From contig JACOSX010000130.1 in NCBI GenBank assembly GCA_016178625.1, forward strand, positions 1 through 35,244: a stretch of 35,244 nt of DNA, written 5' to 3'. This document shows, one piece after another, positions 1-35,244 of the stretch. A program made the position numbers and the translations under genes. The notes below the pieces were generated by a model. That model saw only the letters and a list, made by a program, of their open reading frames with translations. It did not search any database and was not told the DNA's origin. Numbering within the stretch: position 1 is the stretch's first letter; the number at the start of each line of letters is the position of its first letter. The stretch comes from Ignavibacteria bacterium (GTDB taxonomy: Bacteria > Bacteroidota > Ignavibacteria > UBA10030 > SZUA-254).

Positions 1-350
1 ACCACTGAAGAATCGCTCACAGGAGACATAACGCCGCCAGCCCCTTCGATGATAAGATGACGATTCCGAGTAATCGGTAGAGATGAACATATTGCCTGCA
101 GATCAACGGTGACGTTATCGACCGCCGCCGCGGCATGTGGAGAAAGAGATTTGGTCAACCGGTAGACTTCCGGATGAAAACGAGAAACAGTATTAGAGAT
201 GAGTTGTTGGACGGTCTTTGTATCTGAGGAATCCAAGTCTCCTGCTTGAATGGGTTTCCAGTAATCAGCGCGCATGGCTTCAACGAGAATTGCAGACACA
301 ACAGTCTTTCCGACTCCCGTACCTATGCCCGCGACAAAAATTCTCCTCAC
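1..350 (-). CDS. bioD: Dethiobiotin synthetase, 5' part (cut by window edge)
   Basis: This would be the ATP-dependent enzyme that closes the ureido ring of 7,8-diaminopelargonic acid to give dethiobiotin. Only the first 116 residues lie in the window; the rest continues beyond base 1. Seen: a P-loop GIGTGVGKT at residues 8-16, the KPIQAG motif near residue 32 and the EGAGG motif near residue 102, all in the order expected for BioD. The start is a GTG at 350 that overlaps the bioF stop in a GTGA arrangement, so translation is probably coupled. The ORF is open to the left edge, so completeness cannot be judged. Context (bioB, bioF upstream) makes the assignment firm. Confidence 0.93.
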   Translation of the reverse strand, partial: MRRIFVAGIGTGVGKTVVSAILVEAMRADYWKPIQAGDLDSSDTKTVQQLISNTVSRFHPEVYRLTKSLSPHAAAAVDNVTVDLQAICSSLPITRNRHLIIEGAGGVMSPVSDSSV

Positions 351-1480
351 GATAACTGAGACGATATAATCCGAAGCAAGTCTTCTATTTCTGCCTCTGT
401 GTTGAACGCATGAAGGCAGATCCTGAGACGTTCCTTACCTCTGGGCACTGTAGGATGTAAGATCGGTCTCACATCGAAGCCCGCTTCTTGGACGTGGTGT
501 GCAAGTGATCGAACATTCTCATTACCTGAAACAACAAGACACTGTATTGCACTGGCACTCTCTATCACGCGTTCCCGTATATCAGTGCCAACGTTACTTT
601 TGAAATATGAAATTCGGCTTCTCAACTGAGGAAGCATTTCTGTATCCGAGGCTAAGACATTATATGCACATTGAATTGCCAGCAGACTGTGAAACGGGAG
701 TGCTGTGGTATAAATGAAAGAGCGACAGAAGTTTATCAGGTACGAGCGTAATACTTCCGATCCAAGAACAATTGCGCCGTGAGAGCCGAGCGCCTTTCCG
801 AATGTATGAATGCGGGCAAATATTTCATTCTGCAAACCTAATTCAACGACCCTTCCTTCACCCTTGACACCGAAAACACCCGTCGCATGTGCTTCATCGA
901 CGATGAGATGGGCACCAAATTGTTTGCACAGAGTTGCGATATCGGTCAATGGTGCGCAATCACCATCCATGGAATACACAGACTCCACAGCGACAAAAAT
1001 ATTACCGGTCGATATTGTAATCCTTTTCTCGAGATCCTCAATGTCATTGTGTTTGAAAGGATACGCCCGCGCGTTACTCAGTCGTATTCCGTCCCGGATC
1101 GAAGCATGAACCAATTGGTCGTAGAGCAATGTATCTGTTCGTTTCGGCACACAGGAGAATACACCTAAATTGGCATCGTAGCCAGAATTGAAAATTAATC
1201 CATCCTCTGCCTGATGGAATTGAGCAATGCGGTGTTCTAACTCCTCAAAGAAAGAACTGTTGCCAGAGAGAAGTCGAGAACCTGTTGAGCCGGTCGTGTT
1301 GGAAGGATGCGCATCATCCAATTCGCTGATTCTCTCTCGGAATAGAGCGGAACGTGAAAAGCCCAAATAATCGTTAGAACAAAAATCGATTAAGCCGTTC
1401 TTGATCGTCAAGACACGAAAGGACTGCTCAGAGATTCTTTGATCGAGAGATTGACGGAGTTTTTCTTCAACGTGATTCAT
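347..1480 (-). CDS. bioF: 8-amino-7-oxononanoate synthase
   Basis: A PLP-dependent alpha-oxoamine synthase that condenses pimeloyl thioester with L-alanine in biotin synthesis. The 377-residue length fits the family. Visible motifs are CSNDYLG near the N-terminus, TGSTGSRLLSG, the PLP-ring-binding VDEAHATG, and TFGKALGSHG containing the Schiff-base lysine. The gene starts 9 bases after the bioB stop and its stop overlaps the bioD GTG, so bioB-bioF-bioD form one operon. Other alpha-oxoamine synthases (2-amino-3-ketobutyrate CoA ligase, serine palmitoyltransferase) share the fold, but the biotin neighbours decide the call. Confidence 0.95.
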   Translation of the reverse strand: MNHVEEKLRQSLDQRISEQSFRVLTIKNGLIDFCSNDYLGFSRSALFRERISELDDAHPSNTTGSTGSRLLSGNSSFFEELEHRIAQFHQAEDGLIFNSGYDANLGVFSCVPKRTDTLLYDQLVHASIRDGIRLSNARAYPFKHNDIEDLEKRITISTGNIFVAVESVYSMDGDCAPLTDIATLCKQFGAHLIVDEAHATGVFGVKGEGRVVELGLQNEIFARIHTFGKALGSHGAIVLGSEVLRSYLINFCRSFIYTTALPFHSLLAIQCAYNVLASDTEMLPQLRSRISYFKSNVGTDIRERVIESASAIQCLVVSGNENVRSLAHHVQEAGFDVRPILHPTVPRGKERLRICLHAFNTEAEIEDLLRIISSQLS

Positions 1481-1489
1481 GGCAATGAA

Positions 1490-2491
1490 TCAGCAGGATT
1501 CGGACTCTTCATGCTTAAATGCTTTTCTCGGTTTCAGACCAAGAGCGGTGAACAACGCCTCATCCTCGTCACGTGAGGGATTGGGTGTGGTGAGTAATTT
1601 ATCCCCGGCAAAGATTGAGTTCGCACCGGCGAGGAAACAAAGCGCTTGGGCTTCCTGAGACATCTGAAGCCTTCCCGCAGATAATCTGACCATTGATTTC
1701 GGCATGAGGATTCTTGCCGTGGCTATCATCCTTGCAAACTCCCATGTATTAACCGGTGGTCGATCCTCCAGTGGCGTGCCTTCAACTGCTACCAAAGCGT
1801 TAATTGGAACTGATTCTGGATGAGGATCCATCGTCGCGAGTGTGAGCAACATTGTGATTCTGTCTTCAATAGATTCTCCCATACCGATGATGCCGCCGCA
1901 ACAAACTGTAATGTTTGCTTTTCTCGTGTTCTGCAGTGTCCTCAAACGATCTTCGTACCTTCGGGTGGTGATAATATTCTTGTAATATTCTTCTGAGGTA
2001 TCGAGGTTATGGTTATACGCGTACAGCCCTGCATCGTTTAACTTTTTTGCTTGTTCTTCGGTTACCATCCCCAATGTTGCACACACTTCTAATCCTACGT
2101 GATTCACTGCCTTCACCATCGTGAGCACATGATCAAATTCTTTGTTGTCTCGAACCTCGCGCCATGCTGCCCCCATACAGAAACGCGTCGCTCCGGCTTC
2201 TTTGGCTTTGTGAGCCTTTTCGACAACCTCCTCGAGCGAAAGCAATGCATGAGTCTCAACATTCGTTTGGTATCGTGCAGCTTGCGGGCAGTATGCACAA
2301 TCTTCGGGGCACCCGCCAGTTTTAATGGATAGCAGGGTACACACCTGTACTTCCGAGGCATCGTGGAATTGTCTGTAGATGGTTGCCGCTCTGTAAATCA
2401 ATTGAAGCAGCGGAAGCTGATAAATACTGGTGACTTCATCCTTTGTCCAGTCGCATCGGAGACTTCCAGCATAGCCATTGAGTGATGTCAT
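1490..2491 (-). CDS. bioB: Biotin synthase (radical SAM)
   Basis: This enzyme inserts sulfur into dethiobiotin using a 4Fe-4S radical-SAM cluster and a sacrificial 2Fe-2S cluster. The 333-residue protein carries [12 protein letters not shown], the CxxxCxxC that binds the radical-SAM cluster, followed by YNHNLDTS and the [10 protein letters not shown] region typical of BioB. It is the first gene of the biotin operon, separated from the end of the upstream sulfur operon by 219 bases that hold a candidate promoter. I see no strong Shine-Dalgarno before the ATG at 2491. As a sulfur-consuming enzyme it sits naturally next to cysteine synthesis genes, though I cannot show joint transcription. Confidence 0.96.
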
Positions 2492-2545
2492 GTGCAGAGT
2501 AAACCTTGTGGATCGTTAATGGAAAGCAAGCGATGATTGCCCACA

Positions 2546-2573
2546 AATATAACACCTGCAGGTCGATCTTCAA
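2546..2573 (-). promoter_or_regulatory. Candidate promoter of the biotin operon with palindrome in spacer
   Basis: Read on the minus strand, TTGAAG (2568-2573) and TATATT (2546-2551) are separated by 16 bases, about 55 bases upstream of bioB. The spacer contains the perfect 10-base palindrome ACCTGCAGGT (2554-2563), placed where a repressor would block polymerase. It does not resemble the usual BirA operator half-sites (GTTAAC-like), so its role is unknown. The call rests on hand-read consensus matches only. Confidence 0.4.
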
Positions 2574-2710
2574 AATGGAAAGAACGTGACGCGGAAAACC
2601 CAGGGGAAAAGAGCTTGATACACGCCGATAACGCCTAGTCCTCAGCTTGCCAAGGTGATTCGCGAATACCGACTATTCTTTATCATTCTGACTTGGATTT
2701 CTTCATGATG

Positions 2711-4159
2711 TTAATAACGAGGCAACGTTCTATCGACGCGGTCTGCCCATGCATCGATGCCGCCGATAAGGTTCTTCACTTTCTTGAAGCCGCTCTTTTT
2801 CAGGAAATCGACAGCCTTTGCACTTCGACCGCCGAGTTTGCAATGAACAATAATTTCCTTCGACGAGTCTAACGTATGTATCTTTTCAGGGAGCTCACCG
2901 AGCGGGATCAAGTGTCCACCGATATTGACAATTTCGTATTCGTGCGGCTCACGAACGTCGAGAATATACAGGTCATCTCCGTGATCAAGACGAGTTTTCA
3001 ATTGCTCTACAGAAATCTGGTCTTGCTGATGGTCATTTCCATTTCCCGGTGATCGCTCGATACCACAGAACTGTTCATAGTCGATTAACTCACGAATTGT
3101 TGGCACGTTGCCACAGATAGGGCAATCGGGATTTTTCTTGAGCCTGAGCTCACGGAAGGTAAACTTCAGAGCATCAAATAAAACCAATCTGCCGATGAGA
3201 AGATCTCCTTGACCGACAATGAGTTTGATTGTCTCGAGTGCCTGAAGAGAACCAACAATTCCGGGAAGGACACCCAGAACACCACCCTCTGCACAGCTCG
3301 GAACAAGTCCCGGCGGTGGCGGCGCTGGATAGAGACAACGATAGCAAGGACCACGCTGTGCATCAAAAACAGCCACCTGTCCATCGAAGCGGAAGATGGA
3401 GCCATAGACATTCGGCTTACCGAGAAGAACGCAAGCATCGTTCACAAGGTATCGTGTAGGGAAATTGTCTGTCCCATCGATAACGACGTCGTACCCCGCA
3501 AAAAGTTCAAGTGCGTTGTCTGAACTCAACCGAACCTCGTATGTCTCAACACTAACATGAGGGTTGATACCGTGAATCGTTTCACGGGCAGATTCGAGCT
3601 TTGACCTCCCGACATCTTCTGTTGAATGCAGAACCTGACGCTGTAAGTTGGTTACATCAACTACATCAAAATCCACAATGCCGATCTTCCCGACGCCCGC
3701 TGCCGCGAGATACAATGCAAGCGGTGAGCCGAGTCCACCAGCTCCGACCAAGAGTACCTTTGCTGCTTTCAACCGCTTCTGCCCCTGCATGCCAACTTCA
3801 GGTATAATCAAATGCCTGCTGTAGCGCAGGATTTCTTCATTTGATAATTGAATTTCCCGTTCGACGGTGAGCGTATTGACTTCGGTCCCCCCGGCAATCG
3901 AGGGAATAATGCTGATGACATCTGATTCCTTCAGAGGAGTTTTTTCTTTTTGGAGATACCGAATGTCTTCATCATTGACATAAACGTTTACATAGCTTCG
4001 TAAGCTACCGTTCTCATTATATAAATGACGTTGAAGTTGTGTGAATCTCGATGTAAGATTTCGCAGCACTTCTTCAACTGTTGTTCCTGCAATCTCAATC
4101 GAATCATGTTTTTCAGCGTACGCCCGAAGAGGTGTGGGAATAAGTATTTTTGTTGGCAT
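2711..4159 (-). CDS. CysO-MoeZ fusion: sulfur carrier + E1-like adenylyltransferase + rhodanese
   Basis: A 482-residue three-domain protein. Residues 1-91 are a ubiquitin-fold sulfur carrier closest to mycobacterial CysO (IPTPLR, VNVYVNDED and IIPSIAGG are CysO-like) and end in Gly90-Gly91. Residues 107-350 are a ThiF/MoeB domain with nucleotide loop GAGGLG (139-144), TNLQRQ, catalytic-type Cys289 in PSCAEGG, and zinc cysteines 272/275 and 346/349. Residues 380-482 are a rhodanese domain with active-site loop CKLGGRS (Cys440). In Mycobacterium, MoeZ adenylates CysO and converts it to a thiocarboxylate that CysM uses to make cysteine. Here carrier and activator are one chain, so the Gly-Gly is internal. 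ATG at 4159 has an AGGAGA Shine-Dalgarno. It is the last gene of the sulfur operon. A molybdopterin or thiamine role is less likely given the neighbours. Confidence 0.9.
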   Translation of the reverse strand: MPTKILIPTPLRAYAEKHDSIEIAGTTVEEVLRNLTSRFTQLQRHLYNENGSLRSYVNVYVNDEDIRYLQKEKTPLKESDVISIIPSIAGGTEVNTLTVEREIQLSNEEILRYSRHLIIPEVGMQGQKRLKAAKVLLVGAGGLGSPLALYLAAAGVGKIGIVDFDVVDVTNLQRQVLHSTEDVGRSKLESARETIHGINPHVSVETYEVRLSSDNALELFAGYDVVIDGTDNFPTRYLVNDACVLLGKPNVYGSIFRFDGQVAVFDAQRGPCYRCLYPAPPPPGLVPSCAEGGVLGVLPGIVGSLQALETIKLIVGQGDLLIGRLVLFDALKFTFRELRLKKNPDCPICGNVPTIRELIDYEQFCGIERSPGNGNDHQQDQISVEQLKTRLDHGDDLYILDVREPHEYEIVNIGGHLIPLGELPEKIHTLDSSKEIIVHCKLGGRSAKAVDFLKKSGFKKVKNLIGGIDAWADRVDRTLPRY

Positions 4160-4204
4160 GGTTTCTCCTTATGTGATCTGCAAGTCTAAATGCATAGTTT
4201 TTTA

Positions 4205-4648
4205 TTATTGATTAACCTGGGTAAGTGTATCTGCAAGAGACAAGATTCGTTCATCGAAATGAGATCTGTCCTCACTCAACAACCATGCGGTGATATTCTT
4301 TGCCTGTCCTTGCATGATAGATACAATAACGTAGGTGAACCAGGGCAACGCATGTTCGGTATCAAAGGCAGACGGAATTGCCGGGTGATCCGGATGTGAA
4401 TGATAAAATCCTAAGAGTTCGAGTCTCCTTTCAGCGGCAATCCTCTCGGAATCTCTATATTGTGCCGGCGTAACGAGAAACCTACGCTGACGGTTAACAT
4501 CAATGCTATTATCAATTTCAACAATTGACAGAACTGTATGGATTCCATCCCGATCTGCCCCCAACATGATACCGCAGCATTCTTCCGGGTACGTCCGTTC
4601 ACCATGACGTTCAATCTGACGGATGATATCGTGTGGTATGCTCACCAT
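4205..4648 (-). CDS. mec: JAMM/MPN+ metallopeptidase (Mec-like, M67 family)
   Basis: A 147-residue zinc peptidase of the JAMM family. The motif is complete: Glu in PEECCGIMLG, then HSHPDHPAIPSAFD, which fits H-x-H-x7-S-x2-D. Mycobacterial Mec releases cysteine from the CysO-cysteine adduct, and related JAMM enzymes (QbsD) trim residues after the Gly-Gly of a carrier protein. Either job would fit here, because the adjacent CysO domain is fused at its Gly-Gly to another domain. I chose ATG 4648, with AAGGA seven bases upstream and four bases after the cysM stop, over a longer frame reaching 4744 that would overlap cysM by about 90 bases. ATG 4663 is a second possibility. Confidence 0.88.
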   Translation of the reverse strand: MVSIPHDIIRQIERHGERTYPEECCGIMLGADRDGIHTVLSIVEIDNSIDVNRQRRFLVTPAQYRDSERIAAERRLELLGFYHSHPDHPAIPSAFDTEHALPWFTYVIVSIMQGQAKNITAWLLSEDRSHFDERILSLADTLTQVNQ

Positions 4649-4652
4649 GACA

Positions 4653-5639
4653 TCATCCTTCATTCCAAAAACGTTCGCTGCCATACCTCGCACCACTATC
4701 AGGAAAAATCGTGACGATGACTCCGGCCATGAGTTGCGATGCAAGCCTTATGCTCACCGCCATTGCAGCTCCGCTCGAGATACCAACGAATAGTCCTTCT
4801 TCTCGCGCCAATAGCTTCACCATTGCATACGCTTCCTCTGTCGAAACGATAAGATGTTCGTCAGCGAGCGTGGGATCATAGATGCCGGGAGTTATCGCCG
4901 TCGGGAGGTGCTTCAATCCCTCCAAGCCATGGAGTGGAGAATCCGGCTCAAACGACACACATGTGAGTGAAGGATTAAATTCCTTCAATCGTCGCGTGGT
5001 GCCGACAAACGTTCCTGTTGTCCCAAGCCCAGCGACAAAATGGGTGATGCGTTGCTTCGTCTGCGACCAAATTTCTGTCGCAGTGGTGTTGTAGTGAGCC
5101 TTCCAATTTGCCGGATTATTATACTGGTCGGGATGAAAGTACTGATCAGGGTCTGCAGCAACGATCTCTTTTACTCGCTGTTGCGCACCATCCGTCCCTG
5201 AGAGCGGATCGGTGAATAAGATTTCTGCGCCATAGGCGCGCAAAACATGTTTTCTTTCTTCACTCGCATTCGAGGGAAGCGCCAGGGTCACGTTGTAGCC
5301 AAGAGCGCTGCCGATCATCGCATAGGCGATTCCTGTGTTTCCACTCGTCGCGTCGATAATAGTCTTCTCCCTTGTCAAGATTCCTGAACGTTCAGCTTCG
5401 AGCAACATGTAAAGTGCTGCGCGGTCTTTGACTGATCCTCCTGGGTTGAACCACTCTGCTTTTGCATAGATTTCGACTGAATCATTCAGCGTACACAACC
5501 TGCGTATCCGAAGAAGTGGTGTGTTGCCAATATTACCCAGAATCGAGTGACGATCTTGAATTTGCCTTTCCAGATTGTCATCCTCAAAAACATCTATTGG
5601 CGTAGCATTTATGTTTCTCATACTTTGGCTCTGTGTCAT
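4653..5639 (-). CDS. cysM: CysM-like cysteine synthase (PLP)
   Basis: A fold-type II PLP enzyme of 328 residues. The Schiff-base lysine is Lys71 in NPGGSVKDR; the substrate loop is ATSGNTG (98-103 region); the phosphate-binding loop reads GLGTTGT, as in mycobacterial CysM rather than the GTGGT of typical CysK. A block HGLEGLKHL lies where Mtb CysM has its phosphoserine-selecting loop. The position between a JAMM peptidase and a CysO-MoeZ fusion argues that the sulfur donor is thiocarboxylated CysO. Whether the acceptor is O-acetylserine or O-phosphoserine cannot be settled from sequence. About 30 N-terminal residues precede the conserved core; the start at 5639 is not strongly supported by a ribosome site. 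Confidence 0.88.
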   Translation of the reverse strand: MTQSQSMRNINATPIDVFEDDNLERQIQDRHSILGNIGNTPLLRIRRLCTLNDSVEIYAKAEWFNPGGSVKDRAALYMLLEAERSGILTREKTIIDATSGNTGIAYAMIGSALGYNVTLALPSNASEERKHVLRAYGAEILFTDPLSGTDGAQQRVKEIVAADPDQYFHPDQYNNPANWKAHYNTTATEIWSQTKQRITHFVAGLGTTGTFVGTTRRLKEFNPSLTCVSFEPDSPLHGLEGLKHLPTAITPGIYDPTLADEHLIVSTEEAYAMVKLLAREEGLFVGISSGAAMAVSIRLASQLMAGVIVTIFPDSGARYGSERFWNEG

Positions 5640-5667
5640 ACGTATATTAAGAATTTTTCTGAGTGAT

Positions 5668-5910
5668 CTACATTGAGCTCTGTTCTATCGTCTTCAGTTT
5701 CCGGCATTGTTTACACACACTTTTGTAATACGGATAGAAAGCATCCGGCCGGGTCACGCCACAATAACGACATTCATGAGGCATCTTATACCGTCGCTTG
5801 GTCACTTCAGCATTGCCGTGTCGTCTCCGTCTTGCGTAATGCTTCCAGCAAAGGCCACGTGCCACGCGAGGTTTTAAACATTCTCCTACACTGCAAACGA
5901 ACCGGCTCAT
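5668..5910 (-). CDS. Small two-zinc-finger protein, function unknown
   Basis: An 80-residue basic protein with seven cysteines. Residues 6-24 hold C-x4-C-x9-C-x2-H, and residues 47-69 hold C-x2-C-x15-C-x2-C, both plausible zinc sites; the stretch YARRRRHG (25-32) between them is strongly basic. This looks like the treble-clef/HNH-related fingers of small phage and housekeeping proteins, but I recognise no named family. Its ATG overlaps the cysG stop in an ATGA, and 28 bases separate it from cysM, so it is embedded in and translationally coupled within the sulfur operon. Nucleic-acid binding or a regulatory/chaperone role is conceivable; none is shown. Confidence 0.75.
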   Translation of the reverse strand: MSRFVCSVGECLKPRVARGLCWKHYARRRRHGNAEVTKRRYKMPHECRYCGVTRPDAFYPYYKSVCKQCRKLKTIEQSSM

Positions 5911-7313
5911 TGATATGTATCCTGTAATGCCGGTTGCGGAGATTGAGCAGTAATTGCTTGAGCGGCATGAGGCTCAACAAACCGCACCACATCACCAACG
6001 ATAATCAGTCCGGGAGAATTCATCGAATGCTTATGAACTTTTTCTCCGATATCCTCGAGCGTTCCAGTCAGAACGATTTCTTCAGGAAGAGTTCCGTCAA
6101 AGATAACCGCAGCGGGCTTCAGAGGTGACACACCATGTTGAATCAGTTGGTCAACAATGAAATGCAGCCTTTTCACGCCCATATAAATCACAATGCTGTC
6201 GATGCGGGAGATACTATTCCAATCGACATGTTGTTCATCTTTCGTTGGGTCCTCATGCCCCGTCAGGAACACAACACTTGAAGAATGTCGACGATGTGTC
6301 AGCGGTATCCCAAGTGAAGTCGGTATGCCGATTCCTGCAGTAATACCGGGAACGACTTCTACCTTGATCCCCACATTTTGTAATGCTTCAAGCTCTTCTC
6401 CGCCGCGACCAAAGATGAACGGATCTCCACCCTTGAGTCTGAGGACAAGCTTCCCCTCACGAGCTTTTAGGACAAGCAGCTCATTGATCTCTTCTTGCCG
6501 TTTGCAATGAGCACCTGCCCTCTTCCCGACAAATATCTTCTCAGCCGATTCTTTTACATACGATAGAAGCTCCGTATTGACAAGAGCATCATACATAATA
6601 ACATCTGCAGATTGAAGAATCTTTAGTCCTTTCACGGTCATCAACTCCGGGTCACCCGGACCAGCACCGATGATATACACCTTCCCTTTTTGTGGAAAAT
6701 CCTCATACGGTCTGGTCGCACCCTTTTGTGTGCGCCCGTGAAGTCGCTCCAGCTCAGTCTGAACCAATCGTCTGAATAATTCCTTTCGGCTCTGAACATC
6801 AGGGAACGCTTTGAGAACGTGCGGACGCACTCCGCCGATTGTCTCCAATAACTCCGGATATCCATCCGCAAACTCATCCCGAATTTTGTCGCGGATAATC
6901 TGCCCAAGGGTCGGGCTTTTCCCGTTTGTCGACACAGCGATCTTGAGATCACCCTTTTGGAAAACTGACGAGAGATAAAACGTGCACAACTGCGGCACGT
7001 CGACAATATTTACCGGAACATTCTTGCTTTGAGCGTCATTAAAAATCACCTGTTGGACAGTCTTATCATCAGTCGCACCAATCACCAAGAAAAAACCTCC
7101 TACATCGCCTGACTCATAAGCGCGGCGATGCACAATGATCTTATTCTTGCCTGCAAGCTCTTCCACTGCCGCAGAAATACTCGGGGCAATAACTGTTACC
7201 TCGGCTTTTGCGTCCAGTAATCCTCGGATCTTCTGTTCCGCAACCATTCCCCCACCAACCACTAACACGGGCTGATGTTCTATGTTCAGAAATATGGGGT
7301 ACAATGTGTTCAT
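5907..7313 (-). CDS. cysG: Siroheme synthase (precorrin-2 dehydrogenase/ferrochelatase + uroporphyrinogen-III methyltransferase)
   Basis: A 468-residue bifunctional enzyme that makes siroheme, the cofactor of the sulfite reductase in the same operon. The N-terminal half (1-~205) is Met8/CysG-N-like, with the NAD loop VVGGGMVAEQK near residue 19 and SSVFQKGDLKIAVSTNGKSP. The C-terminal half (~210-455) is a SUMT methyltransferase with VYIIGAGPGDPELMTVKG, LRLKGGDPFIFGRGGEE and VPGITAGIG. Length and order match enterobacterial CysG. It begins 43 bases after the sat stop, and the zinc-finger gene overlaps its stop. No Shine-Dalgarno is obvious at the ATG. Confidence 0.95.
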   Translation of the reverse strand: MNTLYPIFLNIEHQPVLVVGGGMVAEQKIRGLLDAKAEVTVIAPSISAAVEELAGKNKIIVHRRAYESGDVGGFFLVIGATDDKTVQQVIFNDAQSKNVPVNIVDVPQLCTFYLSSVFQKGDLKIAVSTNGKSPTLGQIIRDKIRDEFADGYPELLETIGGVRPHVLKAFPDVQSRKELFRRLVQTELERLHGRTQKGATRPYEDFPQKGKVYIIGAGPGDPELMTVKGLKILQSADVIMYDALVNTELLSYVKESAEKIFVGKRAGAHCKRQEEINELLVLKAREGKLVLRLKGGDPFIFGRGGEELEALQNVGIKVEVVPGITAGIGIPTSLGIPLTHRRHSSSVVFLTGHEDPTKDEQHVDWNSISRIDSIVIYMGVKRLHFIVDQLIQHGVSPLKPAAVIFDGTLPEEIVLTGTLEDIGEKVHKHSMNSPGLIIVGDVVRFVEPHAAQAITAQSPQPALQDTYQ

Positions 7314-7356
7314 TTGTTCACCATCAATTTCTTATCAGGTTATTGTTCAGAGGTCT

Positions 7357-9207
7357 CTATGTATACAATGCGACAGCAGCAGCAACTTTTTTCGCGGCAA
7401 CATAATGCCGCTGAAGGATCTTTATCACTTCAGGACGTGAGAACTCATTCGGCAGATCCAGTCCGTTCTGAAGACATTCTCGGACTTTCGTCCCACTCAG
7501 AATGACTCGTTCCTCAATATTGTGCGGGCATGTTTTCTCCGACGCCATCCCTTCACACTTTTTGCAATAGAATGTGTGATCAAATTTCAGCGGCGTGATG
7601 GCAAGCTCTTCCTTTGAGTATTCATCAAAGAGTTTCTGAGCATCGTAGGTGCCATAGTAGTTTCCGACTCCCGCGTGGTCACGACCGACTATGAAATGGG
7701 TGCATCCGTAATTCTGACGAATGATAGCGTGATGAATTGCTTCTTTCGGTCCTGCGTACCGCATGGCAGCGGGCATCACAGAGAGCAACACCCGATCCTG
7801 AGGAAAGTAGTTTTTCAAAAGGACATCATAGCAGTCCATACGAACATCGGCAGGGATATCGTCGCCTTTTGTTTCACCGACAAGGGGATGAAGCAACAGA
7901 CCGTCCACAAGTTCGAGAGCCACTTTCTGAATATACTCGTGAGCGCGGTGAATAGGATTTCGTGTTTGGAACGCGACAATATTGTTCCATCCATGCTGTT
8001 TGAAATACTCTCTCGTTTGCAGAGGAGTTAAATAGTGCTCACGGAATCGTCGAGACTGCTCTATCCGTATGACATCGATTGTTCCGGCAAGGGCAACATT
8101 TCCTTCTTCAAAAAGATTTTTGACGCCAGGATGATTTCGGCCGGTCGTCTGCCATACTCGCTGTGCAAGCTCTTCCTTATCGACGCGGAATATTTCGTCC
8201 AGATGAAGGAGGGCAAGGTTCTTCCCGTCTCTGTCCCGCATAATCACATCATCGGTAACTCTCAGTTGTTCTTCCTGGTCGTTCTCTACCAGGAGTAGAA
8301 TGGGAATTGTCCACGCGAGACCATTCGTCAATCTCCCCTGTGTGATAATGCTTTTGTATTCCTTTTCTCCGACGAAGCCCACCAGTGGAGAGTACGCACC
8401 GATTGCGAGCAATTCAACATCAGACCATTGACGAGGCGTGAGAACGACTGAAGGATACTTTTCTATCCGGTCGATAATCTCATCCCGTTTGGTGTCAGAA
8501 AGAAAACGATTGACAAGAACTCCCCCGTGCGGCACAATGGACGTTCCAAATTGATCTGTTGCGGCGGTACGGTTGTCACCAAGTTCCTTGACACTATGAG
8601 CAGCTCGAAGCTTGCCTACTTTATGCAACTGTGTTATAACCTTCTCCTCTTCCTGTTCCGGGAGCGTTGTTTCAACTACAGGAATCAATCCGAGCAACTC
8701 GAGAGAACGCAACACCTTATTTGTGCTTATCTCCAAAGACTCCTTGTCTGTCTCAACAATAACCTCAGGCACCAGAGGCGATTCATACGGATCAGAGATA
8801 CCGGTGAAATTCTTGAGTTCACCCGTAATTGCTTTTTTGTACAAGCCTTTGACGTCACGTTGGACTAATGTTTCTATCGGCGCCGTAACGAACACCTCGA
8901 CGAAGTTCTGGATATGAGAACGGACACGATCTCGAATTTCACGATAAGGAGATATTGCAGCTACAATCGCAATGGCGCCATTACGAGCAAGCAATTCGCA
9001 CACAAATCCTATGCGCAGAATGTTCGTGTCCCGATCCTCCTTACTAAACCCCAACCCTTTACTGAGATGAGTACGAACGACATCGCCATCTAACAATTCA
9101 ACGTTGTTATGTCCCCTCTCCTTGAGTTTCCGGATAAGTTCTTGAGAGATCGTTGATTTGCCCACACCGGAAAGCCCGGTAAACCAGATAGTAAATCCTT
9201 GTTGCAT
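7357..9207 (-). CDS. Bifunctional APS kinase / ATP sulfurylase
   Basis: A 616-residue fusion with the kinase first. Residues 1-~185 are CysC, with P-loop GLSGVGKST (11-19), LLDGDVVR and the RDVKGLYKKA substrate region. Residues ~215-600 are ATP sulfurylase, with QTRNPIHRAHE, HPLVGETKGDD and GRDHAGVGN; C-terminal cysteines (CKKCEG, TCPHN) suggest a zinc site as in several prokaryotic Sat proteins. It activates sulfate to APS and can phosphorylate APS to PAPS. The ATG at 9207 has a good GAGGAGAAG ribosome site. Because the operon's reductase has the cysteine pattern of an APS-type enzyme, the kinase domain may serve sulfation or regulation rather than the main reduction route. Confidence 0.95.
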   Translation of the reverse strand: MQQGFTIWFTGLSGVGKSTISQELIRKLKERGHNNVELLDGDVVRTHLSKGLGFSKEDRDTNILRIGFVCELLARNGAIAIVAAISPYREIRDRVRSHIQNFVEVFVTAPIETLVQRDVKGLYKKAITGELKNFTGISDPYESPLVPEVIVETDKESLEISTNKVLRSLELLGLIPVVETTLPEQEEEKVITQLHKVGKLRAAHSVKELGDNRTAATDQFGTSIVPHGGVLVNRFLSDTKRDEIIDRIEKYPSVVLTPRQWSDVELLAIGAYSPLVGFVGEKEYKSIITQGRLTNGLAWTIPILLLVENDQEEQLRVTDDVIMRDRDGKNLALLHLDEIFRVDKEELAQRVWQTTGRNHPGVKNLFEEGNVALAGTIDVIRIEQSRRFREHYLTPLQTREYFKQHGWNNIVAFQTRNPIHRAHEYIQKVALELVDGLLLHPLVGETKGDDIPADVRMDCYDVLLKNYFPQDRVLLSVMPAAMRYAGPKEAIHHAIIRQNYGCTHFIVGRDHAGVGNYYGTYDAQKLFDEYSKEELAITPLKFDHTFYCKKCEGMASEKTCPHNIEERVILSGTKVRECLQNGLDLPNEFSRPEVIKILQRHYVAAKKVAAAVALYT

Positions 9208-9287
9208 TGTTATACTTCTCCTCGGCGTAATTGATGTATGAATGTTGAGATTAATAACCGATACGCATATGTAACGTTCGCGTTATA

Positions 9288-10334
9288 TCACGATTTCGAA
9301 AAAGCATGGAACGCGGTGATACCAATGTACACTTCAGATCCTTCTATGAAACCACTTGTCAACGATACTCCTTTCGGAACATGAGCAATGACCTGCTTAT
9401 TTCCTCCGATGTGCAAGTTCAGTTCAGTCATCGGGCCCCTGAATCTTGTTTTCATAATTTTGGCTTTTACATCCACATGTGGGTACTCCGGCAATGAGCT
9501 GACGTAGACATCATGGGGGCGGAAATAGATTCGGATCTTTTCTCCGAGCGGGTAACCATTCACAGGAAAACGGAAGGGACCCCATGGCACCAAGTGCGGT
9601 TCGGTTACCTCGGCTTCGATAAAGTTGTTTTCTCCGACAAACTCCGCCACAAACGGCGTGGCTGGTCGGTCAAATATTTCCAGCGGAGTCCCGTTTTGTT
9701 CGATTCGTCCACTATTCATCACAAGAATCTTATTGGCGATCTCCAGGGCTTCATGTTGATCATGGGTGACAAAGAGGGTCGTGACTTGACTGTGCTCGTG
9801 GAGTTGCTGAATCCATTCCCGTAACTCCTCTCGCACTTTCGTATCCAGGGCACCGAATGGTTCGTCAAGAAGAAGAACTCTCGGGCTCGGAGCGAGTGCC
9901 CTCGCCACAGCAACACGTTGACGCTGACCGCCGGAGAGCTGAAAAGGGTACCGTTTCTCCAAGCCCTTTAATTGCACAAGTCCAAGAAGTTCAGAGACGC
10001 GGCATTCGATTTCTTGCTTTGGCAGCTTTCTGACTTTCAGTCCAAAGGCGATATTCTCATACACTGTCATATGCTTGAAGAGGGCGTAGTGTTGAAAGAC
10101 AAATCCTACGTTTCGATCACGCGGCGAGACCTGCGTCGTTTCTTTGCCAGTTAAGTGAATCTCACCACCATCAGGAATTTCCAACCCTGAGATAATTCGG
10201 AGGAGCGTACTTTTCCCGCAACCGCTTGGCCCTAAGAGTGCAACCAGTTCACCCGTTTCTACCCGGAAGCTAACATCGTGGACCGCCGTGAATCCGTTGA
10301 ACCGCTTCGTCAGGTGCTGGACTTCAATACTCAT
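9288..10334 (-). CDS. cysA: Sulfate/thiosulfate ABC transporter ATP-binding subunit
   Basis: The ATPase of the sulfate importer, acting on the cytoplasmic face with CysT and CysW. In 348 residues it shows Walker [10 protein letters not shown], signature [15 protein letters not shown], Walker [13 protein letters not shown] and the switch histidine in FVTHDQ, then a C-terminal regulatory domain. I chose ATG 10334, which overlaps the cysW stop as ATGA and has GAGGA upstream, over a frame extending to 10427 that runs into cysW. The following gene starts 80 bases downstream, the longest gap among the transport genes apart from that before sbp. Confidence 0.95.
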
Positions 10335-11287
10335 AACGGTTCCTCGTTCATCTCCGTTAACTTCGTTGGCAAAGGGAGGGGCGTCCATGAGGAACTTGAT
10401 GCAATCAACTTCTCCTTCAGTTTCCACTCGACAACTTTCTTAACAATCAGCGTCGCCAGAGCCAGGAATGTCAGCAGGGAAGCTACAGCAAACGCAGCAT
10501 TCATGTGGTATTCATTGTAGAGGATCTCCACATGGAGCGGAATCGTGTTTGTCAAGCCGCGAATATGTCCCGACACAACCGAGACGGCGCCAAACTCTCC
10601 CATCGCCCTTGCGTTGCAAAGAATGATGCCGAATATCAATCCCCATTTTATATTAGGAAGCGTTACACGGAAAAATGTTTTCCAGCCGCCGGCGCCAAGC
10701 ACCAATGCCGCCTGTTCTTCTTCCGTACCCTGCGTTTGCATGATGGGAATTAGCTCGCGAGCGACGAACGGGAACGTCACAAACATCGTCGTGAGAATGA
10801 TACCGGGGATAGCGAAAACAATTTTCATTCCATGCTCATCGAGCCATTCTCCAACCCACCCTTGCAAACCGAAGAGGAGAACAAAAATCATCCCGGAAAC
10901 AACTGGTGACACCGTAAAGGGAAGGTCGATGAGTGTGGTCAAGATACTCTTGCCAGGAAAATCGAATTTAGCGATCAGCCACGAAGCAACTAATCCAAAC
11001 ACTACATTGAACGGCACGGCGATAGCTGCTGCTAAGAGCGTGAGTCTGATCGCGGCGAGCGCGTCAGGTTCACTGATGGCGGCGAAAAATGCAGCCAGGC
11101 CATTCTCAAATGCTTTGGTAAAGACGAGAAGGAGCGGTGCAACGAGAAAGATACCAACAAAAATAAGCGTGGCGCCAATGATGATCCTCCGAACCGCAAA
11201 TGGCTCCGAGAGGTGGTGAGAGTTCCGGGCATGCATAGGTGCTTCCTGCACACTCAATCTCGCCGATATGGCTTGTAGATTTTTCAT
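10331..11287 (-). CDS. cysW: Sulfate ABC transporter permease CysW
   Basis: One of the two inner-membrane channel subunits of the sulfate importer. The 318-residue protein has about six hydrophobic segments, a 30-residue N-terminal extension, and the permease coupling motif [22 protein letters not shown] (the EAA loop) that contacts Cys[16 protein letters not shown] is typical of CysW. Its ATG overlaps the cysT stop by four bases and its stop overlaps the cysA start, so the three genes are tightly coupled. A 224-residue open frame on the opposite strand is a shadow of this gene. Confidence 0.94.
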
Positions 11288-12138
11288 ACGGACCTGTTCA
11301 TGCGCGCTTGCAAGAGATTAATAGTCAACAAGAGCGCAAATGACACAACCAACATTGTCATGGCGATTGCTGTTGCTCCCGCATAGTCGTATTGTTCGAG
11401 CTTCGTGACAATAAGAAGCGGTGAAATTTCTGTGTGCATCGGAATATTCCCTGAAATGAAAACTACAGAACCGTATTCGCCAAGTGCCCGCGCAAACGCA
11501 AGGGCAAAGCCTGTGAGTGCGGCAGGTCGGATAGCAGGGAGGATAACGCGGGCGAGGATATACAAGCGGTTGGCGCCCAAGCTTGCAGCCGCCTCTTCAA
11601 CATCAGGATCAAAATCCTCAAGGACAGGCTGCACAGTCCGCACAACGAATGGAAGACCAATGAAGGTCAAAGCAATCACAACCCCAACCGGCGTAAATGC
11701 TGCTTTGATTCCAAGACCTTGAAGGTACCTACCAAACCATCCGTTATCCGCGCAGAGAGCTGTCAGTGTGATTCCAGCGACTGCTGTCGGCAGCGCAAAG
11801 GGGAGATCGACAAGTGCGTCGATAATTCTTTTTCCCGGAAAATGGTAGCGTACGAGCGACCATGCAACAAGGAGACCGAATATAAGATTGATGAACGCTG
11901 CTGCCAACGAAGCACCGAAGCTCAAACGAAAAGAGGCAAGAACGCGTGGATCGGTAATCGCTCCTGCAAATTTATCCCATGTCATACTGAAACTCTTGAA
12001 GAACAGCGTTGAGATCGGGATTAGGACGATAAGATTTACGTACAGCATCGTGAAGCCAAGCGATAAGCCAAATCCCGGAAGAACTCGCCGACCCTTTTTT
12101 CTATTCGATATTCTCTTATTAGATGTATCTGCTTGCAC
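11284..12138 (-). CDS. cysT: Sulfate ABC transporter permease CysT (CysU)
   Basis: The partner permease of CysW. The 284-residue protein shows about six membrane segments, the EAA loop EEAAASLGANRLYILARVILP, and the CysT-type region FARALGEYGSVVFISGN. It starts 13 bases after the sulfate-binding protein gene ends and overlaps cysW at its 3' end. The N-terminus begins with a short basic cytoplasmic stretch (SNKRISNRKKGRR), which sets topology by the positive-inside rule. Confidence 0.94.
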   Translation of the reverse strand: MQADTSNKRISNRKKGRRVLPGFGLSLGFTMLYVNLIVLIPISTLFFKSFSMTWDKFAGAITDPRVLASFRLSFGASLAAAFINLIFGLLVAWSLVRYHFPGKRIIDALVDLPFALPTAVAGITLTALCADNGWFGRYLQGLGIKAAFTPVGVVIALTFIGLPFVVRTVQPVLEDFDPDVEEAAASLGANRLYILARVILPAIRPAALTGFALAFARALGEYGSVVFISGNIPMHTEISPLLIVTKLEQYDYAGATAIAMTMLVVSFALLLTINLLQARMNRSV

Positions 12139-12151
12139 GGTTTTCTCAGCG

Positions 12152-13186
12152 TTAGTTGCTACTCATTTGAAGATAAATTTGATCGAACGTCCCACCATCG
12201 GCAAAGTGTGTTTGTTGCGCAATCTGCCAACCGCCGAAGACTTCGCTAATCGTAAAGAGCTTTAGAGCTGGAAATTGTTTTTCGTAGTGTGCAGCGACTG
12301 ATTGCAGACGGGGCCGGTAGTAATGTTGCGCGACAATTTCCTGCCCTTGCTCGGAATAGAGATACTGGAGATACGCCTGAGCGACGGCACGAGTGTTATG
12401 CTTGTTTACAACCTTGTCGACGAGCGCAACGGGGAGCTCGGCAAGAATGCTGACGGACGGTACAACAATCTCAAATTTTCCTTCACCTAATTCCTTGATA
12501 GCAAGCAATGCTTCATTCTCCCATGCAACAAGCACATCGCCAATACCACGTTCGACAAACGTTGTGGTGGCGCCGCGGGCACCGGCATCAAGAATAGGAA
12601 CGTTCTTATAGAGACGCTGGACAAAATCTCTCGCCTTCGCGTCATCGCCATTAAATTTCTTGAGCGCGTATCCCCATGCCGCAAGATAGTTCCACCGCGC
12701 TCCCCCCGAAGTCTTTGGATTGGGAGTGACAACAGAAACGTTCGGTTTGGTGAGATCATCCCAATCCTTCACCTCTTTCGGATTTCCTTTTCGCACCAGG
12801 AAAATGATAGTGGAAGTGTATGGTGAACTATTATCGGGCAACCGTGATTGCCAGTCCTTTGGAACAAGCTTCCCTTTCTCATGCAGCGCGTCAATATCGT
12901 ACGCAAGCCCAAGTGTCACAACGTCGGCCTCCAAGCCGTCGATGATCGCTCGCGCTTGCTTTCCTGAGCCACCGTGAGATTGATTGATCGTCACCGTTTG
13001 TCCGGTCTTCGTCTTCCAATACTCTGCGAACTTTTTATCGAATTCCTGATAGAGCTCCCGCGTTGGATCGTACGAAACGTTCAGAAGCGTAATCTCTTGC
13101 TGCGCATTGATCGGAATGGATACCAATCCAGCCAAAATAATTAATAGAAATAACGTTTTTATAATGTTGCTGAATAATGTTCGCAT
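12152..13186 (-). CDS. sbp: Periplasmic sulfate-binding protein
   Basis: The receptor that captures sulfate and hands it to CysT/CysW. The 344 residues start with a Sec signal peptide (basic [10 protein letters not shown], then a hydrophobic core, cleavage likely after INA near residue 28). Family motifs follow: [22 protein letters not shown] and [21 protein letters not shown]. No lipobox cysteine is seen, so it should be soluble in the periplasm, in line with an outer-membrane-bearing cell. It lies between the shortened porin gene and the permease genes, 13 bases before cysT. Confidence 0.95.
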
Positions 13187-13231
13187 CGTGGTTTTCCTTT
13201 TTGTCGTTTTGTTTTCAGAATTCAGAAGATG

Positions 13232-13618
13232 TTAGTATGATATTTGATAACGAGTGAAAATGACTCTTTCATCCTGTCGGTTGCCTCCCACCGATCCCCC
13301 TTGAAAGCTTGTCTGCTCATAATCTATCACGAACTTGAAGTTGCTGTTCAAATACCAATCGATGCCGATTCCCCAAGCACTTGCTTTACTTACAGTAATA
13401 TTAGGATCGGCAAACACTGGAAAAGTGTTATCTTCTAATTTGGTTTCCAACAACCACGATTGGTCGGGACGCTCAGCATCCTCTTGCGCAAGGGCGGAAG
13501 ACAACAATGTGCAATATATACCCAACAGGGCAGCTTTAGTAACAATTGATCTGAGATTTCTCATAAAATTTCGTTTCATTCTCCGTTCGACATGTGTTGA
13601 GAGTTTTATTGTGAACAT
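13232..13618 (-). CDS. Shortened Porin_O_P-type outer-membrane porin (signal peptide + C-terminal strands only)
   Basis: 128 codons encode an N-terminal signal peptide (hydrophobic core AALLGIYCTLLSSALA) followed directly by what looks like the last ~75 residues of an OprO/OprP-type porin: FPVFADPN, AWGIGIDWYLNSN, FVIDYEQTSFQGG, and the terminal FTRYQISY ending in an aromatic residue as barrel proteins do. Full-length relatives are around 400 residues, so roughly 250-300 central residues are absent while the reading frame stays open. It sits between cysH (4 bases upstream) and sbp, the right place for an outer-membrane sulfate channel. It may be a deletion remnant, an assembly collapse or a real mini-protein. 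The start may be Met14 (13579) rather than 13618. Confidence 0.65.
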   Translation of the reverse strand: MFTIKLSTHVERRMKRNFMRNLRSIVTKAALLGIYCTLLSSALAQEDAERPDQSWLLETKLEDNTFPVFADPNITVSKASAWGIGIDWYLNSNFKFVIDYEQTSFQGGSVGGNRQDERVIFTRYQISY

Positions 13619-13622
13619 TTAT

Positions 13623-14375
13623 TCAGCGATGCTGGATCGGGATTGATTCAGTCGGCGTTGTGTCGGGTTTATGAAGCCCACACTCCGTTTTTTGAAATCC
13701 ACGCCACCTTCCGGCACGATCACTCTCACCATCCCCAACCGGTGTTGTGCAATGGATACAACCGATGCTTGTGTATCCCTTATCGTACAGTGAGTTATAA
13801 GGAACATTGTGCTCTGCGATATACTTCCACACGTCTTTCTTTGTCCACGTTACAAGCGGATTAATTTTTATCACGTTGAATTTCTTGTCCCACTCAACGA
13901 TGCCAGCCGTTGCCCGGAACGGAGATTGCTCACGTCGGATGGCGGTAACCCAGGCAGAGCGTTGTTTCAGTGCGTCCTGTAAGGGTTTCACCTTTCTGAT
14001 ATTGCAACAGTGATCAGGATCTCGCTCCCATAAGCTCGAACCATGAAGGTGCGCTTGCTGCTCAAGAGTTACAGTAGAGTTGTAACGGGTAATGCGTATT
14101 CCATATTTTTCTTCGAGCGTATTCCGCAATTGATGCGTTTCGGGAAATAAGACTTCGGTATCGAGAAAGAAAATCGGGATGTTCTTATTCACCGCTACCA
14201 GCATATCGATGAGCGCAACTCCTTCCGCACCAAATCCGGTTGCCATTACTGCTTGACCGATGGGAAAGGTTCTGTCCATCCACCGAAGCACTTCAATCGG
14301 ATGTTTATCCTCGAACTGATTGCTGATAACCTGGAATTGTTCTTCTGTATATGTCATGAATGATCGTGCTGTCAC
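13623..14375 (-). CDS. cysH: Assimilatory APS reductase (4Fe-4S type)
   Basis: Reduces adenylylsulfate to sulfite with thioredoxin or a similar donor. In 250 residues it has the PAPS-reductase nucleotide loop around FGAEGVALIDM, the paired cysteines in DHCCNIRKV and the CxxC in IGCIHCTTP, which together bind a 4Fe-4S cluster and mark APS-type rather than enterobacterial PAPS-type CysH. ECGLH near the C-terminus carries the catalytic cysteine. The start is GTG 14375 or the internal ATG 14357; neither has a clear ribosome site. It follows sir after 99 bases without obvious signals. Confidence 0.93.
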   Translation of the reverse strand: MTARSFMTYTEEQFQVISNQFEDKHPIEVLRWMDRTFPIGQAVMATGFGAEGVALIDMLVAVNKNIPIFFLDTEVLFPETHQLRNTLEEKYGIRITRYNSTVTLEQQAHLHGSSLWERDPDHCCNIRKVKPLQDALKQRSAWVTAIRREQSPFRATAGIVEWDKKFNVIKINPLVTWTKKDVWKYIAEHNVPYNSLYDKGYTSIGCIHCTTPVGDGESDRAGRWRGFQKTECGLHKPDTTPTESIPIQHR

Positions 14376-14474
14376 CGATAAGTAGATTTCTGATAAACTA
14401 TGATCGCGACTCTCTTAACCCTCTCCACTCGATCCCCTGTGCTAAATTCGTAGAGAGAACAAATAGCAATGCAA

Positions 14475-16241
14475 TTACACCGCGCACTCACCTACACCAG
14501 TTTTGGCTATGAATGCTGACTTCTCGCCGAGATCGATAAAGAGGTCATCGTTGGCTTGTTCAGACCGGATGTCGACAAGATCTTTGATTTCTTCACGGAA
14601 CGAACGGACACCAACCCGCTCGACATATTGCCAGAAGTTCTCGTCCTCTGTTCGCTGCGTCAAAAATGTTCTCAGAATACGTGAGACAGCTTCAACGATA
14701 TATCGGGCAGGGATTTTCCCGATTGTGTCGGCAAATGATTGCCCACCAGAATTCAATCCTCCGCCAATCATCATAATGTAGGATGGAATCTGGCGGCCAT
14801 TGACATTCTTCGCAGCGCCGTAAAAACCAATGGAAGCGATGTGGTGCTGACCGCACGAATTTGGGCAACCGCTGATTTTTATTCTTAAGTCCTTTAGCAC
14901 TTCAATCCAATCCGGAGTACGCAGGAACAGTTGTGTCAGCTCTTTTCCCAATGCTCGTGAATGTGTGATACCAAGGTTACACGTATCTGCCCCGGGGCAG
15001 GACGTGACGTTTGCAATGGTCTGCGCGCCGGCTTGATGAAGCCCAACACGTTTTAATTCTTGATACAACGCAACGAGATCTGATGACCTAATCCAACGAA
15101 GGACGATATCCTGCTGCGTTGTTGTTCGAACGTTACCATTCGAGAAGCGATTAGCAAGATCACTCAGCGAGAATAGTTGATCGGTCGTTAAATCACCAAT
15201 CGTGGGATTCACGTAGACAACATTATACTCATCTTGTTTTTGAGAAATAACATTAAAATCAGCCCATCGCTGAAACTCTATACTCGCCTTGGTGTAGCCG
15301 GGAAAACCGTCTTGTAACGGAAGATAACCAGTCTCCGATTCTTCCTCGGTTGTAAATACTCTTCCTAACTGGAGAATACGTAACCGTTCTTCATTCACCC
15401 TATGTCGAAATCCATCTAAACCAAGTTTCCACAGGACAAATTTCATCCGGGCTTTGTTGCGATTCTCCCTGTTCCCAAGGGTGTTGAAAATGGCCAGAAT
15501 AGCTTCTGCTGTTGGGATCAACTGTTCGACCGGCATAAACTCTTCAAGGACATCGGCAACCCGCGGTTGTGAACCCAGACCACCACCTACGAAGACCCTG
15601 AAACCTTTTCGTACAATCCCGTCCTCTTGTTTGAGCGATGCAACAAACCCGATGTCGTGAATCCATGGAACAATGGCATCGCTTTCGTCCGAGCTTCCCG
15701 AGAAGGAAATCTTAAACTTTCTTGGAAGTTGCTGGCTCAACGAATTGCGAAGCAAGTGTTTTGCAAGAAGTCGAGCGTACGGGGTTACGTCAAACAGTTC
15801 GTCCTTGGCGACACCCGCAAGAGGTGAGCCGACAATATTCCGAACAGAATTACCGCAAGCCTCACGCGTAGTAAGCCCAACGTCTGCTAACGACTCCATA
15901 ACAGCCGGAATGTTTTGAAGCTGCACCCAATGTAATTGGATATCCTGCCGCGTCGTTACGTGGGCGATACCATCGGCAAACGTGCGTGCAATTTCACCAA
16001 GACGGATTAATTGTTTCGATGTCAGCAGCCCATAAGGCACTTTTACGCGAACCATATTGAACCCCTGTTGGTCGGCGCGCTGTCCATAAATGCCGCGGTG
16101 CAGCCGGTACCGACGGAATTCCTCATCCGACAGCTCACCGTTTCTTAGACGCTCGATCGCATCTCGCATCCCTTGGATATCCTCAACAATTCTTACTGGA
16201 TCATCGATGGTGTTCAATTCTTCTTTTACATACAGGCTCAC
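14475..16241 (-). CDS. sir: Siroheme-dependent sulfite reductase (NirA/Sir family)
   Basis: A 588-residue monomeric-type sulfite reductase that takes sulfite to sulfide with electrons probably from ferredoxin. Two related halves are visible, each with a ferrite-like segment (HVTTRQDIQLHW and RTTTQQDIVLRW). The cluster and siroheme ligands are TSCPGADTCN (C-x5-C) and SGCPNSCGQH (C-x3-C). The close relative is ferredoxin-nitrite reductase, but no nitrate genes are near and all neighbours handle sulfur. It starts at GTG 16241, preceded by GAGGTAACC as ribosome site. It is the first structural gene after the leader-terminator region, so read-through there would control the whole operon. Confidence 0.92.
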   Translation of the reverse strand: MSLYVKEELNTIDDPVRIVEDIQGMRDAIERLRNGELSDEEFRRYRLHRGIYGQRADQQGFNMVRVKVPYGLLTSKQLIRLGEIARTFADGIAHVTTRQDIQLHWVQLQNIPAVMESLADVGLTTREACGNSVRNIVGSPLAGVAKDELFDVTPYARLLAKHLLRNSLSQQLPRKFKISFSGSSDESDAIVPWIHDIGFVASLKQEDGIVRKGFRVFVGGGLGSQPRVADVLEEFMPVEQLIPTAEAILAIFNTLGNRENRNKARMKFVLWKLGLDGFRHRVNEERLRILQLGRVFTTEEESETGYLPLQDGFPGYTKASIEFQRWADFNVISQKQDEYNVVYVNPTIGDLTTDQLFSLSDLANRFSNGNVRTTTQQDIVLRWIRSSDLVALYQELKRVGLHQAGAQTIANVTSCPGADTCNLGITHSRALGKELTQLFLRTPDWIEVLKDLRIKISGCPNSCGQHHIASIGFYGAAKNVNGRQIPSYIMMIGGGLNSGGQSFADTIGKIPARYIVEAVSRILRTFLTQRTEDENFWQYVERVGVRSFREEIKDLVDIRSEQANDDLFIDLGEKSAFIAKTGVGECAV

Positions 16242-16261
16242 GGTTACCTCATGTTATGGGA

Positions 16262-16305
16262 ATAAAATAAAAAGCCCTTCATCGGTTCTCCGACGAAGGG
16301 CTTTT
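16262..16305 (-). terminator. Intrinsic terminator in the sulfur-operon leader (attenuator)
   Basis: On the minus strand GCCCTTCGTCGG, loop AGAA, then CCGATGAAGGGC form a 12-bp stem with one G-U pair, extendable by A-T pairs, followed by CTTTTTATTTTATT. It lies between the Cys-rich leader peptide (stop at 16335) and sir (start 16241), so it would end transcription before the first structural gene unless prevented. A terminator in this position, inside the transcript of its own operon, is the hallmark of attenuation. Confidence 0.9.
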
Positions 16306-16334
16306 GAATGTCAAATCTTAAATAGTGATTTACC

Positions 16335-16418
16335 TCATGGGCTTCTGCGTTCGAGAGAACAGAGTCGTGCCATAGCACATGCACAACAACACGCGCAACT
16401 CGCAGCAGCTCTGTTCAT
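16335..16418 (-). CDS. Cysteine-rich leader peptide of the sulfur operon
   Basis: A 27-codon ORF with six cysteines, five of them within residues 8-14 (SCACCCACA at 7-15), far above chance for Cys codons; four of those five are TGT. It ends at TGA 16335, 30 bases before the terminator stem. Regions that can pair by hand: GAACAGAG (16409-16416) with CTCTGTTC (16357-16364); then GTTCTC plus CGAA (16350-16360) with GAGAAC and TTCG of the terminator loop and 5' arm (16285-16297). A ribosome stalled at the Cys run would free the second segment to block the terminator; one reaching the stop would cover it. No Shine-Dalgarno is seen (GGCTTCCAATTA precedes ATG). The alternative is chance, which the promoter, terminator and operon content make unlikely. 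Confidence 0.87.
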   Translation of the reverse strand: MNRAAASCACCCACAMARLCSLERRSP

Positions 16419-16451
16419 TAATTGGAAGCCAAAGGTTTTCATACGTAGTAC

Positions 16452-16480
16452 AAGATATGATTAAATATTACTTTTGTCAA
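16452..16480 (-). promoter_or_regulatory. Promoter of the sulfate assimilation/cysteine operon
   Basis: Minus strand: a perfect TTGACA -35 (16475-16480), 17-base spacer, and TATCTT -10 (16452-16457). The predicted start near 16445 leaves a leader of about 27 bases before the leader-peptide ATG and about 200 bases before sir. The AT-rich spacer and exact spacing support a housekeeping-sigma promoter. Another TTGACA-like hexamer lies further upstream near 16504-16509 but has no good -10 partner. Confidence 0.75.
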
Positions 16481-16814
16481 GACATAATTCGAAAAGGATT
16501 CTAAATTGTCAAAATAGACGGTTTCGCAGGCGTTATATCAACGCATTATCTGAAGGGCATCACGCAGGTGCATAGCCAATTCCGGGTACGTAAACATCTT
16601 AGCACAACGTTTGATCTTAAATCAGTCATTCAACGTTGAAGCTTATCGGTGGGCACTGTAACATGTCACGTTACATCGGCATGTTGCCGTTCGTGTAAAT
16701 CGGCTCAGTCTAAGAAACACTGTAGGGAATTGCAATCTTGCTTTTCTCAGGATTTTTCCTGTCATTGAGGTCAGAATATTTTCTGTCTACCTTTGAGGGC
16801 TCCATTATCGTCGC
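16481..16814. promoter_or_regulatory. Divergent intergenic region with two palindromic candidate operators
   Basis: No gene is visible in these 334 bases between the leftward sulfur operon and the rightward vWA gene. Two strong symmetric sites occur: TTCAACGTTGAA, a perfect 12-base palindrome at 16629-16640, and TGTAACATGTCACGTTACA at 16657-16675, where eight of nine pairs match around a central T, shaped like a CRP/FNR-family operator. A smaller hairpin GCGTT-ATATC-AACGC lies near 16532. The sites are 140-190 bases from either gene start, so they could serve either direction. I found no convincing -35/-10 pair for the plus-strand gene. Confidence 0.45.
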
Positions 16815-19016
16815 ATGATATTTCTAAATCCATTCGTGTTGTTCGGGCTCGCTGCAGCAGCAATCCCGGTCATCCTCCATCTTTTGAACCTCCGAAAACT
16901 TCGGACGATTGAATTTAGCACTCTTTCGTTTCTCAAAGAACTTCAGCAGACCAAAATCCGGCGACTTAAACTTCGCCAGATCATTCTCCTCATCGTCCGT
17001 ACGTTGCTGGTCATTTTCATCGTGCTCGCCTTCGCTCGACCGGCATTACGGGGAACCATCCTTGGGAGTATCGGTACGCACGCACACTCCACGATTCTGT
17101 TCATCCTCGATGACTCCTTCAGCATGATGGCACGTGACGAACACGGAGAATTATTCAAGCAAGCAACTGAATCCATGGGGAAACTGCTTGATCTTGTCAA
17201 AGAAGGGGATGAAGTCTTTTTAATCAAGTTGTCCGATGTTCCGCAAGCTACTGTTGACCCAGCCACACACGATGTGACTGCACTACGTACGATAGTGAAT
17301 GAAGCTCAAGTTTCCAGTGTCCGGCGCTCAATGGATGGTGCTCTCAGCCTCGCTGTAAAGCTCCTCCAGCGTTCGGTCAATGCCAACAAAGAGGTGTATG
17401 TTATCAGCGATATGCAGCAAACACTCTTCAAGAAAGCATTGATGCAGCAGCAGGAACAAGGAATTGGATTATTCGACCTCCAGACCAATATGTTTATCAT
17501 CCCACTCGGCTCCAAGGATGAGGCGAATGTGGCGATCGATTCGATGGAGGTGACAACGACAATTCTTGAGAAAGATAAACCTGCCTCGGTGTATATTGCG
17601 GTGAGGAACTACAGCCGCTTTCCTTTAAATAATTACGTTGTGAGTGCGTATCTTGACGGCACTCGGGCGGCACAGGGGAACGTTTCCGTCGAGCCATGGG
17701 GGACCGCGTCTGTGGTCTTGAATGTCACACCAAAACGATCGGGCTTTCTCAAAGGTTACGTCGAACTGGAGAATGACGCTATCGAGATTGATAACCGGAG
17801 ATATTTCACGATCGTTATCCCTGAAAGGATCAATGTGGCGATGGTTTCCGACGCGGAAAGCGACAACACGTTCACGCTGCATGCCCTTCATGCAAGTACC
17901 AGCGATGAGACCCACTCTGTGCTCAACGTTCAACAGATAACGATGCAAAAGTTTCCACTCCTTGATTTGAAACGAATTGATGTTCTGGTTTTCACCAATA
18001 TCAAATCATTTTCAGCAAGCGATATAGATCGCGTGAAGAGCTTTGTTGGTCGCGGGGGTGGGTTGTTATTGTTCCCCGGGCCCAACATCCAGATAGAAGA
18101 CTATAATACGAGCTTGTTACCCTCACTGAATATCCCGACCATTCAGTCGATTACTGGCACTGCCAATCAGGCCACATCGCTCTCATTCCAAAATGTGGAC
18201 TTCAATCACCCGCTGTTCACAACAGTATTCGAAAAGCATCTGCAACAGAAAAAACACGAGCCCGATGGTTTCGAATCTCCAAACATCATGAGAAGTTTGA
18301 AGAGGCAGGCTGGAAAAGAGGGGCGCACAATCATCGCGCTGAGTGATGGAAGCGCATTCCTTTCCGAGCACAGGGTCGGCAATGGAAAAGTCCTCTTCTT
18401 CTCCGTGGCGCCTCTCCTCACGTGGTCGGATTTTCCGTTGAAGGGAATCTTCGCACCTCTGATCTTCCGTTCGACCATGTATGTCTCTCCGAGGGAAGAA
18501 AACGGTATGACCGCGACAACGGGCGAGGAACCGACCATCTCGGTGCGCAGCGAATCATCATCGAATGTAGCGTCAACTGAGGCTGGGAATCATTACAAAA
18601 TGATTACGCCGGATGGTATCGAAGAACTTGTCCAACCATCCTCTACCCCCTCCCGATTAAGTGGGTTCGGGACAGCGTTGACGTTCGCGCCCAAACGCTT
18701 GAATCTTCCGGGTTTCTATGAACTACGAAACGGATCAACGACACTTGCTCTGCTCGCAGTTAATATCGACAGCAAGGAGTCGGACACACGAAAAGTGTCG
18801 CAGGATGAACTGGTGAAATTCTGGAAGGCTGTCGGCATTGAGCCATCACGAGTACATTCTCTCAAACCGGGCGAACAGATGCAAACGACCATCCTCCAAT
18901 CGCGATTCGGCGTCGAACTCTGGAAATATTGTATCTGCTTAGCGTTGATCTTAGCCTTCCTGGAAATGTTCATCGCCCGCGACAGTAGAATCGCTCTTCA
19001 GCATGCCACTTCATAG
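16815..19016 (+). CDS. BatA-like membrane-anchored vWA-domain protein
   Basis: A 733-residue protein with two N-terminal membrane segments (residues ~5-25 and ~58-78) around a basic loop LRKLRTIEFSTLSFLKELQQTKIRR, the signature of the BatA/two-anchor family. A vWA domain follows with the metal-binding DDSFSM near residue 98, then beta-rich segments, a Rossmann-like stretch beginning IDVLVFTNI (~390), and a last membrane helix CICLALILAFLEMFIA near the C-terminus. Such proteins are common in Bacteroidota, often with MoxR ATPases, which are not seen here. The specific role is unknown. The gene is first of three on the plus strand and its end lies next to hflX. Confidence 0.85.
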   Translation: MIFLNPFVLFGLAAAAIPVILHLLNLRKLRTIEFSTLSFLKELQQTKIRRLKLRQIILLIVRTLLVIFIVLAFARPALRGTILGSIGTHAHSTILFILDDSFSMMARDEHGELFKQATESMGKLLDLVKEGDEVFLIKLSDVPQATVDPATHDVTALRTIVNEAQVSSVRRSMDGALSLAVKLLQRSVNANKEVYVISDMQQTLFKKALMQQQEQGIGLFDLQTNMFIIPLGSKDEANVAIDSMEVTTTILEKDKPASVYIAVRNYSRFPLNNYVVSAYLDGTRAAQGNVSVEPWGTASVVLNVTPKRSGFLKGYVELENDAIEIDNRRYFTIVIPERINVAMVSDAESDNTFTLHALHASTSDETHSVLNVQQITMQKFPLLDLKRIDVLVFTNIKSFSASDIDRVKSFVGRGGGLLLFPGPNIQIEDYNTSLLPSLNIPTIQSITGTANQATSLSFQNVDFNHPLFTTVFEKHLQQKKHEPDGFESPNIMRSLKRQAGKEGRTIIALSDGSAFLSEHRVGNGKVLFFSVAPLLTWSDFPLKGIFAPLIFRSTMYVSPREENGMTATTGEEPTISVRSESSSNVASTEAGNHYKMITPDGIEELVQPSSTPSRLSGFGTALTFAPKRLNLPGFYELRNGSTTLALLAVNIDSKESDTRKVSQDELVKFWKAVGIEPSRVHSLKPGEQMQTTILQSRFGVELWKYCICLALILAFLEMFIARDSRIALQHATS

Positions 19017-19023
19017 GATCCGA

Positions 19024-20316
19024 ATGAAGCTTCTTGAGACAAAAGAACGTGAAGAAGCGATCATTGTCGGTGTTGTGACCGGACGAGCGCGCCGACATGA
19101 CGTCGAGGAATACCTCAAGGAACTCGTTCTCCTCACCGACACTGCCGGAGCGGACGTGCGACACATGATCTCTCAGGAGCGCGATCGTATCGATGCGGCA
19201 ACATTTATCGGGAGCGGTAAGGCGAGAGCCATCGGAGAGATCGTGGATGAGGAAAAGATCGATCTGGTTATTTTTGACGACGATCTCTCGCCAGTTCAGA
19301 TCCGAAACCTCGAGAAGTATATTAAATGCAAGATCATCGACCGCAGCGGGCTGATCCTTGACATCTTTGCTTCACGAGCGAAAACAAAAGAAGCCATGAC
19401 ACAGGTCGAGCTTGCCCAACTGCAATATGTTCTCCCGCGATTGACTCGACAATGGACACATCTTTCGAAACAGTATGGCGGAGTCGGGACGAAGGGACCT
19501 GGAGAAACACAGATTGAGACTGACCGACGCGCAATTCGTACACGCATTAGCCTTCTCAAGGAAAAACTTCGCCAGATTAGTAAGGAACGGGAAGTCCAGC
19601 GGAAAGGCAGAAGAGATCTCACACGCGTCGCTATGGTAGGATATACGAATGTCGGTAAGTCTACCCTGTTGAGACTGCTTTCCGGCGCCGATGTGTTGGT
19701 GGAAAACCGACTATTCGCAACCCTCGATACAACGGTCCGACAAGTCGCTCTTACCCCCAGAAGAACGATTCTCCTTTCCGACACTGTAGGATTCATCCGC
19801 AAGTTGCCCCCGCATTTGGTTGCTTCATTCAGAACAACGCTCGCCGAAGTTGCGGAGGCGGACATCCTGTTGCACGTCGTTGATGTCAGTCATCCCCGAT
19901 TCGAGGAGCAGATCGCCATCGTGAACGATATGCTGGATAATCTACATGCGAACGGTAAACCGACGATTTTTGTGTTCAACAAGATTGATCGACTCCATGA
20001 TCGAGCAATCATCGGCGAACTCCCGAAACGCTATGATCCATCTGTGTTCATTTCCGCCGCACGGGGGATTAACATTTCTGCCCTGACCTCGACAATCCTC
20101 GAAATGCTTCAAGGGGATTCAACGGAACAGACGATCACCATCAAGCAATCGGATTACCGAACCATCGCCAAACTCCATGAAATTGCGGAAATCCTGGGCA
20201 AAGAGTACGAAGATAATTCAGTCACGGTACGGTTCCGCGTGAGCCAGAAAAATATGGAACAGATGAAAAAACTTCTCGGTCGTCGAAGGACAGACCACGT
20301 TTATCAGGATCATTAA
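19024..20316 (+). CDS. hflX: GTPase HflX
   Basis: A ribosome-associated GTPase that splits stalled 70S ribosomes. In ~430 residues it shows the HflX N-terminal domain (SGKARAIGE, LVIFDDDLSPVQIRNLE), the GPGETQIETDRR linker, and G motifs GYTNVGKSTLLR (G1), DTVGFIRKLPPHLVASFRTTLAEV (G3 and switch region) and NKID (G4). I prefer ATG 19024, which has AGGA six bases upstream; an in-frame ATG at 19003 would add seven residues and overlap the vWA gene by 14 bases. It lies close behind the vWA gene and 20 bases before the phosphatase gene. Confidence 0.95.
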   Translation: MKLLETKEREEAIIVGVVTGRARRHDVEEYLKELVLLTDTAGADVRHMISQERDRIDAATFIGSGKARAIGEIVDEEKIDLVIFDDDLSPVQIRNLEKYIKCKIIDRSGLILDIFASRAKTKEAMTQVELAQLQYVLPRLTRQWTHLSKQYGGVGTKGPGETQIETDRRAIRTRISLLKEKLRQISKEREVQRKGRRDLTRVAMVGYTNVGKSTLLRLLSGADVLVENRLFATLDTTVRQVALTPRRTILLSDTVGFIRKLPPHLVASFRTTLAEVAEADILLHVVDVSHPRFEEQIAIVNDMLDNLHANGKPTIFVFNKIDRLHDRAIIGELPKRYDPSVFISAARGINISALTSTILEMLQGDSTEQTITIKQSDYRTIAKLHEIAEILGKEYEDNSVTVRFRVSQKNMEQMKKLLGRRRTDHVYQDH

Positions 20317-20336
20317 CTGAAGTACCAAACCCTCAC

Positions 20337-21119
20337 ATGCTGAGCATCGCCATCGAAGCCGCTCAACAAGCGGGCAAATTCCTCAAACGGTCTCTCGGCA
20401 ACGTTCGGGAAATCGAACAGAAGTCGGGTGAGGAAAAGAATCTTGTCACAGAAATTGATCGACGGTCCGAAAAACTCATCATCGACATTATCCGAAAGCA
20501 TTATCCCAATCACGACATCCTTGCCGAGGAAAGCGGCCGAATGGGTCAAGCCTCGGAATACAAGTGGATCATTGATCCTCTCGACGGGACAACAAATTTC
20601 ACACATGGATTTCCGGTGTTCTGCGTTTCGATCGCGCTGGAGCGGAACGGTGTAATCGTTCTTGGTGTCATCTACGATCCGAACTTCGATGAGTTATTTA
20701 CAGCCGAGAAAGGCAAGGGCGCTTACCTCAACAACAAGCGGGTACGCGTCTCTCAGATTGACTTCTTAGCGCGAAGTCTGCTGGTAACTGGATTTCCGTA
20801 CAACATCACAGAGAACCCCGGTCACGCAATCGAACATTTCGTCAATTTTCTGATGAAAGCCCAGGCAGTTCGACGAATGGGTTCTGCAGCAATCGACCTC
20901 GCCTACACGGCGGCCGGAAGGTACGAAGGGTTCTGGGAAGTCGCTCTTAATCCATGGGATATGGCAGCAGGAGTATTATTGGTGGAGGAAGCAGGTGGGA
21001 AAGTTACCGACTTCGCCGGTCATCCATTCAGTATCTACAAGAAAGATGTTCTCGCAACGAATAGTGTTATCCACGACCAGATGATGAAGATACTGGAACG
21101 TGTAAGCGAGGAGAAATAA
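20337..21119 (+). CDS. suhB: Inositol monophosphatase family protein (SuhB-like)
   Basis: A Mg-dependent sugar-phosphate phosphatase of 260 residues. Metal-binding motifs are EESG (~65), WIIDPLDGTTNFTHG (~79-93) and NPWDMAAGVLLVEEAGG (~206-222), in standard order. Possible substrates include myo-inositol phosphate, fructose-1,6-bisphosphate or NADP; sequence alone does not choose. It follows hflX by 20 bases and converges with the kinase remnant, whose 3' end is only 26 bases away with no evident terminator between. Confidence 0.9.
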   Translation: MLSIAIEAAQQAGKFLKRSLGNVREIEQKSGEEKNLVTEIDRRSEKLIIDIIRKHYPNHDILAEESGRMGQASEYKWIIDPLDGTTNFTHGFPVFCVSIALERNGVIVLGVIYDPNFDELFTAEKGKGAYLNNKRVRVSQIDFLARSLLVTGFPYNITENPGHAIEHFVNFLMKAQAVRRMGSAAIDLAYTAAGRYEGFWEVALNPWDMAAGVLLVEEAGGKVTDFAGHPFSIYKKDVLATNSVIHDQMMKILERVSEEK

Positions 21120-21145
21120 GAGCTACACTCAACTCAATCCGGAGA

Positions 21146-21484
21146 TCATTCCTGATCGAAGAGTTCCTCCAGAGCCGTAAGCAACTTCTCTGCCGTATAG
21201 GGTTTCTGCAAAAACTTCACCGTCCCTTCTCGATCGACAAGATTCTCACTTCCAGCTTGACCGCTGATGGTGATCAACTTAAGCTTCGGATTGAGCCTTA
21301 GCAACGCTTTGATCGTTTGGGGTCCATTCATAATGGGCATGTTGACATCGACGATCGCGGCACGGATATCATCTTTATATTGTGAAAAAATTGCAACTGC
21401 TTCTGCGCCATCGTTCGCGGTGAGCACCCTGTAGTTAAAAGTCTCTAGGGTCGCTCTGGAGATTTCACGAATGGCTACCTCCTC
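21146..21484 (-). pseudogene. Receiver domain remnant of a broken hybrid histidine kinase
   Basis: About 110 codons in a different frame from the kinase part just upstream. They encode a receiver domain from shortly after its start: EEVAIREISRATLETFNYRVLTANDGAEAV, the phosphoacceptor Asp in IVDVNMPIMNG, and the lysine in LQKPYTAEKLL. The usual first strand and acidic pair (VLVVDDE) are missing at the junction. A stand-alone response regulator is unlikely because the only start codon (GTG 21427) would remove beta-1 and alpha-1. This looks like the C-terminal receiver of the adjacent kinase. Confidence 0.75.
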
Positions 21485-23169
21485 TGCAAAATATCGATCG
21501 CCATGATGATGGGGGCGAGAATATTATTGAGATCGTGCGCAATCCCGCTCGCGAGAGCCCCGATACTTTCCATCCTCTGTGCGCGGAGGAATTGTTGCTC
21601 GAGTTTTTTCTTTTCAGTAATATCGCGAAACACAACAACAGCTCCCGTCACGTGACCTTGTTCATCACGAATCGGTGTACAGCTGTAATCCACAGGAAAA
21701 CTCGTTTTATCCTTCCGCCAGAAAATTTCGCTGTCCACTTGATGAGCCACCCCATGTCGGAACGCCGCTTCAATGGGACATTCTTCGGCTGGATATGAAC
21801 TTCCATCAGATCTCGTATGATGTATCAGCATGTGCGTTGTTTGCCCGATGAACTCATCAAGATCCCAGCCGAACAATTTTGCGGCAGCCGGATTGATGAA
21901 CGTACATCGTCCGGTCAGATCAAGCCCGAAGATTCCTTCATCCACAGAGTTGAGCAGTAACTTGATGTGACGTGCTAACTCACGGACCTCGTCTCCGGCT
22001 CGTTTCCTCTCTGTAATATCTTGTGCGGTTCCTAAAATCTGTTTCGGTTGTCCATTTGTGACTCTGGAGAATACCGTTTCCCGGCTATAAAGCCATCGCC
22101 ACTCGCCATTTGCATGTCTTATCCGATATTCGATTTCAAGAATATCTTCATTCTGGGCGGTTGAAAAGCGTTTGTGGTGCTGTATCACCCGGGCCAGATC
22201 ATCAGGATGAACCAAAATGGGCAACATTCCCGTTCCCATCGCCTTGATCTCTCCGGGGGTGTATCCCAAAACAATTGCCATCTCACGATTTGCATAGACG
22301 TTGCGTTGTTCAATGAGATCGTACAAGTACAGAAGATTTGGAGTCGTGTCGAAGATGCGTTGAGTGAGGCGTTGACTTTCACGCAACGCCTCCTCTGCCT
22401 GCTTTCGGTTAGTGATATCTTCGTAGATCGCATAGATGCCTACTGGATGTTCATCGATGATAAGGGGGACGGTATGGAGATTGACATGAATGAGCGCACC
22501 ATCTTTGCGCTTGCGAACTGTTTCCTTCGAAGTGATTCCTCTCTCTAAACTTTCTAACGCGAAATCCCTTGATTCCTGGGCGTAGAAGGATGGAACAATC
22601 GTGTCGCGCAAAGATTTCCCTTTGATTTCTTCCGTTGTATACTGGAAGATTCTTTCAAAACCCTTATTGACATCGAGTACAGTATCAGAGGAATCAAGCA
22701 TCACAATGCCGATAGGGGCATTTTCAAATAATTGCTGAAAGTAAGTTTTCTGTCGAAGGGTTTCGGCCTCAGCATTCTTCCGTTTTTTACGTTCCTCTGC
22801 TTCGAGCATTGCGCGTCGGATTGCAGGGACAAGACGGTTTAGATTAGGTTTCAAAACATAGTCCGTTGCGCCACTTGCCATACTTTCGATTGCTGCTTCT
22901 TCCCCAAGTGTCCCGGAAACGAAAATGTACGGAATTTCCGGGTACCGCTCTTTCGCAAGGGCGAGCGCCAACGAACCGTTGAAAGAAGGGAGGGTGTAGT
23001 CCGAAATGATCAAGTCGAATCCACCGCGATCGAGCATTCTCATGAACTCGACGCGGGTATCGACGCGAAAAAGATCGCACCCAATGCCCTTGCCATTGAG
23101 ATATTTCTTCATGAGATTGGAATCGTTCTCATCATCTTCAAGATGAAGAATCCGCAGCTGCGCGTTCAT
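21475..23169 (-). pseudogene. Hybrid sensor histidine kinase lacking its ATPase domain
   Basis: 564 codons encode an N-terminal receiver (residues ~4-120, acidic LEDDEND, Asp in LIISDYTLP, LKP), three PAS domains (~143-260, ~270-390, ~398-520, with DITNRKQAEE, DITERKRAG and DITEKKKLEQ linkers), and the start of a HisKA helix pair with His545 in GIAHDLNN. The frame then stops within 20 residues, after DILQRR. No N, G1 or G2 box of the HATPase domain follows. Instead the next bases encode a receiver domain in another frame. A deletion of very roughly 700 bases, removing the HATPase and the receiver's first strand and shifting frame, explains this. The product could bind its histidine site but could not autophosphorylate. 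Confidence 0.8.
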
Positions 23170-23586
23170 AAAACTTCCTCACTGTGTAAGAGCATTGGCA
23201 CATCCTCCTACCGATCATACCCACGAGAGGTTCATTGATGATCCCTCCGAACAAACCGAGGTTTCAGAGCATCACAAATGTTATTCTTTGCTGCCCAATA
23301 ATTAGAAAACTCGTCATCCCGATAAAGAGACTTTTTACGTTTCTCCGTTAAATATAATCATTGAGACTGAGACTAGCAAGAATAATCGACGCAAAAGAGG
23401 AACAAATTATAAAGCAAGCTGTCCCGCGAAATTATGGTTATTAACCCACAATTGCTTTGATTATCGAAGGAGTGAGTGTGAGAGGGAGAGGGATATTGCC
23501 AGCTACAGAGAATTGAAAGTTTTGATCAGAGTGAAAAACTCTGGGAGTGGATAAGAGCCCCACGTATTGAATCCAACGCGCGAGTA
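23170..23586. other. Non-coding stretch between kinase remnant and ferredoxin
   Basis: I see no convincing gene, RNA or terminator in these 417 bases. Short frames on the minus strand have no family resemblance. The region is AT-rich in its middle (23330-23460), consistent with promoter DNA for the kinase gene, and contains a purine-rich block (GAGAGGGAGAGGG near 23480) similar in flavour to the repeats at 30.2 and 34.4 kb. Confidence 0.4.
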
Positions 23587-24027
23587 TTACCTTCCTGTCG
23601 CAATCTCATACAAGAGACGCGCTGTGACGAATAGAAATGTCCCTCCAAAGATGGTCCAGATCGTCGCCAACGTAAGACGTTCTTTGGTGAGCTTCCAGTC
23701 GATCGTAATAACAGGATAGGTCTTAATAGACATGTCCTTCGTAACATCTATCCGACATGCAAGCCTGACATTCTTCGGAACTTGTCTGGCATACAATGGT
23801 ACGAGTCCTAGAAGCGATGCCTCTTCAAGTGGAGAGATCGGCGCAGCACCCTTACCGTCAACAACCTCGACACGGCATGTACCACACAATCCGTTACCTA
23901 AACAATTGAGAAACTTATCTTTCCCGACGTACGGAGAAATACCATTCTTCAGAAGCGCTTTTCGAAGGTTGGCTCTTTCGACAACTTCGAGTGTTTTTCC
24001 TTCGTTGACAAGTGTAATAACAGGCAT
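23587..24027 (-). CDS. 2Fe-2S ferredoxin with C-terminal membrane anchor
   Basis: A 146-residue plant-type ferredoxin domain (1-~105). Cluster ligands are C-x5-C-x2-C in NCLGNGLCGTC plus the later cysteine in RLACRIDV. The first spacing is x5, as in several bacterial ferredoxins. A hydrophobic helix (LATIWTIFGGTFLFVTARLLYEI) near the C-terminus should tether it to the inner membrane with the cluster in the cytoplasm. No partner reductase or oxygenase is adjacent; it stands alone between two stretches without clear genes. It could feed electrons to the ferredoxin-type sulfite reductase in this window, but that is speculation. Confidence 0.85.
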   Translation of the reverse strand: MPVITLVNEGKTLEVVERANLRKALLKNGISPYVGKDKFLNCLGNGLCGTCRVEVVDGKGAAPISPLEEASLLGLVPLYARQVPKNVRLACRIDVTKDMSIKTYPVITIDWKLTKERLTLATIWTIFGGTFLFVTARLLYEIATGR

Positions 24028-24160
24028 TCACAAACTCCAGATGTTGCAAAAAAATGATATCTGACTATCCTTCAGTCACTGCGAATACTTTTTCGCAGCG
24101 CCCGGAGGGAAACGCTTGGAGAAACCTCAATTTTTCATTCCGCGGTACAGGAAAGACAGA

Positions 24161-24337
24161 TCAATCTTGAACCACAGGACCTACGGACGCCACTGCATCC
24201 TTCCTTTCGCGCAGAGTGGTGTCAAGATAATTAATTTCCTGTGAGATTTCAAGTTTGAGGTAAAAAACAGGTCGATGTACAGCAAGGTTCGGGTCATCCA
24301 TGGAGAATATGGAAACTTCATCACTTACTGATGCCAT
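24161..24337 (-). CDS. Possible 58-residue protein downstream of the nucleoside phosphorylase gene
   Basis: A short ORF overlapping the last 13 bases of the phosphorylase gene in another frame and running on for 160 bases. It starts MASVSDEVSIFSMDDPNLAV and contains PVFYLKLEISQEINYLDTTLRERKD, a mixed, soluble-looking composition; an alternative start is Met13 at 24301. GAAGG lies nine bases before the first ATG. No family is recognised and no homologue comparison is possible here. The tight overlap with an operon end is the main support. It could be a chance frame. Confidence 0.35.
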   Translation of the reverse strand: MASVSDEVSIFSMDDPNLAVHRPVFYLKLEISQEINYLDTTLRERKDAVASVGPVVQD

Positions 24338-25662
24338 GGATGTATACCTTCCTCGTCGACGACGGCATGGATGAGTGGTGGCAACACAGAAGGCTCCGTG
24401 GCAATACTGATTGCTCGCTGCAACCGGTGTGTGGCAGGCTCAAGCATGTCCGTCCGGTCTGTGTGAAGGGTCGCTATCGTGTCGCCGACATTGACGCTGT
24501 CACCTACTTTCTTTGAGAACACGATGCCAGCTTTCGGGTCTATCACATCATCAACTTTCGTTCTCCCGGCACCAAGCATGAGGCTGATGTATCCGACTTC
24601 CAGCGCGTCGATATTGTCGATATCCCCTACAGAAGAGCTCTTCACCTCTATTATAAATTTGTTTCTGGGATACTTGCCCGATGTCTCAAGAAACGACGTA
24701 TCTCCTCCCTGTCGTTCCACAAGTTGGATAAACTTCTCCCACGCCTGCCCTGTATGGACTGCCCTACGACAGAGCGTGATCCCTTCCTCAATTGTTCTTG
24801 CCTTTCCCCCGAGCATCACCATCGCACCTCCAAGCGCGTAGGTGACTTCCATGAGATCCGGAACATCTTCTCCATGAAGGCAATGTATACATTCGACAAC
24901 CTCCAGCCAGTTTCCGACGGCACAACCGAGTGGCTGATTCATGTCCGTCAGGAATCCGATCGTCCTTTTTCCGAATTGCCTTCCGACGGCAATTAATGTC
25001 TGCGCAAGTTCAATCGCCTTCTCCTCCGATTGCATGAACGCACCATGCCCTGTCTTGACATCCAGCACCAGGGCATCAATTCCTTCTGCGAGTTTTTTGC
25101 TCATAATGCTTCCGGCGATGAGAGGTATGCTTTCGACAGTGCCCGTCACATCCCGCAGCGCGTACAGTTTCTTATCTGCCGGCGCGATCTCTGCCGTTTG
25201 TCCGATCATGACAACACCGACCTCTTCAATGGCCGCTTTGTACTCGTTGAGCGAAAGGTTTGTCCGAAAACCGGGAATCGATTCAAGCTTGTCAAGCGTA
25301 CCTCCTGTGTGCCCGAGGCTTCGACCCGAGATCATCGGCACAGGCACCCCACATGCTGCCACCATCGGCGCAAGAATCAGAGATACCTTATCGCCGACAC
25401 CGCCAGTCGAATGCTTATCGACTTTGACGCCTGGAATGGAAGAAAGATCAACAATCTCTCCCGATCGCAACATGACATCGGTGAGAGCAGTGATCTCCTC
25501 AAAATCCATTTTCTGGAAGTACACTGCCATGAGGAAAGCCGACATCTGGTAGTCCGTCATCTCTCCGTGGAGATATCCACGAATGAGAGACTCCATCTCG
25601 TCACGCGTAAGCTTGCCCCCGTTGCGCTTCTTCCGTATCAATTCAATTGGATGAAGAGTCAT
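24325..25662 (-). CDS. pdp: Pyrimidine-nucleoside / thymidine phosphorylase
   Basis: A 445-residue salvage enzyme cleaving pyrimidine nucleosides with phosphate. Motifs include KHSTGGVGDK (phosphate loop), SGRSLGHTGGTLDKLES (the family pattern), LRDVTGTVESIPLI and KTGHGAFM; the C-terminal half carries the beta-rich domain ending near LHTDR. Pyrimidine-nucleoside phosphorylase (Pdp) and thymidine phosphorylase (DeoA) are hard to separate by eye; length and the GHTGGTLDKLE block fit Pdp slightly better. It is the last recognised gene of the long minus-strand run that starts at the CADD-like gene. Two long frames on the other strand are shadows of it. Confidence 0.92.
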   Translation of the reverse strand: MTLHPIELIRKKRNGGKLTRDEMESLIRGYLHGEMTDYQMSAFLMAVYFQKMDFEEITALTDVMLRSGEIVDLSSIPGVKVDKHSTGGVGDKVSLILAPMVAACGVPVPMISGRSLGHTGGTLDKLESIPGFRTNLSLNEYKAAIEEVGVVMIGQTAEIAPADKKLYALRDVTGTVESIPLIAGSIMSKKLAEGIDALVLDVKTGHGAFMQSEEKAIELAQTLIAVGRQFGKRTIGFLTDMNQPLGCAVGNWLEVVECIHCLHGEDVPDLMEVTYALGGAMVMLGGKARTIEEGITLCRRAVHTGQAWEKFIQLVERQGGDTSFLETSGKYPRNKFIIEVKSSSVGDIDNIDALEVGYISLMLGAGRTKVDDVIDPKAGIVFSKKVGDSVNVGDTIATLHTDRTDMLEPATHRLQRAISIATEPSVLPPLIHAVVDEEGIHPWHQ

Positions 25663-25728
25663 TGTACATTGCTGATGACTGGTTCCGAGGATTGGTCATG
25701 CATATTCCGACCGATCATGCCGGTAAGG

Positions 25729-25917
25729 TTACACCTCGACTTTTACAACGAATCTCTTTTTGCATTTATTGCACTGGAGCTCGAATGTCGCCCAGTTGTT
25801 GCGCTCATAGTAAGAGATCTCTGCCAGTTCACCGTCACATCGGCTAACGATGCATTGCTTGAGGTCGAGACGGTATGTATGCTCTCGCTGGACTGATGAC
25901 TCATTCGGCAGTTCCAT
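25729..25917 (-). CDS. Small Cys-pair protein, unknown function
   Basis: A 62-residue ORF between the NUDIX gene (15 bases upstream) and the phosphorylase gene. Cysteines at 22, 27, 49 and 52 (C-x4-C and C-x2-C) suggest a single zinc ribbon: QCIVSRC ... QCNKCKKRF. I know no family for it. Position and spacing in the run of genes support a real gene; the zinc pattern supports a folded product. Confidence 0.6.
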   Translation of the reverse strand: MELPNESSVQREHTYRLDLKQCIVSRCDGELAEISYYERNNWATFELQCNKCKKRFVVKVEV

Positions 25918-25932
25918 GATGGCTCCTTCCTA

Positions 25933-26472
25933 TCACTTTCGTAACATCCGCTCGCCAAGCAAGACACCGCAGATGGTTTTGCCATCCACAATCTCTTGTC
26001 GTTCTATCATCATGATCGCTTCGGTTAATGGAAGTTTCTTCATCGTCATCGTCAGTTCTCCTTCTTCGAGCTGACGCCCTTTTGGCGCTGAGGTTAATTG
26101 AGTGGCAAGATAGATATGCAGCTTCTCGCTGCAAAAACCGGGCGTCGTGTAAATTGCCGTTAATTTTTTCCAATGGTCGGCGCGGTAGCCTGTTTCCTCT
26201 TCCAACTCTCGCTTTGCGCATTCGAGGGGATCTTCGCCCACATTTAATTTTCCGGCGGGCAATTCCCAGATAAATTCGTCAAACGGATATCGATGCTGGT
26301 TGATAAGGAGAATCTCCTCATCTGGGAAAACGGCGAGGACGACGGCTCCGCCGATGTGTTCAGCGACCTCACGAACGGATTTGTTGCCTGATGGATATTC
26401 AACATCATCCACGATGACGTTGAACACTCTCCCTTGATACAGGTTAGTTCTTTTGAGGAGCTTAAGCTTCAC
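25933..26472 (-). CDS. NUDIX hydrolase (ADP-ribose pyrophosphatase-like)
   Basis: A 179-residue hydrolase that likely cleaves ADP-ribose or a similar nucleoside diphosphate sugar. The Nudix box is complete: GKLNVGEDPLECAKRELEEETGY (G-x5-E-x7-REL-EE-x-G). The upstream residues YQGRVFNVIVDDVEYPSG and HRYPFDEFIWELPAG match the ADP-ribose pyrophosphatase type. I chose GTG 26472, with AAAGG five bases before it and an 11-base overlap with mscS; a frame open to 26568 lies inside mscS and its extra residues look unlike the family. Confidence 0.88.
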   Translation of the reverse strand: MKLKLLKRTNLYQGRVFNVIVDDVEYPSGNKSVREVAEHIGGAVVLAVFPDEEILLINQHRYPFDEFIWELPAGKLNVGEDPLECAKRELEEETGYRADHWKKLTAIYTTPGFCSEKLHIYLATQLTSAPKGRQLEEGELTMTMKKLPLTEAIMMIERQEIVDGKTICGVLLGERMLRK

Positions 26473-27532
26473 GAGAACCTTTTGCTTGGATGAGTCGTGC
26501 CACAGAAGGAATTTCAATTCCCGCATCGCTAAACACACGACAGATGAGTTCGCGAAGTTCTGCCTCAATGCCCGGTTTCCTTGTCACGTCGGGGGTGCGC
26601 GCGATAAGTTTCAGTTGAATTCCGGCCTCGCCAAGGTTCGAGACAACGACCTTAGGTTCGGGAAGTTTCTGAATGTCCGCTCGACCTATAACTACACCGA
26701 TCATGAGACCCCGGACCTTCGAGACATCAGTGCCATAGACAACGTTCACATCGACAACAACATTTGAGCTGAGATCGGGCATGGAGAGATTGACGATGCG
26801 GTTTTTCACAAGCTCGCCGTTCGGGACGATCACCAGGTTATTGTCGGGATTGACGATCCGTGTGCTGCGCAATCCGATCTGGTGAACTTCTCCTTCCTCG
26901 CCTGAAGGCAACCGAATCCGATCGCCGATCCTGATCGGTTGATCGACGAGGATGACGAACCATGCGATCATATTCGCAATGGTCTCCTGAGCAGCGAGGG
27001 CAATCGCCAACGACCCGACACCGAGCGAGACGAGCAAGCCTCCAATGTTCACGCCAAGATGATCGAGGATAATCATCCCTACAATGAAAAACAGGAGGAT
27101 ATTGACGAGCTTTGTTGTGAACGGAACGATCGTCGGTGTAATGTCGCTGCGGTTCTTCAGTGAAACTTTATCGGTGTACCATTCGATGGTGGCATTGAAG
27201 ATGCGCCCAAGGACGTGAAAGACAATGACGATAATGACGATGAAGAGCGTCACCGCGAGATAATCGAGGACCTGATGATGGGTAACATTCTCAGCGGTCA
27301 ATCCTTTCCGCATCTCCCTGATGCCGAGGCTACACCCACCGAGAATGCTGAGAGCGACAACCCTCGATTCAACGACTTGCAGAATACGGTTATACAGGGT
27401 CGTCTTTCCCTTGTCGATGAAGCGTCTGAAGAGAACATCAACAAGAGTCTTCATTAGTCTGCCCAGAGCCGCCGAGCCAACAACAATCAGCAATGCAATA
27501 AACGTATGTTTGATGATTTGATCTTCTAACAT
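26462..27532 (-). CDS. MscS-family mechanosensitive channel
   Basis: About 356 residues with four or more hydrophobic helices in the first half, then the pore-lining and beta-domain core: GVGSLAIALAAQETIANMIAWFVILVDQPIRIGDRI, the classic MscS TM3-to-beta segment with alternating Gly/Ala, followed by VHQIGLRSTRI and IVPNGELVKN. It would act as an inner-membrane pressure-release channel. I place the start at ATG 27532; a longer frame to 27652 overlaps pyrE. Small-conductance relatives differ mainly in N-terminal helix number, so no finer assignment is made. Confidence 0.9.
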   Translation of the reverse strand: MLEDQIIKHTFIALLIVVGSAALGRLMKTLVDVLFRRFIDKGKTTLYNRILQVVESRVVALSILGGCSLGIREMRKGLTAENVTHHQVLDYLAVTLFIVIIVIVFHVLGRIFNATIEWYTDKVSLKNRSDITPTIVPFTTKLVNILLFFIVGMIILDHLGVNIGGLLVSLGVGSLAIALAAQETIANMIAWFVILVDQPIRIGDRIRLPSGEEGEVHQIGLRSTRIVNPDNNLVIVPNGELVKNRIVNLSMPDLSSNVVVDVNVVYGTDVSKVRGLMIGVVIGRADIQKLPEPKVVVSNLGEAGIQLKLIARTPDVTRKPGIEAELRELICRVFSDAGIEIPSVARLIQAKGSREA

Positions 27533-27548
27533 CTGAGACCGACGTCGT

Positions 27549-28139
27549 TCATTGAATCTTTGAACTCGTGAGTTGTTCTCTACTCCCCGGTTTGTCGACA
27601 GGCTCTCCCCGTTTACACATTGGGCACTCCTCAGGTTTATAGGTGACAACATCCATCTTCATCGTCGAAAAGAGGTTTGGCAGATTATTCTTTCCACCAC
27701 TTCGGTCAACGATGGCACCGACACCGAGAACTATACCGCCCTGCTGTTGCACAATGGTAATGACTTCCTGTACTGATCCGCCCGTCGTGATAACATCTTC
27801 ACACACCAATACTTGTTCGCCGCGGGTAATTTCAAAGCCACGGCGAAGTTGAAGCCTGCCATCTTTCCGCTCCGCAAACATCGTACGGACATTGAGCTGC
27901 CGCCCTACTTCCTGCCCAACGACAATCCCGCCAAGTGCCGGGGCGATAACAACATCCACCCCTCGCGTTTTGAACGCCTTCGCGATGGCTCCACACAAGA
28001 GATCGGTGTTCTTCGGGTACTGCAACACTTTCGCGCACTGGAAATATTGCGGGCTGTGCAACCCTGAGGTTAATTGGAAATGTCCTTCGAGGAGAGCGCG
28101 GGACTGAGTAAACATGGAAAGTATTTCTTCACTCGTCAT
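27549..28139 (-). CDS. pyrE: Orotate phosphoribosyltransferase
   Basis: Transfers phosphoribose from PRPP to orotate in de novo pyrimidine synthesis. The 196 residues contain GHFQLTSGLHSPQYFQCA (substrate region), AERKDGRLQLRRGFEI (flexible loop) and the PRPP motif VLVCEDVITTGGS. A C-terminal CPMC pair is unusual for short PyrE but common in the longer archaeal/Bacteroidota-like subgroup. mscS starts 16 bases after its stop. Confidence 0.94.
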   Translation of the reverse strand: MTSEEILSMFTQSRALLEGHFQLTSGLHSPQYFQCAKVLQYPKNTDLLCGAIAKAFKTRGVDVVIAPALGGIVVGQEVGRQLNVRTMFAERKDGRLQLRRGFEITRGEQVLVCEDVITTGGSVQEVITIVQQQGGIVLGVGAIVDRSGGKNNLPNLFSTMKMDVVTYKPEECPMCKRGEPVDKPGSREQLTSSKIQ

Positions 28140-28193
28140 TGCTACCGTACGGAACGTTCATCTTGAATATCATTGCTGGAACCGAGGGATCAT

Positions 28194-28511
28194 TCACTTC
28201 TCCAGTTCATCGATCGCTTCTTCCATCTCGCTCCGGGCGTGCATATCCCCCACGAGCGCGGCAATCTCAATTCCACGCTCGAAGGTCTTCAATGCTTCAT
28301 CGTTCTTACCGAGCCTCGCGAACAACAGACCGAGCTGATGATAGGCGGGGACGTAGTTCGGATCGAGTGCCATCAATTCTTGAAACTTCGCAATCGCTTC
28401 CGGATAGCAGTGCGATGAAACGTATTCCAGGGCGATCGCGTAATGATTGAACGGATCGTTCGGATCCTGTTCAAGAAATTGTTGTAGTGTATCGAGCCGG
28501 GTGGTGCTCAT
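28194..28511 (-). CDS. Small TPR protein
   Basis: 105 residues forming two to three tetratricopeptide repeats: PNDPFNHYAIALEYVSSHCYPEAIAKFQELMALDPN, then PAYHQLGLLFARLGKNDEALKTFERGI, with a helical C-terminal cap. TPRs bind other proteins; the partner is unknown. The ATG overlaps the stop of the pterin dehydratase gene by four bases, so the two are coupled. No signal peptide is present, so it should be cytoplasmic. Confidence 0.8.
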   Translation of the reverse strand: MSTTRLDTLQQFLEQDPNDPFNHYAIALEYVSSHCYPEAIAKFQELMALDPNYVPAYHQLGLLFARLGKNDEALKTFERGIEIAALVGDMHARSEMEEAIDELEK

Positions 28512-28783
28512 AGGTTCTCGATCTCGCGCGCCAGATTAAAGTCCTTCTCTGTCAGTCCACCCGCGCTGTGCGTCGAGAGTGTTAGCGTCACCCTGTTCCA
28601 GCGAATGTCGATATCCGGATGATGATTCGCCTTCTCCGCAAGAAGCGCGATGGAATTGACAAACCCCATCGCGTGTATAAAATCTTTCAATTGGTACGTT
28701 TTCTTGATCTCCTTCCCGTATTTCACCCAGTCCTTGAGTGATTGGAGTTCCCGAGCTATTTGATCATCAGCATAGAGTCCCAT
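28508..28783 (-). CDS. 4a-hydroxytetrahydrobiopterin dehydratase (pterin-4a-carbinolamine dehydratase)
   Basis: A 91-residue enzyme dehydrating 4a-hydroxy-tetrahydropterins during pterin recycling. The family signature is clear: ANHHPDIDIRWNRVTLTLSTHSAGGLTEKD, with the paired histidines and the aspartate that act in catalysis. Many bacteria carry it without a phenylalanine hydroxylase, for folate or molybdopterin side roles. It lies between the TPR and deformylase genes, near the CADD-like gene. Confidence 0.92.
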   Translation of the reverse strand: MGLYADDQIARELQSLKDWVKYGKEIKKTYQLKDFIHAMGFVNSIALLAEKANHHPDIDIRWNRVTLTLSTHSAGGLTEKDFNLAREIENL

Positions 28784-28801
28784 ACGTCCTCCTTACAACT
28801 A

Positions 28802-29329
28802 TTATAATACATGAACAGATTTTGATGCGCCGGATATTTTTGCCCACTCGCTCCGCAGGATAATATGTTTGGAATCGATTGCACGATCAACCGCAAGGAC
28901 ACCATTGATATGATCGATCTCATGTTGGAGCAACTCCGAAAGTCCACCCACGGCTTCCAGATGCTGTTTCTTCCCGTTCTCGTCGTAATACGTGACGGTG
29001 ATCTTTGCGTGCCGCTTGACCTTTACCATGATGTCCGGGAACGAGAAACAGTCGTCCCACATTGTCATCAGCTGCCTCGAGCGTTTGGTAATTTCCGGAT
29101 TGATGATGGCGACCGGTTCATCCATGTTGATGAAGATAACTCTCTTCCCTACACCGATCTGCGGCGCTACAATCCCTCTGCCAAACCCGCGCGATATGCG
29201 GAAATTGTTCAGCGTATCGCGGAGATCTTGAATTGTTCGGTCAACCTCTGGGTCAGCGAAATTCCTCACCTTCTCACACTTCACGCGGAGTACAGGATTG
29301 CCGAGAAGGAGAATCTCTCCGATCGCCAT
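28802..29329 (-). CDS. def: Peptide deformylase family protein with variant motifs
   Basis: A 175-residue protein that would remove the formyl group from nascent peptides. The metal site is complete: Cys in motif 2 and both histidines in QHEIDH (motif 3). Motif 1 reads GIVAPQIG rather than GLAAPQ, and motif 2 reads DDCFSFP rather than EGCLS, so it departs from standard Def and resembles the divergent deformylase-like branches. Whether it is the main deformylase or a paralog cannot be told from this window. It starts three bases after the CADD-like gene ends. Confidence 0.8.
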   Translation of the reverse strand: MAIGEILLLGNPVLRVKCEKVRNFADPEVDRTIQDLRDTLNNFRISRGFGRGIVAPQIGVGKRVIFINMDEPVAIINPEITKRSRQLMTMWDDCFSFPDIMVKVKRHAKITVTYYDENGKKQHLEAVGGLSELLQHEIDHINGVLAVDRAIDSKHIILRSEWAKISGASKSVHVL

Positions 29330-29332
29330 GTG

Positions 29333-30022
29333 TTAGTTCATCGATGGTTGCACGTATGCGCGGTACACACCATCAAGCAATCGCAGCATCGCCCTTGAGG
29401 AGCGCTCTGCCGCGTCAAGGCACGCGTGCCGATCTTCACTGGTCGTTGCATGGCGCTCAAGAATGTTTCGCTCACCTGCGGAATGATAGATATCCGCTTC
29501 CTGATGGACGATGAAGAACGATAAGGCAGTCTCATCAGTGACATCATAGAAGTTCTTCAGCCCTTCGATCTTCACTCTGGCGACTTCGGGGATCTGCGAT
29601 TCGTACGCATATAATGCGGCGACACCTTCAAGATACGTACCATTGCGTGTCAGTGCACGCAAAGCCTCAATCGCTTCTTCCGTCTCGGGCAACATCGCAG
29701 AAGCCGCGGCATCAGTCGCATTCACGCCAAGCGATTCGGCGAACTTCATCCACAATCCCGGATGGTTTCCCTCTCCGCGCTCCTCCTCAATCAAATTTTC
29801 GAGAAGCTCCTGACGAACGGAAAGCTGCGGCGTGTTTGCGTGCGTCGCGCTCAAGAAGGTCGGGAATGCCTGGACAAAGTGATAGTATTGCTTCGCATAC
29901 TCGCGCAACGCTTCGCGGCTAAGCTTGCCCATTGTCCATGTCTGATAGAAGAGATGATTGAGCATAGCATTCTGCTTGATCACCTCATCGAGCTGATGTA
30001 AGAACGATGTGGAATTATTCAT
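29333..30022 (-). CDS. CADD-like diiron protein (candidate pABA synthase)
   Basis: A 229-residue heme-oxygenase-fold protein close to Chlamydia CADD: FLHQLDEVIKQN, LFYQTW, YAKQYYHFVQAFPTFLSA, NLIEEERGEGNHPGLW, GVAALYAYESQIPEVARVKIEGL. With a constant offset of one residue, every key CADD position is kept: Tyr26 (Tyr27 in CADD), Lys151 (Lys152) and metal ligands Glu80, His87, Glu141, His173, Asp177, His180. CADD is reported to make p-aminobenzoate by sacrificing its own tyrosine. The neighbours (pterin dehydratase, deformylase) fit a folate theme. ATG 30022 has GAGGAGA upstream; a frame to 30163 has unrelated extra residues. Confidence 0.88.
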   Translation of the reverse strand: MNNSTSFLHQLDEVIKQNAMLNHLFYQTWTMGKLSREALREYAKQYYHFVQAFPTFLSATHANTPQLSVRQELLENLIEEERGEGNHPGLWMKFAESLGVNATDAAASAMLPETEEAIEALRALTRNGTYLEGVAALYAYESQIPEVARVKIEGLKNFYDVTDETALSFFIVHQEADIYHSAGERNILERHATTSEDRHACLDAAERSSRAMLRLLDGVYRAYVQPSMN

Positions 30023-30324
30023 AGATTCTCCTCTGTGGTAAGTGAAAGTTTGTACTGAATCAATGGCTAAATAGAATTCGGAGTCAAGAATGGACACCCC
30101 CTTGAAAAAAGGATGTTCACTTGGCAGTTCCAATGTTTTTTGTTCGGCACCTATTGAACTCAACCCTCCCCCTTCTCTAAAGTTTAGAGAAGGGGGAGGG
30201 CAGGGAGAGGGATGAGTCCCCTGAGACGATACGCTTACAGGCAGTAAAGAGCGCTCGTGCGTAACATCATTTAGTCATTGTCCTTGAACAAGGGACGTTC
30301 AATCCGCAGTTGCCAATCAAAAAT
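30023..30324. repeat. Hairpin repeat flanked by imperfect direct repeats
   Basis: No gene in these 302 bases. CCCTCCCCCTTCTCTAAA (30165-30182) and its exact reverse complement (30184-30201) form an 18-bp stem around one G. Outside it, two similar 36-base stretches (30100-30135 and 30282-30317) share CCTTGAA, GGA, GTTCA, GCAGTT and CCAAT at matching spacing. No T-run follows the stem on either strand, so it is not a standard terminator. This looks like an intergenic repeat cassette. The strong ribosome site of the CADD-like gene lies at its left edge. Confidence 0.55.
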
Positions 30325-31140
30325 TTAAAAGAATCCTTCTGCTCGTCTCACTTTTCCTAGCGTATGTCCAAGGAATCGCTCGCCGATTTCCGAGAACCGA
30401 TACGGGATGTCGCTGACGAAGAATTGCACGTTCCCTTTCAACCTGCTCGGGTTGCGAAGATGTTGCTCTTCAAGGACTTGTTCAACGTCGGAGGCTGTCG
30501 CTTTTCCGGAATCGATGAGCGTCACACCATCAACGACCGTCCTGATGACGTTTTCCAGGATCGGGTAATGCGTGCAGCCGAGGACGAGCGTATCGATCTT
30601 CTGAAGCTTCAGCGGGAAGAGATATTCTTTCGCGATCATCTCGGTTGCTTTGTGATCGATCCATCCTTCTTCAGCGAGCGGCACAAACAACGGACATGCC
30701 TGACCGATGACTTCCGCCGATGCATCAAACTGGCGGATGGCGTTTGCGTACGCATTGCTCGCGATTGTTCCCACCGTGCCGATGACACCGATGCGTTTTT
30801 TCTTCGTCGCACTAACGGCAGCTCTTGCTCCCGGCACGATCACGCCAACGACAGGAACCTTCGAGTGTTTCTGCACAACTTCCAGCGCAACCGACGAGAC
30901 CGTGTTGCAGGCGACGACGATCATTTTCACCTGATGACTCACCAGAAAGTCCGTATCCTGCGCGGCGTACTCGCGGACAACCTGCGGCGATTTGGGTCCG
31001 TAAGGGACTCGCGCCGTATCCCCGAAATAGACAAGATTCTCGTGCGGCAATCTCTCGACCAGCGCCCGCACTACTGTTAAACCACCAATTCCCGAATCAA
31101 AAACGCCGATTGGCTGTGCCTGTTGAGGCTTGGAAGTCAT
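30325..31140 (-). CDS. murI: Glutamate racemase
   Basis: Supplies D-glutamate for peptidoglycan. The 271 residues contain IGVFDSGIGGLTVV at the N-terminus, FGDTARVPYG, the first catalytic cysteine in VVACNTVS and the second in LGCTHYP. Length is standard. It stands alone between two repeat-rich intergenic regions. A 238-residue frame on the other strand is its shadow. ATG 31140 is supported by the immediate start of the conserved domain; no strong ribosome site was noted. Confidence 0.95.
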   Translation of the reverse strand: MTSKPQQAQPIGVFDSGIGGLTVVRALVERLPHENLVYFGDTARVPYGPKSPQVVREYAAQDTDFLVSHQVKMIVVACNTVSSVALEVVQKHSKVPVVGVIVPGARAAVSATKKKRIGVIGTVGTIASNAYANAIRQFDASAEVIGQACPLFVPLAEEGWIDHKATEMIAKEYLFPLKLQKIDTLVLGCTHYPILENVIRTVVDGVTLIDSGKATASDVEQVLEEQHLRNPSRLKGNVQFFVSDIPYRFSEIGERFLGHTLGKVRRAEGFF

Positions 31141-31295
31141 ACATTCTGAGCAATATAGGAAACTCAGGCGGGATTATCAAACCGAGACCCCGATCAATCC
31201 TGAGTAGCAGTGAATGATCATTTCACCACCTGAACAGCAACTGCCCAGTTTAGATTACGAAGTAAACTACCATCTCCATAGACTATGGTTTTCAT

Positions 31296-31416
31296 GACCC
31301 CCTCGTCCCGATGCATCGGGACACCCCCCCTCACTGAGGGGAGAAAAATCTTTCTTCCCTTCACAAGTCCGAAGGACTCCTTTGGAGGGGAGACGTCACG
31401 TAGTGACAGAGGGGTC
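31296..31416. repeat. MITE- or REP-like 121-base element
   Basis: Near-matching terminal inverted repeats GACCCCCTCGTC (31296-31307) and GACAGAGGGGTC (31405-31416) agree at 10 of 12 positions. Inside are GTCCCGATGCATCGGGAC (a perfect 18-base palindrome), CCCCTCACTGAGGGG, AGTCCGAAGGACT and GTCACGTAGTGAC hairpins. There is no coding capacity. The multi-hairpin layout fits a mobilised non-autonomous repeat or clustered REP unit; no target-site duplication was identified. The rest of the 391-base gap (31141-31531) has no gene. Confidence 0.5.
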
Positions 31417-31445
31417 GCAAGACAATGGCAAAACCAATTGCTTGT

Positions 31446-31488
31446 AACCACCGTCAAAGGTCACCTCAGGCGACCAAAGATGGTGGTT
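31446..31488. repeat. Long structured hairpin downstream of the DUF5655 gene
   Basis: AACCACCGTC pairs with GATGGTGGTT (one G-U), then an AAA/AAA internal loop, then GGTC with GACC enclosing nine bases. It lies 44 bases past the stop of the minus-strand DUF5655 gene. On the minus strand no U-run follows; on the plus strand only TTTT does, so termination is weakly supported. It could be a repeat or a structured RNA piece. Confidence 0.4.
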
Positions 31489-31531
31489 TTCTGTAGCCAA
31501 ATCCATTTGGAATGACACCTTCCCGTTTCCC

Positions 31532-31945
31532 TCAACTGCTCTTCATCAATGTGTAAGAACGCCTGAGCAGACTCAGCAACCGTTTGTCGATCTCCTCCGT
31601 GTCTTCAAGCCGGACGAAGTGCGCGAAACGGCGCTTCGATGCCTGCACCGTCTTGTGGATGGGATAGTCATTGACTTCTTCATCGAGTAAGAACTCAATG
31701 TCCATCCATCTCTTTTTTGGTTTGAGTGCGAGGAATGTACTCGACGTTTTTAGCAGTATGCAATTCTTCACCGGGCTCACGTTTACTTTCCCGAACTTTC
31801 TCACCTCTGCGAGCAACATCTTATAGACCCGCTCCACGTTCGGACTCTTGTTGAGGAAATGATCTTCCGGATCCACCCGCACGCAACTGTGTGATTGATT
31901 TTTGTGTTTGAAGTTTCGCTTGCAGTTGGGGCAGACCCATGTCAT
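31532..31945 (-). CDS. DUF5655-type protein with N-terminal zinc finger
   Basis: A 137-residue protein. The N-terminus has C-x2-C then H-x3-C spaced as a zinc finger (CPNCKRNF ... QSHSCVRV), and the rest (from about residue 35) resembles the DUF5655 domain, ending KRRFAHFVRLEDTEEIDKRLLSLLRRSY. The family's function is unknown to me. Its ATG overlaps the end of the tag gene by four bases, so it is coupled to a DNA-repair enzyme, which hints at a nucleic-acid link but does not prove one. Confidence 0.75.
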   Translation of the reverse strand: MTWVCPNCKRNFKHKNQSHSCVRVDPEDHFLNKSPNVERVYKMLLAEVRKFGKVNVSPVKNCILLKTSSTFLALKPKKRWMDIEFLLDEEVNDYPIHKTVQASKRRFAHFVRLEDTEEIDKRLLSLLRRSYTLMKSS

Positions 31946-32517
31946 AGCTCGTTGTATCGAAAGCAGGAGACAATATGATCATTCACCATCCCGCAAGCCT
32001 GCATGAAGGCATAGCAGATCGTCGAGCCGACAAACTTGAATCCTCGTTTCTTGAGATTTTTGCCCATGGAATCGGACTCCGGAGTGCTCGGAGGAATTTC
32101 CTTCAACGATTTCCGTGCATTCTTCTTCGGCTTCCCGCCGACGAATTGCCAGATGTAGCTATCGAATGAGCCGAACTCCTTTTGCAGATCAAGAAATGCT
32201 CTTGCATTCTGAACAGCCGCTTCAATCTTCAGCTTGTTCCTGATGATGCCTTCATTCGAGAGCAACAGTTTGATCTTTTTCGTGTCGTACCGTGCGATCT
32301 TTGTTGCATCGAACTTGTCAAACGCCGCCCGATAGTTCTCTCGCTTCCGAAGAACGGTGATCCAGCTTAATCCCGCCTGTGCACCCTCGAGGATCAGCAT
32401 TTCAAACAACTTCCGGTCGTCGTGGACGGGTACGCCCCACTCACGATCGTGGTAGAGAACATAAAGTGGGTCGCTGTTGCCCCACGGACAACGCGTTACA
32501 GGTCGCTTTGTGGTCAT
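31942..32517 (-). CDS. tag: DNA-3-methyladenine glycosylase I
   Basis: Removes 3-methyladenine from alkylated DNA. The 191 residues show RCPWGNSDPLYVLYHDREWGVP, AGLSWITVLRKRENYRAAF (helix-hairpin region with the base-pocket residues) and GSTICYAFMQACGMVNDHIVSC. The zinc ligands of the Tag family (first Cys, early His, late His and Cys) are all present. ATG 32517 forms an ATGA overlap with the upstream membrane-protein gene; a longer frame to 32547 has non-family residues. Confidence 0.94.
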   Translation of the reverse strand: MTTKRPVTRCPWGNSDPLYVLYHDREWGVPVHDDRKLFEMLILEGAQAGLSWITVLRKRENYRAAFDKFDATKIARYDTKKIKLLLSNEGIIRNKLKIEAAVQNARAFLDLQKEFGSFDSYIWQFVGGKPKKNARKSLKEIPPSTPESDSMGKNLKKRGFKFVGSTICYAFMQACGMVNDHIVSCFRYNEL

Positions 32518-32804
32518 CGCTTCTGCACACTTGCGATGAGACCCCACACCGTGACGCTGACCAACACCGGATAGATCAAAAATAAATCCACACGAATGTT
32601 ATATCCCTGCACCTTGCAGTACCACTCCCACGGCGCAAATACTCCCCACACTCCCGCTGCGACCAAAAGGGGCCACGCCCGAAACCGCCGAAACGAGCGG
32701 AGCAGAAGAAAGAGAACAACCAAGACCAAAGACACCGCTCCAATTCTTTCAGGATGCCAGATGAAAGGTTGAATAGGTTCGAATATCCATTTAAGCAAGT
32801 CCAT
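32514..32804 (-). CDS. Small three-helix membrane protein, unknown function
   Basis: 96 residues with about three membrane helices (IGAVSLVLVVLFLLL, PLLVAAGVWGVFAPW, LFLIYPVLVSVTVWGLIA) and short polar connections. No family is recognised. The stop overlaps the tag start by four bases (ATGA), indicating translational coupling. The clean hydrophobic pattern and coupling support a real gene. Confidence 0.7.
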   Translation of the reverse strand: MDLLKWIFEPIQPFIWHPERIGAVSLVLVVLFLLLRSFRRFRAWPLLVAAGVWGVFAPWEWYCKVQGYNIRVDLFLIYPVLVSVTVWGLIASVQKR

Positions 32805-32874
32805 GCACTAACACAACGTTGTGTTTATTTCCGAATCAACACCGTCAAAAAAAAATCACTGTCACAACTGAAAA

Positions 32875-33354
32875 CTAAAATGCGATTCCAACCTGGACAC
32901 CGGGCCACACAAAGAAGCCGTCGTGTATCAGGAAATATACTGTGCCTCTGAAAAGAAATCCTCCGGAAGATCGGTATTCGAATCCGGGTCCGATGTAGAG
33001 ATAAGCGGTTGATGCATCGCTCGAGAACGGTCCAGAGCTTGTGGATGCTGTAACAGCAACGACACCGCCAGCGATACAAGGAGCAGCATCTTTAGTTGTC
33101 GGATAGAGTCTCGCTCCTCCGCTGAAGAACGTGACGCTACCATTCGAACCACCGAGTATAGAAAGTCCCGCCTCAATCCCTACTCGCTCCTCAATCGTGT
33201 GTTGGAAAGAAAACGAATAGAGAAGGCATCGGCCGAGGAGTTCGATGGTAAAATCGTTTCGCAAGTCGGCTTTGCTGCCTGCCTGTACATTGCCGGAAGG
33301 GAACAAGGTAAGAACGATTACAACAATCACGAATGTGTTTCGCAGGGTATTCAT
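32875..33354 (-). CDS. Small secreted/outer-membrane beta-barrel-like protein
   Basis: A 159-residue protein with a Sec signal peptide (MNTLRNTFVIVVIVLTLFPSGNVQA) and a mature part of alternating hydrophobic/glycine strands ending in VGIAF with a C-terminal phenylalanine, typical for eight-strand outer-membrane barrels. ATG 33354 has AAGGAGA seven bases upstream, which decides against the longer frame to 33462. It stands alone; function unknown. Confidence 0.72.
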   Translation of the reverse strand: MNTLRNTFVIVVIVLTLFPSGNVQAGSKADLRNDFTIELLGRCLLYSFSFQHTIEERVGIEAGLSILGGSNGSVTFFSGGARLYPTTKDAAPCIAGGVVAVTASTSSGPFSSDASTAYLYIGPGFEYRSSGGFLFRGTVYFLIHDGFFVWPGVQVGIAF

Positions 33355-33481
33355 GTTGCGTCTCCTTTCTATATGTTGATAGTTGGTGAATGACCTCAGG
33401 TTATTGAACGTTCCCGGCTGCATAGCAATAACAAATACCGTGTTGATGTTATGTACATACATCCTCTCTTGATCGGCATAA

Positions 33482-34309
33482 CTATTGAGCTGCCCACGCG
33501 CTCATGCGGTTCAGGGGCTCATGAATATAGGGACCCCAGACGGAAGGAGAGCGTCGAATCTCGCCCTCGAAGAACGTGAGAAGGCTCTGTATGACCTCAC
33601 GTTGGTTTGCGCGAACTACTTCGACTCCTAATCTGATGCCACCGTGGAGATGTACCCGTCCATCCTGAAACTGTGGAACTGCCGCAAGCAAGGGAACTCC
33701 CGCGAATGCCGCGAGGCGAGCGGGAAGCGTGGAGGCGATACGATCTTCCCCAAGAAAGTGAACAGGGCAACAGCGCGAGCCGGCAAAAACATCTGCAATA
33801 ACAATGGCTCGACCACCTGTGCGTAAGTGCCGGACGAGTCGGCGTAGCCCGGAGAGACCGCCACCCGGCACATTAACGTGGCCCGTACGCTGAACCCACG
33901 CGCCTGCAGCGAGAATCAGGGCAAAGTCATGAACGCGACACCATTCTGCAAGCAACCGAGCCCAGGGTGTGTGGCAGATCGCGATGATACAACCCGTCTC
34001 GACGGCTAGGGGAAATGTGCAGTCAACAATTGCGAGGGTCCCAAGGCGAAGGGGAGTCCTTAGGATCAAAGACACTGATCTCCTCAAGAGTCGTGCGAGC
34101 CATATATCCCGAAGAGTGCAATAGAGGCCACCGGTTGTTGCCATAATGCAGGTGGGAATTTCAACCCAGCCCCAGCGCACGGTAAGAGAGTGGAAACATG
34201 CAATGATAGATGACAAGTATCCACACGCAAAGAGTAGAATGCGTAGGTACCGTGGCACACTCTTCTGCCCCGTGTCGAGAGTCCGGAGAGACCTTAGCAC
34301 AGGAAGCAC
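33482..34309 (-). CDS. Putative lysophospholipid/lipid A acyltransferase-like membrane protein
   Basis: A 275-residue protein with two hydrophobic N-terminal segments (LRILLFACGYLSSIIACF and VEIPTCIMATTGGLYCTL), then a domain with features of the LpxL/LABLAT acyltransferases: a histidine in CHTPWARLLAEW where the H-x4-acid motif is expected (acid not evident), RAIVIADVFAGSRCCPVHFLG, and SVWGPYIHEPL near the end. The gene is visibly richer in G+C than its neighbours (many GCC/CGG codons), which suggests transfer. The GTG start at 34309 lacks a clear ribosome site. The functional call is tentative because the catalytic acid is not seen. Confidence 0.5.
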   Translation of the reverse strand: MLPVLRSLRTLDTGQKSVPRYLRILLFACGYLSSIIACFHSLTVRWGWVEIPTCIMATTGGLYCTLRDIWLARLLRRSVSLILRTPLRLGTLAIVDCTFPLAVETGCIIAICHTPWARLLAEWCRVHDFALILAAGAWVQRTGHVNVPGGGLSGLRRLVRHLRTGGRAIVIADVFAGSRCCPVHFLGEDRIASTLPARLAAFAGVPLLAAVPQFQDGRVHLHGGIRLGVEVVRANQREVIQSLLTFFEGEIRRSPSVWGPYIHEPLNRMSAWAAQ

Positions 34310-34654
34310 TTAACCGACGTGAGCAATTTTGCCACCAATCCGATGCTGAGCGATCGTTGACTTGTAAAATGTAAGTAATTGATGTTACGCAGAATCAAAG
34401 ATTGATTCCTTTTTTGGACCTCACCCCTAACCCTCTCCTGCGAGGAGAGGATGTTTTAACATCCTCTCCTATAAGGGGAGGATTATCCCGAAGGGATCGA
34501 GGCTGTGTAAAAAGTCAATCAGTGCAGCGATGTAATAAAGCATCCCCGCAGCAAGCTGCGGGGTATTAAGGGCGTAGCCCAAATTCTCCGTCATTCCGAA
34601 ATGTTTCTGTTCGGAATCTAAACGCAGGGCTACGCTGATTGGCAACGCTTGCGT
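34310..34654. repeat. Hairpin-rich intergenic region
   Basis: No gene in 345 bases. Clear inverted repeats: AGGAGAGGATGTT/AACATCCTCTCCT (34443-34470, 13 bp), CCCCGCAGC-AA-GCTGCGGGG (34544-34563, 9 bp) and ATTCCGAA/TTCGGAAT (34593-34617, 8 bp). The second, read on the minus strand, lies about 90 bases past the fucosidase stop and is followed by ATGCTTTATT, so it may serve as a weak terminator. GATTGGCAAC near 34638 also occurs (reverse strand) in the 30.3-kb repeat, hinting at a shared dispersed element. Confidence 0.5.
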
Positions 34655-35244
34655 CTAATGCTCTTTCTTCGATGCTTTAAACAATGCAATATTTGAAATA
34701 GCAGGAGAATTATTTGATTCTTTGATTACGATTTTTATTTTATCCGTTTGAGCGGGCGATATTCGTAGGATTCTTTTGTATCCGATCGTAGTGCCCTGAG
34801 CAACTGTCTCCCACGTATCGTTTTTGAATATCTGAATTTCGAACGAGGATATTCGTTGCCCCAGTTGGATGGGTTCCTGAATCATAATTCTATCAAATTC
34901 TTTTCTCCCGTTCAGTATAATTTCAAGAGTTGCATTTCGTTTATCGTTGTCAGCAGCCCAAAAACTTTTAACGTCATTATCAAGAATATTATCCGGGCTA
35001 TAATTCGCATGATAATTTGAAGCGGTTGCCTTTCCGCCGGAAGCCAGGTTAACCTTAAAAGTTTCATCCAGTATCGCCCTGAATTCCTTCAATGTTCGTA
35101 TGTCGTTTTCATTGATGCGTCCGTTTGGGTCGGGTGGCATGTTGAGCAACAGAACGGCGTTTCTTCCCACCGACTTGTAATAGAGATCTACCAATTCTTG
35201 CGGCGACTTTACAAGACTGTCTTCGCTTCGATGATAGAACCAAC
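34655..35244 (-). CDS. GH29 alpha-L-fucosidase, C-terminal part (cut by window edge)
   Basis: The frame is open to the right edge. From the edge it reads WFYHRSEDSLVKSPQELVDLYYKSVGRNAVLLLNMPPDPNG, the end of a family 29 fucosidase catalytic domain, then a discoidin-like (F5/8 type C) module from about NLASGGKATASN to the end (SPDNILDND, FWAADND, IQEPIQLGQRI). Catalytic residues lie outside the window. It would release fucose from glycans, probably in the periplasm or outside the cell. The conserved residues upstream of the in-frame TTG near 35194 show the gene does not start there. Confidence 0.9.
   Translation of the reverse strand, partial: WFYHRSEDSLVKSPQELVDLYYKSVGRNAVLLLNMPPDPNGRINENDIRTLKEFRAILDETFKVNLASGGKATASNYHANYSPDNILDNDVKSFWAADNDKRNATLEIILNGRKEFDRIMIQEPIQLGQRISSFEIQIFKNDTWETVAQGTTIGYKRILRISPAQTDKIKIVIKESNNSPAISNIALFKASKKEH

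Follow-up and report, generated by a model that had tools for sequence, protein, structure and literature searches.

The window analysed here, a stretch of 35,244 nucleotides from an Ignavibacteria bacterium, carries a sulfate-to-cysteine gene cluster on its minus strand. The first gene, sir (14475–16241), encodes a protein of the sulfite/nitrite reductase family with NIR_SIR and NIR_SIR_ferr domains, whose best NCBIfam match, the NirA family, is below the cut-off. The genes after sir share its strand and either overlap or are separated by small gaps: cysH for phosphoadenylyl-sulfate reductase (13623–14375; above the NCBIfam cut-off), a 128-amino-acid ORF that is possibly porin-like (13232–13618; a weak Porin_O_P match, E 0.023, below the cut-off), a sulfate ABC transporter (9288–13186) with its binding protein at 12152–13186, two permeases and the ATPase at 9288–10427, an APS kinase–ATP sulfurylase fusion (7357–9207), assigned like the transporter by domain and family matches, and cysG for siroheme synthase (5907–7313; above the NCBIfam cut-off). 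These are followed by a cysM-type cysteine synthase (4653–5639; 361 bits to TIGR01138, whose cut-off is 394), a JAMM/Mec-type protease with a Prok-JAB match (4205–4744) and, from family matches, a fused sulfur carrier (MoaD/CysO-like)–MoeZ/ThiF–rhodanese protein (2711–4159). Between cysG and cysM, the sequence also contains an ORF for a Cys-rich, putative zinc-binding protein of 80 amino acids (5668–5910), which matches no Pfam family above the cut-off and is 51–62% conserved in eight of nine relatives' loci. In relatives, much of the order sir, cysG, cysM, mec, moeZ is preserved, and we infer that the whole sulfate-to-cysteine cluster is one transcript.

Upstream of sir, the minus strand carries, in this order, a box TTGACAATTTAGAAT, a promoter, a Cys-run ORF and an intrinsic terminator. 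The promoter of the original prediction, with the hexamers TTGACA and TATCTT at a spacing of 17, is indeed present at 16480–16452 on the minus strand, and it recurs, with TATCTT or TAACTT as the −10 hexamer, in most of the sir, cysM and cysE relatives. The 27-codon ORF described together with it also exists, with Cys at residues 8, 10, 11, 12 and 14, but it corresponds to the 3′ portion of a longer ORF with 35 codons (16335–16442, minus strand; MKTFGFQLMNRAAASCACCCACAMARLCSLERRSP), to which its ATG at 16418 is internal. The ATG of the longer ORF is 9 nt past the −10 hexamer. Relatives show similar spacing: where a promoter could be recognised, in 21 leaders, the AUG, located from the sequence, lies 7–13 nt past this hexamer with a mode of 9. 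Because this spacing recurs, 16442 is the better candidate, and the leader ORF probably starts there rather than at 16418. Since the AUG sits so close behind the −10 hexamer, within a few bases of the predicted 5′ end, the leader mRNA is probably leaderless.

Cys is encoded by six of the 35 codons, and five of these are in the seven-codon run CACCCAC (codons 16–22; 16377–16397, minus strand), which is kept in relatives and is the proposed site of ribosome stalling. A frame with five Cys in seven codons occurs once in the window, compared with 0.03 times per dinucleotide shuffle; Cys makes up 1.1% of the proteins of this cluster, and the probability of five in seven is about 4e-9.

The box (16498–16512, minus strand), about 60 nt upstream of the predicted start, is a candidate binding site of a predicted sulfur activator. 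The pattern TTG[AT]CAATTTAGAA is found upstream of the leader in 7/7 sir loci first compared, and the exact 15-mer occurs seven times in the genomes of ten relatives, six times at these leader promoters, while a reversed-pattern control has no occurrence. The box is kept at the relatives' sir promoters and at one cysH promoter, and is almost absent elsewhere in those genomes. A second copy in the bacterium's own genome (contig C90) precedes an unrelated gene, and one match in genome G113 adjoins no sulfur gene.

The intrinsic terminator (16262–16305, minus strand) is formed by a hairpin of segments 3 and 4 at 16305–16270, followed by a T-rich tail. It is the best terminator-like site within 19 kb and is kept in all aligned leaders. 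It lies where a 12-bp terminator with a T-run had been placed, but its stem has 16 pairs, counting four A-U pairs, with a loop of 4. In the MFE structure, segment 1 (16409–16436, minus strand) pairs through its ACCUU, GGCUUC and GAACAGAG strands with segment 2 (16340–16364, minus strand), which is located inside the end of the leader ORF and reads TTTCGCGAAGG at the homologous position in most relatives. In the folds, segment 2 is the partner of either segment 1 or the terminator 5′ arm, and segment 3 (16286–16305, minus strand), consisting of this arm and the loop, provides the core of the antiterminator pairing. The leader RNA, folded from close to its predicted start as far as the T tail, has an MFE of −69.5 kcal/mol versus −43.9 kcal/mol for shuffles (z = −6, 0/200), and the 1:2 pairing proposed earlier (16409–16416 with 16357–16364) is part of this structure far below the shuffles. 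No Rfam family was found in the window at gathering score, sub-threshold matches being ignored.

In 7/7 leaders folded, masking a ribosome footprint to the Cys run allows segment 2 to pair with the terminator 5′ arm while segment 4 has yet to be transcribed, so that the predicted 2:3 pairing does form in the stalled-ribosome fold; a footprint masked to the stop codon abolishes it, again in 7/7 leaders folded. Over 19 leaders, the antiterminator core helix is 93% paired, more than in any shifted register. In three leaders, U-A replaces C-G as the last pair of the helix, and the leader of genome G013 retains the pairing through strands of another sequence, TTCTGGTGAGG and CCTTCACCAGA. The covarying stems anticipated in relatives were found to the extent that this helix is kept paired, but compensation on both sides is limited to one pair among the 19 leaders. 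The significance of pairings was measured by duplex energies against shuffles; total pairing of the terminator arm was discarded as an insensitive metric, because shuffled leaders likewise pair the GC-rich arm. By duplex energies, the core 2:3 duplex of the window is not more stable than shuffles (p 0.80), and the window antiterminator relies on the loop side and has bulges. The 1:2 duplex of the window beats shuffled segment 1 (p 0.048). Of the 19 leaders, roughly half have a 1:2 pairing better than shuffles and the rest do not, segment 1 sequences vary by locus, and combined pairing p-values overstate significance because the leader sequences are related. At equilibrium, the terminator outweighs the antiterminator in the window fold even with a stalled ribosome, and the switch would therefore have to be kinetic.

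A scan of genome contigs yielded six sir orthologs with 63–75% identity, deposited as Ignavibacteriales or ‘Bacteroidetes’ MAGs. The Cys-run ORF, a pairing-capable segment 2, the terminator and the upstream box are found in 6/6 of them; comparison with relatives had been put forward as a check on the original prediction, which came through it. The third bases of the Cys codons vary between T and C across relatives, in-frame length changes occur too, and the near-identical leaders of G166 and G189 differ by one in-frame Cys codon. Because third bases vary and a Cys codon is gained or lost in frame, it is the reading frame, not the nucleotide run, that is kept. In the seven sir leaders, the window included, 25–31 nt separate the leader stop codon from the terminator that follows it.

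Covariance models were built first from seven leaders and next from nineteen, and a locus scoring over 75 bits was taken as strong. Among 391 genomes of the class, 18 contain strong loci, 21 in all, and in a spread of 395 genomes of the phylum the strong matches are confined to the same class. All 21 precede sulfur amino-acid genes, the first genes being sir, cysM-mec-moeZ, cysE-cysK, DUF2061 followed by cysH-cysD, rhodanese and metY. Cys codons, frame, stop-to-terminator distance and antiterminator core are retained across the family, and Cys accounts for 16% of the leader codons, versus 1.1% in the cluster proteins. Genome G205 has three such leaders, two before sir and one before cysE, and genome G029 has three model matches in one sulfur locus, one of which has few Cys codons. 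With model R1, no convincing match was obtained at 19 scanned loci of distant sir genes (~28–45% identity) from the order or other phyla. Most weak matches of models R1 and R2 (roughly <40 bits, including those outside the class) are bare terminators or ordinary gene ends, and weaker leaders were accepted only once the ORF had been read. A Cys leader before an Omp28-like protein (L053) and a locus before an EamA transporter (L114) were left out of support.

Since metal binding is within the capacity of Cys-rich peptides and the ORF is equipped with a promoter and a terminator of its own, the leader might simply encode a functional small metal- or redox-binding protein, with the terminator merely ending that gene. 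However, the peptide is poorly conserved outside the Cys run, its end follows the RNA pairing, the codon type shifts to Met before metY, and the position of the strong loci, always upstream of sulfur amino-acid genes, also speaks against such a protein, which we consider very improbable.

As far as the translated leaders tell, leader codons follow the downstream pathway. Among the weaker matches read by eye, runs of CCCCC, CCC or CCCC stand before cysK or cysM, mixed Cys/Met before cysH and metY, and Met runs before metY. Met content is 15% in metY leaders versus 6% in leaders of Cys genes (p 0.0005) and Cys content is lower in the former (p 0.02), p-values that serve as a guide only because the leaders are related and were found with a Cys model. 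Because metY leaders are richer in Met codons, codon identity appears to be what is read. The same observations bear on a nascent-peptide arrest sensor of the TnaC or SecM kind, in which the CACCC peptide itself would stall the ribosome on a small-molecule cue and act through the same terminator. CACCC is constant among the sir leaders, as such a sensor would have it, but the motif varies elsewhere (ACLCCCQ, ACCCCRIC, CACPCQKVCC, PCPCCCPC, NCCCCCKTC) and Met or Trp versions exist, so that reading of codons rather than of a peptide motif is expected and the chance of an arrest peptide is slight.

Several related arrangements were seen besides. In L055, a Trp/Tyr-rich leader (..SYWAWFWYTY..) and a terminator precede a protein start that is TrpE-like judging by its first residues alone; L051, L056 and L057 resemble L055 on the opposite strand, the translation being read in L055. 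Two Met-run leader/terminator units are placed in tandem before metY-ask-metX in L047 and L048. In L127 (genome G320), a Cys/Met-rich leader (CRMMQMCMPVCCC) and a terminator lie upstream of a protein starting with a CarboxypepD_reg domain, possibly a TonB-type receptor, with a tRNA gene between the leader and the protein. Three regions of G000 matching metY are without the leader; one holds a PALP-type gene as its longest ORF, and one of the three has a candidate SAM-riboswitch-like leader. Furthermore, in L059, L106, L108, L116 and L129, a Cys/Met-rich leader and terminator are followed by a SAM-I riboswitch in the same orientation, before metY. This arrangement would be a tandem of tRNA-charging and SAM control; if true, it would integrate tRNA charging with the SAM level, suggesting that two sensors can be stacked on one transcript. 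The leader-and-terminator architecture is also found with Met or Trp codons in other parts of the class and phylum, which suggests that classical attenuation is in general use for gene control there.

These results make it very likely that the element in the window is a trp/his-type ribosome-mediated transcription attenuator reading cysteine through Cys-tRNA, as originally proposed; the conserved anatomy before six sir orthologs and before the cysM, cysE, cysH, rhodanese and metY loci supports it. Because the arrangement recurs before relatives' cysteine genes, the element very likely switches the genes on only when cysteine is short. The transcript would begin no more than a few bases from the leader AUG, with a ribosome translating the leader behind RNA polymerase. 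With scarce Cys-tRNA, the ribosome would stall on CACCCAC and keep segment 1 from pairing, leaving segment 2 to pair with that half of the terminator 5′ arm which is nearer the loop. This 2:3 pairing would cover the loop side where the terminator nucleates, so that the terminator comes too late and polymerase enters sir and the genes behind it. With ample cysteine, the ribosome would reach the stop codon and cover segment 2, the terminator would form, and transcription would stop after ~180 nt. Without a ribosome, the 1:2 pairing would likewise leave the terminator free. Few studies address cysteine regulation in these lineages, and the element offers a directly testable cysteine switch for the sulfate assimilation cluster. 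On a wider scale, the chances seem slightly better than even that Cys- and Met-coded leaders across Bacteroidota and Ignavibacteriota, of which several look leaderless, make up an undescribed attenuation regulon for sulfur amino acids, with sir, cysH, cysE/K/M, sulfate transport and metY under its control. Tandem leaders and combinations of a leader with a SAM riboswitch would be part of it.

Attenuators of the trp/his type in Proteobacteria and Actinobacteria have a leader peptide with codons for the regulated amino acid, mutually exclusive 1:2, 2:3 and 3:4 hairpins and an intrinsic terminator. The window element is similar in its leader codon run, exclusive pairings and terminator before biosynthetic genes, and differs in the Cys codons, the sulfate assimilation genes, the Ignavibacteriota/Bacteroidota host and the AUG near the predicted 5′ end. 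The SAM-I (S-box) riboswitch (RF00162), which binds SAM directly, is comparable to the element in that it acts on the transcription of sulfur amino-acid genes in this phylum. In five loci it lies directly behind Cys/Met leaders before metY, but it is absent from the window element. A comparative survey by Lopatovskaya and colleagues from 2010 may contain related predictions. Our literature search found no description of leader-peptide control of cysteine synthesis in Ignavibacteriota or Bacteroidota, only general mentions such as hints of leader-peptide attenuation in flavobacteria and Bacteroides (PMC9723704, PMC7366714).

Cys-run leaders before cys operons have been predicted in Mycobacterium and others, without terminators (Seliverstov 2005, PMC1262725), and leaderless poly-Cys ORFs of mycobacteria are reported as Cys-responsive attenuators (Canestrari 2020, as cited in PMC9094748 and PMC9031893); the Cys-sensing ORFs that the original prediction mentioned for mycobacteria are described to this extent (PMC1262725; Canestrari 2020 via PMC9094748). 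The window resembles them in having an apparently leaderless Cys-run leader ORF before cys genes, with cysteine as the presumed signal, and no sequence relation between the leaders is claimed. These ORFs are, as far as the citing papers convey (PMC9031893, PMC9094748, citing Canestrari 2020), the closest experimentally studied analogue. The leaderless look of the window leader would fit a mechanism like the one proposed for mycobacteria, in which the Cys uORF exerts translation-coupled or Rho-type control and the hairpin is of minor importance. We give this mechanism little credence: the aligned leaders have a strong conserved intrinsic terminator and a matching antiterminator, whereas the mycobacterial leaders have no conserved terminator hairpin (PMC1262725).

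For the attenuator reading, another comparison is uORFC-8-2 before cysS in Rhodobacterales, a Cys uORF with a predicted intrinsic terminator and proposed ribosome-mediated attenuation (PMC8632094). The window likewise has a Cys-codon uORF with an intrinsic terminator; uORFC-8-2, however, has two tandem Cys codons at positions 14–15 before a cysteinyl-tRNA synthetase gene in Alphaproteobacteria, while the window has CACCCAC at codons 16–22 and sir downstream. Because Cys-codon attenuators are described for mycobacterial cys operons and Rhodobacterales cysS, the novelty suggested for a full cys operon is smaller than implied, but the lineage and the gene set are new. The window element would accordingly be a Cys-codon attenuator of a known kind, placed here in a new lineage and before a new gene set, with an unusual predicted leaderless start.
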